Below are positions 1 to 64,000 of a stretch of DNA of 64,000 nucleotides, piece after piece (the stretch's first letter is position 1; every line of letters starts with the position of its first letter). A program made the translations under genes and the position numbers. Source of the DNA: Candidatus Saccharimonadota bacterium. Lineage in GTDB: Bacteria > Patescibacteriota > Saccharimonadia > Saccharimonadales > Saccharimonadaceae. Where the stretch lies: positions 124,001-188,000 of the forward strand of contig JAPLYU010000001.1 in NCBI GenBank assembly GCA_026395405.1, given 5' to 3'. The notes beneath the pieces are model-generated. The model did not search any database. It saw nothing but the letters and a program-made list of their open reading frames with translations, and was not told the origin of the DNA.

Positions 1-1157
1 ACATACCAATCGGTATTATCGCGTTTCTGGTAATTATGATATTTTGCCCAACCCTAAAACACGAGAAAAAGCCAAAAGTCGATTATGCCGGCGCAGCCTT
101 TTTGGCAATTGCTTTATCGGTTTTAGTACTAGCTATTGATAATACCGAACAAATTTTTGCGGGGCTAATTAGCTCGACTGGCATTACACTTCTAGGCTTA
201 CGCGTAATAATGTTTACTATCGTAGCAATTGCAGTCGCAATATTTATCGCCGTCGAAAGACGTGCCAAAGAGCCGATTCTGCCACTCCGCTTCTTTAAAA
301 ATCGTAATTTCATATTGATTATCACTATAAGCTTGCTGTTTGGGGCGGCCTTTATTGGGACTATTTTGTACTTGACTCAATTTAATCAACAAGTTTTTGC
401 AGCCAGCCCATCTCAATCCGGGCTGATGTTACTGCCTATGGTGGGCGGACTGGTATTATCCAGTATTGTTGGAGGTCAATTAATATCACGAACAGGTAAA
501 TATAAAATGTTCATGCTGGCGGGCACAGCGCTTGCAACGGTTTCTATTATATTTTTGACAGCTCTAAAGCCGGAATCGGGCTATTTTTACGAATCAATAA
601 TTATGGTGTTTTTGGGGATGGGGCTGGGGATAGTTCTGCCAGTTCTTAACCTAGCTGTTCAGAATGAATTTAAACAGTCAGAACTGGGCGTCGCTACCAG
701 TTCGAGTCAGCTATTTCGCAATTTGGGGTCTACTATAGGTGTTGCAATGTTTGGGGCAATCCTGACCGCGGGTATTATTTCTGGATTGGGTGATACCAAT
801 AAAATTCCATATATCAAAACACTTTCTCAGAATCCGGCCGCTTCTAAAATTGGTAGTTTTAGCGATTCAAACACGTTACTTACTATTAACACTCCCGATA
901 TTAAACAAAAAATCAACAGTCAAGCAGACGTGGCTTTTACAAAACTTCCTTTACCAATCAAGACTATGGTAGCTCAGAAATTTAAAGCCCAACAAGACAA
1001 CTTTTCCTCGATTGTAACCCATGCGTTTAGTGACGGTATGCATAATATATTCGTTCTGTCAGCAGTTCTTATGGGTATTGCAACGATAGTGGTACTTGGA
1101 ATCAAAGAAAAGACTTTGGGCACTGGTAAACCGCAGGAAACCCCTGGTGAAATCTAG
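1..1157 (+). CDS. DHA2-family MFS drug exporter, C-terminal part (5' end outside window)
   Basis: The reading frame is open from the left edge, so the gene begins before the window; the first in-frame ATG at 36 is internal. The visible ~384 residues start inside a segment matching the NIPIG loop that follows TM6 in 14-TM DHA2 transporters (EmrB/QacA type), then show about eight hydrophobic helices. A long hydrophilic loop lies at about 790-1020 before the last helix, where DHA2 proteins carry an extracellular loop. The glycine-rich GMGLGIVLP segment and SSSQLFRNLGSTIGVA are typical of the family. It probably exports a toxic compound by proton antiport across the cytoplasmic membrane; the substrate cannot be read from sequence. 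Subfamily assignment is firm, direction of transport is inferred from family knowledge. Confidence 0.85.
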   Translation, partial: IPIGIIAFLVIMIFCPTLKHEKKPKVDYAGAAFLAIALSVLVLAIDNTEQIFAGLISSTGITLLGLRVIMFTIVAIAVAIFIAVERRAKEPILPLRFFKNRNFILIITISLLFGAAFIGTILYLTQFNQQVFAASPSQSGLMLLPMVGGLVLSSIVGGQLISRTGKYKMFMLAGTALATVSIIFLTALKPESGYFYESIIMVFLGMGLGIVLPVLNLAVQNEFKQSELGVATSSSQLFRNLGSTIGVAMFGAILTAGIISGLGDTNKIPYIKTLSQNPAASKIGSFSDSNTLLTINTPDIKQKINSQADVAFTKLPLPIKTMVAQKFKAQQDNFSSIVTHAFSDGMHNIFVLSAVLMGIATIVVLGIKEKTLGTGKPQETPGEI

Positions 1158-1255
1158 GGTAAATGGTACTTGTGTTTTACAAAATAGTATTCTATAATAA
1201 CCAGCACAAGCGTTTTTAATTAACGCCCGTCTTGACTTGACTAGCAAAAATTGAT

Positions 1256-1269
1256 ACGATAATTATCGT
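1256..1269. promoter_or_regulatory. Perfect 14-bp palindrome in a promoter region (possible operator)
   Basis: ACGATAATTATCGT is a perfect palindrome lying 17-20 nt after two overlapping TTGACT boxes (about 1232-1242), where a -10 box would sit. A second imperfect inverted repeat (GCGTT...AACGC, 1210-1226) lies just upstream. The arrangement looks like a repressor site over the promoter of the small ORF at 1340. No regulator gene is adjacent, so the operator function is inference. Confidence 0.35.
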
Positions 1270-1339
1270 GTCTCGCACCAAAACTATATTTTAAAGGTCG
1301 AAGAGCGTGAGGCTGTACATAGTACAAGGAGTAAATCAC

Positions 1340-1432
1340 ATGCCAATAGCCATCGAGATTGTGCCTACAAGGCGCAAGAAGATAGCCGTGGATGTGGTGC
1401 CTGCCGAATGGCAACTGTATATCGCACAGTAA
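1340..1432 (+). CDS. Small ORF, 30 aa, unknown function
   Basis: ATG at 1340 is preceded by AAGGAG eight bases upstream, a good Shine-Dalgarno in this genome, and the ORF ends at TAA 1430-1432. The peptide begins MPIAIEIVPTRRKKIAV and is part basic, part hydrophobic, with no recognisable domain. A promoter-like region with a palindrome lies about 80-100 nt upstream and a hairpin terminator follows at 1488. These signals argue for a transcript with an SD here; whether the peptide is made is uncertain. It could instead be the leader of an untranslated small RNA. Confidence 0.35.
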   Translation: MPIAIEIVPTRRKKIAVDVVPAEWQLYIAQ

Positions 1433-1487
1433 GAGTCGTTTGACTCAACAAATCCATCCGCCTAAAAAGTGGATACAAAAAAATAGA

Positions 1488-1515
1488 AAACACCCCAAGG
1501 CACCGGGGTGTTTTT
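1488..1515. terminator. Bidirectional hairpin terminator
   Basis: AAACACCCC and GGGGTGTTT form a 9-bp stem around AAGGCACC, followed by T-rich sequence on the + strand and preceded by A-rich sequence. It serves the small ORF on + and the convergent thioredoxin gene on -. Confidence 0.8.
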
Positions 1516-1524
1516 ACTTTTTGA

Positions 1525-2217
1525 TTAATTTGGCAGTGAGACGCCAGCTTTTTTCAGTTCGGCGTTAATTGTGTTCTCAAAGTCAGACTGGGTTCCATAG
1601 GCTGACGTGCCTAGCTTTGTGCCGTTTAAGATAAATGTTGGAGTTGCCTCAACAGATTGTTTGCCCCCCAGGGCAATATCATAATTTATTTTGGAAGTTA
1701 CAGCATCGGCTGACATATCAGTATCAAATTTTTTCATATCCAAACCCAAACCCTTGGCAAGGCCATCAAAGAACTTTGTGCGCTCAGTCGCCGATAAATT
1801 ACTCCAATCATTTTGGGTTTCGTATAGCTTGTTGTGCATTTCCCAGTATTTACTCTGTAATCCGGAAGCTTCTGCACTAGCAGCGGCAGCTTTGGCGTTC
1901 GGATGCAAATCGGGAATTGGGAAATTACGAAAAACGAACTGCAGTTGGTTTTGATATTTTTCAGTGATAGATTTTACAACGGGATAAATGCTACCACATG
2001 GTGGACACTGAAAGTCGCCATATTCAATCAGCGTAACTTTACTACCAACCTTGCCAAAAACATGATCGGGTATATTACCATTTTGACTGGTACCTTTTTG
2101 GATGGCATTAGCGTCAACGTTTTTAACGTTCGTACCTGAATTCCCGGAAGTAAGAATCAACAGCAGTAAAATTCCGGCTGCAATCACTACAAAAATTATC
2201 CAACGCGTTCTATTCAA
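1525..2217 (-). CDS. Membrane-anchored DsbA-like thiol-disulfide oxidoreductase
   Basis: A 230-residue protein with an N-terminal membrane anchor (about residues 6-23) and then a thioredoxin/DsbA fold of the Thioredoxin_4 type. The active site is C71-P-P-C74 and the cis-proline motif is ATP at residues 191-193. The domain therefore lies outside the cytoplasmic membrane, where it would introduce or isomerise disulfides in secreted proteins; several surface proteins in this window carry cysteine pairs. The start is supported by AAGGAG upstream. It is a single-gene unit ending at the terminator at 1488. Whether it works as an oxidase or an isomerase cannot be told from the CPPC motif alone. Confidence 0.88.
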   Translation of the reverse strand: MNRTRWIIFVVIAAGILLLLILTSGNSGTNVKNVDANAIQKGTSQNGNIPDHVFGKVGSKVTLIEYGDFQCPPCGSIYPVVKSITEKYQNQLQFVFRNFPIPDLHPNAKAAAASAEASGLQSKYWEMHNKLYETQNDWSNLSATERTKFFDGLAKGLGLDMKKFDTDMSADAVTSKINYDIALGGKQSVEATPTFILNGTKLGTSAYGTQSDFENTINAELKKAGVSLPN

Positions 2218-2312
2218 AATAACTCCTTTTTATTAACTAACCTATTATATCAAAGTCCGGAGTATATCGCGGTAGTGTATGTCGGCTAAAATATGAGTTA
2301 CAATAGTGTCAA

Positions 2313-3332
2313 ATGCATACTTTTCAAATCATATTAACCACAATCAGCTTTATTTTATTGTTATTTTTTAGTGCTATCAGGCCATCGAGTAGTATGTTTT
2401 CAAAGTTTGAGCTGAAACGTCGGGTTGAACTAGGCGATAAAGAGGCTGAAAAAACCATGACGCGCGAAAATTTATTAGCCGATGTTATTTCACTTCAACG
2501 CGCTCTGGTTGCTTTGATGTTGGTCATTTTTGTTGTACTAAGCGTTGTCACTTTTGGTTGGTTTATCGGGATAATATTGGCAGTTATTGTGGCATTTGAG
2601 TATGGTTTCATCGCCCATTTAGGATTTATCAAATCAGCATCGCAAAAAATATACAATCGCTTTGAGACGTATATTATTCGTTTTATCCAAAAAACCCCAT
2701 ATATATTTAACATACTGCGAAGCACACCGGTGGCAGATATCTCCGACAGTAGACCAATCGCCTCACGCCAAGAACTACAGCACCTGGTCGATGAATCGGT
2801 TGGCGTGTTGAGCGCAGATGAAAAAACACTGATTGTCCACAGCCTGTCATTCGGTGATCAATTAGTCAGTTCGATTATGACACCCAAAAGTATGATTGAC
2901 AGTATAAAAAACTCTGAGTTTTTGGGCCCGCTGACACTTGATGAACTACATAAAACCGGACACAGTCGTCTGCCGGTGATAAAAGGCGACATTGACCATG
3001 TAATCGGTATTTTAAATTTGCAAAGTCTGTTGGCGCTTGACATAAAACGTTCGACTACAGCCGAAAAGGCTATGGAATCAAAAGTTTTTTATATTCATCA
3101 GAATCAGTCGTTGCAGCACGCTTTGGCGGCGTTCCTAAAAACGAAACACCAATTGTTTATTGTTGTAAACGAGTTTCGTGAAACTGTCGGTCTGCTGTCA
3201 CTGGAAGATGTTATCGAAGCCTTGCTGGGCCGTAAAATCGTTGACGAGTTTGATGCCCATGACAATTTACGCGAGGTAGCAATGCGCAACCCGCACGGCA
3301 ACAATCACCCCGAAAATCACCAGGATGTCTAG
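2313..3332 (+). CDS. CNNM/CorC-type membrane protein with paired CBS domains
   Basis: 339 residues: an N-terminal helix (about 4-22), a membrane region (about 65-100), a cytoplasmic linker, then a CBS pair (about 175-300) that includes the MTPKSM segment matching the VMTPR motif of HlyC/CorC (DUF21-CBS) proteins. The family is linked to Mg2+/Co2+ efflux or ion homeostasis. The membrane part is shorter than the usual three- to four-helix CNNM core and the C-terminal CorC/HlyC domain is absent, so this is a reduced form. A TACAAT box ends 8 nt before the ATG and there is no SD, so the mRNA is probably leaderless. The transported ion is not deducible. Confidence 0.78.
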   Translation: MHTFQIILTTISFILLLFFSAIRPSSSMFSKFELKRRVELGDKEAEKTMTRENLLADVISLQRALVALMLVIFVVLSVVTFGWFIGIILAVIVAFEYGFIAHLGFIKSASQKIYNRFETYIIRFIQKTPYIFNILRSTPVADISDSRPIASRQELQHLVDESVGVLSADEKTLIVHSLSFGDQLVSSIMTPKSMIDSIKNSEFLGPLTLDELHKTGHSRLPVIKGDIDHVIGILNLQSLLALDIKRSTTAEKAMESKVFYIHQNQSLQHALAAFLKTKHQLFIVVNEFRETVGLLSLEDVIEALLGRKIVDEFDAHDNLREVAMRNPHGNNHPENHQDV

Positions 3333-3377
3333 GGATATCGTGGTATCGATAGTAGAATAAATAATAAGGATTAATTA

Positions 3378-4694
3378 ATGACACGAATATTAGCGCGAGA
3401 ATTAGCATCAAAAGCCGGCGAGACCGTCACGGTTTCTGGTTGGCTTCACAAAAAACGACTACTTGGCGGACTGAATTTCATAACGATTCGTGACCGTAGC
3501 GGTGTAATCCAAACCCTAATTGATAACAAAGACGAACTTGAAAAACTACGCGGTATGCAAACAGGAACGGTACTGTCATTGACTGGAAACGTTGTGGCTG
3601 ACGAACGGTCTCCGGGCGGCGCTGAACTGCATGAAGTCAGTGTCGAAATTCTAGTGCCGGTATGGGATGAACCGCCAATCGAAGTCGACAAACCGATTTC
3701 TCATAAATCCGAGCATCTCGACACGCTGTTTGAAAACCGGGTCCTAAACATACGTAACCTGCATGAACAAAGGATTTTTAAGATACGAGCAGATTTGACT
3801 CAGTATATCCGGGAATATTTACGGACAAATGAATTTATTGAAATCGATACGCCAAAACTGCTGGCCGAAGCTACCGAAGGCGGCAGCGAAGTCTTTAAAT
3901 TGGAATATTTTGGAAAAGTCGCAACGCTGGCCCAAAGCCCCCAATTTTACAAACAAATTATGGTAGGGGCGTTTGAGCGCGTTTATGAAATAGGACACTC
4001 ATATCGGGCCGAGCCAAGCGCAACGACCCGTCACTTGACTGAACTGACAATGTTGGATATAGAAATGGGCTTTGTCAGTGGCCACGACGAGGTCCTAGAC
4101 CTGGTTGGCGACATGACGTCATATGTACTAAAACGAGTTTACGAAGAACACGCCGGCGATTTAAAAAGCTTGAATGCGCCAGAGCTTAAATTGTCCGAAG
4201 ATGGCAAGGTTCCCAGGTTCACGATTGCCGATATTCACCGGATGTACAGCGATGCCACTAAGACCGATACGACCAATGAAAAGGATTTAACACCGGACGA
4301 AGAACGCTGGATTTCTGAATACGCAAAAAAGCAGTTGGGGACAGATTTGGTTTACGCCGTCAGATTCCCAATCGAAGCAGCAAAATTTTATCATAAACTC
4401 GACCTCGCTGACGGCACGGTTTTATGGGGTGATTTGATATTTCGCGGTACCGAACTGGCTACCGTCCCTTTGCGCGAAAATAATTACGAAAAAATGATAG
4501 AACAGATGAAAAATGCCGGGCTTGATATCGAACACGAAGGTTTTAAATATTACTTGCAAGCATTTAAATACGGACTGCCGATTCACGGTGGCTGCGGATT
4601 TGGAATTGACCGTCTGACTCAACGAGTTATCGGTCTTGCCAACGTCAAAGAAGCTTGTCTATTCCCACGTGATATTAATCGGCTAACACCGTAA
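3378..4694 (+). CDS. aspS: Aspartyl-tRNA synthetase, archaeal/short type (probably non-discriminating)
   Basis: 438 residues, matching archaeal/eukaryal-type AspRS (~430-440) and not the ~590-residue bacterial enzyme with its GAD insertion. An N-terminal OB-fold anticodon-binding domain (about 1-100) is followed by a class II core. Motif 2 is visible around residue 204 (EIGHSYRAEPSATTRHLTE), motif 3 near the C-terminus (GGCGFGIDRLTQR), and the protein ends PRDINRLTP as archaeal enzymes do. This type often charges both tRNA-Asp and tRNA-Asn, the latter repaired by GatCAB; non-discrimination here is inference. AAGGA lies 7 nt before the ATG. A TM2 protein starts 5 nt after the stop, suggesting co-transcription. 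Confidence 0.95.
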   Translation: MTRILARELASKAGETVTVSGWLHKKRLLGGLNFITIRDRSGVIQTLIDNKDELEKLRGMQTGTVLSLTGNVVADERSPGGAELHEVSVEILVPVWDEPPIEVDKPISHKSEHLDTLFENRVLNIRNLHEQRIFKIRADLTQYIREYLRTNEFIEIDTPKLLAEATEGGSEVFKLEYFGKVATLAQSPQFYKQIMVGAFERVYEIGHSYRAEPSATTRHLTELTMLDIEMGFVSGHDEVLDLVGDMTSYVLKRVYEEHAGDLKSLNAPELKLSEDGKVPRFTIADIHRMYSDATKTDTTNEKDLTPDEERWISEYAKKQLGTDLVYAVRFPIEAAKFYHKLDLADGTVLWGDLIFRGTELATVPLRENNYEKMIEQMKNAGLDIEHEGFKYYLQAFKYGLPIHGGCGFGIDRLTQRVIGLANVKEACLFPRDINRLTP

Positions 4695-4699
4695 CCGCC

Positions 4700-5206
4700 A
4701 TGGAAGAAACATCACAGCCAATCGTTCAGCCCGTGGCTGTCCAGCCTGCGTCAAAACCAATCATAGACAAAAGACGGCACTTTCTGGCCGTGTTTTTCCT
4801 AAGTTTTATGTGGGGATTTTTCGGAGTTGATAGGTTTTATTTGGGTAAGTATTGGACTGGTCTGTTAAAGCTTTTGACGTTCGGCGGACTAGGATTGTGG
4901 GTAATTATCGATTTGACGATGGTTATGTCAGGTAGTATGCGTGATAAACAGGGGAACGAGATGCTGGAATATGCCAGATATAAAAAGTTTGCCAATAAGA
5001 CGGCACTGATTTTCTCGTTAGTTGTTATTTTGCTTATTATTTCGACTGCAGTATCGACGGCATATGCTATTAATCAACTCATGCAAAACGGTGGTATCGA
5101 AAAGTTGTTGCTACAAGGACAGGGAGCAGGTGGCCAAACACAACAAATTAACTTGGACCAATTCAAAAACACGAACATAGATTTAAAAAGCATATTAGGC
5201 AGCTAA
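4700..5206 (+). CDS. TM2-domain membrane protein
   Basis: 168 residues. After a hydrophilic, proline/valine-rich N-terminus the protein has a TM2 domain (about 27-80): two helices joined by the conserved segment with GVDRFYLG and a glycine-rich turn, followed by a third helix (about 94-118) and a Q/N-rich tail. TM2 proteins are common and functionally undefined. The ATG begins 5 nt after aspS and no promoter is seen between them, so it is probably transcribed with aspS without an obvious functional link. Confidence 0.8.
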   Translation: MEETSQPIVQPVAVQPASKPIIDKRRHFLAVFFLSFMWGFFGVDRFYLGKYWTGLLKLLTFGGLGLWVIIDLTMVMSGSMRDKQGNEMLEYARYKKFANKTALIFSLVVILLIISTAVSTAYAINQLMQNGGIEKLLLQGQGAGGQTQQINLDQFKNTNIDLKSILGS

Positions 5207-5249
5207 TCTATTTGACCAAACACCCCTTGCCGTTAGATAATAGAACGGT

Positions 5250-5804
5250 ATGACAATTTCAAAAAAGCTAATCTCGGCCGGATTAATTGTTGCCGTGCTT
5301 GTTTGCGGGCTAACTTTTATTAAAATAGCTTCCGCGCAGAATGACCAGCCAACTGATACGCAAATCCAACTAGTGCAAAACAACTGCCTAGCTCTTAAAA
5401 GCACCCTAAACCAATTACACGCTAGCGATGCGCTATTAAGGGTAAATATGGGGCAACTTTACGAATCGATGGCTATAAGGTTAATGAATGGTTTTAACGG
5501 GCGAATCGAAAGAAATAATTTGAATAATAACAGTTTGGTATCCGAAACAAAGAATTACAACTCGACTCTGGACAATTTTAGGAGCGATTACCAAGCATAC
5601 GAAGAAAAATTATCGGCTGCTATCAACACCGACTGTCAAAATCATCCGACTTCATTCTATAACGCCATATCAACAGCGCGAACATATAGAGATAAAGTAC
5701 ATTCAGATGTTCTACGGTTGAATCAATCAATCGCCCAATATCAATCAACCACAGATCAATTCGAAAGTGATTATTTGCTGTCGCTTGAAGGGACGGCCCG
5801 CTAA
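5250..5804 (+). CDS. Secreted helical protein, unknown function
   Basis: 184 residues with a clear Sec signal peptide (positive MTISKK, hydrophobic core, cleavage near ASAQ at about residue 30). The mature part is rich in N, Q, L and Y with heptad-like spacing and has cysteines near its start and after the middle, so it is probably a helical extracellular protein with one disulfide. No family is recognised. A GATAAT box ends 8 nt before ATG and there is no SD, suggesting a leaderless transcript. The next gene starts 1 nt after this stop, so the two are co-translated. Confidence 0.65.
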   Translation: MTISKKLISAGLIVAVLVCGLTFIKIASAQNDQPTDTQIQLVQNNCLALKSTLNQLHASDALLRVNMGQLYESMAIRLMNGFNGRIERNNLNNNSLVSETKNYNSTLDNFRSDYQAYEEKLSAAINTDCQNHPTSFYNAISTARTYRDKVHSDVLRLNQSIAQYQSTTDQFESDYLLSLEGTAR

Positions 5805-5805
5805 T

Positions 5806-6180
5806 ATGGAGGACAAAATAGTCGAAACTGCCGTGGAAGCCAAGTCGTTTATTCACAAACATAATTTTTTGGTGTTTATTACGCTTTCACTCTTGATTTC
5901 GGCAGTCGTAGTTTATGTCAGCATGCAGATGTACAACAGTAGTGGAGCAGCCCAGCTTGATCTTAGTCGTCCAGGCTATGTTAGCGTGCGATCACAGGTC
6001 GACACATCAGATAACGATTTTCCAACATATCCGGCTAATGGCGAGATGAATAAGGGTGCCATCGACGACTTCAGGGCGTTATTCAAGAAACAGGCACAAA
6101 AAATCGAGGCAGTCGATGCTTTTGGCGGTTCACCGCTTGACCCAACGGCTTTGGGGATAAGCGACACATCTACGCAGTAA
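5806..6180 (+). CDS. Single-pass membrane protein, unknown function
   Basis: An upstream GTG at 5767 is in frame but lies inside the preceding gene; the ATG at 5806, one base after that gene's stop, is the better start and gives 124 residues. There is a short cytoplasmic N-terminus, one TM helix (about 20-42) and an extracytoplasmic tail with no recognised domain. With the preceding secreted protein it forms a two-gene unit, so the pair may act together at the cell surface. The gene converges on murC, whose stop lies one base away. Confidence 0.6.
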   Translation: MEDKIVETAVEAKSFIHKHNFLVFITLSLLISAVVVYVSMQMYNSSGAAQLDLSRPGYVSVRSQVDTSDNDFPTYPANGEMNKGAIDDFRALFKKQAQKIEAVDAFGGSPLDPTALGISDTSTQ

Positions 6181-6181
6181 T

Positions 6182-7426
6182 CTACGCCAGTTTTCCTCGT
6201 ACCCAGCTATCAATTGTCCCAGCGCCCATGCAAATTACTAATTTGCCATCACCTCTGGCCTTTGAAATATTATCCCAAAGTTCATCATTTAGGTCCGCGA
6301 TTACTACATCTTCTTTGTTCGAGATGTTTTTAATTAATTCTTCAGGGCTAAGGACTTTTAGGTTCGGATCTTCACGTGACAGATAAGTCGGTAGCCAATA
6401 AACTTTCTCAGCTGGTTCGAACTGGTCGTTATAAAGGTCGCGGATCATGTATTGCCTGACGTTTTGATGTGGTTGATATACCAGAACTACTTGGTCTGAC
6501 AGTTCCCTCGCCATTTGCAAAGTTGCGGCAATTTCGACCGGATGGTGTCCGTAATCACTGTAAAGATTATCGGCTAGTTTCTCGAACCGACGGTTTGTCC
6601 CCGGAAAACTGCTCAGGATTGTGTCTGGGTGTTCATAAAACCCCAACTGTTTAAGTCCGGCCTTAACAAGTGCAATATTCCTTCGGTTATGTTGGCCATA
6701 GGCAGACAGACCGTTAGTCTCGGAAGGGTTCAAGACAGTCACACCCGGAACACTACTGAATAGTTCGACATGCTGGTCGTTCCAGGTGATAATCTGACTG
6801 CTACTTTTGGCGAATTGATGGAAAGCATCCAAATATTCGAATATTGTCGGATAAGTATCGGGGTGATCGTAGTCGACGGAAGTTATTAGCGACAGGTAGG
6901 GTTTAAAATGCAGGAAATTTCTGTCGAATTCGTCGCATTCATAAACGAAATACTGGCTGGCCGGATCTAATTTACCGCTTGGGCCAAAATTTATAGTCGT
7001 GCCAATAGAATAACTTATCGGTATATTTAGTTTGGTCATCGCCCAAATCAACATGCCGGTAACAGTAGTTTTGCCATGCGTACCAGCAACGGCAATCAAT
7101 TTTAATTTTTTGTCGTTGATGATATAGGCAATCAATTCGTCGCGTTTTGCGGTTTTAATTCCCAATTCCTGCGCCAAAGTCAGCTCTGAATGGGTTTCGG
7201 GCAGGGCAGAGGTGTAAATGAACCAATCAATCGGTTTTTTGTCATGGCAAGCCTTTAAATATGACCCATCCTGATTGTCACTGATATTAACACCTTTTTC
7301 TGTTAATAATTTGGTTACAGGTGTGATCGCTGGGTCGGAACCAGTGACTTCGTACCCGGCATCAAGCGCAATTTCCGCTAAAGGGCCGATACCGACGCCA
7401 CCGATACCCGAAAAGTAGATATTCAT
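6182..7426 (-). CDS. murC: UDP-N-acetylmuramate--L-alanine ligase (MurC/Mpl family)
   Basis: 414 residues in three Mur-ligase domains. The N-terminal Rossmann fold begins with GIGGVGIGPLA; the ATP P-loop is GTHGKTT at about 115-121; SDYGHHPVEI at about 290-299 marks the C-terminal domain and is characteristic of MurC/Mpl. MurC adds L-Ala to UDP-MurNAc in the cytoplasm, the first step of the peptidoglycan stem peptide. It is shorter than typical MurC (460-490) and could be an Mpl-like recycling ligase, but the motifs and the presence of murJ in the window favour MurC. TATACT ends exactly 6 nt before the ATG and no SD is present, so the mRNA should be leaderless. Confidence 0.85.
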   Translation of the reverse strand: MNIYFSGIGGVGIGPLAEIALDAGYEVTGSDPAITPVTKLLTEKGVNISDNQDGSYLKACHDKKPIDWFIYTSALPETHSELTLAQELGIKTAKRDELIAYIINDKKLKLIAVAGTHGKTTVTGMLIWAMTKLNIPISYSIGTTINFGPSGKLDPASQYFVYECDEFDRNFLHFKPYLSLITSVDYDHPDTYPTIFEYLDAFHQFAKSSSQIITWNDQHVELFSSVPGVTVLNPSETNGLSAYGQHNRRNIALVKAGLKQLGFYEHPDTILSSFPGTNRRFEKLADNLYSDYGHHPVEIAATLQMARELSDQVVLVYQPHQNVRQYMIRDLYNDQFEPAEKVYWLPTYLSREDPNLKVLSPEELIKNISNKEDVVIADLNDELWDNISKARGDGKLVICMGAGTIDSWVRGKLA

Positions 7427-7432
7427 AGTCCC

Positions 7433-7438
7433 AGTATA
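7433..7438 (-). promoter_or_regulatory. -10 box of murC, leaderless promoter
   Basis: On the minus strand TATACT is followed by six bases (GGGACT) and then the murC ATG. At normal -10 to +1 spacing the transcript starts at the A of the start codon. Confidence 0.6.
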
Positions 7439-7469
7439 GCCTACAAGCCAACCCGCCCAAACCCTCCTC

Positions 7470-7552
7470 GGGTCCTGCCGCCCGGTTTACCCCTATAATT
7501 TTTTACAGATTACCACAAAACAATTATGGGGTGGCCTCACCGAACGTCACCC
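7470..7552 (-). ncRNA. Structured hairpin element, copy A (repeat of 45913-45993)
   Basis: Read on the minus strand, this 83-nt block begins GGGTGACGTTCGGTG and ends ACCGGGCGGCAGGACCC. It matches the + strand block at 45913-45993 almost base for base outside the stems. Both fold as one long hairpin: GGGT/ACCC at the ends, CGGT/ACCG, CCCC/GGGG, a six-base A/T helix, TTTTG/(C or T)AAAA, and a conserved GTAATC loop. Stem differences between the copies are compensatory. It lies about 30 nt upstream of the murC promoter in murC orientation. It could be a small RNA, a regulatory hairpin or a small mobile repeat. Confidence 0.6.
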
Positions 7553-7647
7553 GCGGCTAGGGTTTTAGAGTAATTGCTACGCACTTCATCTTTGACGGCA
7601 TTTGTGTTGTAATGGGTGCAGAAGAAAAATTATAAAAAACAAAAATT

Positions 7648-8859
7648 ATGCCATCAATATTTCATAGACTATTAGAAAGACGCCATTTTTGGCGTTATGC
7701 CTCTTTTGACGAAATAGCCGAACTTTATGCGTCCCGAACAATGCGGGTTATCGCCATGAATATTGTGGCTGGGTTCACGTCTGTCTATCTGTATGAAGCG
7801 GGTTATAGCCTGCAGTTTATTATGGGTTTTTGGTTTTCGTATTACGTACTTAGCGCGATTATTGCCTTTTTTGCCAGCTTTTTCGTAGCCAGATTCGGAC
7901 CGAAACACGGGATATTAATCAGCAACCTACTTTATGTTCCTGCTCTTATAGCGCTGAGTTCTATGCCGGTTTTTGGCGTTATCAGTATTATCCTTTGGGG
8001 AGTATTTATGGCTATTTCAGCAACGATTTCCCGAGTAAGTTACATGACTGATTTTTCCAAAGTAAAAAATGTTCAGCATGCCGGCAAAGAAATCGCATAC
8101 ATGAATATTCTTGAAAAAGTATCTATCGGTATTAGTCCTATAATCGGGGGATTTATTGCGCTTTGGTTCGGGCTACAAGTTGTCATTTGGGTGGCAGCAT
8201 TCTTATTCGCATTGGCCGCTGTACCCCTGTTTAGAACGATTGAACCGACGAAAACCAAGCAAAAAATTCAATTTTCTGGTTTTCCTTGGCGTAATACTTA
8301 CAGGTGTATTATCGCCCAGTCTGGAGTCGGTTTCGACCTAGTTACTACCGGAATCGTCTGGAGTATGTTCATATTAATAGTGGTCTTTCCAGGTGCCGGT
8401 ATGGACATATACGTTAAATTAGGAATCTTGTCATCAGTCACGATAATCGCTGACATCACTGCTTCCTATGCTTATGGAAAGCTAATCGATAACAGCAAAG
8501 GCGGTAGTCTATTAAAATTCAGCGTCATAGCTAATTCGCTCGTCCATCTTTTTAGGCCATTCGTCAATTCTCCTGCGGCCATTGTCGGCACAAATATCGT
8601 TAACGAAGCAGAGACTACGGGCTATAACATGGCATTCCTGAGGGGCGTATTTGATACGGCAGACTTTTCTGGTAGCCGCATTCTATACCTAACCCTTAAC
8701 GATATTGTAATGTACACTGGGGCGGCTATTGGTTGTGCGGTGTTATTCGTGCTCAGTAGTTTAATGGGTAACGTAGACGGCATGAAGGCCTATTTTTTCG
8801 TTGCCGCCGGTGCGGTCCTTATCATCGGTACAGCTCATTTCCGCCTCTATCGCAAGTAA
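7648..8859 (+). CDS. Major facilitator superfamily-like membrane protein
   Basis: 403 residues with about 11-12 predicted helices in two halves separated by a basic loop near residue 200 (EPTKTKQKIQF), the layout of a 12-TM MFS protein. The loop after TM2 contains a weak version of the MFS signature (ARFGPKHG). Substrate unknown. It stands alone, divergent from murC, with the hairpin element between them. An A-rich leader without a clear SD precedes the ATG. Confidence 0.65.
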   Translation: MPSIFHRLLERRHFWRYASFDEIAELYASRTMRVIAMNIVAGFTSVYLYEAGYSLQFIMGFWFSYYVLSAIIAFFASFFVARFGPKHGILISNLLYVPALIALSSMPVFGVISIILWGVFMAISATISRVSYMTDFSKVKNVQHAGKEIAYMNILEKVSIGISPIIGGFIALWFGLQVVIWVAAFLFALAAVPLFRTIEPTKTKQKIQFSGFPWRNTYRCIIAQSGVGFDLVTTGIVWSMFILIVVFPGAGMDIYVKLGILSSVTIIADITASYAYGKLIDNSKGGSLLKFSVIANSLVHLFRPFVNSPAAIVGTNIVNEAETTGYNMAFLRGVFDTADFSGSRILYLTLNDIVMYTGAAIGCAVLFVLSSLMGNVDGMKAYFFVAAGAVLIIGTAHFRLYRK

Positions 8860-8900
8860 AATGATATACTAGTTCTATCAGTTAAGGTGGGGTCCTAAAG

Positions 8901-9524
8901 TTGGCTAATAAAAAACACGTCAAGAGAAGTCTCGTCCAGTTGCAACGGATTAAAACCTGGCAATTGGTGATTATTTTGATATTGGCAAGCTTTGTATCTG
9001 CGACTTTTTTGCGCCTGAATAACATCGGGATGGTACAGCGCCGGAATGCCGTTTATACAGCAGATACTGTCGGCAACAATAAAGTTACCCAAGAGAGGTT
9101 GTATGACCTACAACGGTATGTATCGGCTCATATGAACACCGACATGGGCGGTGGTGTCTCGCTGCCAGCAACCTATAATCGCGACACCCAAGAATTATAT
9201 AAAAAAGCTTCCGCCGGTTCAAACGGTAATATATACGTCAAAGCCCAACAGGTCTGTGCACCTCGCTACAGCAATTGGTCTCCGGCTTACGTACAGTGTA
9301 CGGTCAATGAGCTTGCTAAATATCCAGCTGGCGCCACCCTAAGTGATGCAGTCAAACCGTCACCGGGTCCTTATAAATATAATTTCGTATCACCACTTTG
9401 GTCGCCAGATTTTGCCGGGTGGTCAGTAATAGTTTGTGTAGTAATTTTGATAATGATAATTGCTCGATTTACAGGTGTTGTTATCTTAAGAATACTACTT
9501 CGACGGCATTATAAAACCATTTAA
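8901..9524 (+). CDS. Two-helix membrane protein with extracytoplasmic domain, unknown
   Basis: 207 residues from a TTG start, the only reasonable start, with AAGGTGG upstream and a TATACT box about 30 nt before it. A basic N-terminus (KKHVKRSL) precedes TM1 (about 22-40); an extracytoplasmic domain of about 120 residues with two cysteines follows (QQVCAPRYSNW, VQCTVNELAKY), then TM2 (about 175-195) and a basic cytoplasmic tail. No family recognised. The topology resembles small secretion or pilus accessory proteins, but nothing in the neighbourhood supports that. Confidence 0.6.
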   Translation: MANKKHVKRSLVQLQRIKTWQLVIILILASFVSATFLRLNNIGMVQRRNAVYTADTVGNNKVTQERLYDLQRYVSAHMNTDMGGGVSLPATYNRDTQELYKKASAGSNGNIYVKAQQVCAPRYSNWSPAYVQCTVNELAKYPAGATLSDAVKPSPGPYKYNFVSPLWSPDFAGWSVIVCVVILIMIIARFTGVVILRILLRRHYKTI

Positions 9525-9594
9525 CCGTTGACACCGAATGCCCCCTGGTGTAATCTAACACTTGTATAGTACTAATAGGAGGAATAGGAGTCTT

Positions 9595-9801
9595 ATGGCT
9601 TACAAGCACACAAACTCAAAGGGTATCACATATTACTTGCACAGCACCGAAGTTACACTTCGCGGTGGCAAATTACAAACTATCTACTTTTTCGCAAAAG
9701 TAGAAAAGAATGCTAAAGGTCACCCAGTTGATCTACCAGCAGGAAGTGTTGTAAAAGAAAACCCACGTAATGGGTTCCTAACTGTTTCTAAGAAAAAATA
9801 G
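9595..9801 (+). CDS. Small basic conserved-looking protein, 68 aa, unknown
   Basis: An in-frame start at 9562 exists, but the ATG at 9595 has a purine-rich AGGAGG...AGGAG leader just upstream and is preferred. The 68-residue product starts MAYKHTNSKGITYYLHS, is rich in aromatic and basic residues and ends SKKK. Alternating hydrophobic segments suggest a small beta fold. No signal peptide or membrane helix. Codon choice is typical and a strong terminator follows, so it looks like a well expressed single gene. Function unknown. Confidence 0.7.
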   Translation: MAYKHTNSKGITYYLHSTEVTLRGGKLQTIYFFAKVEKNAKGHPVDLPAGSVVKENPRNGFLTVSKKK

Positions 9802-9870
9802 TCTAATTTAGACTTGCACCGTAAGCGTGTTTGGTTGTATAGTTATAATCAAACAAACAGGTGCCATAAG

Positions 9871-9893
9871 GTGCCCCTTCGGGGGCACTTTTT
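9871..9893 (+). terminator. Rho-independent terminator with TTCG loop
   Basis: GTGCCCC-TTCG-GGGGCAC followed by TTTTT: a textbook intrinsic terminator for the 68-aa gene. Confidence 0.92.
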
Positions 9894-9915
9894 GTATGTT
9901 TTAGGCTGGCATAGA

Positions 9916-9944
9916 TTGATTTTTTAAACTGATTATGCTATAAT
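9916..9944 (+). promoter_or_regulatory. Strong sigma70-type promoter, leaderless
   Basis: TTGATT (9916-9921), 17-nt spacer, TATAAT (9939-9944), then 6 nt to the ATG at 9951. The transcript should start at the ATG. Confidence 0.8.
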
Positions 9945-9950
9945 ATAGGT

Positions 9951-10547
9951 ATGAAAAGAAACGGCGAAGACCAATTACGCCTAGATATAAACGAAGCCCC
10001 AGATGGAGGTGGCTCATCGTCTGGTGATGCCAATCCAAACTATGAAGATTTATGTGAATCGATTGGCAGAACGGTCGAAGGAGTAGAAACTTATGCTGAA
10101 CAGGCCGGGATGACTTTTATCGATGCTCTCAGAAAACTTGGCGTCAAGGAAGAACGAATCAACGAGGTTCTTGAGGTAGCCATACCGGAATCTAATCCAG
10201 TATCTTTGCCCGAAGTAGATATGAGCAATGTGAAAACCTCTTATAGCCGTGTCAATGTCGAATTAGGCAAAGTAGCCGGAAATTTGGTTGCTGCGGCTGA
10301 GGCTGCAGCGATGGTTAGGCCGGGTCGTATTAGTAAGGCTCAAAAACGACACCAAGACACCGTTGAGCGAGAGTTATATAAGGCTAGTGGTCTACAAATT
10401 ATGGTTGATGACGGAATTATAGATCAATCTGAGGCTACATTTCGGGGGCAAAGGGGTGCCGGTGGGTTTATCGGGAAGTTTGGCGGCACTGATAATCAGG
10501 AATCTCGAGATAAATTTATAAAAGTGCAAAAAAACCGCGCCGAATAA
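9951..10547 (+). CDS. Cytoplasmic protein of unknown function
   Basis: 198 residues, acidic and glycine/serine-rich at the N-terminus, then mainly helical (about 30-150), with a glycine-rich basic C-terminal stretch (FRGQRGAGGFIGKFGG). No signal peptide or TM helix, no recognised domain. It is a monocistronic gene with a near-consensus promoter whose -10 box ends 6 nt before ATG, and its own terminator. The strong promoter suggests an abundant product. Confidence 0.65.
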   Translation: MKRNGEDQLRLDINEAPDGGGSSSGDANPNYEDLCESIGRTVEGVETYAEQAGMTFIDALRKLGVKEERINEVLEVAIPESNPVSLPEVDMSNVKTSYSRVNVELGKVAGNLVAAAEAAAMVRPGRISKAQKRHQDTVERELYKASGLQIMVDDGIIDQSEATFRGQRGAGGFIGKFGGTDNQESRDKFIKVQKNRAE

Positions 10548-10573
10548 CCTGCAATCCCGCAGGTTATTTTTTT
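10544..10573 (+). terminator. Rho-independent terminator
   Basis: ATAACCTGC and GCAGGTTAT form a 9-bp stem with loop AATCCC, followed by a run of T. It overlaps the stop codon of the 198-aa gene. Confidence 0.9.
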
Positions 10574-10645
10574 ATGTCTTGTCTAAAGCTTATGGTATTA
10601 TGTGAATATACGTGAAGTCAAACAAAAACAGGAGGTGAATTTGTT

Positions 10646-11275
10646 ATGAACGAAAGGAAAGACCCGACGGAAGCGGCTGTCAGTCCTTCAGAGATTGCGC
10701 AGGATGGTGGACAAGAGGCAGGTAACTATGAATTTAAAGAAGTAATCAACAGGGCCGTGAATATGGACGTTGCCGATTTTGCTACTCCGGAAATAAGCCA
10801 AGAAGAAGCAGTCAGTAGGTTGATGCGGGCTCGAGATACGGCCGAAGCAGCTGTAAATCAGGAAAAGATGATTCAACACACTGCAGATTTACCAATTGAG
10901 GCCCCTGGGCAGCCAGAAAAAACAGACAATCCTGAGGCGATTTTGGAATCAAGCCTAACAGAGGCTACTACGCTTGACGAAATAATAGCTGCAGTAAAGA
11001 CGTACGGCAATCCGATACAAGGGTCAGAAAAATCGTACAATATTGAAATAATTTGTGAATTGATTGATAAATCGCAGGGTCATAGAGCTTGGATTGACTA
11101 TATACCCAACACCCATGGCTTACGCGATGCAGTTATTCGAGTTTTAGGCCCAGCTGTCGAACAAGCCCCGGAACAGGAAATTCTAGCCACAGCTTCACCA
11201 GAAGTTAAAAAAGTGGAAGACCAGCAACGGCGAATCCAAGTCCCCCCACCTAGGCAAATGGGATCCGGCGCCTAA
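10646..11275 (+). CDS. Cytoplasmic acidic protein of unknown function
   Basis: 209 residues, strongly acidic, rich in E, A and P, no TM or signal. Two low-complexity stretches flank a central helical part (about 90-175, TEATTLDEIIAAVKTYG...). AGGAGGTGA 12-13 nt before the ATG is a full Shine-Dalgarno, in contrast to the leaderless genes nearby. An extended -10 box in the motif AAAGCTTATGGTATTAT lies upstream at 10585-10601. Its composition resembles the 198-aa neighbour and the 172-aa protein at 60890, but no family is known. Confidence 0.62.
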   Translation: MNERKDPTEAAVSPSEIAQDGGQEAGNYEFKEVINRAVNMDVADFATPEISQEEAVSRLMRARDTAEAAVNQEKMIQHTADLPIEAPGQPEKTDNPEAILESSLTEATTLDEIIAAVKTYGNPIQGSEKSYNIEIICELIDKSQGHRAWIDYIPNTHGLRDAVIRVLGPAVEQAPEQEILATASPEVKKVEDQQRRIQVPPPRQMGSGA

Positions 11276-11342
11276 ACCCAACACCGTATCTTGTATCTTT
11301 TTACCTCTTAGGGGTGGTATACTTATAAGAGAGGAGTAAGCT

Positions 11343-11744
11343 ATGACTGCGATTAAATGGGATGATAGTTACGTTGTCGGTATAGGTGTCATCGACGAAC
11401 AACACAAACATTTCGTGGGGCTTTTGAACACCTTGTATGAAAGTTTGGAATCAAAACATACTGAAAAAATACCGGATATTATCCAAGATTTAACCGATTA
11501 CGCCGAACACCACTTTAAAACCGAAGAGGATTATTTCGACAAATTTCACTATCCTGACGCCGAAATACACAAGTTAGCACATAACGAATTGCGGGCAAAA
11601 GTCGGTGAATTTGCAGAACGACACGACAACCCCAAAAAATTAGGTAGTGATCTATTGTTTTTCCTAGAAAAATGGCTTCTGGTCCATTTCCGAGGCGCAG
11701 ACACAAAATTCGCAAAGTTTTTGAAACAAAACGGCGTTAAATAA
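11343..11744 (+). CDS. Bacteriohemerythrin (non-heme di-iron O2-binding protein)
   Basis: 133 residues matching single-domain hemerythrin. The iron-ligand pattern is complete: IDEQHKHF (about 18-25), HHFKTEEDYF and HKLAHNEL in the middle, and LLVHFRGADTKF near the C-terminus. The di-iron site binds O2 reversibly, so the protein may buffer, sense or scavenge oxygen in the cytoplasm, which would suit an organism exposed to changing oxygen. Monocistronic: GAGGAG before the ATG and a hairpin terminator right after the stop. Confidence 0.92.
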   Translation: MTAIKWDDSYVVGIGVIDEQHKHFVGLLNTLYESLESKHTEKIPDIIQDLTDYAEHHFKTEEDYFDKFHYPDAEIHKLAHNELRAKVGEFAERHDNPKKLGSDLLFFLEKWLLVHFRGADTKFAKFLKQNGVK

Positions 11745-11770
11745 AAAATGACCTAATTGGTCATTTTTTA
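11743..11770. terminator. Hairpin terminator after hemerythrin
   Basis: AAAAAATGACC-TAATT-GGTCATTTTTT is an 11-bp stem ending in a T run; the A run on the other strand lets it work in both directions. Confidence 0.85.
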
Positions 11771-11904
11771 TTGGTGGACTTGAATGGAACTATTCTGAAT
11801 CATTTGTATGAACAGCTTAAGGGCTTTTACCAACAGCTATCAGGCCTAGCTGTCACTAGGTGATTGATACTGCCATAGTGTTATGGAATCAATATGGCTA
11901 GTTG
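11771..11904. other. Intergenic region with imperfect inverted repeats
   Basis: ATTGAT...CCATA-GTGT-TATGG-A-ATCAAT (about 11862-11893) forms a stem-loop. No gene or repeat copy was recognised; it may be the terminator of the convergent 92-aa gene. Confidence 0.35.
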
Positions 11905-12183
11905 CTAATCGTGCATACTAGACAGTGCTATTGTAGCTATCAGATAGAAGGCTAGAGCGGCTCCAAAAATAGCAGCTACTAATACAATAACTGAGTTCTT
12001 CTTTTTGTGGTCGTTCGTGTTCTTGATTCGGCTGGATACCAACGCTCCGAGTATAAGTCCAGTAACTATCATACCTACCGAGAAAACTGTGTATGTCGCA
12101 TCATTCATATGAAGCATTAAAGAGAGAATTATACCTAGAATCCAGCCAACAAAACCTAATGCTATAGGTAGCAATATATTCAT
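11905..12183 (-). CDS. Small three-helix membrane protein, unknown
   Basis: 92 residues with three hydrophobic helices (about 2-24, 32-50, 65-88) and a basic loop (SRIKNTNDHKKKNS) between the second and third. No known domain. A TACACT box six bases before the ATG, without SD, would make it leaderless. It stands alone, ahead of a minus-strand tRNA. Confidence 0.55.
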   Translation of the reverse strand: MNILLPIALGFVGWILGIILSLMLHMNDATYTVFSVGMIVTGLILGALVSSRIKNTNDHKKKNSVIVLVAAIFGAALAFYLIATIALSSMHD

Positions 12184-12234
12184 ACAATCAGTGTATCATA
12201 TCCGTATATACTGTGAAATTAAAACGCTTATGCT

Positions 12235-12310
12235 TGGTGGGGGCGGTTGGAATTGAACCAACTACCAAGTGGTTATGAGCCGCCTGCTCTAACCGGTGAG
12301 CTACGCCCCC
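12235..12310 (-). tRNA. tRNA with CAT anticodon, Ile2-like (k2C34 type)
   Basis: A 76-nt cloverleaf including encoded CCA: acceptor GGGGGCG/CGCCCCC, D-stem GCTC/GAGC, anticodon loop CTCATAA, T-arm GTTGG-TTCAATT-CCAAC. The anticodon arm and variable region (GCAGGCGGCTCATAACCACTT) closely resemble E. coli tRNA-Ile2 rather than elongator Met, and the window has another better candidate for elongator Met. It would therefore be the substrate of TilS (tilS at 20992). One C-A mismatch lies in the anticodon stem. The Met/Ile call is inference; the tRNA itself is certain. Confidence 0.88.
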
Positions 12311-12368
12311 AGACCTCTGCCATTATAGCCTATTTCACCCTGTTGGGCTATAATGATTTTGTACTATT

Positions 12369-12815
12369 ATGAAAAAAATAAACATTCGCAGACTATCTTA
12401 CAAATTCAAGACCGATTATCTGACGCTGAATAACGTGGTGATTTTCATAGCCTTTGTCATTGCCGGTAACTGGGTTTGGGGATCGCTGACTATGATGCAA
12501 CGAAATTTTTCGCTTCAAAAAGAACTTGATGACAAATCACGTCAATTAATCGTGGCCCAACTGGACACTGAAAACGCCAAGCTGGAACAGAGGTATTATC
12601 AGACCGACGAATATAAGGAACTAGCTGTTCGCCAGCAGTTAGGCCTAGTCACACCGGGTGAAAACGTGCTGATATTGCCATCAAATTCTGCATCTGTAAA
12701 ACAGGCCGACAAAGCCGCCTCGACGGTTGCGACCGTCAAAGTCGTTCCAATCAGTAATTTTAGTCAATGGGTAAACTTTTTATTTGGCACTAATAACAAA
12801 AAAATTTCCAAGTAA
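12369..12815 (+). CDS. FtsB/DivIC-like septum formation initiator protein
   Basis: 148 residues: a basic cytoplasmic N-terminus, one TM helix (about 22-42), a heptad coiled coil (about 48-85) and the short motif typical of the family around YYQTDEYKELAVRQQLG, followed by LVTPGENVLIL, then a less conserved tail. Septum formation initiator proteins (FtsB/DivIC) recruit and activate the division-specific peptidoglycan synthase. TATAAT ends 14 nt before the ATG and there is no SD, so the 5' UTR would be only a few bases. Not in an operon. Confidence 0.8.
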   Translation: MKKINIRRLSYKFKTDYLTLNNVVIFIAFVIAGNWVWGSLTMMQRNFSLQKELDDKSRQLIVAQLDTENAKLEQRYYQTDEYKELAVRQQLGLVTPGENVLILPSNSASVKQADKAASTVATVKVVPISNFSQWVNFLFGTNNKKISK

Positions 12816-12872
12816 AGGGTTGTAAAACCATATCATATCTGTTAATCTTATAAAGAACAAAAATTCTTATAT

Positions 12873-12949
<77 letters not shown>

Positions 12950-12987
12950 AATTTAATACCCATCCGCCGATGGGTATTAAATTTTAT
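12950..12987 (+). terminator. Long AT-rich hairpin after tRNA-fMet
   Basis: AAATTTAATACCCATC-CGCC-GATGGGTATTAAATTT is a perfect 16-bp stem immediately after the CCA end, followed by T-rich sequence. The tRNA-Lys trailer has the same style of hairpin. Confidence 0.85.
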
Positions 12988-12995
12988 ATCATATT

Positions 12996-13015
12996 AAAAA
13001 AGGTCCGTCCTTTTT
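12996..13015. repeat. Solo REP-like palindrome (GGTCCGTCC core)
   Basis: AAAAAAGG-TCCGT-CCTTTTT shares the GG-TCCGT-CC core and hairpin form of the two repeats bounding the transposase at 16849-17556. It stands alone, as REP sequences mobilised by RAYT transposases do. Confidence 0.55.
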
Positions 13016-13130
13016 CACACCTTAGACTGTTGATAAATACACAACAAACATGATAAACGAACTTTATTTTGTGATTATGGTTAATCATTTTTTAAGCTAT
13101 AATGAGACCAATAGGTAATTTGGAGTAATT

Positions 13131-14087
13131 ATGGATCCGGAAAATACACAAAAACCCGAAGAAAATAGTCGTCCAGTAACTCCGCCACCGTATATGCCTC
13201 CGATTGAGGTCACTGCGTCAGTTGAACCACCAAAGCAGTCAATTAATAACCCCGCGGAGCCCCCTGTCCCACCAACTACAACTAATCCTGCGAAACTAAA
13301 TTTAAAAACTGAGGTGCCGTCTTGGGGCTGGGCTGTTGCCGCTGTTATTATTGTGGGGATAGTTGGGTTTGTTGGTTGGAGGATATATTCGGTAAATGAA
13401 GCTAACCGGATGATTAGCCGTAGCAGCGGTCAGTCGCAATCGGATACATTTTCGCAAGCGAATAATACCATGGACACTACACCGGCTGATACGAATAATC
13501 TTCCGACTACAGTAGATAACAGTGTTGCAAATACGGCCACTATTACTATTGGCAGTCAGGTTTGGATGAAATACAACATGAATGTAGGGTCGTTAAGCGT
13601 GGCAAATGCGCAGTTTAATAATAAGAAAGTAGAAAAGGGTTGCTATAACATTGATGAAACTAATTGTGACAATTATGGGGGTCTTTATGGTTGGGATGAA
13701 GCAATGCAATATTCCGTCACCGATGGCGCGCAAGGCATTTGTCCGGTTGGATTTCATATACCAACCGACAACGAATTCACTACCTTGATTAATTATCTTG
13801 GTGGTATAGCCTCAGCCAACTCAAAACTTAGTTTTGGCGGCTCAAGTGGTTTTGATGGACGTTTTGGCGGTTATTTTAGTAATGGCTCTAGCCACAACCA
13901 ATTCTTTGCTGACTATGGCGATGCTACATATTTTTGGTCCAGTACTCAATATGGAAGCGACGAAGAATCCAGTGACTTTGCTCGGGTGATTGGGTTATAC
14001 GCTAACGAAGACGGCGTTAATAGGGGAGTTAAAAGAGATGCCTTCGAAAAAAGCTATAACTTGGCCGTGCGCTGTATTAAAAATTAA
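13131..14087 (+). CDS. Membrane-anchored Fibrobacter-type major paralogous domain protein
   Basis: 318 residues: a proline-rich cytoplasmic N-terminus, one TM helix (about 64-88), a low-complexity S/T/N/D linker, then a C-terminal domain (about 135-318) of the Fibrobacter succinogenes major paralogous type, with IGSQVWMKYNMN, LYGWDEAM, GICPVGFHIPTDNEF, YFWSSTQY and LAVRCIKN. Cysteines in CYNID, NCDN, ICPVG and RCIKN probably make two disulfides. Such domains are extracellular with C-type-lectin-like features, so an adhesion or binding role is likely. A TATAAT box and GGAG precede the ATG. It ends one base before the convergent oxidoreductase gene. Confidence 0.78.
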   Translation: MDPENTQKPEENSRPVTPPPYMPPIEVTASVEPPKQSINNPAEPPVPPTTTNPAKLNLKTEVPSWGWAVAAVIIVGIVGFVGWRIYSVNEANRMISRSSGQSQSDTFSQANNTMDTTPADTNNLPTTVDNSVANTATITIGSQVWMKYNMNVGSLSVANAQFNNKKVEKGCYNIDETNCDNYGGLYGWDEAMQYSVTDGAQGICPVGFHIPTDNEFTTLINYLGGIASANSKLSFGGSSGFDGRFGGYFSNGSSHNQFFADYGDATYFWSSTQYGSDEESSDFARVIGLYANEDGVNRGVKRDAFEKSYNLAVRCIKN

Positions 14088-15461
14088 TTAGCTTAGTTTA
14101 GAGGCGGCGACTCGGACTGCCTCGCTCCATGACAGAAAGGCATGCGGGGTTTCGGCTATTTGATAGGCTGTCATATCATGTTTTACGGCCAGGGAAAGTT
14201 CATGAATTATTTCGGCGGCATGAGGGGCGACGACTGATGCGCCCAATATTATGCCGTTTTTATCAGTCACAATCTTGACAAAACCATCGCGAAAATCCGA
14301 AGTGTTACTTCGAGCAATGATATTTAGTGGCGCAATCGCTTTGTTGATAGGCAGGTCGCGCTTCAAACAATCGTATTCCGACAATCCAACAGTCGCAATG
14401 CCAGGGTTGGTAAATATTATCTCTGTCATGGCTTTATAATTTGGAGTGATTTTTGTTTTATCAAAGATGTTACTGGCGGCGACTTGGCTTTCCATTAATG
14501 CAGAGTGAGTATGGCTGTTCCTGCCCAAAACTTCACCAGCTGCATATATGTGCTTTACGTTAGTTTGCAGATGGTCGTTTACTGCGATTCCGTTTGCCGT
14601 GAATTTAACACCGGCATTTTCCAGACCCAAATCAACCATAGGCGAGCGTCCGGCTGCAACTAACACTTCGTCAACACGAATTGATTTTTCAGTTTCACCT
14701 CGGGAAATAGTTACCCTTTTTTGTAAACCGTCTTTTTCGACGGATACAACGCGGCAGTGGGTTAGGGAAGTAACGCCTTTTTGTTCGCCCAGAATTCGTT
14801 CCATTAATTCACCAATTTCGCTGTCATGATGTGGCAACAGATGACTTGCCTGTTCGGCAATATAAATTTTAGTTCCAAAAATTGCCATCAACTGTGCAAT
14901 TTCAATACCAGTGTCGCCACCACCGATTATCATCAAGCTTTTTGGTGGGCGCAGGGTTTCTAAAATAGTTCGAGGGGTTAGATATTTAATTTTGTCGAGG
15001 CCGGGGATTTCAGGGATAGTCCAAGTTGCTCCGGTCGCTATCAAAAAATTGCTGGCCGAAAGGTGACGACGATTAACACTGATTTCGTTTGGCGACAAAA
15101 AGTGGGCTAAACCAATAAACGTATCAATCCCCTGTTTTTCATAATATTTTCGGTTACCACCAGTTCCTGTGCGCGTGACAGCCAATTCTTTCCAGGCACG
15201 AAGTGACGGGTAATTATATCCTAAAGTCGACGATCGTAGCCCGAATCGGTCGCCATGCCTGGCCTCATCATATAAATTTGCGGCATGGAGCAAAGCTTTC
15301 GTTGGGATATCGCTATAATTAGGGGACTCGCCCCCAAATACACTCGATTCAATAATTGCCACCCGTTTACCGTCATTTGCTGCCATAGTTGCAGCCGCGC
15401 TACCGCCTGGCCCGCTGCCGATAACGATTAGGTCATAGTCGAATGTATTTTTTTTTGCCAT
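14088..15461 (-). CDS. FAD/NAD(P) oxidoreductase, class I disulfide-reductase fold lacking the redox cysteines
   Basis: 457 residues with the fold of dihydrolipoyl dehydrogenase/mercuric reductase: FAD-binding GSGPGG at about 16-20, NAD(P)-binding GGGDTGIEIAQL, FAD motif HIYAAGE, and a C-terminal dimerisation domain. The usual GGTCLNVGCIPTKAL active site is GGESPNYSDIPTKAL (about 43-57): both cysteines are replaced, by Ser46 and Asp51. The C-terminal His...Glu pair of the partner active site survives (HAFLSWSE). It cannot act as a classical disulfide reductase and may be an NAD(P)H oxidase- or quinone reductase-like flavoprotein. It is last in a three-gene operon after an ATP-cone protein and a membrane protein; AAGGGG precedes the ATG. 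Confidence 0.85.
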   Translation of the reverse strand: MAKKNTFDYDLIVIGSGPGGSAAATMAANDGKRVAIIESSVFGGESPNYSDIPTKALLHAANLYDEARHGDRFGLRSSTLGYNYPSLRAWKELAVTRTGTGGNRKYYEKQGIDTFIGLAHFLSPNEISVNRRHLSASNFLIATGATWTIPEIPGLDKIKYLTPRTILETLRPPKSLMIIGGGDTGIEIAQLMAIFGTKIYIAEQASHLLPHHDSEIGELMERILGEQKGVTSLTHCRVVSVEKDGLQKRVTISRGETEKSIRVDEVLVAAGRSPMVDLGLENAGVKFTANGIAVNDHLQTNVKHIYAAGEVLGRNSHTHSALMESQVAASNIFDKTKITPNYKAMTEIIFTNPGIATVGLSEYDCLKRDLPINKAIAPLNIIARSNTSDFRDGFVKIVTDKNGIILGASVVAPHAAEIIHELSLAVKHDMTAYQIAETPHAFLSWSEAVRVAASKLS

Positions 15462-15481
15462 AGTATTCCCCTTTTCTTGGA

Positions 15482-15766
15482 TTAGATTGTAATCCGGTTT
15501 TGTTCATATAAATAGGCCGCTTCAGGGTGTTGGATGCGCAGATGCTTAGTAGCAACAATACGTATATCCTGGCTGGTAACTTCGGGATGCTGTTGAAGCC
15601 ACGCTATAACTGCCTCGCAAACTGAATGGGCGATAGATTCGGCTTGACCGGTTGGGACGCGAACGCTTAAACAAGTGGAGACAATACTGTTATGAAGCTT
15701 ATCGCGCATGAATTGCTCCGATTGGCGCTGACCGCCACGTTTTATCACATCCACCGATAAAGTCAT
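15482..15766 (-). CDS. Stand-alone ATP-cone domain protein
   Basis: 94 residues consisting almost wholly of an ATP-cone: VIKRGGQRQSEQFMRDKLHNSI at the N-terminus, a central helix (AESIAHSVCEAV) and EVTSQDIRIVATKHLR with HPEAAYLYEQNR at the end. ATP-cones bind ATP/dATP and normally regulate ribonucleotide reductase or form part of NrdR; here no catalytic or zinc-ribbon domain is attached. It sits between a membrane protein (1 nt away) and the FAD oxidoreductase (20 nt away), so it may sense nucleotides for that unit. That role is inference. Confidence 0.8.
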   Translation of the reverse strand: MTLSVDVIKRGGQRQSEQFMRDKLHNSIVSTCLSVRVPTGQAESIAHSVCEAVIAWLQQHPEVTSQDIRIVATKHLRIQHPEAAYLYEQNRITI

Positions 15767-15767
15767 C

Positions 15768-16505
15768 TTAATTAAATCCCACCGTACTGCCTAATATTTC
15801 AACGGCGTAAATGAATAAAACCAATACGATTAATCCGGCGCCAGATACAAATTGCAAAAAATATTTGTTTGATTCGCGCCATTTTTGGATTTTACCTAAA
15901 CTATGACCACTGCCAATTAAAACCCAAACAATTAATAGCGACAGCAGGGAAATGACAGTATAGATTGCAAGTCCCGCTAACTGCCAGACAGCAGGTAACT
16001 GAATCAGTACCAATGCAGAGACTAGCAGTGGGGCGATGATAAACAAAATTTCACCAAAAACACTACTCAGACCCAATCCAAAGGCTTCGGCACTTCGTTT
16101 TGTAGCCTTGGTCCTGTCATTTAGATAAACGGCAAAGGCTTTTGGAATCCACAGCGCAGTCCCCTTGTCATGGCGGTAATAGAATAGCCAAATGCACAGC
16201 GCTACTCCCACCATTAGGCCACTGGCCGCAGCCCAAACGACTAACGGTGGATTACTACCGTAAAACTGTATCAGTATTAGTGATACAGACGATAGTAACA
16301 AAACCGTCATTACGGCGGCACCGATGACAAAACTAGAGGTTAGCCGTAGTAATCTGGCCTGAGAATGTTTAGCCCCGATTGAATGCCCGCTTAGTAAAGT
16401 CAGAACGCTGACACTAAGTTGAAAACTGGCGTGAATTAGAGCTGCCAAAGATATAATTGCGAGTGAACCGGGAATATCCATATTTTTTATTTTTTGTTTC
16501 CTCAA
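15768..16505 (-). CDS. Polytopic membrane protein, first gene of oxidoreductase operon
   Basis: 245 residues with about six TM helices in two sets of three separated by a basic loop (about 125-140, NDRTKATKRSAEAFG), the layout of LysE/CcdA-like proteins, although no cysteine pair for thiol transfer is seen. ATG at 16481 is an alternative start giving MDIPGSL. The gene is 1 nt from the ATP-cone gene, so the three genes are surely co-transcribed. Function unknown; a transporter or electron-transfer membrane partner is possible. Confidence 0.6.
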   Translation of the reverse strand: MRKQKIKNMDIPGSLAIISLAALIHASFQLSVSVLTLLSGHSIGAKHSQARLLRLTSSFVIGAAVMTVLLLSSVSLILIQFYGSNPPLVVWAAASGLMVGVALCIWLFYYRHDKGTALWIPKAFAVYLNDRTKATKRSAEAFGLGLSSVFGEILFIIAPLLVSALVLIQLPAVWQLAGLAIYTVISLLSLLIVWVLIGSGHSLGKIQKWRESNKYFLQFVSGAGLIVLVLFIYAVEILGSTVGFN

Positions 16506-16639
16506 CCTAATTTATAACATAACCACTACTATAACGTCAAAGATTTAGTAGGGTTTTTATAAAATGGTATTGCTTTTTAATACAATTTATGCTTAAATAG
16601 ACTTATAAAACAATAAAAACAAAAAAAGGAAAACATTAG

Positions 16640-16792
16640 ATGGAAACACAATCAGAAGTCGAACTTGTAACTAAAAGCGATTTGCTGGGTTTGACAATGG
16701 CTACTTGGGATAGGCCTCGTAGTACCGAACAGTTACTGGGATTTATCGCCCGTCGTGAAGCTGCTATATCAGATTTAGTAGATGAAACGTAA
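16640..16792 (+). CDS. Small protein, 50 aa, unknown
   Basis: ATG at 16640 has AAGGAAA upstream and the ORF runs 50 codons to TAA, with a hairpin terminator 20 nt later and AT-rich promoter-like boxes upstream (TTGCTT, TATAAA). The peptide starts METQSEVELVTKSDLLG and is acidic with two amphipathic helices and a central WDRPRS turn. No known family. The complete set of expression signals makes it a credible small gene. It lies next to the transposase but outside its inverted repeats. Confidence 0.6.
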   Translation: METQSEVELVTKSDLLGLTMATWDRPRSTEQLLGFIARREAAISDLVDET

Positions 16793-16812
16793 GTACTCCG
16801 CATTTCTAAATT

Positions 16813-16843
16813 AAATAACCTCCTGGACAAGAGGTTATTTTTC
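16813..16843 (+). terminator. Rho-independent terminator
   Basis: AAATAACCTC-CTGGACAA-GAGGTTATTT followed by T residues; ends the 50-aa gene. Confidence 0.85.
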
Positions 16844-16848
16844 TATAT

Positions 16849-17556
16849 TTTAGAAGGACGGACCTTCTAAAAAGAACTTTTATTGTGTAGTATGTAAATA
16901 TGCCTAGTCGAAATGTCATCAAGATTGATGTCGAAGAAAGTTTTTACCATGTTTACGCTCGTGGCCATGGTCGGCAAAAAATCTTTAAAGAAGATGAAGA
17001 TTATCGAGTATTTTTGAATCTGTTGAAGCGTCATCTTTCTGTTGATGAAACTAGCGATAAGTACGGTAAACCATATGCCCACCTAAGGGGCAAAATTGAA
17101 CTACTGAGCTATTGTTTGATGGAAAATCATTTTCATTTGTTGCTATACCAGATTGAAAAAGGCGCGATGTCTAGGTTAATGCGCGGAGTTATGACAAGTT
17201 ACAGTACGTATTTCAACAAAAAATACGATTCATCTGGGTCGTTATTTGAAAGCCGGTACAAAGCTTCGCGAATATCATGCGAATCGTATTTGATGCACGT
17301 TAGTCGATATATCCATCTGAACCCAGGTGATTGGCGAGCTTATCCATATTCCAGTGTTAGCGCTTATTTCGGTATTGGCCAGCCCGAGTGGTTGCAGCAG
17401 AAAAGGGTTATTGAAATGTTTGGTTCAACTCCAGTTTACGCGGACTTTTTGGACGACAGCGAGGATTACGAATCATCACTGGAAGAAATCAAATACGAGC
17501 TGGCAAATAAGATATAACAACACACTTACTTTGTTTAGAAGGTCCGTCCTTCTAAA
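16849..17556. mobile_element. RAYT/IS200-like element bounded by perfect inverted repeats
   Basis: The transposase gene is enclosed by TTTAGAAGG-ACGGA-CCTTCTAAA (16849-16871) and TTTAGAAGG-TCCGT-CCTTCTAAA (17534-17556). Each is a 9-bp hairpin with a 5-nt loop, and the second is the exact reverse complement of the first. This is the layout of REP-associated tyrosine transposases, which recognise hairpins in single-stranded DNA. Total 708 bp. A related solo palindrome is at 12996-13015. Confidence 0.8.
16900..17517 (+). CDS. REP-associated tyrosine transposase (Y1/HUH family)
   Basis: 205 residues of the Y1_Tnp (IS200-like, RAYT) family. The N-terminus has FYHVYARGHGRQKIF; the metal-binding HUH motif is H77-F-H79 in MENHFHLLLY; the segment around SRYIHLNP with tyrosines follows, as in TnpA-REP proteins, then the usual YPYSS. 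RAYTs cleave and join single-stranded DNA at REP hairpins. The gene appears intact. The flanking hairpins are its likely recognition sites. Base composition is like its surroundings, so the element is either old or native to this lineage. Confidence 0.9.
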   Translation: MPSRNVIKIDVEESFYHVYARGHGRQKIFKEDEDYRVFLNLLKRHLSVDETSDKYGKPYAHLRGKIELLSYCLMENHFHLLLYQIEKGAMSRLMRGVMTSYSTYFNKKYDSSGSLFESRYKASRISCESYLMHVSRYIHLNPGDWRAYPYSSVSAYFGIGQPEWLQQKRVIEMFGSTPVYADFLDDSEDYESSLEEIKYELANKI

Positions 17557-17566
17557 GTTTTCTAGT

Positions 17567-17759
17567 CCGTAGGTAACGCGATTGGAATATCGCTCCACTT
17601 TGTTTTACTCCTCCGTTTGCTTATAAAAATATGTAAACACATTTTTATTTCGCTGTACTTCGCGACCTGGCGATTATTTTTGCCAGGGAAAAAAGTCGCC
17701 GGTTCAATCAGTTGCGATTACCAAAAACAAAACCCCATCTTATGATGAGGTATTATTTT
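17567..17759 (-). ncRNA. tRNA-Met trailer element with antisense and sense copies of the tRNA T-arm
   Basis: Read on the minus strand after tRNA-Met: a hairpin terminator (about 17759-17720), then TTGAACCGGCGAC (17707-17695), the exact complement of this tRNA's GTCGCCGGTTCAA (17790-17778); then TCGCCAG (17673-17667), a partial sense copy of the T-stem; then a 79-nt core (17666-17588) from GTCGCG to GATA; then TTCCAATCGCGTTACCTACG, a degraded copy of the tRNA 3' end. The same order is found after tRNA-Lys at 60615-60815. It may be a trailer RNA or a small tRNA-targeted element. Confidence 0.6.
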
Positions 17760-17836
17760 TGGTAGTAGCGGCTGGAATTGAACCGGCGACCTCAGGCTTA
17801 TGAGTCCTGCGCTCTAACCAACTGAGCTACGCTACC
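17760..17836 (-). tRNA. Elongator tRNA-Met (CAT)
   Basis: A 77-nt cloverleaf with encoded CCA: acceptor GGTAGCG/CGCTACT (G1-T72 wobble), D-arm GCTC/GAGC, anticodon loop CTCATAA, T-arm GCCGG-TTCAATT-CCAGC. Mismatches are visible at 31:39 (A x G) and in the T-stem (C x A). Position 1:72 is paired, so this is not the initiator; with the Ile2-like and initiator tRNAs elsewhere, elongator Met is the best call. A hairpin terminator and the trailer element follow. Confidence 0.88.
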
Positions 17837-17911
17837 GCAAGTTGCAAGGATAATTGTAGCAATAAATCTACCGTTTTTCCAGAGGGGGTGTATGAAGTTT
17901 TATTGAATAAC

Positions 17912-18649
17912 CTAGCTATCGCCAAGAGCTGATTTTAACGTTTTTGTTAAAATAGCCGCCTGTTTGGCAAAGTCGTCTCTGGCTGTCTTGATTGCGTCGT
18001 CACGTGTTTTTGTCAATTGTTTAATTTTATCAGAGGTTTTTAAATTAGAAATTGTTGTTTTTAGATCTTTGTGAGCTGTTTGCACTGCGGTTTTTACAGC
18101 TGCCATATTTGTACCCTTGGCACAATTTGTAGTAACGGTTGCAAAAGCTTTTTCAAAGGAAGTTTGATAAGTAATAACTGCAGCCGTCAAGGCAGTCTGT
18201 TGTTCCGTTACGGCGCTTGCCATTGCGCGCTGATATTCGGTTCTTGCAGTATCGACCGCAAATTCTCGGGTAATTTTAGCATTTTCCATGTCGGATTTAT
18301 AGGTTTCAATGGCTTGTTTCTGAGAATCGGTCAGTCCGGTTGTTGATTCCAGCTTTGCAACTTCTTGTTCAAACTTTTTTTTAGCATTTTCGCGTGCGGT
18401 CGTCAATTGCTTGTCGACGTTTGATTTGCTAGCAGCGATTTTTTTCATACGATCAGATGAGCCCGTATTCATTTTTGCTAGGTTAGTAGCAAATCCTTCA
18501 CGACCAGTAGTACGAAGAGTTATTACTCGCAGGCATTCGGGTGGGGTAATGTCTGAATTATCAACAGCCAACACAGGCGACACAGTGAGCAAAACTAGCG
18601 CTGGGCTTATGATGGTTGTGATTAGGATTTTACTTAAGATTGTTTTCAT
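17912..18649 (-). CDS. Secreted coiled-coil protein, unknown
   Basis: An in-frame GTG lies at 18655, but ATG at 18649 gives the cleaner signal peptide (MKTILSKILITTIISPALVLL, cleavage after VLA). The 245-residue product has a mature part that is almost entirely helical and rich in K, T, A and E with heptad periodicity (about 65-240), plus cysteines near residues 38 and 180. It is an extracellular coiled-coil protein of unknown role. Its start overlaps the end of the upstream gene, so the two are translationally coupled. Confidence 0.65.
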   Translation of the reverse strand: MKTILSKILITTIISPALVLLTVSPVLAVDNSDITPPECLRVITLRTTGREGFATNLAKMNTGSSDRMKKIAASKSNVDKQLTTARENAKKKFEQEVAKLESTTGLTDSQKQAIETYKSDMENAKITREFAVDTARTEYQRAMASAVTEQQTALTAAVITYQTSFEKAFATVTTNCAKGTNMAAVKTAVQTAHKDLKTTISNLKTSDKIKQLTKTRDDAIKTARDDFAKQAAILTKTLKSALGDS

Positions 18650-19061
18650 TGACACTGTCTCCTACGGTGTTAGCGGCACTACCGGCATCACCGGCAACAT
18701 TGCTGTCACTAGTGTTTGTGGTTTTTGATTCATCAGTAGCGCTGGTTGTTAATATACTGGTAATCGAACCAACTCTTGAGGTGTCGGTTGAGGCATTGGC
18801 CGTATTCGTACCATTTTTGCCGTTATCGGCTGGCGTAGGCTTGTTGTTGGCTAATACAAAATAGCCAATCAGTGCGGCTAGGATTAAAATGACAATTACC
18901 GCGACTGCGATATAAAGTTTTTTATTTGATTTTTTTGGTTCTGAGAATGTTGTCAGTGGTTTTTCCGGCTGTGTAAATCCAGGCGCAGGCGTTTCTGGTG
19001 GAGCTATGGGAGGTGTCTGCACCGGCTGTTCGTTCTGGTTGTCTATATTATTAGGTTCCAT
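18630..19061 (-). CDS. Single-pass membrane protein with low-complexity outer domain
   Basis: 143 residues: a proline-rich cytoplasmic segment (PPIAPPETPAPGF), KKSNKK, one TM helix (about 48-70), then an N/T/S/D-rich extracytoplasmic tail. The N-terminal design is like that of the Fibrobacter-domain protein at 13131, without the C-terminal domain. It overlaps the secreted coiled-coil gene by about 20 nt; the pair probably acts at the cell surface. Unknown family. Confidence 0.6.
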   Translation of the reverse strand: MEPNNIDNQNEQPVQTPPIAPPETPAPGFTQPEKPLTTFSEPKKSNKKLYIAVAVIVILILAALIGYFVLANNKPTPADNGKNGTNTANASTDTSRVGSITSILTTSATDESKTTNTSDSNVAGDAGSAANTVGDSVNENNLK

Positions 19062-19144
19062 AAATTTAATTAATACCGATTATGTTTTTTATTCATAGAT
19101 AATTATCGCACTGTTGCCGACATGTGTAAATATTTAGGCGGTGT

Positions 19145-19314
19145 TATAATGGGGATATACCACGCGATACACACTAGCTTTTTTGGCGAAGCGTCCCTCA
19201 CGAGCGGATTATCATTCTAAATTGTCTTCGGGCTTCCAGTTAAGAAACGGGCTGGGATAACGGACAAAAAACTATAGCAACGTTTCCTGAAATTATTTTA
19301 GGAGATTTTTTAAT
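19145..19314 (+). promoter_or_regulatory. Promoter and ~155-nt structured-looking leader of the Y-polymerase operon
   Basis: TATAAT at 19145-19150 is followed by an unusually long 5' leader before the ATG at 19315. The leader has GC-rich blocks (GGCGAAGCGTCCCTCACGAG; TTCGGGCTTCCAG...CTGGGA) able to form hairpins, and AGGAG eight bases before the ATG. Most genes here have very short leaders, so this one may be regulatory. No LexA-type palindrome was recognised. Confidence 0.4.
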
Positions 19315-19584
19315 ATGAATGATGAACTATTTTTGAACGAACAAGTTAAGGTCGTGGCTGTATTCGGAGAAGGTTTGAATCCTTGTCAACCACTTAGATT
19401 TAGACGTTTGAACGGCCGAGAATTTGATATTACCGAGATTGGGCTGCGGCACCCAACCATGCAGGGCAAACGGATGTTGCATATTTTTGACGTGACTGAC
19501 GGGTCGGCTGACTATCGGCTGGAATTTGATGCCCAACGTTTGACCTGGTATTTGACACGCGAGGCGGACCACGTCGATGCATAA
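19315..19584 (+). CDS. Small protein co-expressed with Y-family polymerase
   Basis: 89 residues, mostly beta-prone, with no signal or TM segment. It begins MNDELFLNEQVKVVAVFG; the later segment FDVTDGSADYRLEFD and the tryptophan of LTWYLTRE look like a compact beta fold. It overlaps the polymerase gene by 8 nt, so translation is coupled. YolD-like proteins hold a similar position before UvrX-type polymerases in Firmicutes, but sequence similarity to YolD is not evident. A polymerase partner is the natural inference. Confidence 0.65.
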   Translation: MNDELFLNEQVKVVAVFGEGLNPCQPLRFRRLNGREFDITEIGLRHPTMQGKRMLHIFDVTDGSADYRLEFDAQRLTWYLTREADHVDA

Positions 19585-20800
19585 CAAATATAATACTGAG
19601 CCGTCACTTATTATGCATGTCGATTTAAATTCGGCTTTTGCTTCGGTCGAACAGCAATCCAGGCCGATGCTGCGAGGCAAGCCAATCGCGGTTATTAATC
19701 GTCGTACTGAACATACTGCCATAGTCACCGCCAGCTATGAAGCCAAATCCGCAGGGGTAAAAGTTGGCATGAAATTTCGCGAGGCGGCTAAATTGGTGCC
19801 GGGATTGATTGCGGTCGAAAGCGATCCTCCAAAATACAGATATGTTTACCGAAAACTGATGGAGATATTAAATTCATATTCGCCTAATGTTGTTATGAAA
19901 AGTATCGATGAAGGAATTATTGATTTTCACGGCGTACCACTGCAAAAAACATTGGTCGAGATAGGTTACGAGATTAAAAAACGTCTACGGGTTGAGGTCG
20001 GTTGTGCCATGCGCTGCAATGTCGGTATTGGTCCCAGCCGATTCTTGGCTAAAACGGCGGCAGGACTGCATAAACCAGACGGATTGGATGTGGTTGATGC
20101 GACTAATTTGCGGGCTGTTTATGAAACTATGAAGTTGACCGATATCACCGGAATCGCCAGTCATATGCAGCGGCGATTAAATGCGGTCAGTATTTTTACA
20201 CCCATTCAATTTTTGGACACGGACGTGGTCGCTTTGCAAAAAGTAGTGTTCAAAAGTATCAACGGCATTCATTGGTACCAGCGGCTGCGTGGTTACGAAG
20301 TCGATGACAGAACGACTGATGTTAAAACGGTCGGTCGGCAATACGTTCTAGAAAATCGAAACCTAACTCACGCACAAATTAAGGCCAGACTCCATCATTT
20401 ATGTGAATCCGTCGGCTATCGTATGCGGTCACAAAACAAGGTCGCGCGCGGAGTGCATATCTATATCAGAACGGTCGACAGGAAATATTGGCATACTTGC
20501 CGGATGAGTCAAATACCGTTTTACAGTGACAAAACTATCAATGCGATTGCTCAACAACTTTTTTTAAATGCTCCTGGAAATGTCCAGGAAATTGGTATTC
20601 GTTGTTATGAGTTATCCAATAACGACAATCCTCAAGTAAGTTTGTTCAATGACGAGATTGTTCGTGAACAACAATTGGTGGGGGCGATTGACGATATTAA
20701 TCAGAGATTTGGTGACAGGACTGTTCATTCGGCCGACACCCTCAAAACCGGTGAATTTATAAAAACTAAAATACCGTTCGGCAGTACAAGGTACCTATAG
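19577..20800 (+). CDS. Y-family DNA polymerase (UmuC/DinB-like)
   Basis: 407 residues. Palm motifs are present: HVDLNSAFASVE with catalytic D16, and KSIDEGIIDF with D111/E112. The finger segment contains ASYEAKSAGVKVGMKF, followed by the DNA-binding VGIGPSRFLAKTAAGLHKPDG, a helix-hairpin-helix thumb and a little-finger domain (about 250-350). It should replicate past DNA lesions with low fidelity. No clear beta-clamp-binding peptide was identified. It overlaps the 89-aa gene upstream and ends just before the promoter of the next small gene. Confidence 0.93.
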   Translation: MHNKYNTEPSLIMHVDLNSAFASVEQQSRPMLRGKPIAVINRRTEHTAIVTASYEAKSAGVKVGMKFREAAKLVPGLIAVESDPPKYRYVYRKLMEILNSYSPNVVMKSIDEGIIDFHGVPLQKTLVEIGYEIKKRLRVEVGCAMRCNVGIGPSRFLAKTAAGLHKPDGLDVVDATNLRAVYETMKLTDITGIASHMQRRLNAVSIFTPIQFLDTDVVALQKVVFKSINGIHWYQRLRGYEVDDRTTDVKTVGRQYVLENRNLTHAQIKARLHHLCESVGYRMRSQNKVARGVHIYIRTVDRKYWHTCRMSQIPFYSDKTINAIAQQLFLNAPGNVQEIGIRCYELSNNDNPQVSLFNDEIVREQQLVGAIDDINQRFGDRTVHSADTLKTGEFIKTKIPFGSTRYL

Positions 20801-20804
20801 GCTG

Positions 20805-20810
20805 TATAAT
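20805..20810 (+). promoter_or_regulatory. -10 box, leaderless promoter of the tilS operon
   Basis: TATAAT ends six bases before the ATG at 20817; there is no SD. It drives the 57-aa membrane protein and the coupled tilS. Confidence 0.65.
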
Positions 20811-20816
20811 GGCTGT

Positions 20817-20990
20817 ATGAATAAAGGCGTTATTTTGTTATTTGCAACCGCCGGTGAGTTGGCGGGTAGTTTTGCGCCAATGTTATTCGGCGATAAGGAC
20901 TTATTTAGTGCTTGGGGAATTTTAGGCGGACTAATTGGCGGGATATTTGGTATTTGGGTTGGCGTCGTATTTTCAAAGAGATTTTTATAA
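20817..20990 (+). CDS. Small two-helix membrane protein, 57 aa (AtpZ/AtpI-like layout)
   Basis: ATG at 20817 lies six bases after a TATAAT box. The product is almost entirely two glycine-rich hydrophobic helices joined by a GDKDLFSAWG loop and ending SKRFL. Two-helix proteins of this size and shape with a GGLIGGIFG-type second helix resemble AtpZ/AtpI, but no ATP synthase genes are near, so this is only a resemblance. One base separates its stop from the tilS ATG. Confidence 0.6.
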   Translation: MNKGVILLFATAGELAGSFAPMLFGDKDLFSAWGILGGLIGGIFGIWVGVVFSKRFL

Positions 20991-20991
20991 A

Positions 20992-21825
20992 ATGAATAAA
21001 TACGTTGTGGCTGTTAGCGGCGGTGTGGACTCGGTGGTTTTATTAGATATTTTGGCGAATCAGCCCGATAACGAACTAATCGTGGCTCATTTTGATCATG
21101 GCATTCGCAAGGAATCACACAAGGATGCCGAATTTGTTGCTAGTTTGGCTAAAAAATACGGATTGCCTTTTGTTGGTAAGCGCGAAGAACTTGGGTCAGA
21201 TGCCAGCGAAGAAAAAGCGCGCGACCAGCGGTATGCATTTTTGCGTTCGGTCGCGGAAAAACACGGCGCAAAACTTGTGACGGCCCATCACGCTGATGAC
21301 GTTATCGAATCTATTGCGATTAATTTATCGCGCGGTACTGGGTGGCGGGGGTTGGCGGTTTTGGATTCGGATGTCGAACGCCCTCTTACTGATATGAATA
21401 AAGTCCAGACTATCAATTATGCTAAAAACCACGGGCTGAAATGGTGCGAAGACATCACTAACAAAACTGACGTCTATTTACGCAATCGGATTCGTCGCAA
21501 AGTTGCCGATTTAGACGAAGACGTAAAAAGGCAGTTGTTGACGCTATGGGAAACGCAAAAATCAATTAAATCGGATATTGAAAAAGAAGCCAATAAACTG
21601 ATTGGGGGCGGTCCAAAATATAGCCGTTATTTCTTTGCGCATCTGGACGATAGAATAGGTTCGGAACTGTTGCGTCACATCACACAGTGGCGTTTGACTC
21701 GACCTCAGCGGGCGAAAGCACTGCATGCCATCAAAACGTTTTTGCCCGGTAAAATTTATCATGCTGGTTGGGGAATTGAAATTCATTTCACTTCTCGTAA
21801 TTTCACCGTCAAACTGATAAAATAA
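20992..21825 (+). CDS. tilS: tRNA(Ile)-lysidine synthase
   Basis: An in-frame start at 20935 lies inside the upstream small gene; ATG 20992, one base after that gene's stop, gives a 277-residue protein starting MNKYVVAVSGG. The N-type ATP-pyrophosphatase P-loop SGGVDS is at residues 9-14, followed by HFDHGIR, TAHHADD and LRNRIRRKV, all TilS signatures. TilS converts C34 of tRNA-Ile(CAU) to lysidine so that it reads AUA; the Ile2-like tRNA at 12235 is the expected substrate. The C-terminal part is short compared with E. coli TilS (~430). Confidence 0.93.
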   Translation: MNKYVVAVSGGVDSVVLLDILANQPDNELIVAHFDHGIRKESHKDAEFVASLAKKYGLPFVGKREELGSDASEEKARDQRYAFLRSVAEKHGAKLVTAHHADDVIESIAINLSRGTGWRGLAVLDSDVERPLTDMNKVQTINYAKNHGLKWCEDITNKTDVYLRNRIRRKVADLDEDVKRQLLTLWETQKSIKSDIEKEANKLIGGGPKYSRYFFAHLDDRIGSELLRHITQWRLTRPQRAKALHAIKTFLPGKIYHAGWGIEIHFTSRNFTVKLIK

Positions 21826-21879
21826 ATACAGAGATACAAAGTAGCGATACGCCCGACCGCGAAAGGATGTAAATTTTTT

Positions 21880-23742
21880 ATGGCAATGAAATTACCGAAT
21901 ATGAAAAGGAAACCAAGTGATATTATTCGCCTAAGTTTGTTTTGGGCAATAATTATTTTTGCCGGTTTGGTTGGGGTAGCATTATTAACACCTCACGACG
22001 ATCTTAAAAGCGTAGCAATTTCAGATGTTATAAATCAAGCTAATAACGGTAAGATTTCGAAACTTGTTATTCAGGGTAACGACGTCACAATTACTCCGAA
22101 AGGGTTCAAAGACCCGACTGAAAAATCAGTTAAACAAGACGGTAGTAGCATCCAACAACAGGGTTTAAAACCCGATGCGCCGGTTGAACTTAGCATTCAA
22201 CCAGCATCAACTACCGGCACTACATTTTGGAGTTTAGCTACGATAATTATCCCGGTCGTTCTGATTGCTGGATTCTTTATGTTTATGATGCGTCAGGCCC
22301 AGGGTCAGAATAATCAGGCGATGGGTTTTGGTAAGTCAAAGGCCAAACTATACGGACTCGACAAGGAAAAAGCAGTCTTTGACGATATTGCAGGTAACGA
22401 ATCTGCAAAACAAGATCTACAGGAAGTTGTTGATTTTCTGAAACATCCGAAAAAATACGAATCACTGGGGGCTAAGATTCCCAGGGGTGTGCTGTTAGTC
22501 GGTAGTCCCGGTACTGGTAAAACTTTACTAGCCCGCGCTGTTGCCGGCGAAGCCAATGTACCATTCTTTTCAATATCCGGTTCAGAATTCGTCGAAATGT
22601 TCGTTGGTGTTGGTGCTAGTCGTGTTCGCGATTTGTTCACCAAAGCCAAAAAGAACGCACCGGCGATCATCTTTATTGATGAAATTGACGCTGTTGGTCG
22701 CCGACGAGGCAGCGGCATGGGTGGCGGTCACGATGAACGCGAACAAACACTGAATCAGATTCTAGTCGAGATGGACGGTTTCGAAACCGGTGCTAATGTT
22801 ATTGTCCTTGCGGCTACAAACAGGGCAGACGTACTAGACCCGGCGCTTTTGCGTCCAGGACGGTTCGACAGGCGTACGGAAATTACGTTGCCTGAACGCC
22901 GGGACCGCGAAGCAATTTTGAAGGTTCACTTTAAAAACAAACCGGTTGATGCGACGGTTGATATTAGTTCAATGGCCGCAAAAACTGCCGGCTCATCAGG
23001 CGCGGATTTAGCTAACATAGCTAACGAAGCGGCAATTGTTGCGGCTGGGCGAAACGCTAAAAAAATCAATAACATGGATTTGACGGAAGCATTTGAAAAA
23101 ATTGCTATTGGTCCTGAACACAAGTCGAAAATCATGAGTGACAAAGAAAAAGAAATGACAGCTTATCACGAGGCTGGGCATGCCGTAGTCGGTCACGTTA
23201 TGCCGGATAGCGATCCCGTTCACAAGGTTACGATTATTCCGCGTGGTGCCACCGGTGGCGTCACCTGGTTCTTGCCGCCCGAAGACAAGCGGTTCACTAG
23301 TATTATTGAGTTTAAGGATGTTCTAGCTAGGGCATTAGGCGGACGCGTTGCTGAAAAACTAATTTACGGTAAAGACCGTGTTACGACCGGTGCCAGTTCG
23401 GATCTGCGCTATGCTACTGGTGTTGCCCGCGATATGGTTATGGAACAAGGCATGGGCACAAAACTTCGTGACCAAGTGTTTCATGAAGATACTGGTGGAA
23501 TAATGTTTGACAGGATGGCGCACGACCGGCCATACAGTGATGAAACTGCCATGGAAATTGACAAAGAAGTCGCATCGTTAATCAACGAAGCCGCCAAACG
23601 TGCTGAAATCGTTGTTCAGAATAACCGTGTCGGTTTGGATAAACTGGCCAAAGCCTTGTTGGCCGATGAAACAATTGAAGAAGACCAAGTTGCCGAGATA
23701 TTAAAAGATACCGTCCTACCAGAGGAGGCAAAGCTTTACTAA
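21880..23742 (+). CDS. ftsH: ATP-dependent zinc metalloprotease FtsH
   Basis: 620 residues: TM1 (about 15-37), an extracytoplasmic domain, TM2 (about 110-132), an AAA+ module with Walker A GSPGTGKT (about 208-215), Walker [14 protein letters not shown] and the second region of homology [18 protein letters not shown], then an M41 protease with H430-E-A-G-H434. FtsH degrades misfolded membrane proteins and short-lived regulators from the cytoplasmic face. All catalytic elements are intact. GAAAGGATG upstream of the ATG serves as the SD. murJ follows after 19 nt and lepA overlaps murJ, so the three are probably co-transcribed. Confidence 0.97.
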
Positions 23743-23761
23743 AGCCAAGCGGTTAACTCGT

Positions 23762-25393
23762 ATGCGACGAACATTAAAAAGTACAGTAGCTCGGGCAAAT
23801 ATGAAATTACCCGTCAAATGGGCGGCAACTTTATTAGCTGGTTCAGCACTTCTTTCAAGTATTTTAGGATTACTTCGCGACCGTTTATTAAACGGACTTT
23901 ACTACAACACCTACCCGCAGGGGATTGACGCTTATACTGTTGCCTTTTTAATTCCGGATTTTATGTTTTTCATTCTGGTTTCGGGGGCGCTGAGCGTATC
24001 TTTTATCCCCGTTTTTAATAAACGCTTAGCCGATAATAATAAAAAATCAGCCTGGGAATTATCAACGAGCCTTTTAAACCTGATGGCAATAGTGACTCTT
24101 ATAACAAGTCTATTAATAATTATTTTTGCCGAACCGTTAGTCAGATATGTAGTCGGACCCGGTTTTGATGAGTCGACACGAGCCTTGTCGGTAAGTATGA
24201 TGCGGGTAATCGCGATTAATCCGTTCCTGTTTTCTATTGCCGCCGTTATTACCAGCATGCAACAAGCAGTCGGAAGATTCGTGTTCTTTGCTTTGGCGCC
24301 AACAGTTTACAATATCGGAATTATCATTGGCGCCCTGTTTTTCACAAACGGAATTAATATTTTTGGTTGGCAAGTCTTTGAGGGCGGGATAATGGGGGTA
24401 GCCCTGGGTGTGGCCTTGGGTTCCGTCATGCAACTTTTGATTAGCTGTATTGGTTTGTGGGGCATGGGCTTTGATTATCGTTTCAAGATTTTTTGGAAAA
24501 ACAAGGGATTTCGCAAGGTCTTGACCCTTATACCCCCCAGGTCGCTTAACCAGGGGATTAATTACGTGAATACGCTTGTCGAGACGAATCTGGCGTCGCG
24601 CATGGCTGCTGGGTCAATTCGCGCATACCAACAAGCATCCAACTTGGCCTATGTGCCGACCAGCTTGATTGGCGTGGCAATTAGTACGGCTGCATTCCCA
24701 AAAATGGCCGAGCGTTTGGGCCAAGGCAGACCGGATTTGTTCAAAAAAGAATTACAAGCCACACTCCGTGTCATTATTTGGTTATCACTGCCGGTAACGA
24801 TAATTGCTTTTTTCGGCCGAGGATATTTAATCAACTTCATAATTAACGGTGGCGATGTGCTGATGGCTGGAATATTAGGGATTCTGGCAATTTCAATATT
24901 ATTCAGTTCAATCTATCAAATTGCTGCTCGCAGCTTTTATGCACATCAGGATACGAAGACTCCACTTTACGTGGCATTCTTTACTATCGGGCTTAATATC
25001 GTTCTAGCTGTTTGGTTTACGTTCGGACTAAATATGGGGGTGTATGGACTCGCTTGGGCGGTATCAATCGTATCAATCGTACAAGTATTAATTTTAATGT
25101 TTATAATGTCCAGACGGATAAAAAATTTGTTTGACTATCCCTTTGTCCATGCAATAACGCGCATGGCCGGCGCAACCGGAATTATGGCGGTGATTTCGTA
25201 TGTTAGTTTTTCGGCGTTCCCGCTGCAGGCAACCGACCAAAGTTTTTTGGGCAGTTTTCCTAGATTCTTTTTGATAGTAGGTGTTAATTTAACGGCTTAT
25301 ATATTGATTAGTTGGTTATTCAAGCTGAGAGAAGCTAAGCCAATTGTTTCTAAAACCCGTAACTTTTTATTTGGTGGTCTTGGGAAAGTATGA
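23762..25393 (+). CDS. murJ: Lipid II flippase MurJ (MviN)
   Basis: 543 residues with about 14 TM helices of the MOP/MviN fold. Family signs are the N-terminal GLLRDRLL segment, PDFMFFILVSGALSVSFIPVF, and YQQASNLAYVPTSLIGVAISTAAFP in the second half. MurJ flips undecaprenyl-linked peptidoglycan precursors across the membrane. ATG at 23762 follows ftsH by 19 nt; an internal ATG (MKLPVKW) is an alternative start. Its stop overlaps the lepA start as ATGA, indicating translational coupling. Confidence 0.92.
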   Translation: MRRTLKSTVARANMKLPVKWAATLLAGSALLSSILGLLRDRLLNGLYYNTYPQGIDAYTVAFLIPDFMFFILVSGALSVSFIPVFNKRLADNNKKSAWELSTSLLNLMAIVTLITSLLIIIFAEPLVRYVVGPGFDESTRALSVSMMRVIAINPFLFSIAAVITSMQQAVGRFVFFALAPTVYNIGIIIGALFFTNGINIFGWQVFEGGIMGVALGVALGSVMQLLISCIGLWGMGFDYRFKIFWKNKGFRKVLTLIPPRSLNQGINYVNTLVETNLASRMAAGSIRAYQQASNLAYVPTSLIGVAISTAAFPKMAERLGQGRPDLFKKELQATLRVIIWLSLPVTIIAFFGRGYLINFIINGGDVLMAGILGILAISILFSSIYQIAARSFYAHQDTKTPLYVAFFTIGLNIVLAVWFTFGLNMGVYGLAWAVSIVSIVQVLILMFIMSRRIKNLFDYPFVHAITRMAGATGIMAVISYVSFSAFPLQATDQSFLGSFPRFFLIVGVNLTAYILISWLFKLREAKPIVSKTRNFLFGGLGKV

Positions 25394-27168
25394 GTTTAGC
25401 TAAAATTCGAAATTTTTGTATTATCGCCCATATCGATCACGGTAAATCGACTCTGGCTGACAGAATGCTAGAACAGACAGGCACGGTACTGCAACGCGAT
25501 ATGAAATCGCAACTGCTGGACAGTATGGATTTAGAGCGCGAAAAAGGTATAACGATTAAACTTGCGCCGGTCCGAATGAAATACAAAGGCTATGATTTGA
25601 ATTTAATCGATACACCGGGGCATGTCGATTTCAGTTACGAAGTCAGTCGGTCACTGCAAGCCTGCGAAGGTGCAATTTTGGTAGTCGATGCCAGCCAGGG
25701 GATTCAAGCTCAAACTCTAGCTAACGTCTATTTAGCATTGAACCAAGATTTGAAAATTATTCCGGTTCTAAACAAGATTGACTTGCCGGCATCTGACGTA
25801 AAACGCGTTACGGCTGAAATAATCAATTTGTTAGCGTGTAGTGAATCAGAAATTTTAAAAATCAGTGCTAAAAGTGGCGAAGGAGTCGCCAGCGTACTTG
25901 ACGCAGTAATTGACCAGGTAAATCCGCCGGTTGGCGACGATAATGCTCCAACTAGGGCGCTAATCTTTGATAGTTATTATGACGATTATCGCGGTGTGAT
26001 TTTATACGTCCGAATTGTTGACGGTGCGATAAAAAAAGGCGACACGATTCAAATGATTGCGACCGGAGCCAGTGGAATTGCGCTGGAGGTCGGAGCCTTG
26101 CAGCCAGCCATGAAACCGGGTTCGGATTTGGCAACTGGTGAGATTGGCTATGTCGTAACAAATTTGCGTACAACCCGCGAAGCTAGAGTCGGTGACACGG
26201 TGACCACTAAACGGTCTTATACAAAATCGCAGTTGCCGGGCTATAAACTAGTAAAACCGTTCGTTTACGCCGGTTTTTTCCCTGTCAGTAACGACGACTA
26301 CCAGAATTTAAAAGATGCGATTGAAAAACTAAGTTTAAGTGATTCGGCTCTTCAATTCGAGCCCGAAAACTCACCGGTGTTGGGATTTGGCGTCAGAATT
26401 GGTTTTTTGGGACTTCTACATATGGACATTATCCGCGAACGCTTAGAGCGCGAATATAATTTGGATTTAATTGTTACTAATCCATCAACAGATTATCAAG
26501 TGGTCTTGTCCAGCGGTGAGGTGATTGATATCAAAAGCGCCAGTGACTTGCCCGACGTCAGCCGAATTTCGGAAATTCGTGAACCATGGATAAAAGGTGA
26601 AATTGTCATTCCTCAAACCTATATCGGTGCGGTTTTACAACTGGTTATTGGCAAACGCGGCATCCAAAATAACCTCAGTTATATGGACGAAAGGGCGATT
26701 ATTAGTTTCAGTGCGCCTCTTGCAAACCTGTTAACGGATTTTTATGACCAACTAAAATCAATTACTAGTGGCTATGGAACGTTTAACTATGAACTTGATG
26801 ATTATAAAACCGAGGATTTAGTACGGGTTGATTTTTATGTGGCCGGTAATATTGTCGATGCCTTAAGTGTTATGGCGCATCGTTCTGAGGCCCAGAGGCT
26901 GGGCAGGGTAATTGTCGATAAATTAAAAGAAGTTATACCAAGGCAAAATTTCCAAGTTGCTCTGCAGGCGGCAATTGGCGGCAAGTTTATTGCTCGGGCA
27001 GATTTGTCAGCTTATCGCAAAGACGTCACAACTGGGTTGTATGGCGGTGACGTGTCGCGTAAAAAAAAGGTCCTTGCCAAACAAGCCAAAGGCAAAAAGC
27101 GCATGAAGCGCTTTGGTAAAGTCGATATTCCTTCCGAAGCTTTTACTGTTATGCTTAGGCGTGACTGA
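25390..27168 (+). CDS. lepA: Elongation factor 4 (LepA)
   Basis: 592 residues, full length for LepA. The GTPase domain begins with the P-loop AHIDHGKST, then DTPGHVDF and NKIDLP; EF4-specific C-terminal sequence includes LSYMDERA and the basic end KKKVLAKQAKGKKRMKRFG. LepA is a ribosome-associated GTPase that assists ribosome function or assembly under stress. Start overlaps murJ by 4 nt. The 3' end overlaps the convergent tatC by 14 nt. Confidence 0.97.
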   Translation: MSLAKIRNFCIIAHIDHGKSTLADRMLEQTGTVLQRDMKSQLLDSMDLEREKGITIKLAPVRMKYKGYDLNLIDTPGHVDFSYEVSRSLQACEGAILVVDASQGIQAQTLANVYLALNQDLKIIPVLNKIDLPASDVKRVTAEIINLLACSESEILKISAKSGEGVASVLDAVIDQVNPPVGDDNAPTRALIFDSYYDDYRGVILYVRIVDGAIKKGDTIQMIATGASGIALEVGALQPAMKPGSDLATGEIGYVVTNLRTTREARVGDTVTTKRSYTKSQLPGYKLVKPFVYAGFFPVSNDDYQNLKDAIEKLSLSDSALQFEPENSPVLGFGVRIGFLGLLHMDIIRERLEREYNLDLIVTNPSTDYQVVLSSGEVIDIKSASDLPDVSRISEIREPWIKGEIVIPQTYIGAVLQLVIGKRGIQNNLSYMDERAIISFSAPLANLLTDFYDQLKSITSGYGTFNYELDDYKTEDLVRVDFYVAGNIVDALSVMAHRSEAQRLGRVIVDKLKEVIPRQNFQVALQAAIGGKFIARADLSAYRKDVTTGLYGGDVSRKKKVLAKQAKGKKRMKRFGKVDIPSEAFTVMLRRD

Positions 27169-28219
27169 CGTTCGGTTTTCTAATAATATCTGAAAATACG
27201 TTAACTTGTTTGCTAAACTGCTGCTGCCGGGCTTTTCGTTCCAACACCCAGGCTGGGATAGCAACTTCTGTGCGCTTTGGCTGGGTGGCTGGTTTCTTGA
27301 AGTCCATAGTTGGGTTGTTAACAATTGGGGCGGTTCTTTGAACTCGTACAGGTATCGGAGCAGGTTTTTCCAAATTCGATAGCTCTTCCAGCATACTTTC
27401 GTACAGTAAATCATCGACTGTCATCTGAGGTAATGATGCCATGGCAGGTTTTGCGACAACGGCATGGATAGCCTTTTTCTCTTTGCGTCTTTCTCTGGCG
27501 TGCTGCATGACGACACCGACAACTGATAAATAATAAAGTCCAATAATCGGCAAAGCAATCAACAAGCTAGTCAGCACGTCATAGGTGAATGGTTGGATAA
27601 TAGTCAAAATAATAGCGCCAATGACAACCCACTTACCTTTTTTAACCAGGTCGATTGGCTTAAGCGGTTTGATATGGTCAACAAAAATAATAAGAAGGGG
27701 GATTTGGAACACTAAAACGAACATGATAATCATATTTGTAATAAAACTAAGGTAGCTATCGGCAGATATCAATGCGTGTAATCCACTGACCTGAAATCCT
27801 TTAAAAAACTTTAGTGAACCGGGTAATATGATATAAAACGCAAAAGCTGCACCGGAAATTGCCAAAAAGGTTGAAACGGCAGTCGTTCCGAGAATCCGTT
27901 TCATTGACAAAGTTTTTTCGAAAGCCGGTTTAATAAACATAATAATGTTAAAGATAAGAATGGGGATTGCAATAATCAGCGCGCCTGTCAGGCAAATTTT
28001 CATCACAAAACTAAAGCTACCGGCTGGATTGCTGTAGTAAAGTGGTGCACCAAGAGGCGAACTGAGAAATGCCAAAATCGGTTCATAAAAAAAGAAGACC
28101 ACAGTACCGGCAATTCCCATAACCACAAGCGACACTAACAGACGCACCACTAATTCACGGATATGATCATTTACGGTTGTTGGCTTCTTTTCATTTGGAT
28201 TTTGAACTGATTGGCCCAC
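27155..28219 (-). CDS. tatC: Sec-independent translocase subunit TatC with C-terminal extension
   Basis: 354 residues against about 240-260 usual. The N-terminal ~240 residues have six TM helices and TatC features: NDHIRELVVRL at the start (cf. HLxELRxR), the GSFSFVMKICLTGALIIAIP segment, and the late DHIKP/QPFTYD region. TatC is the signal-peptide receptor for folded proteins bearing a twin-arginine signal. The extra ~110 residues are basic and proline-rich (ARERRKEKKAI, then VPVRVQRTAP) and cytoplasmic; their role is unknown. tatA lies 16 nt upstream. Confidence 0.92.
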   Translation of the reverse strand: MGQSVQNPNEKKPTTVNDHIRELVVRLLVSLVVMGIAGTVVFFFYEPILAFLSSPLGAPLYYSNPAGSFSFVMKICLTGALIIAIPILIFNIIMFIKPAFEKTLSMKRILGTTAVSTFLAISGAAFAFYIILPGSLKFFKGFQVSGLHALISADSYLSFITNMIIMFVLVFQIPLLIIFVDHIKPLKPIDLVKKGKWVVIGAIILTIIQPFTYDVLTSLLIALPIIGLYYLSVVGVVMQHARERRKEKKAIHAVVAKPAMASLPQMTVDDLLYESMLEELSNLEKPAPIPVRVQRTAPIVNNPTMDFKKPATQPKRTEVAIPAWVLERKARQQQFSKQVNVFSDIIRKPNVSHA

Positions 28220-28235
28220 TTCGCCACCTCGTTAA

Positions 28236-28415
28236 TTATTTTTTGGTTGTTTTTTTGGCTGGTGCTTTTGCTTCTGTGTCGTCGTCGCTAAAACCTTTTT
28301 TCAGTTCTTTGGCTGACTGACCGACTCCTCGGGCTAGTTCTGGAAGTTTTTTACCCCCAACAAACAGCATTGTTACTACTAAAGCCAGTAAAACGATAAG
28401 CTCGAATTTTCCCAT
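28236..28415 (-). CDS. tatA: Sec-independent translocase subunit TatA
   Basis: 59 residues: MGKFELIVLLALVVTMLFVG membrane helix, GGKKLPELARGVGQ amphipathic helix with the conserved F/L-G hinge, and an acidic-then-basic tail (DDDTEAKAPAKK). This is the canonical TatA/TatE layout, and the only Tat pore subunit seen in the window. GAGGGAG precedes the ATG, and tatC follows after 16 nt, giving a minimal tatAC operon. Confidence 0.93.
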   Translation of the reverse strand: MGKFELIVLLALVVTMLFVGGKKLPELARGVGQSAKELKKGFSDDDTEAKAPAKKTTKK

Positions 28416-28602
28416 AACTCCCTCTTTCTCCCTAATATTTCATATCTAAGTTTAAGGAATATCATCAGATTATGCAAGAGCGTTTTTGTTAATTTGCCCT
28501 AATCTTGGCACAAAGTGTTGAAAATTGTTTGATTTATCAACCATTTTAGCTTATGATTATTAGTGAAAAAGTGCAGTTGGAATACAGGGGAAAAATAGAG
28601 AC

Positions 28603-28809
28603 GTGACGAAAAAGAACATATTTCAAACCATCAAAAACAAAGAGATGGATCGAAAAGACTTCTTGAAATACAGCGGACTCACTTTGGCGGCCGTCGTTGG
28701 TCTAAAAGGGATTATTTCAATATTGTCGGCAGAAGAAAGCAGTAAAATTGTCAACAACTCGCACAAAGATTCAACCCATGGCTTTGGCAGCGGAAAGTAC
28801 GGGGTGTAG
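28603..28809 (+). CDS. Small protein with Tat-type signal peptide
   Basis: 68 residues from GTG 28603, or 54 from ATG 28645. The segment MDRKDFLKYSGLTLAAVVGL fits a twin-arginine signal with R-K in place of R-R (DRKxFLK), followed by a hydrophobic stretch. The mature part is only about 30 residues, polar, ending HGFGSGKYGV. It lies immediately after the divergent tatAC operon and ends in tandem stops TAG TAA, directly followed in the same frame by the tail-fibre-like gene at 28813. It could be a surface peptide, or a Tat carrier for a signal-less partner; the latter is inference. Confidence 0.7.
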   Translation: MTKKNIFQTIKNKEMDRKDFLKYSGLTLAAVVGLKGIISILSAEESSKIVNNSHKDSTHGFGSGKYGV

Positions 28810-28812
28810 TAA

Positions 28813-30699
28813 GTGGTACAACAACGACTTCCAGCAGTTAACGGTGATGATGGCGTCTGGGGTGATATTCTTAACCAATTCCTAGAAACCGAACACTATA
28901 ACACCGGTGCAGACAATGCAGCCAATGGCGGTCACAAGACGATAACGCTTCGACCTGGTACTGTTGCTGCAAATACAGCACCTATCAAACTGGCGTCGGG
29001 CCCATTAATGACAACGCCGGAAACTGGTGCGATTGAATTTTTAGACGATAAATTGTATTTTACGCAAACTACAAGTGCAGTTCGCAAAGTCATTGCAGCT
29101 TATGATGACGCTTCTGGGGATGAGGGTGATATTTATTACCGAAATTCCTCGGGTACCTTCCTCCGTCTGCCAATAGGCGCAGCCGGCGAAGTACTCCAGG
29201 TTACCAGCAATAAACCTGATTGGGGTGGCGTACCTGCTGCCGGGACTGACGGTCTGGTCCAGTACAGTAAGTCGAGTGTAATGGGCTCTACTGCTAACTT
29301 CACATACGATGAGGCTCATTCAAGGGTAACTATTGGTGAATCCCCAGCTGTTTTACCAAATAATCCACTAGCATTAGTGGGTGACGTTGACAATTATTTA
29401 CAGGTTAACTTACAAAATAAAAATACTGGCGGCAATGTATCTGCGGACTATATCATTACTGCTAATAACGGCGATGATACTCAAAATTATGCTGACTTTG
29501 GATTAAATGGGTCTGGGTATAACAACACGACATGGGAGGCTGTTGGGCCAAATGACGGGTATCTGGAAGTCGACGGTGGCAATCTGGTAATCGGTTCAAT
29601 GACGCCATCCAAAAAAGTCAAGTTTTTCATTGCAGGTACCAACCACGAATCACATCCGGCCGATATTGTTGCAGAAATTAGCAGTAGTGGCATAAACCTA
29701 CCTGCTGGCAAGAAATATTATGTCAATGGTGCCGAGTTGATAGCCGGTGGTTCCAGTACAGCCTCGAATATTGGGACGTCTGGGGTCGGAGTATTCAAAA
29801 ATAAAGTCGGGCTGGATTTCAAATTTAAAAAATTAGTTGCCGATTCAGCAAAGATAACCATTACAGATAACACAGTTGATGACACAGTTGGTATCAATTT
29901 GGGTACAGTTGCTTTGGCTGATTTGACAACTGATTCGACTCACAGACTGGTGACCGATGCTCAGCTTACGGTTATAGGTAATACTTCGAATACTAATACA
30001 GGGGACCAAGTCGCGGATGGTACAACAATAACAGGCGCAGGCACAGTCGGAAGTCCATTTGTAGCCAGTGCACAAAGTGATCAAAGCCTAAAAACGACCG
30101 ATTCACCGTCGTTCGCGAATCTATCCCTTACCGGTTTATCAACCAGCCAACTGGTTATTGATTCCAATTCAGTTAAAACAGCAATCCAGGAAATAGATGC
30201 CAACACTCAATGTTATACAGGCGGTGTAGTAATTTCACCATCGTTTGCAGACAACGGCAATGGTTCGGTAACGTTGGGCAGCGGTACCTATAACCTTTAT
30301 AACAATTCATCCGGTACCGGCGTCATCAAGCAATATGTTATCTCTGGTAATACGTTTACCCTTACTGATAATTCTGAAAATTACATCTATGCCAATTATA
30401 ATTCCGGCACGCCGATATTATCAGTAACTACCAGCATAAATACACTTACCCACACAAATACGCAAACTTTATACACAATCTACCGAGAGGGCACAGACCT
30501 GTTAATTTTGGACTGGGACCATGCTGCAAATGCGTTGCCAAACAGAAACAATCGCCGGAATATCGTAACTAATCGATTTGCGGTTCAAACTGCCCCAATA
30601 TTGAGCGAAGTTGCAACTAGGACAGTTTACAGTTACCAGCGGTACCGTTTGGTTTGGGGTTACCAGCCAAGCACTCAGCACGTATACTTCGGCGACTGA
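28813..30699 (+). CDS. Tail-fibre-like surface protein, N-terminal part of a frameshifted gene
   Basis: 628 residues from GTG, with no signal peptide. The start QQRLPAVNGDDGVWGDILNQF and internal blocks (LRLPIGAAGEVLQVTS, YIITANNGDDTQNYADFGLN) resemble phage tail-fibre or receptor-binding proteins with beta-helical repeats. The same block type (HIATNDIGDDTNHFIDMGIN) appears in the next ORF. In the last ~30 residues the sequence loses its character, while the +1 frame takes it up from about 30605, so the two ORFs are probably one gene of about 1040 codons interrupted by a single-base indel. It follows the Tat-signal gene in the same frame after two stops. No other phage genes are present. Confidence 0.65.
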   Translation: MVQQRLPAVNGDDGVWGDILNQFLETEHYNTGADNAANGGHKTITLRPGTVAANTAPIKLASGPLMTTPETGAIEFLDDKLYFTQTTSAVRKVIAAYDDASGDEGDIYYRNSSGTFLRLPIGAAGEVLQVTSNKPDWGGVPAAGTDGLVQYSKSSVMGSTANFTYDEAHSRVTIGESPAVLPNNPLALVGDVDNYLQVNLQNKNTGGNVSADYIITANNGDDTQNYADFGLNGSGYNNTTWEAVGPNDGYLEVDGGNLVIGSMTPSKKVKFFIAGTNHESHPADIVAEISSSGINLPAGKKYYVNGAELIAGGSSTASNIGTSGVGVFKNKVGLDFKFKKLVADSAKITITDNTVDDTVGINLGTVALADLTTDSTHRLVTDAQLTVIGNTSNTNTGDQVADGTTITGAGTVGSPFVASAQSDQSLKTTDSPSFANLSLTGLSTSQLVIDSNSVKTAIQEIDANTQCYTGGVVISPSFADNGNGSVTLGSGTYNLYNNSSGTGVIKQYVISGNTFTLTDNSENYIYANYNSGTPILSVTTSINTLTHTNTQTLYTIYREGTDLLILDWDHAANALPNRNNRRNIVTNRFAVQTAPILSEVATRTVYSYQRYRLVWGYQPSTQHVYFGD

Positions 30700-31945
30700 C
30701 GAATTATATTATTTGCGTCACGTTTCAGGTACCTGGACCAAATCATTGGTTACACAATACGACAACACTCATTATGATGACGGAACTAATGCCCAGACTT
30801 TGACCGGTGGTAATTATGCAGCCCTATTCTTTTATCGAGAGGTGTCAAACGATAAAACAGTGTTCATGGTTTTGGGCGGCGGGGATTACAGCCTTGCACA
30901 GGCTCAGGCATCAACGCCTCCATCAGGGTTGCCGGCATATATCGGTAATCACACACTGCTAATCGGTCGTATGATTGTATTAAAAAGTGCGACTTCGGCT
31001 ACTCAAATAGACAGTGCGTTTACAACCGTTTTTGCATCCACTCCAGTATCAGATCACAACCAGTTGTCAAACCGTGACGTAATTGGGAATCATCAACGGT
31101 TGATCCCGGTCACGGATAGTGATGACGCAATCCAGATTACCAAGGCCGACGGGACGCCTGTATTTAATGTTGATACTGTTGATAGTTCTATTTATGTCTC
31201 GGGTGTCGGGACACCGCCAGCAGTTTTTGCGGACGCAAAGTTCAATGCCTGGGACACTACCAATAGTTGGGTCCAAAATAATATTCAGAATCTTAGTAAT
31301 GGCGCTACCGCCAGCGCAGACCATATTGCAACCAACGATATAGGTGACGATACAAATCACTTTATTGACATGGGAATTAACAGTAGTGGCTGGTCAAGCG
31401 CTGGGTGGACTATCAATGGCGCGAGTGACGGTTATATATATACTGCAGGCGGGAATACGGCGGTTGGAACGACCTCAAATTATGTAGATATATTTACGAA
31501 CGGCCTGTTGGCTGCAAATAGGGTTGCAAGGTTCAGCTCTACGGGCCTTTCGGTTACGGGAACAGTTGCGGGTAGTAATCTATCCGGCAGTAACACCGGT
31601 GACCAGACAAAGATTCAAAATTTGATTGGTGGTAACAACACAACTCAACTTGGTTCAATCCCATATCAATCCAATACTGACACGACCACACTATTAACCC
31701 CAAACACCACCATACAAAAGAAATTCCTGCGTCAAACCGGAACAGGTTCAAATGGTGCTGCACCAGCTTGGGACACGATTGTGGTCGGGGATATCCCAAA
31801 CATGACGGCAACAGCTACTGGTATGCCACCAACCACACCGAACGACACGGCAAAGTTCCTGCGTGGCGATGGCACCTGGGCAGCACCGGCTGCATCCGGA
31901 TTGAATCAACAACAAATAATGGCAATTAGTTCAATGAGAGTTTAA
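30605..31945 (+). CDS. Tail-fibre-like protein, C-terminal part (frame +1 of preceding ORF)
   Basis: About 445 residues. The frame opens just after a TGA at 30602; TTG 30611 is the first possible start but has no SD, and the sequence (GQFTVTSGTVWFGVTSQ) reads as the natural continuation of the upstream protein. It contains another fibre-type block near the middle, GSNLSGSNTGDQTK, and an end typical of tail fibres (AKFLRGDGTWAAPAA). Either a frameshifted gene, a sequencing error, or, less likely, a separate gene. Confidence 0.6.
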   Translation, partial: AKLQLGQFTVTSGTVWFGVTSQALSTYTSATDELYYLRHVSGTWTKSLVTQYDNTHYDDGTNAQTLTGGNYAALFFYREVSNDKTVFMVLGGGDYSLAQAQASTPPSGLPAYIGNHTLLIGRMIVLKSATSATQIDSAFTTVFASTPVSDHNQLSNRDVIGNHQRLIPVTDSDDAIQITKADGTPVFNVDTVDSSIYVSGVGTPPAVFADAKFNAWDTTNSWVQNNIQNLSNGATASADHIATNDIGDDTNHFIDMGINSSGWSSAGWTINGASDGYIYTAGGNTAVGTTSNYVDIFTNGLLAANRVARFSSTGLSVTGTVAGSNLSGSNTGDQTKIQNLIGGNNTTQLGSIPYQSNTDTTTLLTPNTTIQKKFLRQTGTGSNGAAPAWDTIVVGDIPNMTATATGMPPTTPNDTAKFLRGDGTWAAPAASGLNQQQIMAISSMRV

Positions 31946-31966
31946 TAGGATACAATAGGATTAGAT

Positions 31967-33316
31967 ATGATAATACTAAAAGCAACTACTGAAACACTTA
32001 GGATTACCACGGGAGCCGTAAGTAATATTGACTATTCAATATCATATGCCGATATAACGACTACTACCTTCGCGCCTTCGACCGCTGAGGGAAAGGTCAT
32101 TACAAATACTACGGTGCAAATTCTAGGGCCTCCAGCGGCTTCAACCCAGCGACAAGTAAAACTTATAACCATTTCAAACATCAATGCATCTACCGCATGT
32201 TCAGTCATGGTGGACAAATACGACACGGGCTCTACTACAAGTTGGAGGTTAAGTGCCACGACCACACTACTTGCTGGCGAGACGCTACAATATGTCGACA
32301 GCCAGGGTTGGACGTACTATTCAGCAACAGGGGCAATTAAAGGTGACCAAAAGGCTGGGGGTTCTGCTAATCAAGTACAGTATAATGCTGCTGGTGTTAT
32401 TGCCGGCGAGGCAGATTTTACATATGATCCGTCAACTAATGACCTTACGCTGAGTGGTGCCGATACCAACGTAATACTAACCGGCATTACAAACGAACCG
32501 GCCGCACCGTCTGCTGGTGCTCTGGTCCTTTATTCAAAATCTGTCGCTGGTAGGATGTTGCCGAAGTGGAAGGCTCCGAGTGGAGTTGATACTTCATTCC
32601 AAGCGAATTTAGGGTTTAATACTGTATATTTATGGACACCTGCAACCGGCGCAACAGCAATAGGTACAGGATTCGGCTGTACTTGGCCTTCTTGTACGAC
32701 AACGATAACACACCCGACAGTTGCTACTGGCATGGGCAACCAAATGAAAGTTATGCAATGTGCCAATACAGCAGTGGCCAACCAGATTGAGGGGTTGGTT
32801 GCCTCAACGGCAACCCTAGCCAACGTATGGCGAGGTAACGCCGCGGGGCAGGGCGGATTCTTTTTCCAATGCAGGTTTAGAATAATGGCATGGGCAGGTA
32901 CGAGCAGTAGGATATTTGTTGGCTTGGCTTCACTGACGACGGGGCTAGTAGCATCTGATATATATTCGGGTGATTTGTGTGGATTCGATCATATTACAAC
33001 GGATACTAATACTACAATGTCATTTGCGACCATGGACAATGTAACCAGAAACCGCGCAACATTTGTTGTACCAGCACTGGCAGCAGGTAATTCGTATGAT
33101 GCAACAATCTATTCGCCACCAGGCGGCTCGACAATTTATTATCGTCTGGTTGATTTACTGACGGGCAGTAATATTGTTGATTCCAGTACTACAACTAATT
33201 TACCAAGGTCAACAATATTTATGGGTCCACAGGCAACGATGAGCGGTGCGGCTAATGTTGGCGTAGGCACAACGGCAATTGGAATTAACAAGGTTTACGT
33301 AGAATGCGATATGTAG
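31967..33316 (+). CDS. Phage-structural-like surface protein, paralogue 1
   Basis: 449 residues, no signal peptide or TM helix. N-terminal beta domain (LRITTGAVSNIDYSISYAD), a fibre-like middle with NQVQYNAAGVIAGEADF, then GRMLPKWKAPSGVDTSFQ and a C-terminal domain with WRGNAAGQGGFFFQCRF and CGFDHITTD, ending YVECDM. Such C-terminal domains occur in phage tail or receptor-binding proteins. The next gene is a same-length paralogue. A TACAAT box lies 10 nt upstream of ATG. Likely a surface or attachment protein; the export route is unclear. Confidence 0.62.
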   Translation: MIILKATTETLRITTGAVSNIDYSISYADITTTTFAPSTAEGKVITNTTVQILGPPAASTQRQVKLITISNINASTACSVMVDKYDTGSTTSWRLSATTTLLAGETLQYVDSQGWTYYSATGAIKGDQKAGGSANQVQYNAAGVIAGEADFTYDPSTNDLTLSGADTNVILTGITNEPAAPSAGALVLYSKSVAGRMLPKWKAPSGVDTSFQANLGFNTVYLWTPATGATAIGTGFGCTWPSCTTTITHPTVATGMGNQMKVMQCANTAVANQIEGLVASTATLANVWRGNAAGQGGFFFQCRFRIMAWAGTSSRIFVGLASLTTGLVASDIYSGDLCGFDHITTDTNTTMSFATMDNVTRNRATFVVPALAAGNSYDATIYSPPGGSTIYYRLVDLLTGSNIVDSSTTTNLPRSTIFMGPQATMSGAANVGVGTTAIGINKVYVECDM

Positions 33317-33342
33317 GTCGCAGATAATATGGCAGATTTAGT

Positions 33343-34692
33343 ATGATTTTGTTAAAAAATACAGGCGCGACTGAAACCCTGACACTGACTACGACTACGG
33401 CCGCCAATCTCGACTATTCGGTTTCGTATGCTGATTTAACCGGAACGACATTCGCACCGTCAACTAATGAGGGCACGGTGACATCAGGCGTAGCAACGAT
33501 GCTGACTAATCCAAGTGCCGGTGTTGTGCGCCAAGTGAAACTAATTACTATTTCAAATCGTCATGCTACAAACCCGAATACGGTTTTAATTAAAAAACTC
33601 ATTACAGCCACCGATTATCAATTAGCACCTGTAGCGACATTATTAGCGGGCGAGGTGATGGAATATGTCGACGGTCGCGGTTGGGTTTGCTATACGGCGA
33701 CAGGAACAACCAAAGCCACCATAACCGCAGGTGGGGCAAATAACCAGATACAATATAATTCCGGCGGCATGCTGACCGGTGATTCGCGCCTAGTCTATGA
33801 CCCGACCACGAATGATGTTACATTTAGCGGTACTGATCCAAATATAATAGTCAACTCTATTACAAATGAGCCGACACCACCACCCACCGGACAATTAACG
33901 CTTTATACTAAAACGATTTCTGGTAGGGTAATGCCAAAATGGAGAGCCCCAAGTGGTGTTGACACATCATTCCAGTCAATTCTGGCGTTTAATACAGTTT
34001 ATTCATGGGCACCAGCAACTGGTGCCGGTGCTGTCGGAAGTGGGTTTGGCTGTACCTGGCCAGCATGCACAGGTACTATCACACACCCGACCGTAACAGC
34101 AGCTACAGGCGGCCAGATGAAGGTCATGCATTGTACTAATGTTGTGACCACGGCAGACCAGCCACTAGGATTGACCGCCTCGACTGCAACCCTTGCTAAT
34201 GTTTGGCGAGGCAATGCAGCTGGACAAGGCGGGTTCTTTTTCCAATGCAGATTCAAGATAATGTTGATACCTAATAATGCCATCAGGCTGTTCGTGGGGT
34301 TGACTTCTCTCACTACTGCGATGGTAGTCAGCGATGCTCCTACTGGTGATTTTTGCGGGTTCGATCATATCACAACTGACAGTATTACAACCTTGTCGTT
34401 TACGACCAGGAATAACGCAGCAACAACCCGAGCTACCTTTGCAGTACCCACTCTAGTGGCGGGGAACGCGTATGATGCAACTATCTACTCGCCACCAAAC
34501 GGCTCATTCATTTATTACAGGCTAGTTGATTTAATGACTGGTCTTAACCTGGTGGATACTAACACGAACGTGACACTTCCGAGGAATACAATTTTTATGG
34601 GGCCGCAGGCACAGATGAGTAATGCCGCTAACGCGGTAGTCACAACAACTGCTATTGGAATCAACAAGATATACCTTGAATGCGATATGTAA
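33343..34692 (+). CDS. Phage-structural-like surface protein, paralogue 2
   Basis: 449 residues, exactly as long as its upstream neighbour and similar throughout: shared blocks include NQIQYNSGGMLTGDSR, GRVMPKWRAPSGVDTSFQ, WRGNAAGQGGFFFQCRF, CGFDHITTD and the end YLECDM. The two arose by tandem duplication. The N-terminal and central parts have diverged most, as expected for proteins under host- or immune-driven selection. No signal peptide. Its last 13 nt overlap the next gene. Confidence 0.62.
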   Translation: MILLKNTGATETLTLTTTTAANLDYSVSYADLTGTTFAPSTNEGTVTSGVATMLTNPSAGVVRQVKLITISNRHATNPNTVLIKKLITATDYQLAPVATLLAGEVMEYVDGRGWVCYTATGTTKATITAGGANNQIQYNSGGMLTGDSRLVYDPTTNDVTFSGTDPNIIVNSITNEPTPPPTGQLTLYTKTISGRVMPKWRAPSGVDTSFQSILAFNTVYSWAPATGAGAVGSGFGCTWPACTGTITHPTVTAATGGQMKVMHCTNVVTTADQPLGLTASTATLANVWRGNAAGQGGFFFQCRFKIMLIPNNAIRLFVGLTSLTTAMVVSDAPTGDFCGFDHITTDSITTLSFTTRNNAATTRATFAVPTLVAGNAYDATIYSPPNGSFIYYRLVDLMTGLNLVDTNTNVTLPRNTIFMGPQAQMSNAANAVVTTTAIGINKIYLECDM

Positions 34693-35591
34693 ATAATATA
34701 TCCTATGGAAATTTAAGATTCGCTAAATTATTTTTGACGATTTTAATTATCGCTATTTCATTTTTAATAACAGGTCAGCCGGCGTCGGCTGCAACCGTCT
34801 CGAAACAAAAGGGTTTGACTCTTTCGCCACTTAGGACTGAAATGAATATTGCGCCGGGAACGGCCCAAAATGGTGAATTAAAAGTCACAAACAACTCAAC
34901 TAAACCGATGGTGGTTACTATGAGCTCCGAAGCATTTAGTGTTATTAACCAGCAATACGACTACGCATTTACCGCTGAATCGAACGAGGTAAACTGGGTG
35001 AGTTTTAATCATCCCGAAGTTGATTTGGGGCCCGAAGAAAGCGAAATCGTAACCTATACAGTGGGCGTGCCACTATCTGCCGAACCTGGTGGGCGGTATT
35101 TGAGTGTATTTGCCAGCACTGATAGCGGATTGATTAGTAATGGCGTCGAATCCCGACAGCGAGTCGCGTCATTATTTTACATTACAGTACTGGGGGATGT
35201 ATCGCGCGTAGGTCATCTGGTGTCATTATCGTCACCATGGTTCATTACAGGTGACAGTACTTGGAATACATCTTTGCAAAATACCGGTTCAACGCATTAT
35301 CGCAGTCGCTATAGCTTGCAAATCAAAGATTTAATAATTGATAGAACAGTCGCCAGTATGTCTGGTGAGTCACTGGTCTTACCGGATACAATCAGGTTAA
35401 TTCCAAACAAATTGCCGGCACCTTTTTGGCCGGGGGTATATAAAGCTGTATATAATATAGGGCTTGGTGACAATCCTGCAGTGACAAAAACGCAGTTAAT
35501 ATTATATATGCCGGTTTGGGCAACGATAATAGTTGTTATCGCCGTTACAATTATTGCTTCCTGGTTAATAAATAAATACAAAAAAACTTAA
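34680..35591 (+). CDS. DUF916-like (WxL-partner) membrane-anchored surface protein
   Basis: 303 residues with a signal peptide (helix about 15-33, cleavage near ASAA), an Ig-like domain starting LTLSPLRTEMNIAPG, a second domain with EPGGRYLSVFA, and a C-terminal TM helix plus KYKK. This is the layout of DUF916/WxL-interacting proteins, which bind peptidoglycan and WxL surface proteins. A paralogue with the same plan is at 41654; the WxL-like proteins lie between them. The start overlaps the previous gene by 13 nt. Confidence 0.75.
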   Translation: MRYVNNISYGNLRFAKLFLTILIIAISFLITGQPASAATVSKQKGLTLSPLRTEMNIAPGTAQNGELKVTNNSTKPMVVTMSSEAFSVINQQYDYAFTAESNEVNWVSFNHPEVDLGPEESEIVTYTVGVPLSAEPGGRYLSVFASTDSGLISNGVESRQRVASLFYITVLGDVSRVGHLVSLSSPWFITGDSTWNTSLQNTGSTHYRSRYSLQIKDLIIDRTVASMSGESLVLPDTIRLIPNKLPAPFWPGVYKAVYNIGLGDNPAVTKTQLILYMPVWATIIVVIAVTIIASWLINKYKKT

Positions 35592-36130
35592 TCGGTTTGC
35601 GGGACAGCAGTGTAAACAACCGAGGCTACAAAATTACCAGCCGGTTTAGCCAGGTCTATTTTTATACCAAAAGTTACATTCGTTGACTCGCTGGATATCG
35701 GTCCGGTTTTGGAATGGATTAAAACGTCGGCCAAGCTGATACCGGTGAAATTATTTGAAGCGTCAATATTATACCCCCAAGTATTAACCGCCAATGGAGC
35801 AGGTGAGGCATTGGCCGATGTCGGCAGTGGCGTTCCCAGATTGTCCATATCCGTACTGTTTAATGCGCGAATGTATAATTTATATCCCATAACATCAGTT
35901 GATGATACGGTAACTTGGCTGGAACCGCTGGCCGATACGCCGCCGGTAGTGGGTGTAACGGGTATATTCACGTTGCCGTCTGTCGAGATTGATAATGATG
36001 TTTGGTTGCCGTAGGGAACGTTCGCGCCATATACGCCTTTACCGTAAGGCTGTGCATAACTGACCGACGCAAAGGTGATGGCTACAAAAATTGCTGAAAA
36101 TAATGAAATAAATAGTATTGTTTTTTTCAC
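35588..36130 (-). CDS. Secreted WxL-like protein
   Basis: 180 residues with a signal peptide ending SYA, then QPYGKGVYGANVPYG, a Y-G repeat motif also hinted at in the C-terminus of the Tat-signal protein (GFGSGKYGV). The mature domain has GYKLYIRALNSTDMDNL, NTWGYNID and ends FGIKIDLAKPAGNFVASVVYTAV, the C-terminal beta pattern of WxL-like domains in Patescibacteria and Firmicutes. It is divergent from the five paralogues and converges on the DUF916-like gene with a 4-nt overlap. Confidence 0.65.
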   Translation of the reverse strand: MKKTILFISLFSAIFVAITFASVSYAQPYGKGVYGANVPYGNQTSLSISTDGNVNIPVTPTTGGVSASGSSQVTVSSTDVMGYKLYIRALNSTDMDNLGTPLPTSANASPAPLAVNTWGYNIDASNNFTGISLADVLIHSKTGPISSESTNVTFGIKIDLAKPAGNFVASVVYTAVPQTD

Positions 36131-36190
36131 GCTTATGTTATTATATCACCAAGGAAACATGTAGGGTAGAGGTTTCGGGGTTTAAAAATA

Positions 36191-37228
36191 GTGAAAAATA
36201 CGAAAATAAAACAATTATCTCAGCAGATTATTTGCGGCATTATCGCGATTATTATGGTATTCGCATTTTTCCCAAATGTGACATCAGCTTCGCAAATTAC
36301 ATCCAGGAAGGTTGCAATCGGTTCATCGGTAGCAAGCGCTTCGACAACGTATAATTTTAACTTTACATTGCCAACGTCAACAACCGTACAATCCATCAAG
36401 TTTCAGGCTTGTGATACTGCCAATGGATCCTGTACTCAATCCGGTGCAGCCAGTGGGTTTTCGTCATCAGCCGGACCGGCAACTCTAAACGGTGCTCCAA
36501 CTGGATTGGGTGGCGCCGGATCGTGGACTATTAATACGGCTGACGCAACGTCGCTTCGTATATTGAATGCCTCTAACTCGGGCTCACCAGGGGCTGCAAC
36601 TGTTAATTTCAACTCAGTTCGCAATCCTAGTGCCGTTAACTCAACATTTTTCATTCGCATCACATCGTATTCCGATTCAGCCTGGACGAACGCTATTGAT
36701 ACCGGCAATGTTGCTTCTTCGACAGCCGGACAGATTACAGTCACGGCATCAGTTGATGAAACGCTAACATTTACACTGGCATCCGCAACTGTCGCATTGG
36801 GAACACTTACAACCAGCAGTACCGGCACGGGTGTATCATCAATGACAATTGGGACTAATGGCAATACCGGCTATTCTGTCAGATATGACGGGGCAACCTT
36901 GACTTCCGGATCAAATACGATTACAGCTATGTCATCACTTACGGGTTCATCCCAAAACAGCAAACAATTTGGGATTAATCTGGTCTCAAATACTACACCG
37001 GCAATCGGGTCCAATAAATCCGGCGGTGGTTCGGGTGTTCCGACAGCAGGTGAATACGATACGACTAATCAGTTTAAATTTAATACAGCTGGTGAAATCG
37101 TTGCTGCGGCAACCGCCCCGACAATCACCAATACATTTACAACCAGTTATATCGCCAATATCGACGCAGTCACGGCTGCCGGTGCTTATTCGACAGTCCT
37201 GACATACACAGCGACAGCTAATTTCTAA
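36191..37228 (+). CDS. Secreted WxL-like surface protein, tandem paralogue 1
   Basis: 345 residues from a GTG start; signal peptide with hydrophobic core FAFFPNVTSA. The mature part has two beta domains; the second carries DETLTFTLASATVALGTL, NSKQFGINLVSNTTPAIG and the family end TSYIANIDAVTAAGAYSTVL. First of five tandem genes built the same way. The upstream region with GCTTATGTTATTAT resembles the extended -10 promoters of the later copies. Probably part of the cell-surface layer, held by the DUF916-like proteins on either side (inference). Confidence 0.72.
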   Translation: MKNTKIKQLSQQIICGIIAIIMVFAFFPNVTSASQITSRKVAIGSSVASASTTYNFNFTLPTSTTVQSIKFQACDTANGSCTQSGAASGFSSSAGPATLNGAPTGLGGAGSWTINTADATSLRILNASNSGSPGAATVNFNSVRNPSAVNSTFFIRITSYSDSAWTNAIDTGNVASSTAGQITVTASVDETLTFTLASATVALGTLTTSSTGTGVSSMTIGTNGNTGYSVRYDGATLTSGSNTITAMSSLTGSSQNSKQFGINLVSNTTPAIGSNKSGGGSGVPTAGEYDTTNQFKFNTAGEIVAAATAPTITNTFTTSYIANIDAVTAAGAYSTVLTYTATANF

Positions 37229-37262
37229 AAAATAAACTATGAAATAAAAGTATTGAAATTTT

Positions 37263-37279
37263 AAAGCTTATGGTATTAT
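37263..37279 (+). promoter_or_regulatory. Extended -10 promoter motif AAAGCTTATGGTATTAT (copy 2)
   Basis: The identical 17-mer occurs at 10585-10601 and 39475-39491. TGG-TATTAT fits an extended -10 (TGn plus -10). The flanks at 37237 and 39449 are also duplicated (CTATGAAATAAAAGTATTG), so the surface-gene promoters were copied with their genes. Confidence 0.6.
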
Positions 37280-37326
37280 ATTAATCAAGGTAACTTAAAA
37301 GTAATATAAATAGGATAATTAGGTAT

Positions 37327-38346
37327 ATGAAGAAAATAAAAAATCAACTGCTCGTAAAACAGATTATTTATGGATTTATTGCAGCAATATTAATGTTCGC
37401 GTACATTCCAAATATCGTTTCAGCCCAAGAAGTAGTCAGCAGAAAAGTAGTACTTGGCAGTTCACTTGCTGGTACATATACGACATATGATTTTACGTTT
37501 ACGGCTGCGCAATCCACGACTATAAAATCTGTCGGTATTGCTGCTTGTACGACTCAGGTCGGTGCATGTACACCGGCACCTGGCTTTGACTCAAGCACTT
37601 CAACACTTGCATCGTCATCCAATTTGGGATCTGGTGGAAGTTGGACAGTAAGTACCGCTACGCCTACGGAACTGAGGATGTTGAATGCTAGTAACACTGG
37701 TGCACCAAGTGCCGGTATAACAGCAAACTTTACTAATGTTAAAAACCCAAGCGCTGCTAATGCCACATTCTATCTGCGGATTACAACATATTCCGACTCA
37801 GCTTGGGCTACGGCAGTTGACACAGGTACAATTGCAGCATCGACCGCTGGACAAATCACAACAACCGCAGTAGTTGATGAGTCATTGAATTTTATTATCG
37901 CAGCTGCAACAGTTGATTTGGGGACATTGACCAAGACATCAACTGGTGTTGGTACATCTACCATGACAGTCGGTACTAACGGTTCAACCGGGTACACAGT
38001 CAGCTACAAAGGAAATACGCTAACTTCAGGGACGGATGTTATTACGGCTATGTCATCTGTGGGTGCATCAGCCCAAAACAGTAAACAATTTGGTATTAAC
38101 CTCAAGGCGAACACAGTTCCTACCATTGGTACAGACGCAACAGGTACCGGTTCGGGTGCGGCTACGGCAGGGTACAATACAACCAACCAGTTTAAATTCA
38201 ATCCTGCTGGGGACATTGTTGCATCAGCTGCAGCAACAACTAACGACAACGTGTTCACAACCAGCTATATCGCTAACATAGATTCTGCAACTGCAGCAGG
38301 TCACTACTTTACGGTACTAACCTATACGGCGACTGCAAACTTTTAA
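37327..38346 (+). CDS. Secreted WxL-like surface protein, tandem paralogue 2
   Basis: 339 residues with signal peptide (core IIYGFIAAILMFAYI, cleavage near SA-QE). A cysteine pair lies in AACTTQVGACTPAPG. The second domain follows the family plan (DESLNFIIAAATVDLGTL, NSKQFGINLKANTVP, TSYIANIDSATAAG). It has its own promoter with the shared extended -10 motif upstream, so the five genes are not one simple operon. Confidence 0.72.
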   Translation: MKKIKNQLLVKQIIYGFIAAILMFAYIPNIVSAQEVVSRKVVLGSSLAGTYTTYDFTFTAAQSTTIKSVGIAACTTQVGACTPAPGFDSSTSTLASSSNLGSGGSWTVSTATPTELRMLNASNTGAPSAGITANFTNVKNPSAANATFYLRITTYSDSAWATAVDTGTIAASTAGQITTTAVVDESLNFIIAAATVDLGTLTKTSTGVGTSTMTVGTNGSTGYTVSYKGNTLTSGTDVITAMSSVGASAQNSKQFGINLKANTVPTIGTDATGTGSGAATAGYNTTNQFKFNPAGDIVASAAATTNDNVFTTSYIANIDSATAAGHYFTVLTYTATANF

Positions 38347-38407
38347 AACACTATATAACAAACAACGGCGCATGATTTTTATCACAAACACAGAAAGAGG
38401 GACAGAG

Positions 38408-39442
38408 ATGGCAAACACAAAAATCAAAATGATATCTAGGCAGATTGTCTACGGTGTCATTGCGATTGTCATGGTGTTTGCATATTTCCCCAGCCTTGCA
38501 TCCGCAGCGCCTATTACTTCTAAAAAGGTAGCAATCGGCAGTTCTGTGGCAAGTGCTTCGACTTCGTATGATTTTACTTTCACACTACCAACGTCAACTA
38601 CAGTCCAATCGGTAAAGTTCCAAGCTTGTGACAGCGCCAGCGGTGCTTGCACGCAATCCGGTGCCGCCAGCGGCTTTTCGTCATCGGCCGGTCCGGCAAC
38701 ACTAAACGGTGCTCCAACCGGATTGGGATCTGCAGGCAGCTGGACTATTAACACTGCCGACTCGACATCGCTTCGTATAGTGAACGCTTCTAACTCGGGC
38801 GCACCGGGCGCAGCAACAGTCAATTTTAATGCCGTCCGCAATCCTAGTGCTGTTAACTCGACGTTTTTTATGCATATTACTACTTATTCTGATTCAACCT
38901 GGACAACACCAATTGATACCGGTACAGTTGCTACCTCGACTGCAGGTGAGGTAACCGTGACTGTCGGCATCGATGAAATCTTGGCCTTTTCACTAGGAAC
39001 CACTAACGTTACGTTAACTACTCCTTCTGTTGTCAGCACCGGTACAGGCACATCGTCTATGACAGTTTCAACCAATGCAGTAACAGGGTATTCGGTAAGC
39101 TACAGCGGCGCAACCCTGACTTCGGGCGCTAACAACATAACAGCCATGGCCGCCCAAGGGGCTTCAGTTGTCAATAGCAAGCAATTCGGTATTAACCTTA
39201 TGTCAAATTCTACTCCTGCGATCGGCTCGGCCGTCAGTGGTACTGGTTCGGGAACACCAAAAACGGGTTACGATACGGCTAATCAATTCAAATTCAATAC
39301 CTCTGGAGACGTAATTGCTGGGGCATCACTGCCCACCAATACTAACACCTTTACAACTAGTTATATTGCCAACATGGACGGCTCGACAGCAGCCGGATCA
39401 TATTCGACATTTATAATATATACAGCAACGGGGAATTTTTAA
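38408..39442 (+). CDS. Secreted WxL-like surface protein, tandem paralogue 3
   Basis: ATG at 38408 with AGAGGGA upstream is preferred over ATG 38372, giving 344 residues. Very close to paralogue 1 in the N-terminal domain (identical blocks around ACTQSGAASGFSSSAGPA and TLNGAPTGLG), while the second domain differs more (DEILAFSLGTTNVTLTTP), which suggests domain-level recombination or gene conversion within the array. Signal peptide core AIVMVFAYFPSLASA. Ends TSYIANMDGSTAAGSYSTF. Confidence 0.72.
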   Translation: MANTKIKMISRQIVYGVIAIVMVFAYFPSLASAAPITSKKVAIGSSVASASTSYDFTFTLPTSTTVQSVKFQACDSASGACTQSGAASGFSSSAGPATLNGAPTGLGSAGSWTINTADSTSLRIVNASNSGAPGAATVNFNAVRNPSAVNSTFFMHITTYSDSTWTTPIDTGTVATSTAGEVTVTVGIDEILAFSLGTTNVTLTTPSVVSTGTGTSSMTVSTNAVTGYSVSYSGATLTSGANNITAMAAQGASVVNSKQFGINLMSNSTPAIGSAVSGTGSGTPKTGYDTANQFKFNTSGDVIAGASLPTNTNTFTTSYIANMDGSTAAGSYSTFIIYTATGNF

Positions 39443-39474
39443 AAACGGCTATGAAATAAAAGTATTGGAAATTA

Positions 39475-39491
39475 AAAGCTTATGGTATTAT
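39475..39491 (+). promoter_or_regulatory. Extended -10 promoter motif AAAGCTTATGGTATTAT (copy 3)
   Basis: Identical to 37263-37279 with similar flanks; drives paralogue 4. The TATTAT hexamer ends about 48 nt before the chosen ATG. Confidence 0.55.
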
Positions 39492-39538
39492 ATAAATCAA
39501 GGTATAAAGAAAACAACAATAACAACACGGGGTATAAG

Positions 39539-40564
39539 ATGACAAAGACAAATATAAAAATTCGATTAAAACAAGCTTTATACGGGTTAATAGCAGTGGT
39601 TTTGACACTTGCATATTTCCCCAGCATTGCTTCAGCGTCTGCCATTGCTCCACGTAAAGTAACTATTGGCAGTTCAGTAGCTAGCGCCAGCACAACCTAT
39701 TCATTTGTTTTTACTGTGCCACAGGCAACAGTCATTAAATCAGCATCATTCACGGCATGTACGACAGCTAGCGGCTCTTGTACGCCGGCTCCTGGATTCT
39801 CTGCCAGCTCGTCGACCCTAACCGCACAACCTACAAACCTAGGTGATGCAGCAGGATGGACAGTTGACACTGGAACAGCTAACTCACTCCGTCTAAAGAA
39901 AACTGGAAATGTCGCTGCCCCAACCGGCAGTCAAACAGTCGGTTTTTCGGCCGTTACAAACCCAAATGCTACTAACTCGACATTCTTTATGCGTATCGCA
40001 ACCTTTTCGGACGATGCATGGACGACAGGTATTGATTCCGGTGTAGCTGCTGCTTCAACTGCAGGACAGATTACCGTCACAGCAGCCGTCGATGAAACAC
40101 TGACCTTTACACTTGCAACCGCAACGGTTGCATTGGGAACACTTACAACCAGCAGCACTGGTACAGGGACATCATCTATGACCGTTGGTACCAACGGTGC
40201 AACTGGCTACTCGGTTGCTTATAATGGAAATACATTAACATCCGGGACAAACACGATTACAGGTATGACAGTTCTTGCGGGTTCAACCCAAAACAGCAAA
40301 CAGTTTGGTATAAACCTGGTTGCTAATACAACACCTACAATCGGTTCTAACAAATCCGGTGGTGGCACGGGCGTACCAACCGCGGGTGTATATGATACGA
40401 CAAACCAGTTCAAGTTTAATCCTGCTGGTGAAGTTGTCGCTGCTGCGACCGTTCCAACCAACACCAACACATTCACAACCAGTTACATCGCTAACATCGA
40501 CGCAGTCACCGCTGCCGGTGCTTATTCAACAGTACTAACATACACCGCAACAGCAAACTTCTAG
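39539..40564 (+). CDS. Secreted WxL-like surface protein, tandem paralogue 4
   Basis: ATG at 39539 after GGGGTATAAG gives 341 residues; the ATG at 39482 lies within the promoter repeat and is rejected. Signal peptide core LIAVVLTLAYFPSIASA. N-terminal domain with a cysteine pair as in paralogue 2 (CTTASGSCTPAPG), second domain nearly identical to paralogue 1 (DETLTFTLATATVALGTL; TSYIANIDAVTAAGAYSTVL). This mosaic pattern again points to recombination between copies. Confidence 0.72.
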   Translation: MTKTNIKIRLKQALYGLIAVVLTLAYFPSIASASAIAPRKVTIGSSVASASTTYSFVFTVPQATVIKSASFTACTTASGSCTPAPGFSASSSTLTAQPTNLGDAAGWTVDTGTANSLRLKKTGNVAAPTGSQTVGFSAVTNPNATNSTFFMRIATFSDDAWTTGIDSGVAAASTAGQITVTAAVDETLTFTLATATVALGTLTTSSTGTGTSSMTVGTNGATGYSVAYNGNTLTSGTNTITGMTVLAGSTQNSKQFGINLVANTTPTIGSNKSGGGTGVPTAGVYDTTNQFKFNPAGEVVAAATVPTNTNTFTTSYIANIDAVTAAGAYSTVLTYTATANF

Positions 40565-40573
40565 GAGGAAGTA

Positions 40574-41653
40574 ATGAAAAAGAAAACACAAACAAAACAC
40601 CAAATTTTTACAATAACAAGGGCTATCATTTTGGCGATTACTGTCGGTGTTTTCCCTTTCATGAACATGGTTCAGGCCAACGCCTCACCAATAACGGGTC
40701 GCACAATTGCACTATCTAGTTCAGCTGCTGATGCCTCGGGAATTACGTATACATTTACATCATCGGCGCTACCGACAGCCACTGCCGTAAAGTCAGTAGA
40801 AATCAAGATGTGTGATTCATTGCCACCAGCAGGTTGTGTTACGCCTACCAACTTTTCTGCATCGTCTTCGACTTTGGCATCGCAGCCAACAGGTTTGGGT
40901 GCAGCTTCTGGTTGGACCGTAGATGCTACTACGGCTGGTTCACTACGAGTAATCAACGGGGCCAACGCGACAGCCCCATCAGGTGCCGTTCAAATAGTTT
41001 GGAATACCGTTCATAATCCACAGGCAACGAATACGACATATTATGCCCTAGTAACTACATATTCCGGCGTAGGCTTTACTGGCGCACTCGATACGGGTTC
41101 TGCTGCTTACAGTACATCAACACCGGTTCAAGTAAGTTTGACCGTCAACGAAGCTTTGACGTTTTGTACGGGTACATCAATTACTGGTCAAAACTGTGGT
41201 ACCGCCGCTGGAAGCCAAGTTAACCTTGGTGTTGGCTCTACAACAACTACAGCAACGGGTACATCAATAATCTCTGCATCGACAAACGGCAACACCGGTT
41301 ATTCAGTAGCCGTTACGGGTACAACGCTAACTTCTGGTTCAAACACGATTACAGCCCTTACCGCTGGTGGGGCCTCATCACAGGGTTCCAAGCAGTTCGG
41401 CTTTAACATGGCTGATACCAACACGACACCGGCAGTAGGTGCTGCAAAGTCAGGGACGGGTACCGCTGCGGCAAGTGGGGGATACGGGACAAATAACTCA
41501 TTCAAATTCAATTCAGGCGATACGATTATATCTGTCAATGCACCAACAAACTCCAATACATTCACCGTTGGTTACATTGCCAACATCGATGGAATTACAC
41601 CGGCCGGTATTTATACCTCAAATTTGACATATACCGCAACGGCTAACTTTTAA
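40574..41653 (+). CDS. Secreted WxL-like surface protein, tandem paralogue 5
   Basis: 359 residues, the most divergent copy. It starts 9 nt after paralogue 4 behind AGGAGG, so it is translated from the same mRNA. Signal peptide core IILAITVGVFPFMNM, cleavage near ANA. Two cysteine pairs (MCDSLPPAGCV; FCTGTSITGQNCGT) are probably disulfides made by a DsbA-like enzyme. It ends TVGYIANIDGITPAGIYTSNL. The following gene starts directly after its stop. Confidence 0.72.
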   Translation: MKKKTQTKHQIFTITRAIILAITVGVFPFMNMVQANASPITGRTIALSSSAADASGITYTFTSSALPTATAVKSVEIKMCDSLPPAGCVTPTNFSASSSTLASQPTGLGAASGWTVDATTAGSLRVINGANATAPSGAVQIVWNTVHNPQATNTTYYALVTTYSGVGFTGALDTGSAAYSTSTPVQVSLTVNEALTFCTGTSITGQNCGTAAGSQVNLGVGSTTTTATGTSIISASTNGNTGYSVAVTGTTLTSGSNTITALTAGGASSQGSKQFGFNMADTNTTPAVGAAKSGTGTAAASGGYGTNNSFKFNSGDTIISVNAPTNSNTFTVGYIANIDGITPAGIYTSNLTYTATANF

Positions 41654-42673
41654 ATGTTGCATATGAAGTTTAAACAAATCGTAATTGGATTTATCACAAC
41701 TACGCTGCTATTGGCTGGTGCTTTGGCGGCCCACGTGGGCGCCCAGGCTGCAAATGCTAATGCTGCCCAAGGTGTGCAAATTAGCCCGACACTAGTAGAA
41801 TTAAACGCCAGCAAGGGTAAAACCTACAGTATTAATCTGGGGGTTACCAATGTTACGGGCACGGATTTAGTGTATAAAACATCGGTTAGTGATTTTGGTG
41901 CCGCGGGTGAAACCGGATCACCACATATATTTATCGATACGAAATTAACACCTGCATCCTCCGTAATAACATGGGTTGATACTGCTCCGCAGTTTTCTTT
42001 GGATGCGCATCAGTCAAGGACAGTAACGGCTCAGATTAACGTTCCGGCAAATGCTGAACCAGGCGGCCACTATGGCGTTATACGCTTTTCAGGGACCGCT
42101 CCTAAACTGGATCGTACTGGTGTCGGTTTGTCAGCCAGTGCCGGTGTTTTGCTGTTAGTACGTGTTGACGGACTGATTACTGAAAAGGCTGATTTGGCTT
42201 CATTTTACACTTCTGGGTCTCAAAGCGGCAAGGAAACCTCATTTTTCGAAAACGGACCGGCGTATTTCGTAGTTCGTATTCAAAATGTTGGTAATATACA
42301 CGTCAAGCCAGTCGGCAATATCGAAGTAAAGGATATGTTCGGCGGGGTTGTTACAAACATTCCGATAAACAAGGATAAATCTAATGTTTTGCCAAAAACT
42401 ATTCGCAGATTTGACGATGCAAAAGTGAACAAAGATTGGATGATAGGGCGATATACGGCCAACTTAACGTTGGGCTACGGGTCAAAAGGACAGGCCATAA
42501 CCGGTACCATTAGTTTCTGGGTTATCCCTTACAAGATTATCCTAATAGTCCTAGTAATCTTAGCAACCGTAATTTATATTCTCAGACGCATCATTAAAGT
42601 GTATAATAAGCGTATAATCGAAAAAGCTAAAAATGAAAACAAAAATAGTAAAAAAACCAAGGGTAAAAAGTAA
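41654..42673 (+). CDS. DUF916-like (WxL-partner) membrane-anchored surface protein
   Basis: 339 residues; ATG 41654 directly follows the preceding stop, with ATG 41663 as an alternative. Signal peptide to about AQAANA; first domain starts VQISPTLVELNASKGKTYS; second contains AEPGGHYGVIRFSG, GVLLLVRVDG and FVVRIQNVGNIHVKPVG; then a C-terminal TM helix (about 295-315) and a highly basic cytoplasmic tail. The same plan as the 303-aa protein at 34680. It likely anchors the adjacent WxL-like proteins to the cell envelope. Confidence 0.78.
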   Translation: MLHMKFKQIVIGFITTTLLLAGALAAHVGAQAANANAAQGVQISPTLVELNASKGKTYSINLGVTNVTGTDLVYKTSVSDFGAAGETGSPHIFIDTKLTPASSVITWVDTAPQFSLDAHQSRTVTAQINVPANAEPGGHYGVIRFSGTAPKLDRTGVGLSASAGVLLLVRVDGLITEKADLASFYTSGSQSGKETSFFENGPAYFVVRIQNVGNIHVKPVGNIEVKDMFGGVVTNIPINKDKSNVLPKTIRRFDDAKVNKDWMIGRYTANLTLGYGSKGQAITGTISFWVIPYKIILIVLVILATVIYILRRIIKVYNKRIIEKAKNENKNSKKTKGKK

Positions 42674-43841
42674 AAAACGATCTGCTTTAGTATCTTCCAA
42701 AAAAGTAGCCCCTATTAAAGCTTATTTACCAGGTTTGCACCAATTCAGATTGGTTGCTCATAAACATACCGGCAAGCTTATTCACCATCGGCATACCTCA
42801 CACTTAGCACTTTTTGTGATCTTATTAGTCGTCGGTTTTTTTATTTACGCTAGCAGCGGTTTTGCGCTTGCGACCCCTGATCCATCATCTGGCTCGGTGA
42901 CAGTCGGCGCGGTTGTCCAAGTTCCACCTCCGACAAAGGGAGCGACGATTACCAGCCCCACTAATGGTTATAAAGTTAAGGACCAAATAATTATAGATGT
43001 GTCAGGTACGTGCCTGGAAGAAATGTTTGTTGTCGTCCAAGATAACGGCATTACAGTTGGGTCAGCTGTTTGTACGAATGCCGGTATTTTTAGTATGCAA
43101 ATACAGCTGGGATTTGGCGAAAACGTACTAACAGCCTTGAATTACGATAACCTGAATCAACCAGGTCCTGCGACACCGTCTGTCACTATAACGGTGGACC
43201 AGACGGTTTTCGATAATACGCCAATCTCGATTACAACCACAGATACGATAGAAACAGTCGCCGCTGCAATCCCCGATAACCCTTCGATTATTCCGGGCGC
43301 CCCGTCCACGGCCAGCTATTCCAGCTGTGATGATTATATACCTGGCAATTTACCAACCGGAGGTCCATTGCATGTGTCGATTGTTTGCGTACCACGTTTG
43401 TTTATGCCAGAACTTAAACAAACCATGGGAGTGTTGGTATGGGGCGGTACACCTCCATATGCCTTGTATGTAAATTTTGGAGATGCATCAAACAACGAGC
43501 CGACCCTTATCAGCCTGACGGGACCAGGGTATAAAACAATTCAGTTCAGCTATGCCGTACCAAACACCTATAGGATTAAGTTTAGGTTAACCGACCAGAC
43601 AAACCAAACTGCCGTAGTCCAAACTGCTGTCCAGGTTAACGGCGAAACCGAGCCATCATCCGCTTCAACAGCACTCAAAAACTTCACTAATCAAATATTT
43701 GGCGGTAAACCGTGGTATGAATCACCAGTTCCATTTTATTTACTTGCCATAGCAATTACTCTTGGTTTTTGGGGCGGTGATATCTTTGACCGCAAATACG
43801 GCGCAAGGACTCAGCACCGTCGTAAAAAAGCCAGGGTTTGA
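42633..43841 (+). CDS. Envelope protein with Ig/PKD-like domains and two anchors
   Basis: 402 residues overlapping the DUF916-like gene by 41 nt. A long basic N-terminus (residues 1-55), TM helix (about 58-78), an extracytoplasmic part with an Ig-like repeat (KGATITSPTNGYKVKDQIIIDVSG), a C-terminal PKD-like domain (GVLVWGGTPPYALYVNFGD), then a second TM helix (about 366-384) and a basic tail. Cysteines occur as likely pairs. Probably the last gene of the surface block, structural rather than enzymatic. Confidence 0.65.
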   Translation: MKTKIVKKPRVKSKKRSALVSSKKVAPIKAYLPGLHQFRLVAHKHTGKLIHHRHTSHLALFVILLVVGFFIYASSGFALATPDPSSGSVTVGAVVQVPPPTKGATITSPTNGYKVKDQIIIDVSGTCLEEMFVVVQDNGITVGSAVCTNAGIFSMQIQLGFGENVLTALNYDNLNQPGPATPSVTITVDQTVFDNTPISITTTDTIETVAAAIPDNPSIIPGAPSTASYSSCDDYIPGNLPTGGPLHVSIVCVPRLFMPELKQTMGVLVWGGTPPYALYVNFGDASNNEPTLISLTGPGYKTIQFSYAVPNTYRIKFRLTDQTNQTAVVQTAVQVNGETEPSSASTALKNFTNQIFGGKPWYESPVPFYLLAIAITLGFWGGDIFDRKYGARTQHRRKKARV

Positions 43842-43842
43842 T

Positions 43843-44451
43843 TTATTTACTAGCTAGTTCAAACAAGGCGTCAATTATAAGGTCGGTTATTTCATTTCGC
43901 GGTCCCTTACCGTCGATTTCCAGTAGTAGCCCAAGCTTACGGTAATAATTCAAAACTGGCATGGTTTTTTCTTGGAATTCGTTGAATCTGATACTCAAAG
44001 TCTCCTCCGTGTCATCAATTCGCTCCAAACGGTCATTATTAATTTCTCGGGCCAGCCAACGATCGTGAACTTCGTTAATAGATATATCCAAGTATATGAC
44101 CGCTTTTAAGGGGTGGCCTGATTTATCCAGGGCGGACATAACTTCTTGTTCTTCGCCATGCCAGCGACCAATTGAGCTTAAAAACAACGGGCTATCATCA
44201 AGTTCTGACCGGTTTAAATAAGGCAGGACAACATCATAAAAATCTTTGGTCGGAGTAAGTTTACCCTCCCTGGTTGTCATTTCGGCTTTGCTGTTACGGA
44301 GAATCTCGCCGCTACTGACCATATTCCCGCCAAAGAATGCAATCAGTTGTCGTCCTTGAAAATCTTTGCCAGCAAAAGGACGACCGAATATATTAATTGC
44401 GCCCGAACCTAACCACTTCTTGATTGTCTCGATTTTTTCAGTGTCATTCAT
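43843..44451 (-). CDS. Adenylate kinase-like nucleoside monophosphate kinase
   Basis: 202 residues with an Adk-like order: a P-loop (GRPFAGKD, about 23-30), an NMP-binding part (VSSGEILRNS), and a late RLERIDDTEETLSIRFNEF...MPVLNYYRK segment matching the Adk DD..E...R..F signature. The P-loop is unusual: after GK, where GKGT is normal, the protein has GKDF, so the Mg-binding Thr/Ser is missing. It may be a divergent or specialised kinase. TATACT ends 8 nt before the ATG. It converges on the envelope gene, one base apart. Confidence 0.72.
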   Translation of the reverse strand: MNDTEKIETIKKWLGSGAINIFGRPFAGKDFQGRQLIAFFGGNMVSSGEILRNSKAEMTTREGKLTPTKDFYDVVLPYLNRSELDDSPLFLSSIGRWHGEEQEVMSALDKSGHPLKAVIYLDISINEVHDRWLAREINNDRLERIDDTEETLSIRFNEFQEKTMPVLNYYRKLGLLLEIDGKGPRNEITDLIIDALFELASK

Positions 44452-44490
44452 TACTCTAAAGTATAATCAAACAGGGCACTAACAGCAAGT

Positions 44491-44530
44491 TTGGCACTCG
44501 TTGACATGGAGTGCTAAAACACGATATAAT
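44491..44530 (+). promoter_or_regulatory. CIRCE operator over the hrcA promoter
   Basis: TTGGCACTC-N9-GAGTGCTAA (44491-44517) is a CIRCE with one mismatch. The -35 box TTGACA (44501-44506) lies inside the N9 spacer, TATAAT is at 44525-44530 after 18 nt, and ATG follows 6 nt later. HrcA bound here must block RNA polymerase directly. Confidence 0.93.
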
Positions 44531-44536
44531 AACACT

Positions 44537-45247
44537 ATGACAGAGCGTCAAATCCAGATACTTTCGGCGATTATTGAACAGCATGCCGAGATTGCTGCTC
44601 CTATTGGCAGTGTCATGCTAGCTAAACTATTTGGCGTATCAAGTGCGACAATCCGCAGTGAAATGGTCCGCTTAGAAGAAATGGGCTTAATAATGCAGCC
44701 TCATACCAGTGCCGGGCGCATTCCAACCGATGCTGGCTATCGATTTTATGTAAATATGCTGACTGAAACGCCAAACACAAATATATTGCCAGGATTCGAT
44801 CGTAGTGCGAGAGCGATTGAGGCAAGGGTAAACACCCACACCGATCATGCCGATAGGGCAATCCGAAGCGCCGTTGATAGTCTGGTAGATTTGACCCATA
44901 ACCTAGGTATTGCAACGATTGGCGACGAGCTTTATATGAACGGAATCGGGAACCTGTTTTCTCAACCGGAATTTGCCAGTGCCAACCATGCGCAATCCGT
45001 TGCCAGGTTATTGGATAATCTGGAACCCTGGCTTCGTGAAGCTGCACCAAATGAACCGTTGAACGTCTATATTGGCGCTGAAAACCCTATTGGTAAAAAT
45101 ACCGGAGTAAGTCTGATAATCAGTCGATACCGTTCACCGTACAGTGACAGAAGCTACATAGGTGTTTTAGGCTCGACCAGGCAAAGTTATGACAAGGTGA
45201 TGCGCCTTGTACGTCAAACCGGCGCAATGTTAGAGGAAATATTATAA
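44537..45247 (+). CDS. hrcA: Heat-inducible transcription repressor HrcA (short form)
   Basis: A frame start at TTG 44501 is really the -35 box; ATG 44537 is the true start and gives 236 residues. The N-terminal winged helix has VSSATIRSEMVRLEEMGL and the family block HTSAGRIPTDAGYRFYV. The C-terminal GAF-like part is shorter than in typical HrcA (~340). HrcA represses heat-shock genes at CIRCE sites and is stabilised by GroEL. The mRNA appears leaderless. It is autoregulated by the CIRCE at 44491 and co-transcribed with grpE, 14 nt downstream. Confidence 0.93.
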   Translation: MTERQIQILSAIIEQHAEIAAPIGSVMLAKLFGVSSATIRSEMVRLEEMGLIMQPHTSAGRIPTDAGYRFYVNMLTETPNTNILPGFDRSARAIEARVNTHTDHADRAIRSAVDSLVDLTHNLGIATIGDELYMNGIGNLFSQPEFASANHAQSVARLLDNLEPWLREAAPNEPLNVYIGAENPIGKNTGVSLIISRYRSPYSDRSYIGVLGSTRQSYDKVMRLVRQTGAMLEEIL

Positions 45248-45261
45248 ATAGTAGGTAGTAT

Positions 45262-45735
45262 ATGGTAGATAAGAAAAAGAATATGAAAAATGTAGAGTTC
45301 GAGCAAAAACTTGGAGAGCTGACCGGTGATTTACAGCGAACCCGGGCAGATTTTGAAAATTACATGAAACGCAGTGAAATTGAGAAAATATCAGCTCGAC
45401 AGGCAGGACAATCCAGTGCAATCTTGAAATTATTACCAGTTATCGACAATATCGAAAGGGCAATTACCTGCACTCCAGAAGAATTGAAAGATAATACTTG
45501 GGTTCAAGGTGTGACCAGCTTGGTAAAAAACCTTGAGAAATCATTAGATGAACTAAATCTAAAACGAATTGATGCCAAACCCGGTACGATTTTTAATCCT
45601 GACCTACACGAAGCTATTTTGTTTGATGAAGACAGCGAAGGCGAGCACGAAGTAATCGCCGAAGAAATGCAACCAGGCTATACACTTAACGGCCGCCCAA
45701 TACGTCATTCTATGGTTAAAGTTACTCGAAAATAA
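45262..45735 (+). CDS. grpE: Nucleotide exchange factor GrpE
   Basis: 157 residues: a charged N-terminus, a long helix (about 10-60, KLGELTGDLQRTRADFENY matching the GrpE coiled coil), a four-helix region with LLPVIDNIERAI, and the beta-wing with FNPDLHEAI...GYTLNGRPIRHSMVKV. GrpE releases ADP from DnaK. Shorter than E. coli GrpE (197) at the N-terminus. Second gene of the hrcA operon, so under CIRCE control. An internal ATG (MKNVEF) at 45283 is an alternative start. Confidence 0.95.
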   Translation: MVDKKKNMKNVEFEQKLGELTGDLQRTRADFENYMKRSEIEKISARQAGQSSAILKLLPVIDNIERAITCTPEELKDNTWVQGVTSLVKNLEKSLDELNLKRIDAKPGTIFNPDLHEAILFDEDSEGEHEVIAEEMQPGYTLNGRPIRHSMVKVTRK

Positions 45736-45771
45736 TTTGTTTTCTACCGTCCACTATCACTTACATTTATT

Positions 45772-45845
45772 CCAACAGCACACTCTACGTGTGTCACTTT
45801 GTGACAGCACGTGGCGTTCGGCTGCCTACCGGCACAGTCTGTTGG
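45772..45845 (+). ncRNA. Candidate multibranch structured RNA between grpE and ackA
   Basis: CCAACAG (45772-45778) pairs perfectly with CTGTTGG (45839-45845), enclosing three local hairpins: CACAC-TCTAC-GTGTG, TCAC-TTT-GTGA, and GTG..CGG...CCG.CAC. A closed 74-nt unit with three inner stems looks like a small structured RNA or aptamer. It is not a tRNA: there is no T-arm and no CCA. A 10-nt direct repeat TAAAGTAAGT follows at about 45849 and 45900. Single copy, so no covariation support. Confidence 0.4.
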
Positions 45846-45912
45846 CAATAAAGTAAGTAATATCGGACGTGATGCACACAACTATAAAATTATTGGCTGT
45901 AAAGTAAGTTAC

Positions 45913-45993
45913 GGGTGACGTTCGGTGGGGCCCCCAATATTGTTTTGTCGTAATCGGCAAAAAATATTAGGGGTAAACCGGACGACAGGACCC
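45913..45993 (+). ncRNA. Structured hairpin element, copy B (repeat of 7470-7552)
   Basis: 81-nt + strand copy of the element upstream of murC. It shares GGGTGACGTTCGGTG, GTTTTGT.GTAATC, AGGGGTAAACCGG and CAGGACCC. Its A/T helix is AATATT/AATATT where copy A has ATAATT/AATTAT, and the inner closing pairs change from G-T to C-G, all preserving pairing. It lies about 40 nt upstream of the ackA -10 box in ackA orientation. Confidence 0.6.
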
Positions 45994-46053
45994 GCAAAAA
46001 GTGAAAAACCAGATTAAAAACCACAAGCGTCATGGTATTATTAGATTAGCATC

Positions 46054-47241
46054 ATGGCAGAATCTATTATTTTCATCGTTAATCCGGGCAGCGCCAGTCG
46101 CAAATATGCCCTTTATATTAATGGCGTTAAAAAAGCCAATCTTCACTTTGAAATTGTCGATGAAAAAGTTGTCGGCGAACTAGAATATGACGGCAATAAA
46201 TACTCTGAAAAATACGACGATGCGAATTTGGCGAACGCACCGCATCGGACACTACCACTACTTCATAAATACAAAATACTAAATGAGTCCGACAAGATAT
46301 CGGCTATTGGTATCAGAATTGTAGCCCCCAGTAAGCGTTTTATGCAAGACGAATTGGTCACTGACGAAGTTGTTTCGGTTTTAGAAGATTTAAGTCGGGA
46401 ATCACCATTACATATCAAAACTGCACTTCTGGAGATAAAACAACTTCGAATTCGTTTTCCTGAGACTCCGATTATTGCAGTTTCAGACAGTGCTTTTCAT
46501 GCGACTAAACCGGCTCATGCTAGGTATTATGCCATTGATACAAAACTTGCCGACAAACTGGAAATCGAAAAATACGGGTTTCATGGTGTATCAATCAGGT
46601 CAATCGTCAATAAATTAGAAAAAGGTGACATTCTGCTACCAAAAACAGTAATTTGTCATTTAGGAAGCGGCTGTAGCGTCACAGCGGTAGAAAACGGCAA
46701 AAGCGTCGAAACAACCATGGGGTATTCGCCCCTAGAAGGTGTTGTGATGGCAACTCGTAGTGGTAGTATTGATGTTTCAGCGGCTTTGGCTATAAAGCGA
46801 GATCTGGGATTTTCACCAGGTGAATTAGAAGAATTTCTTTTTAGAAAAAGCGGGCTTTTAGGACTTAGCGGCAGCTCAGACGATATCCGTCAATTGATTG
46901 CCAGTGAAGCCAAGGGTGATGCACGGGCCAAACTGGCACTGGATATATTTGTTTACCGTATCCAACAGGCCATCGGCCAGATGGCTGCCAGTATGAACGG
47001 AGTCAGTTGTTTAGTATTCACTGGCACAGTAGGCGAGCGTTCGATAACAATCAGAGGGCGCATACTGGAAAGGTTAGGCTATTTAGGTTTTGAAATCAGT
47101 CCGAAGGCTAATGAAAAGGCATTCGAGCCGGTGGAAATTGCAAACATTGCAAATTTGTCTAGCAAACCGGTACTGGTAGTTTTAACAGATGAAGCAGCCG
47201 AACTGGCACACCGAACCGAAAAATACATCAAAAATAAATAA
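46054..47241 (+). CDS. ackA: Acetate kinase (divergent)
   Basis: 395 residues, the length of acetate kinase. ASKHA motifs: FIVNPGSASRKYAL at the start, SDSAFHAT, YGFHGVSIRS, HLGSGCSVTAV, the TTMGYSPLEGVVMATRSG block, and FTGTVGE. Counterparts of catalytic Asn7, Arg91 (GIRIVAP), Asp148, His180 and Arg241 are recognisable, but flanking residues deviate from classical AckA (for example VGHRVVHGG has become AIGIRIVAPSK), so substrate preference may differ. The enzyme would make ATP from acetyl phosphate; no pta gene is adjacent. TGG-TATTAT ends 12 nt before ATG. Confidence 0.85.
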   Translation: MAESIIFIVNPGSASRKYALYINGVKKANLHFEIVDEKVVGELEYDGNKYSEKYDDANLANAPHRTLPLLHKYKILNESDKISAIGIRIVAPSKRFMQDELVTDEVVSVLEDLSRESPLHIKTALLEIKQLRIRFPETPIIAVSDSAFHATKPAHARYYAIDTKLADKLEIEKYGFHGVSIRSIVNKLEKGDILLPKTVICHLGSGCSVTAVENGKSVETTMGYSPLEGVVMATRSGSIDVSAALAIKRDLGFSPGELEEFLFRKSGLLGLSGSSDDIRQLIASEAKGDARAKLALDIFVYRIQQAIGQMAASMNGVSCLVFTGTVGERSITIRGRILERLGYLGFEISPKANEKAFEPVEIANIANLSSKPVLVVLTDEAAELAHRTEKYIKNK

Positions 47242-47283
47242 TTTGACTTTGGTATATAATTAAGGCATAAGAAAGGAAAAAAT

Positions 47284-47478
47284 ATGGCTGAAGACAAAAG
47301 ACCACGACATCACAGAGAATACGAGGGTACGGACGACATGACCGAGTTCGAGAAGTACATGGCAATGAAGTGGGGAACACCAAAGGGGATTGCGACACTG
47401 CTAGGTTCACTGGCTATGTTTTTGTTGGCAATAGGAGTGTTTTTATGGTTGCTACATCTGGCTAACATCATAAAATAG
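47284..47478 (+). CDS. Small single-helix membrane protein, 64 aa
   Basis: A charged, hydrophilic N-terminal half (RPRHHREYEGTDDMTEFEKY), then one TM helix (about 38-60). AAAGGAAA precedes the ATG and TATAAT lies upstream; a terminator follows. No recognised family. It stands between ackA and dnaK as a separate transcription unit. Confidence 0.65.
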   Translation: MAEDKRPRHHREYEGTDDMTEFEKYMAMKWGTPKGIATLLGSLAMFLLAIGVFLWLLHLANIIK

Positions 47479-47495
47479 TCTGTTAAAGTATATAT

Positions 47496-47526
47496 AAAAG
47501 GGGCTGTATACCAGTCCCCTTTTTAT
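47496..47526 (+). terminator. Rho-independent terminator before dnaK
   Basis: AAAAGGGGCTG...CCAGTCCCCTTTT stem with a TATA loop and T tail; isolates the 64-aa gene from dnaK. Confidence 0.85.
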
Positions 47527-47531
47527 ATAAA

Positions 47532-47604
47532 TTAGCACTCTTGACATACGAGTGCCAACTGACCTATAATTAAGATATTGGCAATCTAACACCTAGAGTG
47601 CTAA
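47532..47604 (+). promoter_or_regulatory. dnaK promoter with two tandem CIRCE operators
   Basis: The first CIRCE, TTAGCACTC-N9-GAGTGCCAA (47532-47558), has TTGACA (-35) as the start of its spacer and TATAAT at 47565-47570. A second, weaker one, TTGGCAATC-N9-GAGTGCTAA (47578-47604), covers the predicted start site and first transcribed bases. Two operators suggest tighter repression of dnaK than of hrcA or dnaJ. Confidence 0.88.
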
Positions 47605-47654
47605 AATTATAACAAGTATATAAAAAAATTAATATTATAGGAGATATAAATAAT

Positions 47655-49556
47655 ATGGGTAAAATTATTGGAATCGACCTGGGCACAACCAACAGCGCTG
47701 TTGCGTATATGACCGGTGGTAAATCGGATGTTATCGCAAGTACTGAAGGCAATCGAACTACGCCAAGCGTCGTTGCAATCAACAAAAAAGGCGAACGATT
47801 GGTTGGCCAGATTGCACAGCGTCAACGTGTAACGAATGCAAAAAACACTATTTACGGCGTGAAGCGCTTAATTGGACGTAAATTCAGTGATAAAGAAGTC
47901 CAAAAAGATCATGACATCATGCCATACGAAATCGTCAAAAAAGGCGATGGTGTAGCAGTAAAGATGGGTGACAAAGACTATTCCCCAGAGGAAGTCTCGG
48001 CTATGATTCTGTCTAAACTAAAAGCCGATGCCGAAGCTTTTTTCGGCGAAAAGGTAACTGAAGCTGTTATTACGACTCCGGCATACTTTAATGATGCTCA
48101 GCGACAGGCGACCAAAGATGCAGGCAAAATTGCCGGACTAGAAGTAAAACGAATTATCAACGAACCGACCGCCGCTGCACTTGCCTATGGCCTAGACAGC
48201 AAAAAAGAAGAGAAAATCGTTGTTTTCGACCTTGGTGGTGGAACCTTTGATGTTTCGATCCTAGAACTTGGCGATGGTGTGTTCGAAGTAAAATCAACCA
48301 ACGGTGATACTCATCTTGGTGGTGAAGACTTTGATAACCGAATCGTCAATCATTTCCTAGATGTATTCAAGAATAACGAAGGAATCGACCTAAAAGGCGA
48401 CAAAGCAGCCATGCAGCGCCTAAAAGACGAAGCTGAAAAAGCTAAAAAAGAACTTTCAACTACTAATGAAACCGAGATTAATCTGCCGTTCCTGACAGCT
48501 GATGCCGACGGACCAAAACACTTCGAATACAAATTGACTCGTTCAAAACTTGAAGAGTTAATTTCAGATTTAATTGATCGCTTGGAAGATCCAGTCAACA
48601 AAGCCTTCAAGGATGCTGGCCTAAAACCAAAAGACATCGACGAGATTGTCCTGGTTGGTGGTATGACCCGAATGCCTATTGTCGTTAAAAAAGTTAAAGA
48701 GATTTTTGGTAAAGATCCGCTAAAGGGTGTTAATCCTGACGAAGTTGTTGCCATGGGCGCAGCTATTCAGGGTGGCGTTTTGGCCGGTGATGTCAAAGAC
48801 ATATTGCTACTTGACGTTACTCCACTATCACTTGGAATCGAAACTATGGGCGGTGTCGCTACTAAATTAATTGAACGCAACACAACGGTTCCAACTTCTA
48901 AATCAGAGATTTTCAGCACAGCTGCCGATGGGCAGTCGCAAGTTGAAATTCATGTAACTCAAGGTGAACGTGAAATGGCTGCTGACAATAAATCACTTGG
49001 TCGTTTTGGCCTAGATGGTATTGCTCCAGCACCACGCGGCGTTCCTCAAATTGAAGTGACTTTCAACATTGATGCCAACGGTATTTTGAATGTCACAGCC
49101 AAAGATAAGGGGACTGGCAAAGAACAAAGCATCACGATTTCAAATAGCGGTAACTTGTCTAAAGACGACATAGAAAAAGCTCAAAAAGAAGCCGAAACTC
49201 ACGCCGAAGAAGACAAGAAAAAACGCGATGTAATTGATGCACGAAACAGTCTGGAAAGCTCAATCTATTCAGCTGAAAAAATGCCAGATGAATTCAAGGA
49301 CAAAATCAGTGATGAAGATAAAAAGGCCATCACCGATGCCGTTGAAGAGGCTAAAAAACATCAAACTAGCGAAGACAAGGACGAACTGGAATCAGCCGTC
49401 AAGGCGCTAAACGATGCGATTATGCCAATCGGTGCCAAGATGTACCAGCAAAAAGCCGAAGAAAAAGAAGCCGAAAATAAAACTGACGACAAATCCGCCG
49501 ACGGCGGAGAGCCCGTTGAAGGGGAAGTTGTCGACGAAGACAAAAAGAAAAAGTAA
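47655..49556 (+). CDS. dnaK: Chaperone protein DnaK (Hsp70)
   Basis: 633 residues. The ATPase domain starts [17 protein letters not shown] and carries [27 protein letters not shown] and [14 protein letters not shown]; the linker [14 protein letters not shown] opens the substrate-binding domain; the lid ends in an acidic/lysine tail. DnaK folds and refolds proteins with DnaJ and GrpE, both in this window. Unlike the common grpE-dnaK-dnaJ operon, dnaK is a separate unit with its own promoter, two CIRCE sites, an SD (GGAGA) and a terminator. Confidence 0.98.
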
Positions 49557-49577
49557 ATATTACTTAAGAAACAAATT

Positions 49578-49606
49578 GAGCCCCAAGAAAGGGGCTCTAT
49601 TTGTTT
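49578..49606 (+). terminator. Rho-independent terminator after dnaK
   Basis: GAGCCCC-AAGAAA-GGGGCTC followed by TATTTGTTT. Confidence 0.88.
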
Positions 49607-49618
49607 AACTAGCCAAAC

Positions 49619-49731
49619 TTGAATAATTATGGTTTTATATGTATAATATACCATTAATGCTAACCTTGCTTTTGTGAGGTGGTGTTGAACCTCACTACAA
49701 TTGATTACTCACCTAAACAAGGGAGAACGGT
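49619..49731 (+). promoter_or_regulatory. Promoter and hairpin leader of the GC-rich phosphatidyltransferase gene
   Basis: TTGAAT (49619-49624), 17-nt spacer, TATAAT (49642-49647). The ~78-nt leader has GTGAGGT-N8-ACCTCAC, a 7-bp hairpin, and a later ACTCACC that could pair with the same GTGAG, so two alternative foldings are possible. AAGGGAG precedes the ATG. Confidence 0.6.
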
Positions 49732-50385
49732 ATGATCTCGCTCGAAAGCGTCAAGAACGTCTGGGCGGGACCATCTGTCCAGGAGTTCGTCCAGGAGTTC
49801 AAGAAGAGTTGGGCTTTGCCGCCCAACATCATCACCTACTTTCGACTGGTGGGGATGGTGTTTCCTGGCCTATTCTTTCTGAGTGGGCACATGTGGGACT
49901 GGAACATCTGGTTCCTGAACACGCCATCCCGGTGGCTGTGGGCTGCACCCGCTTTCTATGCGCTGGTCATGTTGACCGATGTGCTGGACGGCTGGATGGC
50001 GCGCAAGTTCCACTGGGAGTCCGAGCTGGGCGCCATGTTGGATCCAATCGCCGACAAGGGGCTCGTCATCTTGACGCTGATAATGGTCTGCGTCCTCAAG
50101 CTGTGGATCTATCTTCCGCTGATACTCATCGTTCTGCGGGAGGTAGAAGTCACCAGGCTGAGGATCAAGGCCAAGAAGCGCCTTGGTGTCACTGTGGCTG
50201 CAAACCGTGGCGGCAAGAACAAAGCGGTGGCTCAAAATGTTGCCGTCCTGGCGCTGCTGATGCCAATCGGCGGCTGGCAGTGGTTTGCCGTCAGTCTCAC
50301 CCTTCTGACTATCGCTGTCGCACTTTCGATTCACTCGTGGATCAAGTACGACGAGCAGGTCAACGAACGGCTCCGGTCAGCCTGA
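49732..50385 (+). CDS. CDP-alcohol phosphatidyltransferase (PgsA-like), probably horizontally acquired
   Basis: 217 residues with about five TM helices. The family signature D-G-x2-A-R-x8-G-x3-D-x3-D is complete at residues 86-108 (D86, G87, A90, R91, G100, D104, D108). Such enzymes join a CDP-diacylglycerol head to an alcohol; glycerol-3-phosphate (PgsA) is likeliest but not provable. The gene is strikingly GC-rich, roughly 58-60% by eye against about 43% around it, with C or G at most third positions (GTC, AAG, ATC, CTG). This points to transfer from a high-GC donor such as an actinobacterial host. It has its own promoter and interrupts the dnaK-dnaJ neighbourhood. Confidence 0.9.
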   Translation: MISLESVKNVWAGPSVQEFVQEFKKSWALPPNIITYFRLVGMVFPGLFFLSGHMWDWNIWFLNTPSRWLWAAPAFYALVMLTDVLDGWMARKFHWESELGAMLDPIADKGLVILTLIMVCVLKLWIYLPLILIVLREVEVTRLRIKAKKRLGVTVAANRGGKNKAVAQNVAVLALLMPIGGWQWFAVSLTLLTIAVALSIHSWIKYDEQVNERLRSA

Positions 50386-50406
50386 CGAAGTAGTATGTAG
50401 TGAGGA

Positions 50407-50432
50407 CGCGGCTGTGGGTAACTCCCGGCCGC
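50407..50432 (+). terminator. GC-rich hairpin after the phosphatidyltransferase gene
   Basis: GCGGC...GGG-TAACT-CCC.GCCGC forms a strong stem but lacks a clear T run. It is GC-rich like the gene it follows and was probably transferred with it. Confidence 0.5.
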
Positions 50433-50451
50433 ATCTTCCTTGGATTATCCA

Positions 50452-50489
50452 TTAGCACTCTTGCAATAAGAGTGCTAATTTTATACAAT
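50452..50489 (+). promoter_or_regulatory. CIRCE operator over the dnaJ promoter
   Basis: A perfect CIRCE, TTAGCACTC-N9-GAGTGCTAA (50452-50478). The -35 TTGCAA begins the spacer, TACAAT is at 50484-50489 after 17 nt, and the dnaJ ATG follows 8 nt later without an SD. Confidence 0.95.
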
Positions 50490-50497
50490 AGTAACAG

Positions 50498-51604
50498 ATG
50501 AATAAACGTGATTATTATGAGATTTTAGGTATCAGTAAAAATGCCTCGGACGACGAGATTAAAAAAGCTTATCGCAAGGCGGCTGTTAAGTATCACCCGG
50601 ATAAAGACGGTGGTGATGAAGCTAAATTCAAAGAGGCCGGTGAAGCCTACGAAGTGCTAAAAGACAGTCAAAAACGTCAACGCTACGACCAGTTCGGACA
50701 CGCTGGTGTCGGTGGAAATAACGGTGGCGGGGCCTCTGCTGGCAACCCATTCGGTGGTGGTTTCGGCGGATTTAATGGCCAAAATATTAATTTCGATTTT
50801 GGCGATGGCGGACTGGGTGACATATTCGGTCAATTCTTTGGTGGCGGCGGTAGAAATCAAGCACCCAGACGTGGCCAAGACGTAGAAGTATCGTTGCAAC
50901 TGACTTTCGAAGAAGCAGTTTTTGGAGTTGAAGAAAAAATTCAACTGGAAATGGATGACGAATGTTCGCATTGTCATGGAACAACTGTAGAGCCTGGTTA
51001 TGACATGAAAACCTGCCCAACCTGTAAAGGCGCTGGTCAAGTTAACCGTGCAATGAATACGATTTTTGGACCGATTCAACAAACGGTAACCTGTGAAACC
51101 TGTGGAGGACGCGGAAAAGTCCCTGAAAAAACCTGTACAGTTTGTCGAGGTAAAGGTGTCGAACGTCGTAAACGCACAATTAATTTGAAAATACCTGCTG
51201 GTATAGACGATGGAGCAACGATTCGTCTAAGTGGCCACGGCGAAGCTATTGGTAATGGTGAAAAAGGTGATTTGTATGTTCATATTCGCGTCAAGGCACA
51301 CAAACAGTTCACCCGCGAAGGTGATATTATCCTATCAGAACAGCATATTGGCATGGTCGACGCAACTTTGGGAACTGAAGTCGATGTAGACACTGTTGAT
51401 GGCAAGGTTCGCATGAAAGTCCCAGCCGGAACTCAATCCGGGACTGACTTCAAATTATCAAATCATGGAGTCCCACATATAAAAAGCGAAAAACGCGGCC
51501 CACACATAGTAAGTGTCGTTGTTGACATTCCTACGAAACTATCAAAAAAACAACGTGAACTGCTGGCAGAATTTGAATCAGACAAAAAACGAAGCTTTTT
51601 CTAG
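50498..51604 (+). CDS. dnaJ: Chaperone protein DnaJ (Hsp40)
   Basis: 368 residues: a J-domain with H33-P-D35, a G/F-rich region (about 70-120), a cysteine-rich zinc domain with four C-x2-C motifs ([32 protein letters not shown]; the first lacks the usual GxG ending), and C-terminal beta domains with the dimer end. DnaJ delivers substrates to DnaK and stimulates its ATPase. Its own CIRCE promoter makes it the third HrcA target here. The transcript should be leaderless or nearly so. Confidence 0.97.
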
Positions 51605-51640
51605 CCATTTAGTTTATACTTAAAACAAACAGGAGGGTAC

Positions 51641-54600
51641 ATGGGCAACATCTTTTGGGGGATATTGTTTGTAATATTTTTAATTTGGCTATCCGCAAGA
51701 TCAAAAAAACATCCAAATCAATCAAATCAACCAGACAACATCAACATTGATTTTACCAGCAAAGACTATGCGCAAGGTTACTGGGATGGCTATAGGGCTC
51801 ATCAAAAAGAATCCGGTATCGAGACCAGTCACCCTACTTATACTGCAACCGAACCGCATAAAGTTGTTGAACAACAAAAACCATCACTTGAACCACACCC
51901 AGAACCTCATCCAAAGCCCGTTTATACTATGGGCGTAACAGTCAATAATGACGAAGCAGTAATTAGCTCAGCAAAATTAAAAGAAAAACACGACCTTCAA
52001 AATATCAACATTACCCTTTATGTCGCCAGTTTCTTATTAGTTGCTGCCGTTGGATTGTTTGTTGCTACGACCTTGCCGGAATCGATTCGCTTTATTGGTG
52101 TCTGGGTTGTTACAATTGCGTTTTATGCTGCTGGATTGCTACTGCATGATACCGTCAAAAAATTACGTCCCGCCGCCGTTGCTTTTGTAGGTACGGGCCT
52201 AGCGATATTGCCATTTACTGGGATTGCCATGTACAGTTTTATACTGCATGATGCAGCGGTTTGTTGGTTTATTACGTCGGTGATTGGGCTATTTGCATTT
52301 GCATTTGCCTCAATTCGCCTGCAAAACCAAATCGTCTCGTACTTAACAATTGCATTCGCGACTAGCATGGCAATTTCAAGTGTTGCAGTACTGCACGCAG
52401 CATTAATTTGGTATTTTGTCGTTATGATTGTATTTGGGACAGTCATGACATTCATTGCTAAAACCAAAAAAAAATGGGTTCCGGCTTGTTTTGTAAAACC
52501 AATCTACGACTCTAGCAGTTGGATTGTCCCACTAACGATTATCGCCAGCCTACTATCATTTAATAACATGACAGTCAGAGATTATTGGATTGTTTCACTT
52601 GTAAGCGCTTTGTACTACGGGGCTGTTGCGGTTTCTTCAGTCCAGGGGAGAGACATTTCAATATTTGTATCCAGACTACTGGCAAGCCTAGGCTTGGTGC
52701 TGATGACATACGATTTTACTAATTCCTGGACAGCAGTTGGACTGGCACTGTCAGCTGTTAGCATTGTCCAGTTGGCAATATCAGTTGTATTTCTTCCAAA
52801 AAAAGTTCAGGGCGATTCGAACAACGAAACCTGGCTTTGGCTGGGCCTAGTTTTCCAATTGATAGCAATCTTGTTTATTTTACAGGATGCTTCATGGGCT
52901 TCAATAGTATCAGGACAACTGGCAGCACTATTGGTTATAAGTTTTGGCTTGGCATATTGGTTGAGAAGGGCAATAATATCAGTCTTTGGGACCGTTTCTT
53001 TGGCTATTTTACCTATTATTGTCGGCTATAATGTTTTCAAACCAGCACTCGAAGTTCAGTGGATTTCGATTACCTTCCTATCTTTGGCTGCGGTTACACT
53101 TGGGATTCGATTTGCAAAGAAACTGATTGCCACGCACCCGTCTATTTATCAATATTTGCTGGTAAATATTACATTGTTCCTAGTCGAATCTCTCATATTT
53201 ACGACAAATGTCAGTCATATCTGGGGTCTAGTAATCTGGTCTATCGCAGCGCTGCTGGTCTATGGTCTGATGTTTATCGAGCGTCGCCCATGGATTAGCG
53301 TTGTGTCGAATGGGATGATTCTATTCGCTGTCTATAGTTTCGTATACCCTGACATCAAATCGCATTGGGTTTCGTTGATATTCCTAGTGATGGCGGCAAT
53401 TTCGCTGGGAGTTCGCTATTACAAGAAACTAGTTAACGAATATCCTTCTATTTTGCCGTTTTTGGTCATAAACTTTGTGCTATTTCTAGCAGAGTCATTG
53501 GTGTTTACGTTCAATGTCGAACGCTATTGGGGGCTGGCGATTTGGACGGTCGCCACACTGTTGGTTTATGGTTTGATGTATATTGAGCGTCGTCCGTGGG
53601 TTAGTATCGTGTCGAACTTAATGATTTTATTTACTGTTGCAAATTATATCGGTCCTTATGTTAAGTCTTATTGGGTTGCTATGATATTCCTTGGTCTTGC
53701 CGCTATTGCGTTGACGGTCTGTGCGCTAAAGAATGAACTAAAAATTCATGCCCTAGCCCGGCCGTTCTGGGTTGCTAACTTCTCGTTATTTTTGGTAGAG
53801 TCTTTGGCTTATACGTTGAACATTAGTTTTGGATGGGGTTTTGCAATCTGGCTGGTTGCTTCAGCAATGTTATATTTGCTGACTTACATCGAACGCCAGC
53901 CGTTTTTCGCAATCTTTGCAAATGCAGTTTTCCTGGGTGCTAGTTTCTGGTTCGTCGAGCTGATGAAATACGACACGGTATGGAGAGGCGCTATCATTTC
54001 TTGGATTGCTTTCATCTCTTTCTACGGCGCCTATTGGGGATTACAGACAATATCCAAAAAACAATATTCTTTGTATTTTTGGTGGTATGCAGTTGTTGTA
54101 GGCGGAGTAATCAGTTTAATGAATTTGCTGTCGACGGACAAACCGTTTGTAATTACTGCTGGTATTGGGCTAGTCGTCGTCACAGGTGCAATTGCTTATG
54201 AGGGTTGGCGTAAACGTCAATTTGAATATATTGATGTTGCTGCAATTTTGGCGACTATCGGCCTACAGCGAATTTTGTACATACTGGCTCCTGATACTAA
54301 TTTGCTAGCCTATACCCACTGGTGGTCTGCTGTATTTGCGGGCTTGGGTTATATGTATTATGCCGCTGGAAAACGACAAGATGCCAAGGCCCTTATTTAT
54401 TTCGCCCTGGCAATCATGACATTCTTCACCGGGATTTCGGCTCTTGGGATGCTGGGCGAGGGGACATTGGCGGTTTCATATCAGACGATATTTATAATTG
54501 AACATCTTTTGCTGCTGACTGCCGGCCTGGTTCTATCACGGAAAATTTTGACAATTTGGGGGGCTGTCGCTGTTATTCTAGCGGTTTTGTGGATGATTAA

Positions 54601-54694
54601 AGATTACGGATATTTGCTATTGGCAGTCGCCGCCATGGTGCTAATCGGCTTTGCAATTTTTGCACTTGTCAGGCAATCAAAGAACGCTAAATGA
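51641..54694 (+). CDS. Giant polytopic membrane protein with ~100-residue internal repeats
   Basis: 1017 residues. A short N-terminal helix (1-18) and a hydrophilic, proline/histidine-rich cytoplasmic stretch (to about 115) precede some 25-30 hydrophobic helices. A unit of about 100 residues is repeated at least three times between about 475 and 775: compare IWSIAALLVYGLMFIERR, IWTVATLLVYGLMYIERR and IWLVASAMLYLLTYIERQ, each preceded by LFL(V/A)ESL. DUF2157/DUF2339-like proteins have similar layouts. AGGAGGG before the ATG is a strong SD. Function unknown. Confidence 0.75.
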   Translation: MGNIFWGILFVIFLIWLSARSKKHPNQSNQPDNINIDFTSKDYAQGYWDGYRAHQKESGIETSHPTYTATEPHKVVEQQKPSLEPHPEPHPKPVYTMGVTVNNDEAVISSAKLKEKHDLQNINITLYVASFLLVAAVGLFVATTLPESIRFIGVWVVTIAFYAAGLLLHDTVKKLRPAAVAFVGTGLAILPFTGIAMYSFILHDAAVCWFITSVIGLFAFAFASIRLQNQIVSYLTIAFATSMAISSVAVLHAALIWYFVVMIVFGTVMTFIAKTKKKWVPACFVKPIYDSSSWIVPLTIIASLLSFNNMTVRDYWIVSLVSALYYGAVAVSSVQGRDISIFVSRLLASLGLVLMTYDFTNSWTAVGLALSAVSIVQLAISVVFLPKKVQGDSNNETWLWLGLVFQLIAILFILQDASWASIVSGQLAALLVISFGLAYWLRRAIISVFGTVSLAILPIIVGYNVFKPALEVQWISITFLSLAAVTLGIRFAKKLIATHPSIYQYLLVNITLFLVESLIFTTNVSHIWGLVIWSIAALLVYGLMFIERRPWISVVSNGMILFAVYSFVYPDIKSHWVSLIFLVMAAISLGVRYYKKLVNEYPSILPFLVINFVLFLAESLVFTFNVERYWGLAIWTVATLLVYGLMYIERRPWVSIVSNLMILFTVANYIGPYVKSYWVAMIFLGLAAIALTVCALKNELKIHALARPFWVANFSLFLVESLAYTLNISFGWGFAIWLVASAMLYLLTYIERQPFFAIFANAVFLGASFWFVELMKYDTVWRGAIISWIAFISFYGAYWGLQTISKKQYSLYFWWYAVVVGGVISLMNLLSTDKPFVITAGIGLVVVTGAIAYEGWRKRQFEYIDVAAILATIGLQRILYILAPDTNLLAYTHWWSAVFAGLGYMYYAAGKRQDAKALIYFALAIMTFFTGISALGMLGEGTLAVSYQTIFIIEHLLLLTAGLVLSRKILTIWGAVAVILAVLWMIKDYGYLLLAVAAMVLIGFAIFALVRQSKNAK

Positions 54695-54777
54695 TATCAT
54701 ATTAAATCCGCGCAAGCGCAACTCTGTTATGGTTGCATTAACACTGTAAATATGGTATAGTGTAGGTAGGATAACAT

Positions 54778-56532
54778 ATGTCAAACACAAAAAACATCGA
54801 AGGCTATAATGGTATTTATCTTGAACGAAGTGGTAAGGACAGCCTTGCGATGGTTGAAACTTTAATGAATCCTCCTGAATTTCCACTCGTCGAATCTGAA
54901 AAAGACGAGATTCAATCGTTTGAAACATTCATTTTCAACCATGACGTTTTAGACGGCATAACCGTTGGGGAACTTCCCTCTATCATTAAAAGCGAGACTA
55001 CAACGGCCCCTCAATTTTTTGCTGAGGCTTTTTTGAAAGGAAAAATCACCCTACCGGAGCTTGATGGTGTTAACCCGACTTTTGATTCATCTGCAGATGT
55101 CTATAAGTGGTTAGCGAGTCAAGTTCATAATTCAACCGTCGACGAAGAGACTATGAGAAAAATGGCTAAAGAAAGTTCAAAGTATTATGTACGCCTAGCG
55201 TCAGAAAAATTACTTGATGGAGGCCAGCCCGATTCTTCCACGCTTGACTACATGTCAATCGTCTTAAACCCGGACGAAATAATTCGCGGTTCAGAGTCTG
55301 CAGTCCAAGCCCGGCAATTCCTAAAAAGTTTGCGACATGACTACAAAGAAGGTGGTAACCGTTTGGATGGAGCAAAGCGTGCGCTTATTGATGTATATCT
55401 AGCCAAAATTAACAGGCAAGTAGTGGGTAATATGACAACCCTTGATTACCTGGTTGATCAATCAAAGCTGATTGGCGATGAAGATACAGCATCGGTTGCA
55501 GCCGGAGTAATTCCTCCTGCGATTTTTAATGCTCTTGAAAAAAGAGACTCAAGCGCACTGAAGGTTCTTGATTACTTAAGAAATGGCAAAGGTTTTGACG
55601 AGGACGGTAACGCAACGGCAGTAGACGAAGAGGTTATCGGATACGATGCACCCGATTCGCCCGAATCCGTGGCTAGACAGCCCCTATTCACTATTGAGCA
55701 ACGAGAAAAACTAAAAGACTTCAAATTAAAACCTCAGGAAATGATAGGTTTGTACAGCAGAATTCTTCGTAGTGGCGGACTTCTAAGTTCTGAAGACTCC
55801 AGTACTTGGTCGCCGACGCGCACAACTCGGGCAGCCGATGGTAAATGGCAAGTTGTTATAAATCCTGGCCGGGGTATTTTTGAGGTCGATGGATATAACG
55901 GGTCTTTCAAAGTACCGTCCGAAGAACGATCAATTTTCGACTGCATAATAACTGGCGGGTTCCACGAATTAGAACACGTAAATCAAAACGAAATTAACCA
56001 CTCACTCAGCAAGAATCTCAAAATTATCGGACTAAAAGGAAAACGAGCTGGTATGTTATTTGAAGGCGGCGCCAACTTTAAACAAAGACAAGCTGAAGCG
56101 GCGCTATTTGGAAAAAGCAAACCAATATCTTTGGCATATGCCCGTGCTTTGCAAGTTATTGAAAACGGAGGCAGTATTTTTGATGCGGCACGGGCTTCAT
56201 ATAAGGAAAAACTGCGGACTTTACCGGATTCTGACCCTGCAGAGCTGGCGACCGTGGCAGCTAGAAGCGTACTGCGACTGAAAGCTCATGGTGGTATGGA
56301 TTCACAGCCTATGGCTTATGCCGAAGAAGTGATTATGGGACAAGAATTAAAGAATTCACCGGTTGAGGTAAAAGCTAGGGCAGTTGCCGTGACGAGTTTA
56401 GATTTTGTCGATCAGGTTCGTTTGTACAGATATGGACTACTCGAATTGCCGGAGTCTGCCGGGCAAGATTGGACTGAATTTATTATGAAGGAAGCCGAGC
56501 CATACATTAAAGCGGCGCTTTCCGTCGCGTAG
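54778..56532 (+). CDS. Putative zinc metallopeptidase with HExxH (DUF1704/QEGLA-like)
   Basis: 584 residues, cytoplasmic. The N-terminal ~300 residues are helical without known motifs. The C-terminal half has GGFHELEHVNQ with H396-E-x2-H400, and 29 residues later FEGGANFKQRQAE with E429, the spacing and style of the DUF1704 tyrosine/glutamate carboxypeptidase family (HExxH...EEGLA). This would make it a zinc peptidase; substrate unknown. The EGGA variant and the large N-terminal part set it apart from described members. TATAGT and TAGGTAGGA lie upstream of the ATG. Single-gene unit. Confidence 0.55.
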   Translation: MSNTKNIEGYNGIYLERSGKDSLAMVETLMNPPEFPLVESEKDEIQSFETFIFNHDVLDGITVGELPSIIKSETTTAPQFFAEAFLKGKITLPELDGVNPTFDSSADVYKWLASQVHNSTVDEETMRKMAKESSKYYVRLASEKLLDGGQPDSSTLDYMSIVLNPDEIIRGSESAVQARQFLKSLRHDYKEGGNRLDGAKRALIDVYLAKINRQVVGNMTTLDYLVDQSKLIGDEDTASVAAGVIPPAIFNALEKRDSSALKVLDYLRNGKGFDEDGNATAVDEEVIGYDAPDSPESVARQPLFTIEQREKLKDFKLKPQEMIGLYSRILRSGGLLSSEDSSTWSPTRTTRAADGKWQVVINPGRGIFEVDGYNGSFKVPSEERSIFDCIITGGFHELEHVNQNEINHSLSKNLKIIGLKGKRAGMLFEGGANFKQRQAEAALFGKSKPISLAYARALQVIENGGSIFDAARASYKEKLRTLPDSDPAELATVAARSVLRLKAHGGMDSQPMAYAEEVIMGQELKNSPVEVKARAVAVTSLDFVDQVRLYRYGLLELPESAGQDWTEFIMKEAEPYIKAALSVA

Positions 56533-56568
56533 TCAACTGGCAAATCGGGCAGTAACCACAAGAGTATA

Positions 56569-56598
56569 TTGACAAATTGACGTTTATTACGATATAAT
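56569..56598 (+). promoter_or_regulatory. Promoter of the rimB-like/Mur-ligase/rimK operon
   Basis: TTGACA (56569-56574), 18-nt spacer, TATAAT (56593-56598); a perfect-consensus pair 39 nt before the first ATG. Confidence 0.85.
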
Positions 56599-56637
56599 TA
56601 GCTAATAAAGTCAAACATTTAGCTTGAAAGGCTAGGT

Positions 56638-57021
56638 ATGAAAACAGTTGGATTTATTGAAGAAGTTGTTTTTAAAGATTTTACAAAAAACCCCGTTAGG
56701 GCAAAAATTGATACCGGTGCGTACTCGGGTGCTATGCATGCCGAGGATATTAAAATTATTCAAAAAGATGATGGTCAGTACGTACTATCATTTAGACCAT
56801 TTGGGTTAAAAAAACCGGTAGAAAAAAAATGCTTTCGTTCAATTGAGGTCAGAAGTTCTGATGGATTAAACCAACAACGCTTTAGCATACTTACCAAAAT
56901 AACGATTTCAGGCAACGATTATACAATGCGGATATCCCTGACTGACAGGTCCAACATGAGTTACGAGGTGATTATTGGCCGTCGGTTTTTAAAGAATAAG
57001 TTTTTGGTAGACCCGAAATGA
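56638..57021 (+). CDS. RimB-like retropepsin-type aspartic protease
   Basis: 127 residues matching the RimK-associated RimB/Zn_protease (DUF/PF05618-like) family: AKIDTGAYSGAMHA with catalytic D25-T-G27, FRSIEVRSSDG, RFSILTKITISG, and YEVIIGRRFLKNKFLVDP at the end. These proteins have a retropepsin fold; RimB in Pseudomonas trims poly-glutamate tails added by RimK to ribosomal protein S6. The stop overlaps the next gene (ATGA), and rimK is third in the operon, so a ligase/protease cycle is likely. Confidence 0.82.
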   Translation: MKTVGFIEEVVFKDFTKNPVRAKIDTGAYSGAMHAEDIKIIQKDDGQYVLSFRPFGLKKPVEKKCFRSIEVRSSDGLNQQRFSILTKITISGNDYTMRISLTDRSNMSYEVIIGRRFLKNKFLVDPK

Positions 57022-58268
57022 TTAAGTCAAACTACCCGATAATCACCGTAACCGGCACAAAAGGAAAAACAAGTGTTGCTAGGATGCTTGATTTCGCGCT
57101 TGGGAAAAATTTTGAACAGGTTTTGCGAGTTGATACCGACGGTGCATATATTAACGGCTCATTGATATTTAGTGACGATGAAAGTCGGGATCGCTGGGGG
57201 TATACTCCAACAAATTGTCCAGGTCGTTTTTTGGCTCTTATTTCTGACAAATCAAACATCTCGATTTTGGAGTCGACAGTATTTTCATCAAAAACTGGAT
57301 TGGGTTATAAAGCCCATGATATTGGAATATTTACGAATGTTTTTGAAGATCACCTTGGCGGGACTAAAATGCTGAAAACTGTCGAAGACATCGCTAAACA
57401 TAAAAGTTTCGTCTTAAAATCAATTAAAAAAGGTGGAACGGCGATATATAACGGTGATGATGATTTGGTAGTCTCTCAACTTTCTGTAATTAAACCCGGC
57501 GTAAATCGGATTGCTGTTACCAAAAAACGTACACAAAACTCTGACGGAGCCGTTTGTTATATATCAGAAAAGAATCTAGAGATTATTGTGTCCGGGAAAA
57601 CAGTTTTAAAACTTGTATTAAATGATTTTCATTGGTTGCAAATTAATCACGGGCCATCTCTATATAACTTTGCCTTTGTTGTTTCAGCGCTTTTCTCTCT
57701 TTTGTCAAAAGAAAAGTTTAATTCATCGATTAATTTGTTGAGTGATTACACATATGACCCAGCTGGAGGACGTATGGTACAACTAAAAATTGCAGACGGT
57801 CCACGGGTAATTCTGGATTTTGCACACGAGAAGCAATCATTAATCGAAATCGCAAAATACGCCAGAAGCCTGGTCGGGAATGATAATTCGGTTGTTGGAG
57901 TTGTGAGGTTGGCGCCCAGTCGGACTGCTGAACTAATCGACGATACGGCGAAAAGTATAGTTCCAAGCTTTGATAAATTTATAGTTTACGATATGGTAGA
58001 TGGTTTTTTGAGGAAGGCCGGTGTAGTGAAGGGCTTTGCTAATAAAAAAGAAGAGGTAGGGTATATATCCAAACTTTTTTATGGATTTTTGCATAAGTAT
58101 GGTGCAAAGTCAGTAAAGCGTATAATTAGGGAGGACGAGGCGATTGCTGCGGCGATATCAGACGCAAAGCAAAATGATGTCGTTATTTACATAGTGAGTG
58201 GTGATAGCAGACGTTCATTTGAATTTCTAAAAGCAGCAGCAGATGGAAAGAAGGTAATAATATTATGA
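57018..58268 (+). CDS. Mur ligase-family protein, cyanophycin-synthetase C-terminal type
   Basis: 416 residues. ATP-binding TGTKGKTS at 12-19, TDGAYINGS, ILESTVFSSKTGLGY, HDIGIFTNVFEDHLGG and YNGDDDLV follow the order in the Mur-ligase half of cyanophycin synthetase (CphA), and VILDFAHEKQSL matches the later YDYAHNP region. It lacks the UDP-MurNAc-binding first domain of MurC-F. In CphA this half adds the second amino acid to the chain begun by an ATP-grasp half; here the ATP-grasp protein is the separate downstream RimK. Four-base overlaps on both sides imply coupled translation. The product is unknown. Confidence 0.8.
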   Translation: MIKSNYPIITVTGTKGKTSVARMLDFALGKNFEQVLRVDTDGAYINGSLIFSDDESRDRWGYTPTNCPGRFLALISDKSNISILESTVFSSKTGLGYKAHDIGIFTNVFEDHLGGTKMLKTVEDIAKHKSFVLKSIKKGGTAIYNGDDDLVVSQLSVIKPGVNRIAVTKKRTQNSDGAVCYISEKNLEIIVSGKTVLKLVLNDFHWLQINHGPSLYNFAFVVSALFSLLSKEKFNSSINLLSDYTYDPAGGRMVQLKIADGPRVILDFAHEKQSLIEIAKYARSLVGNDNSVVGVVRLAPSRTAELIDDTAKSIVPSFDKFIVYDMVDGFLRKAGVVKGFANKKEEVGYISKLFYGFLHKYGAKSVKRIIREDEAIAAAISDAKQNDVVIYIVSGDSRRSFEFLKAAADGKKVIIL

Positions 58269-59176
58269 AAATAGCGATTTTATCCAATGGACCAGGAAAC
58301 TATTCCACAAAGCGACTCAAGGAAGAGGCCATAAAACGTGGTCATGATGTATCCATTATTAAATATAAAGAATGTTATGCATCGATTGAACAAAACAACC
58401 CGAAGGTTAGTTATAGGGGTGAAGATTTAGGAAATTTTGATGCTGTTATCCCTAGAATCGCGTCGTATATGACTATGTATGGAACGGCAATTGTTCGCCA
58501 ATTAGAGATGCAGGGGATTTATACTGTATCCAGCTCGATTGCGATAAGTCGTTCGCGTGATAAAATGCGTAGTTTACAACTACTAGCCAAATATGGCGTA
58601 GGGATTCCAAAGACTGTGGTATCGCGAAATACTACCGATATTGACGATTTGCTTGAAAGAGTTGGCGGAACGCCAGTGATAATTAAACTTGCACGCGGGA
58701 CTCATGGTAACGGCGTTGTTTTAGCTGAAACCAAAAAAGCCGCCAAATCAGTATTGCAAGCGTTCTATCTGACAAATGACGACGGAACAAATATTCTGTT
58801 GCAAGAATTTGTTAAAGAATCAGAAGGAACCGATATTCGTGCGTTTGTAGTGGGCAGCCGGGTTGTCGCCAGTATGAAACGTCAAAGTTTGGATGATGAC
58901 TTTCGTTCTAATCTGCACAAAGGCGGTGAAGGAACTTCAGTCAAGCTTTCCGAGGAAGAAAAGAAAGTCGCTGTCAAAGCCGCAAAAGCTATGGGGCTTA
59001 ATATCGCCGGCGTTGATTTACTTAGGAGTGCCAGGGGACCGTTAGTGTTAGAGGTGAATGCCAGTCCGGGGTTTGATATTGAAAAAGTAACCGGTCGTGA
59101 TGTTGCCGGACCGTTCATCGAATATATCGAGCAAAACGCAAAACGCCGAAACAAAAAAGATAAAGTCGGCGCCTAA
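58265..59176 (+). CDS. rimK: RimK-type ATP-grasp glutamate ligase
   Basis: 303 residues, collinear with E. coli RimK (300): LKEEAIKRGHDVSI, NFDAVIPRIASYMT, SRDKMRSLQLLAKYG, IIKLARGTHGNGVVLAET, LLQEFVKESEGTDIRAFVVG, DDFRSNLHKGGEG, AGVDLLRSARGPLVLEVNAS. RimK adds glutamates to the C-terminus of ribosomal protein S6; relatives make other gamma- or alpha-linked peptides. Overlaps the Mur ligase gene by 4 nt. The Mur ligase partner is unexpected for an S6-modifying RimK and suggests a different or additional polymer product. Confidence 0.88.
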   Translation: MKIAILSNGPGNYSTKRLKEEAIKRGHDVSIIKYKECYASIEQNNPKVSYRGEDLGNFDAVIPRIASYMTMYGTAIVRQLEMQGIYTVSSSIAISRSRDKMRSLQLLAKYGVGIPKTVVSRNTTDIDDLLERVGGTPVIIKLARGTHGNGVVLAETKKAAKSVLQAFYLTNDDGTNILLQEFVKESEGTDIRAFVVGSRVVASMKRQSLDDDFRSNLHKGGEGTSVKLSEEEKKVAVKAAKAMGLNIAGVDLLRSARGPLVLEVNASPGFDIEKVTGRDVAGPFIEYIEQNAKRRNKKDKVGA

Positions 59177-59190
59177 GGCAGTAGTACTGC

Positions 59191-59196
59191 TATAAT
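59191..59196 (+). promoter_or_regulatory. -10 box of the DUF192 gene, leaderless
   Basis: TATAAT, then 6 nt, then ATG at 59203. The ATG at 59197 touches the box and cannot be transcribed at normal spacing, so the promoter decides the start codon. Confidence 0.65.
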
Positions 59197-59202
59197 ATGC
59201 TT

Positions 59203-59697
59203 ATGATATTTCGTAGGCAGTCGATGTCTGGAAACCTTAGCACGACTTTGATTATTTCCGGCGTGATTTTGGTCGTCGGCATTACTTTTTTGTTGGTTTT
59301 TCTACCGATGTTATTACGGCCCGAAACGAAATTATGGATAGGCGATGGAATTTTCCGAATTGATGTTGCCTCAACCCAAATTGAACGGAAAAATGGTTTA
59401 TCTGGCAAATCAGAACTTGCCGCGGACCAGGCGTTACTAATGGTTTTCCCGGGTGAAGATAAATATGGGATTTGGATGAAAGACATGAACTTCCCAATCG
59501 ATATCGTATGGTTGAACAAACAAAAAGAAGTTGTATATATAGTAAAAAATGCGCCATTTGATGATCAAACTACTATTTATAAACCAAATACTTCTGCCCA
59601 ATATGTTGTCGAGTTTCCCGCGGGTACAACTGATTCAAAATCGATTGTGATTGGAAAGTCGGCGATATTTCAATATGACAATAAGGTGGTAAATTAA
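59203..59697 (+). CDS. DUF192 protein, membrane-anchored
   Basis: 164 residues from ATG 59203, chosen because the -10 box ends 6 nt upstream. One N-terminal TM helix (about 15-38) then a DUF192 domain: IERKNGLSGKSELAADQALLMVF, KYGIWMKDMNFPIDIVWL and VVYIVKNAPF. DUF192 is a small extracytoplasmic beta domain of unknown function. The next gene starts one base after its stop. Confidence 0.85.
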   Translation: MIFRRQSMSGNLSTTLIISGVILVVGITFLLVFLPMLLRPETKLWIGDGIFRIDVASTQIERKNGLSGKSELAADQALLMVFPGEDKYGIWMKDMNFPIDIVWLNKQKEVVYIVKNAPFDDQTTIYKPNTSAQYVVEFPAGTTDSKSIVIGKSAIFQYDNKVVN

Positions 59698-59698
59698 T

Positions 59699-60184
59699 AT
59701 GAATGCTACGATTGTTCTTTTTTCCTTTGCGGTGGTGATATTTGTGGCGGCATTCATCACCAAAAGGCGATTTGGTTTATTGGGTCTGGGTCTGGCGGCC
59801 GGTTCGATTCTAAGTGTGATTTGGGCGTATGATATTGGTTTGGAAGCCAGTTTATTTGGCGCTCCGTCTGGTCCGATAACGAAAGCTATTGTTTCGTGTT
59901 TGCTTATATTATTCCCGGCAGTTATTTTACTTTTCCATGGTGATAAGTATAAATCCATGGCCGGAAGGGTTATTGGTGCCATCTTATTTACACTATTGGC
60001 GGTCGGTTTTTTGATAGAACCTTTGTCCCATGCGGTTTCATCGCAAGGATTTGGATCCGAAGTCTTTAACTGGATACTTGATAACAGGAACACGATTATA
60101 GGGGCGGGATTGACTATTGCGATTATTGACTTGATATTAACCAAGCCAGCCCATTTCCCAAGCAAGCATCACAAGAAGCACTAA
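59699..60184 (+). CDS. Five-helix membrane protein, unknown
   Basis: 161 residues with about five TM helices and a basic histidine/lysine-rich tail (KPAHFPSKHHKKH). Layout resembles CvpA-like proteins, but the sequence match is not convincing. It is the second gene of the DUF192 unit, one base after that stop. Confidence 0.6.
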   Translation: MNATIVLFSFAVVIFVAAFITKRRFGLLGLGLAAGSILSVIWAYDIGLEASLFGAPSGPITKAIVSCLLILFPAVILLFHGDKYKSMAGRVIGAILFTLLAVGFLIEPLSHAVSSQGFGSEVFNWILDNRNTIIGAGLTIAIIDLILTKPAHFPSKHHKKH

Positions 60185-60230
60185 CTCACACTACGCACAA
60201 CTAGCCCAAACCTGACTTATTATCAATGTC

Positions 60231-60296
60231 CAGAATAAATTTCTCTGCCGTCAACGTATCAATAGATATGCTTCCGTCAGAGAAAATATTATTCTG
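60231..60296. terminator. Long imperfect inverted repeat downstream of the DUF192 operon
   Basis: CAGAATAAATTTCTCTG (60231-60247) faces CAGAGAAAATATTATTCTG (60278-60296). It could terminate the operon or be the relic of a small repeat; no clear T run follows. Confidence 0.45.
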
Positions 60297-60346
60297 AAAC
60301 AATGCTAATTAACCCAGATGTTGAGCTAATTGTACGTAGTGCGAGT

Positions 60347-60541
60347 TGACAAACCACCTCTATTAATGGTACATTTTTATGAGTGACGCGAAGGCTATGG
60401 GACCATAGCCCCGCCTGTCTGTTCGACAGAACGGTCAGGTCAGCTGCCCAGGCGCTTGCGCCGGTAAAATTAAGTAGCTGCTCTAACCAATTGAAATGAT
60501 TGTTTAGTTGATAAGCTAGCGTTACGAGACATTTACAATTT
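60347..60541 (+). ncRNA. tRNA-Lys 5' flank: promoter-like boxes, GC-rich hairpins and tRNA-derived segments
   Basis: A TTGACA-like box with TACATT about 18 nt later precedes a GC-rich stretch with hairpins GGCTATGG-GA-CCATAGCC, CTGT-TCG-ACAG and GGCGC-TT-GCGCC. Within it GGGACCATAGC (60399-60409) equals the first 11 nt of tRNA-Lys, and TGCTCTAACCA (60479-60489) is the exact complement of its D-arm (60558-60568). It may be a structured tRNA leader or a separate small RNA. Confidence 0.4.
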
Positions 60542-60618
60542 GGGACCATAGCTCAGCTGGTTAGAGCACCTGCCTTTTAAGCAGGGTGTCGTGAGTTCAA
60601 GTCTCACTGGTCCCTCCA
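60542..60618 (+). tRNA. tRNA-Lys (TTT)
   Basis: A 77-nt cloverleaf with encoded CCA: acceptor GGGACCA/TGGTCCC, D-arm GCTC/GAGC, anticodon stem CCTGC/GCAGG with loop CTTTTAA (anticodon TTT), T-arm GTGAG-TTCAAGT-CTCAC. All stems are perfectly paired. Position 73 is T, unusual for tRNA-Lys where a purine is normal. Confidence 0.95.
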
Positions 60619-60815
60619 AATTAAATATACCAACCGAAAGGCTGGTATATTTAATTTGGAAAGCCCGCTGGGCTTTGAACTCACGACGTAGATTTTGCCC
60701 CCAGCAAAATATACTAGTCGTGAGGTCGCGTAGTGAATGACGTGAAAAAGTGTTTACATTTTTTCGCAAATGAACGGAGGAGCAAGCAAAGCGAGTGATA
60801 GTCTCACTGGTCCCC
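60615..60815 (+). ncRNA. tRNA-Lys trailer element with antisense and sense copies of the tRNA T-arm
   Basis: In order: a ~20-bp AT-rich hairpin with GAAA loop (60616-60660, likely terminator); TTGAACTCACGAC (60675-60687), exact complement of the tRNA's GTCGTGAGTTCAA (60588-60600); a hairpin ATTTTGC-CCCCA-GCAAAAT; GTCGTGAG (60717-60724), a sense copy able to pair with the antisense; a 76-nt core (60725-60800) from GTCGCG to GATA; then GTCTCACTGGTCCC (60801-60814), an exact copy of the tRNA 3' end placed 200 nt downstream. The same order follows tRNA-Met at 17567-17759. Confidence 0.65.
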
Positions 60816-60889
60816 GTATTTTCGCTAACGCTTGCAATATTAATTTTAATAAGCCAAGCTAGTATAAGTTATAAGGTAAAGGAGGTGAT

Positions 60890-61408
60890 ATGGAGGGAGA
60901 GGATTTAGCTGGTAGGCTTACGTTCCCAGAACATCTGCCAGACGCGGCAGTAATAAGCGAACAGGCATTGATTAGACGATTTGAGCGTACAGTGGTACAT
61001 AGTAATGGTGATGTTTTAATGATGTCGACCGATGATGCTAGAAGAGTCTATGAAATACTGGTTAATCAGGTCGAAGCAGACAACACAGCGGCAGATGAGT
61101 TAACGGCACTTGAGGGGAAGATGAGAGACGAGATTGATAGAATCGCAGCCGTATTGCCGGACGATTCCAAAGTACCAGAAGAGATCGTAGACGATAAATC
61201 GTCCCCTCAAACCCTCATGGTGGTATTGTCTAGCTATGTTGATGCGTTGGCGTCGCACTACGAAGAAACAAAAATCACAAATATTTCCGTAGAACAGGAA
61301 AGAGATATCGTTAGGACAGAGGCACAACCATTAGTAGAAGCAATCGGAAGATCTGCAGCAGGACACATGGTTACTCTATCGGTGAAAAAGGAACCAAAAA
61401 AAGCGTAA
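60890..61408 (+). CDS. Cytoplasmic helical protein of unknown function
   Basis: 172 residues, acidic, no TM or signal, mostly alpha-helical (ARRVYEILVNQVEADNTAADEL, then KMRDEIDRIAAVL). AAAGGAGGTGAT upstream of the ATG is a complete anti-SD match, among the strongest in the window. Composition and SD use resemble the 209-aa protein at 10646. No family recognised. Confidence 0.6.
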   Translation: MEGEDLAGRLTFPEHLPDAAVISEQALIRRFERTVVHSNGDVLMMSTDDARRVYEILVNQVEADNTAADELTALEGKMRDEIDRIAAVLPDDSKVPEEIVDDKSSPQTLMVVLSSYVDALASHYEETKITNISVEQERDIVRTEAQPLVEAIGRSAAGHMVTLSVKKEPKKA

Positions 61409-61444
61409 TCCTAATAAAAAAACCAGTTGTTTTTAAGCATTTGT

Positions 61445-61450
61445 TATACT
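61445..61450 (+). promoter_or_regulatory. -10 box of comEC, leaderless
   Basis: TATACT, then 6 nt, then the comEC ATG; no SD. Confidence 0.55.
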
Positions 61451-61456
61451 TAATTA

Positions 61457-62911
61457 ATGAATTGGTGGGCTCTAAAGCGCAAAATGCATATTTCGTGGCT
61501 GATATCTATTGGATGTATCGGAATTTTTATAGGTATTTACTGTGCAAAATATTTTACAAACTCACATATTTCTTTAACGTATTATTTATTATTGTCTTGC
61601 ATCCTATTTTCAATTGTATTTTGGCGTAAAAATATTTACATAATCCCGTTATTGATATTTGGCGCGTTATTATTTGGGCTATGGAGAGGCTCTATATCCC
61701 AAAATGAACTTTCCCAATATAAGTCTTTATACAAAACGCTAATATCCGTAGGTGGGACCGTCAAAGACGATGTTGACGCTGGAACCTCTAACCAAATAAT
61801 TGTTAGACTTAATACTCTTACTATAAATAGCAAAAAAATGCCTGGGACTTTATATATTACCACTAGTGGCGACGACATTAAGCGAGGGGACAAGTTGATA
61901 TTGCACGGTAAATTGGCCGAGGGTTTTGGTAATTTTCCAGGTGTCATGTATAGAGCAACTATTGATAAGATAATTCATCCGAAGCCTGGCGACGCTGCCC
62001 GAGTTGTGCGCGATTGGTTCGCAGACGCAATAAGACGGTCTATTCCCGAACCTGAATCAAGTTTGGGCATTGGGTATCTAGTGGGTCAACGTCGATCGTT
62101 GCCAGTTGATTTATCCGAAGCTCTAAAATTAGCCGGACTTACTCATGTGATTGTGGCAAGTGGATACAACCTGACGATACTCGTGCGTCTGGCTAGGCGA
62201 TTATTTATAAGAGTTTCGAAATATGCGTCTGCTTTGGCCGCAGTTGTTATGATTTTAGTGTTTATGGCTATAGCCGGTGCCAGCCCAAGTATGTCCAGAG
62301 CTGGTTTAATTGCGTGTCTTAGTTTGGCGGCGTGGTATTATGGGCGCAAATTTCATCCGATTGTCTTGTTGTCAGTTGCAATTGCCGTGACCGTGTTAAT
62401 CGAACCAAGTTATGCGTGGGGCGATTTGGGATGGCAACTATCATTTGCGGCATTTGCCGGCGTTATGATTTTGGCTCCACTATCCCAGCGATTCTTTTTT
62501 GGTGATAAAAAACCGGGTACCGTTGCCCAAATTCTGGGGGAAACTGTTTCGGCACAAATTGTCACTGCGCCAATTATTATCGCTTCTTTTGGCCAACTTT
62601 CAAATGTTGCAATCGTGTCAAACTTGCTTGTTTTGCCGTTAGTCCCACTAGCCATGTTGTTTACATTTATTGCAGGATTAGGCAGTTTATTAGTACCGGC
62701 AATAGCTACATTTATAGCAATGCCTGCAACTTGGTTGCTTCGCTATAGTGTCGGTGTTACCGAGTATCTTGCGGGTTTACCATGGGTCACTAGCGTCGTA
62801 AATCTTGCTTGGTGGGGTGTAGGACTTTGTTATTTAGTAATAATTAGTATTTGTATATACATGTGGCGAGTCACAAAATATAATTTACGCGAATCTAATC
62901 TTGTCGAGTAA
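61457..62911 (+). CDS. comEC: ComEC/Rec2-family competence membrane channel (no beta-lactamase domain)
   Basis: 484 residues. Two to three N-terminal TM helices, a DUF4131/OB-like extracytoplasmic domain (about 80-190, GGTVKDDVDAG...GDKLILHGKL), then the Competence domain with LAGLTHVIVASGYNLTIL, AGASPSMSRAGLIACL and DLGWQLSFAAFAGVMIL. ComEC conducts single-stranded DNA across the membrane in natural transformation. The C-terminal metallo-beta-lactamase domain of full-length ComEC is absent, as in many short homologues. No other competence gene lies in the window. Confidence 0.9.
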   Translation: MNWWALKRKMHISWLISIGCIGIFIGIYCAKYFTNSHISLTYYLLLSCILFSIVFWRKNIYIIPLLIFGALLFGLWRGSISQNELSQYKSLYKTLISVGGTVKDDVDAGTSNQIIVRLNTLTINSKKMPGTLYITTSGDDIKRGDKLILHGKLAEGFGNFPGVMYRATIDKIIHPKPGDAARVVRDWFADAIRRSIPEPESSLGIGYLVGQRRSLPVDLSEALKLAGLTHVIVASGYNLTILVRLARRLFIRVSKYASALAAVVMILVFMAIAGASPSMSRAGLIACLSLAAWYYGRKFHPIVLLSVAIAVTVLIEPSYAWGDLGWQLSFAAFAGVMILAPLSQRFFFGDKKPGTVAQILGETVSAQIVTAPIIIASFGQLSNVAIVSNLLVLPLVPLAMLFTFIAGLGSLLVPAIATFIAMPATWLLRYSVGVTEYLAGLPWVTSVVNLAWWGVGLCYLVIISICIYMWRVTKYNLRESNLVE

Positions 62912-62964
62912 TCTGTTATAATGGTTCTAAATACAAGGAATATTGAGTTACGGAGGCTTGCCAT

Positions 62965-63687
62965 ATGTCTGGACATAGCAAATGGTCAACTATTAAACGC
63001 GAAAAAGGTGCCAAGGATGCAAAGCGTGGTGCTGTCTTTACTAAAATCGGAAACATGATTGCAATCGCCGCGCGTGCGGGCACAGACCCGAATATGAACT
63101 CCAACTTGGCAATGGCGATTGAAAAAGCTAAACAGGCAAATATGCCAGCTGCAAATATCCAACGAGCAGTTGACCGGGCTGCCGATAAAAACGCTGCGGT
63201 TTTAGAAGAAATTACATATGAAGGAATAGGCCCAGGCGGTGTCGGTATTATTATTGAAACAGCAACTGACAATAAAAATCGGACATTTCCAGAAATCAGG
63301 AATGTACTTACGAAAAACGGTGGACGGATTGCCGATGCTGGTAGTGTCATGTTTCAATTTACCCGAAAAGGAGTAATTCGAGTTGCACAAACGAACGAAG
63401 ATGCACTACTTGCAGTTTTAGACGCAGGGGCTGAAGACGCGGTTGAGGAAGAGGGTGAATTAACTGTTTTTACAGAGCTAAAAAACTTAGCTAAAGTCAG
63501 AACAGAAATTATCAAAGCGGGATTAACTGTGACCACAGCCGAACTGCAATATGTTCCGAATATTATGGTCGAGGTCAGCGACACCGAGATTGCCAATAAA
63601 GTCATTAAACAGCTGGACGCACTAGATGATTTGGACGATGTTGTTAACATACACAGCAATGCCGATATCACCGCAAATTTGTTATAA
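62965..63687 (+). CDS. yebC: YebC/PmpR family protein
   Basis: 240 residues, full length. It begins SGHSKWSTIKREKGAKDAKRG, followed by FTKIGNMIAIAAR, MAIEKAKQANMPAANIQRAV, YEGIGPGGVGIIIE and NRTFPEIRNVLTKNGG, all family hallmarks. YebC proteins act as DNA-binding regulators, and some help ribosomes through proline stretches. GGAGG precedes the ATG. It is often near ruvC in other bacteria; ruvC is not visible here. Confidence 0.97.
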   Translation: MSGHSKWSTIKREKGAKDAKRGAVFTKIGNMIAIAARAGTDPNMNSNLAMAIEKAKQANMPAANIQRAVDRAADKNAAVLEEITYEGIGPGGVGIIIETATDNKNRTFPEIRNVLTKNGGRIADAGSVMFQFTRKGVIRVAQTNEDALLAVLDAGAEDAVEEEGELTVFTELKNLAKVRTEIIKAGLTVTTAELQYVPNIMVEVSDTEIANKVIKQLDALDDLDDVVNIHSNADITANLL

Positions 63688-63735
63688 TAATAAAATAAAC
63701 TTGTAATTAGCTTAGAAATTACCTAATATAGGGCA

Positions 63736-64000
63736 ATGCATAAGCTATATGTTGTTGGGCTGTTATTTTTTTCCCTCTTACTAACGCTTGTTTTAATGCA
63801 ACCGGCCCATGCGATTAGTCCCAATATTGTTATTAGCCAATTGCAACTTGGTAGTGTCGCCTCGGCAAGTAACGAGTTTATTGAATTATATAATAATAGT
63901 ACCTCAGATTCAGAGGTAACTAATTGGTGTTTGTATTATGCTAGTGCAGGTTCCACGCAAATCGGCAACAAGATGACATGTTTTACGCCGGACAACGAAA
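63736..64000 (+). CDS. Secreted lamin-tail-domain (LTD) protein, N-terminal part
   Basis: Open to the right edge; 88 codons visible. Signal peptide (YVVGLLFFSLLLTLVL, cleavage near AHA), then VISQLQLGSVASASNEFIELYNN, the start of a lamin-tail domain, an extracellular Ig-like fold common in surface nucleases and adhesins. TAATAT ends exactly 6 nt before the ATG, so it also seems leaderless. Confidence 0.75.
   Translation, partial: MHKLYVVGLLFFSLLLTLVLMQPAHAISPNIVISQLQLGSVASASNEFIELYNNSTSDSEVTNWCLYYASAGSTQIGNKMTCFTPDNE

What the first reader, a model, noticed from the sequence alone, without database searches (positions are those of the whole stretch)
17567..17790. The same trailer architecture follows elongator tRNA-Met, with that tRNA's own sequence
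On the minus strand the order is tRNA, terminator, TTGAACCGGCGAC (exact 13-nt complement of this tRNA's GTCGCCGGTTCAA), partial T-stem copy TCGCCAG, a 79-nt core alignable to the Lys core (GTCGCG.AGT, GTGTTTACAT, AACGGAGGAG, CAAAG, GATA), then a degraded copy of the tRNA 3' end. The antisense differs from the Lys copy exactly where the two tRNAs differ, so it was either made from the local tRNA or is kept complementary to it. Two independent loci 43 kb apart make chance very unlikely.
Basis: seen in the sequence. Interest (0 to 1): 0.82.

Follow-up and report, generated by a model that had tools for sequence, protein, structure and literature searches.

The report
tRNA-matched docking end of mobile cassettes
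The sequence after this tRNA gene is the docking end of a widespread family of tiny mobile DNA cassettes in Saccharibacteria that insert into tRNA genes and carry a folded module plus a reverse-complement copy of the very tRNA they sit in, which hints at an unknown targeting mechanism.

Summary
The window is from a Candidatus Saccharibacteria genome. The Met and Lys 'trailers' are two of 22 such sites among its 41 tRNA genes, and relatives have hundreds more. Each site reads: intact tRNA, terminator, antisense of that tRNA's own T-arm (positions 46-66), sense T-stem copy, a 75-95 nt core, then the displaced tRNA 3' end, sometimes with its old terminator. Cores form two unrelated families, both with strong base-pair covariation and neither in Rfam. 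In at least seven loci 0.6-8.2 kb of genes (restriction-modification, candidate defence genes, recombinases) lie between the tRNA and a site that still matches it, so this is not a tRNA trailer RNA. It is the far attachment end of small integrative elements that restore the tRNA they split. The antisense matches the intact tRNA rather than the adjacent split copy. Large serine recombinase genes abut tRNA 3' ends in 18 of 29 loci; three such islands end in a core site. Shown: anatomy, distribution, covariation, target matching, displaced fragments, cargo. Inferred: mobility, the recombinase, and the antisense acting as a single-stranded guide. I found no published description, but only open-access papers were searchable.

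The parts
17760..17836 (-). tRNA-Met(CAT), intact target gene; its 3' part would be element-borne
   Evidence: ARAGORN, Rfam RF00005
17721..17759 (-). terminator-like hairpin directly after CCA
   Evidence: sequence; displaced original terminators downstream of the core in other copies have different sequences
17695..17707 (-). antisense block TTGAACCGGCGAC, exact complement of the tRNA T-arm/T-loop (positions 46-58)
   Evidence: family-wide complementarity to positions 46-66
17674..17694 (-). spacer hairpin s (family consensus roughly TTTTTGCAAAGCAAAAA)
   Evidence: consensus from loci
17667..17673 (-). sense copy of the T-stem 5' half (TCGCCAG)
17589..17666 (-). type I core: conserved left edge, hairpin H2 (AAAAATGTGTTTACATATTTTT), GGAGGAG, short 3' hairpin, GAT
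   Evidence: R1 hit 17607-17665 E 6.7e-17; covariation
17622..17649 (-). H2 hairpin, about 11 bp with an invariant G.T pair and TTTA loop
17566..17588 (-). decayed displaced tRNA-Met 3' end (ATTCCAATCGCG...)
   Evidence: intact counterparts with old terminator in L009, L013, L019, L023
60542..60618 (+). tRNA-Lys(TTT), target gene of the second site in the window
60675..60687 (+). antisense block TTGAACTCACGAC, exact complement of the tRNA-Lys T-arm
60717..60724 (+). sense T-stem copy GTCGTGAG
60725..60799 (+). type I core of the Lys site
   Evidence: R1 hit 60726-60783 E 1.7e-14
60800..60815 (+). displaced tRNA-Lys 3' end AGTCTCACTGGTCCCC

Best explanation
The feature is the tRNA-distal attachment end of small integrative elements (cassettes) of Saccharimonadales that insert into the loop of a tRNA arm, mostly the T-loop. 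The element brings its own copy of the tRNA 3' half plus a terminator, so the tRNA survives; the original 3' half is pushed downstream of the core. The element's end carries (a) an antisense copy of the whole target arm and (b) a compact structured core, of which two unrelated families exist (type I about 78 nt, type II about 94 nt). Proposed working: a recombinase recognises the core, and the antisense block, exposed on a single strand (RNA or displaced/folded DNA), pairs with the intact tRNA arm to choose the target and the crossover in its loop. Elements with 0 to 8 kb of cargo are moved this way, most of them in trans. Shown: anatomy, target matching, displaced 3' ends, cargo, tandem copies, covariation. 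Inferred: active mobility, the enzyme (best candidates are large serine recombinases abutting tRNAs, otherwise the single Xer), and the guide role of the antisense.
For: Type I cores in 97 of 245 family genomes and type II in 76 of 245. 115 tRNA-adjacent type I copies after 26 or more isoacceptors at a median of 95 nt (IQR 91-99); displaced own-tRNA 3' end in 111 of 115, starting at position 58/59. Antisense covers tRNA positions 46-66 and scores 12.1 for the own tRNA against 6.7 for others; type II 11.75 against 7.45. Core body does not track tRNA identity (p=0.23), but its left edge tracks T-loop residue 57: TCG/TCA edge in 22 of 23 A57 tRNAs, TCG in 1 of 77 G57/R59. In A57 copies the antisense implies the intact tRNA's A57 (17/23) and T54 (18/23), although the site's sense strand reads G there. 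Cargo between tRNA and matching site: own Trp 7.7 kb, own Pro 8.2 kb, own Gly(GCC) about 1 kb, G011 Pro 5.9 kb, G014 Gln 6.6 kb, G097 Ser 3.75 kb, G002 Asp 0.6 kb; cargo between sites in G023 and G008 Asn. Covariation: type I 8 of 15 pairs, type II 21 of 25 pairs, 0/500 shuffles. 18 of 29 large serine recombinase genes end convergently at a tRNA 3' end; three such islands end in a core site.
Against: No excision circle, junction read or polymorphism within one species was examined; two searches for empty orthologous sites failed because the flanking genes are genome-specific. Most copies carry no recombinase, and no gene is known to be present in every core-bearing genome and absent elsewhere. 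A large serine recombinase would not by itself need a 90-nt folded core or an antisense arm. How an element acquires the arms of a new tRNA is not explained. Terminators before and after the core differ, so the restoring half was not simply duplicated from the site.
Confidence: 0.74

Rival explanations
1. Integron-like folded single-strand site: the antisense and sense arms plus the displaced 3' end fold into one long hairpin (like attC: R''-L''-loop-L'-R') with the core extruded, and a tyrosine recombinase (the single Xer) recombines it with the tRNA T-arm acting as attI.
For: Same topology as a cassette array with attC at each 3' end; site DNA folds better than dinucleotide shuffles (mean z -3.8 top strand, -3.0 bottom; top more stable in 94/115); array-like tandem sites and cargo (L071, L188, L194); the own Xer passes the curated cut-off of the XerA/integron-integrase family (225.5 vs 220 bits) and one copy is found in nearly every genus genome.
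Against: In A57 tRNAs the antisense matches the intact tRNA rather than the site's own strand; IntI recognises the bottom strand (PMC3053210) while the G.T bias here favours the top; a 78-94 nt insert at the crossover has no attC precedent known to me; Xer is also present in genomes without type I cores.
Confidence: 0.3
2. RNA-guided integration: the site is a small RNA gene, core = scaffold, antisense block = guide to the intact tRNA arm, read by a recombinase acting in trans, in the manner of IS110 bridge/seekRNAs.
For: Constant scaffold with a variable target-matching block; antisense complements the contiguous, uninterrupted target; covarying helices with conserved G.U pairs on one strand; two unrelated scaffolds with the same arrangement.
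Against: No transcript evidence; most sites lie just behind the tRNA terminator; no recombinase is tied to the RNA in cis in most copies; A/A' mismatches show no G.U excess (63 G.T to 62 A.C).
Confidence: 0.25
3. Regulatory trailer RNA of the tRNA transcript, for example antisense control of tRNA folding or processing.
For: Fixed short distance to the tRNA and complementarity to its T-arm in most copies.
Against: Sites 0.6-8.2 kb from the tRNA with genes between still match it; displaced tRNA ends and old terminators; inverted cores and copies upstream of tRNAs.
Confidence: 0.06
4. A passive MITE-like repeat that happens to target tRNA loops, the antisense being a by-product of template switching at insertion.
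For: Short, gene-less, repeated, present in either orientation; zig-zag order of inverted copies resembles a replication fold-back (sequence).
Against: Complementarity is graded and confined to positions 46-66 rather than running through the acceptor end; core edge type tracks the T-loop class; covariation and cargo.
Confidence: 0.12

Closest known systems
Genomic islands in tRNA genes (tDNA islands; Islander, PMC4383910)
   Same: Target tRNA split, restored by element sequence, displaced fragment marks the far end; T-loop is a known integration sublocation (e.g. Ms6, PMC1762012).
   Different: Mostly 0.1-8 kb, usually no integrase; the same core sits in dozens of tRNA types; carries an antisense copy of the target arm and a covarying structured core.
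Integron gene cassettes with attC sites (PMC3053210)
   Same: Site at the 3' end of each cassette, inverted-repeat arms, array-like series, target acts like attI, plausible folded strand.
   Different: No IntI; landing sites are tRNA genes; arms match the individual tRNA; large structured core at the crossover; stronger fold on the opposite strand.
IS110/IS1111 bridge RNA / seekRNA elements (PMC11208160, PMC11187229)
   Same: Structured non-coding element with a target-complementary block and target-site diversity between otherwise similar elements.
   Different: No DEDD transposase found in the sites or in the cargo scanned; element end is in a tRNA gene and rebuilds it; no evidence for RNA yet.
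MITEs and other short non-autonomous repeats
   Same: Short, gene-less, multicopy, moved in trans if at all.
   Different: Precise target, target-matched arms, occasional cargo genes, tRNA restoration.

Membership tests
tRNA-gene genomic island | Intact tRNA at one end and a displaced fragment of the same tRNA at the other | tested here: met
   111/115 type I and 28/28 tRNA-adjacent type II copies
tRNA-gene genomic island | Element encodes an integrase (required by Islander) | tested here: not met
   Most copies carry no genes; three islands carry a large serine recombinase and one also a tyrosine recombinase
tRNA-gene genomic island | Presence/absence differs between close relatives at the same tRNA | tested here: inconclusive
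   Same tRNA-Asp locus has 0.6 kb cargo in G002 and none in five other genomes; empty-site searches failed
Integron | IntI integrase gene next to attI | tested here: not met
   Only one Xer-type recombinase in most genomes; it scores below the IntI cut-off (148 vs 265)
Integron | Cassettes end in a foldable inverted-repeat site | tested here: met
   anatomy
Integron | Recombination of the folded bottom strand | not testable with these tools
   Fold energies favour the top strand in 94/115
IS110 bridge/seekRNA element | DEDD recombinase encoded next to the guide RNA | tested here: not met
   No such domain in the scanned cargo proteins; the rest of the genome was not searched for it
IS110 bridge/seekRNA element | Target-complementary guide block in a structured RNA | tested here: inconclusive
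   Complementarity and covariation met; transcription not testable
Rfam RNA families | Match to a curated model | tested here: not met
   No match for type I or type II

The most novel reading that the evidence does not exclude
A programmable, nucleic-acid-guided integration system: interchangeable structured cores (two unrelated families) with an antisense guide to one tRNA arm direct a recombinase to insert and stack gene cassettes in the loops of nearly any tRNA gene while rebuilding the tRNA.
Probability: 0.3. Interest if true: 0.95.

Novelty: new variant of a known kind. Interest (0 to 1): 0.85.

Why it matters
It would explain how host-dependent bacteria with sub-megabase genomes gain and stack accessory genes such as restriction-modification and candidate defence genes without disrupting essential tRNAs, with about half of the tRNA genes occupied in one genome. 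The antisense-plus-core module makes a concrete question testable: whether a mobile element finds its tRNA by base pairing. If so, it would be a further class of guided DNA insertion, with natural examples for more than 26 different targets.

Tried and rejected
Known RNA family: no Rfam match. Phage or plasmid origin: no exact matches in viral contigs, no similarity of a type I site to the phage collection or of a type II site to the plasmid collection. Lineage per tRNA: core body similarity does not follow tRNA identity. Empty-site proof through downstream genes: genes found only in this genome. A-stem wobble test for RNA: no G.U excess. Xer as marker of the system: present nearly everywhere; its gene is near tRNA-Arg(CCT) but an ndk-like gene lies between. 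G005:C20:48967 was first taken for a recombinase-island end and turned out to belong to a local tRNA-Ser. Literature searches for tRNA-linked cassettes in Saccharibacteria found nothing relevant.

Full report
CHECK OF THE OBSERVATION. The window is part of a 0.855 Mb genome; exact core matches elsewhere fall in Candidatus Saccharibacteria records or in bins without a taxon name. The minus-strand order at tRNA-Met is exactly as described: tRNA 17760-17836, terminator, TTGAACCGGCGAC (17695-17707), spacer hairpin, TCGCCAG, core, decayed tRNA 3' end. The tRNA-Lys site has the same order. A covariance model (R1) built from 23 cores, the Met and Lys ones among them, finds only these two places in the window.

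SCALE. R1 finds 12 copies in this genome and copies in 97 of 245 family genomes, with weaker ones in other families of the order. Copies in other families are also tRNA-adjacent. In 115 copies the core starts a median of 95 nt (IQR 91-99) after the 3' end of a same-strand tRNA, of 26 or more isoacceptors. Fetching the whole genome in tiles showed further sites that R1 misses. These have a different core (type II), with the same antisense block and displaced tRNA end. Model R2 for type II finds 11 copies here, matches in 76 of 245 family genomes with up to 17 per genome, and almost nothing outside the order. In this genome 22 of 41 tRNA genes carry a site (12 type I, 10 type II). Neither core is in Rfam.

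ANATOMY. Naming A = T-arm up to the loop and B = rest of the tRNA 3' end, the order is A B* t* | B'A' s A core | B t. The antisense B'A' is complementary to tRNA positions 46-66, centred on the T-loop, in 79 of 82 type I copies. The mean match score is 12.1 with the own tRNA and 6.7 with other tRNAs; complementarity is near background beyond position 67. The displaced B starts at position 58/59 for type I (111 of 115) and at 57 for type II (28 of 28). In some copies B continues through CCA into an old terminator that differs from t* (L009, L013, L019, L023). The type I hairpin has 8 of 15 pairs with two-sided changes and an almost invariant G.T pair; its loop is replaced by unrelated loops in some copies. 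Type II has 98.1% of cells paired and two-sided changes in 21 of 25 pairs, with 0 of 500 shuffles reaching this.

NOT A TRAILER. Seven loci have genes between the tRNA and a site that still matches that tRNA: own tRNA-Trp (7.7 kb), own tRNA-Pro(TGG) (8.2 kb), own tRNA-Gly(GCC) (about 1 kb, one gene), G011 Pro (5.9 kb), G014 Gln(TTG) (6.6 kb), G097 Ser(CGA) (3.75 kb) and G002 Asp (0.6 kb, one small ORF). Two tRNA-Asn loci carry cargo between successive sites (G023, G008). Cargo includes a TdeIII-type restriction-modification pair, PDC-M36A and PD-T7-4-like candidate defence genes, ThaI-type restriction-modification, a ThsB TIR-like protein, NT5C/YecM, HIT, pilin-like and membrane proteins. Tandem sites occur (L188, L194). 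Inverted cores occur at fMet (L161; L205 and L195) and Phe. Four type II copies lie upstream of an intact tRNA, each after a displaced 5' fragment of that tRNA split in the T-arm, anticodon loop or D-arm (L297, L295, L278, L300). Intact tRNA plus displaced fragment is the accepted mark of an island in a tRNA gene (PMC4383910); T-loop integration is known, for example mycobacteriophage Ms6 (PMC1762012).

HOW IT MAY WORK. Core body similarity does not follow tRNA identity, but the core's left edge follows T-loop residue 57 almost perfectly, as expected if strand exchange lies in the loop. In the A57 class the antisense implies the intact tRNA's bases (A57 in 17 of 23, T54 in 18 of 23) although the site's own sense strand reads G there. 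So the antisense is matched to the uninterrupted target rather than to its neighbour. I therefore favour a single-stranded targeting role, RNA or DNA; this is inference. The site folds more stably than shuffles and better on the tRNA-sense strand. A-stem mismatches show no G.U bias, which does not favour RNA for that stem.

ENZYME. Xer is single and nearly universal in the genus and matches the XerA/integron-integrase model, but does not discriminate genomes. Large serine recombinases occur in 21 of 28 genus genomes. In 18 of 29 loci examined their 3' end abuts or overlaps a convergent tRNA 3' end, of many isoacceptors. Three such islands end in a core site matching the same tRNA: own Pro (type II), G011 Pro (type I), G014 Leu(TAG) (type II). 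They are the best candidates; tying them to the cores is inference.

KNOWN OR NEW. It works like an island in a tRNA gene and is arranged like an integron cassette, yet lacks an integrase in most copies and lacks IntI. The antisense target copy and the two structured cores have no counterpart that I could find; only open-access full texts were searchable. How an element acquires a new tRNA's arms remains open.

Noticed in passing
genome C4:204660-212957 (L237): 8.2 kb island at tRNA-Pro(TGG): large serine recombinase overlapping the tRNA 3' end, ThaI-type restriction-modification, tyrosine recombinase, ThsB TIR-like protein and 8xMP membrane protein.
   Followed up: partly
28 genus genomes, L308-L337: Large serine recombinases repeatedly end convergently on tRNA 3' ends of many isoacceptors; tRNA islands are usually attributed to tyrosine integrases.
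   Followed up: partly
L278, L300, L295, L297: Displaced 5' tRNA fragments plus type II core upstream of intact tRNAs, at D-arm, anticodon loop and T-loop, leaving the intact tRNA with a different upstream (promoter) region.
   Followed up: partly
L117 core, L067 core, L071, L103, L022: The H2 loop of the type I core is replaced by unrelated stem-loops while flanks stay conserved.
   Followed up: no
window 60890-61408 and genome C4:491565-492155: Genes just beyond the Lys and Trp sites have no match in the other 27 genus genomes.
   Followed up: yes
window 12235-12310 and 12873-12948: The other two tRNA-Met(CAT) genes in the window carry no such site.
   Followed up: yes
genome C2:31114-32933: The Xer gene lies divergent from a site-bearing tRNA-Arg(CCT) with an ndk-like gene between them; the tRNA-Arg/Xer neighbourhood recurs in many genus genomes.
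   Followed up: partly
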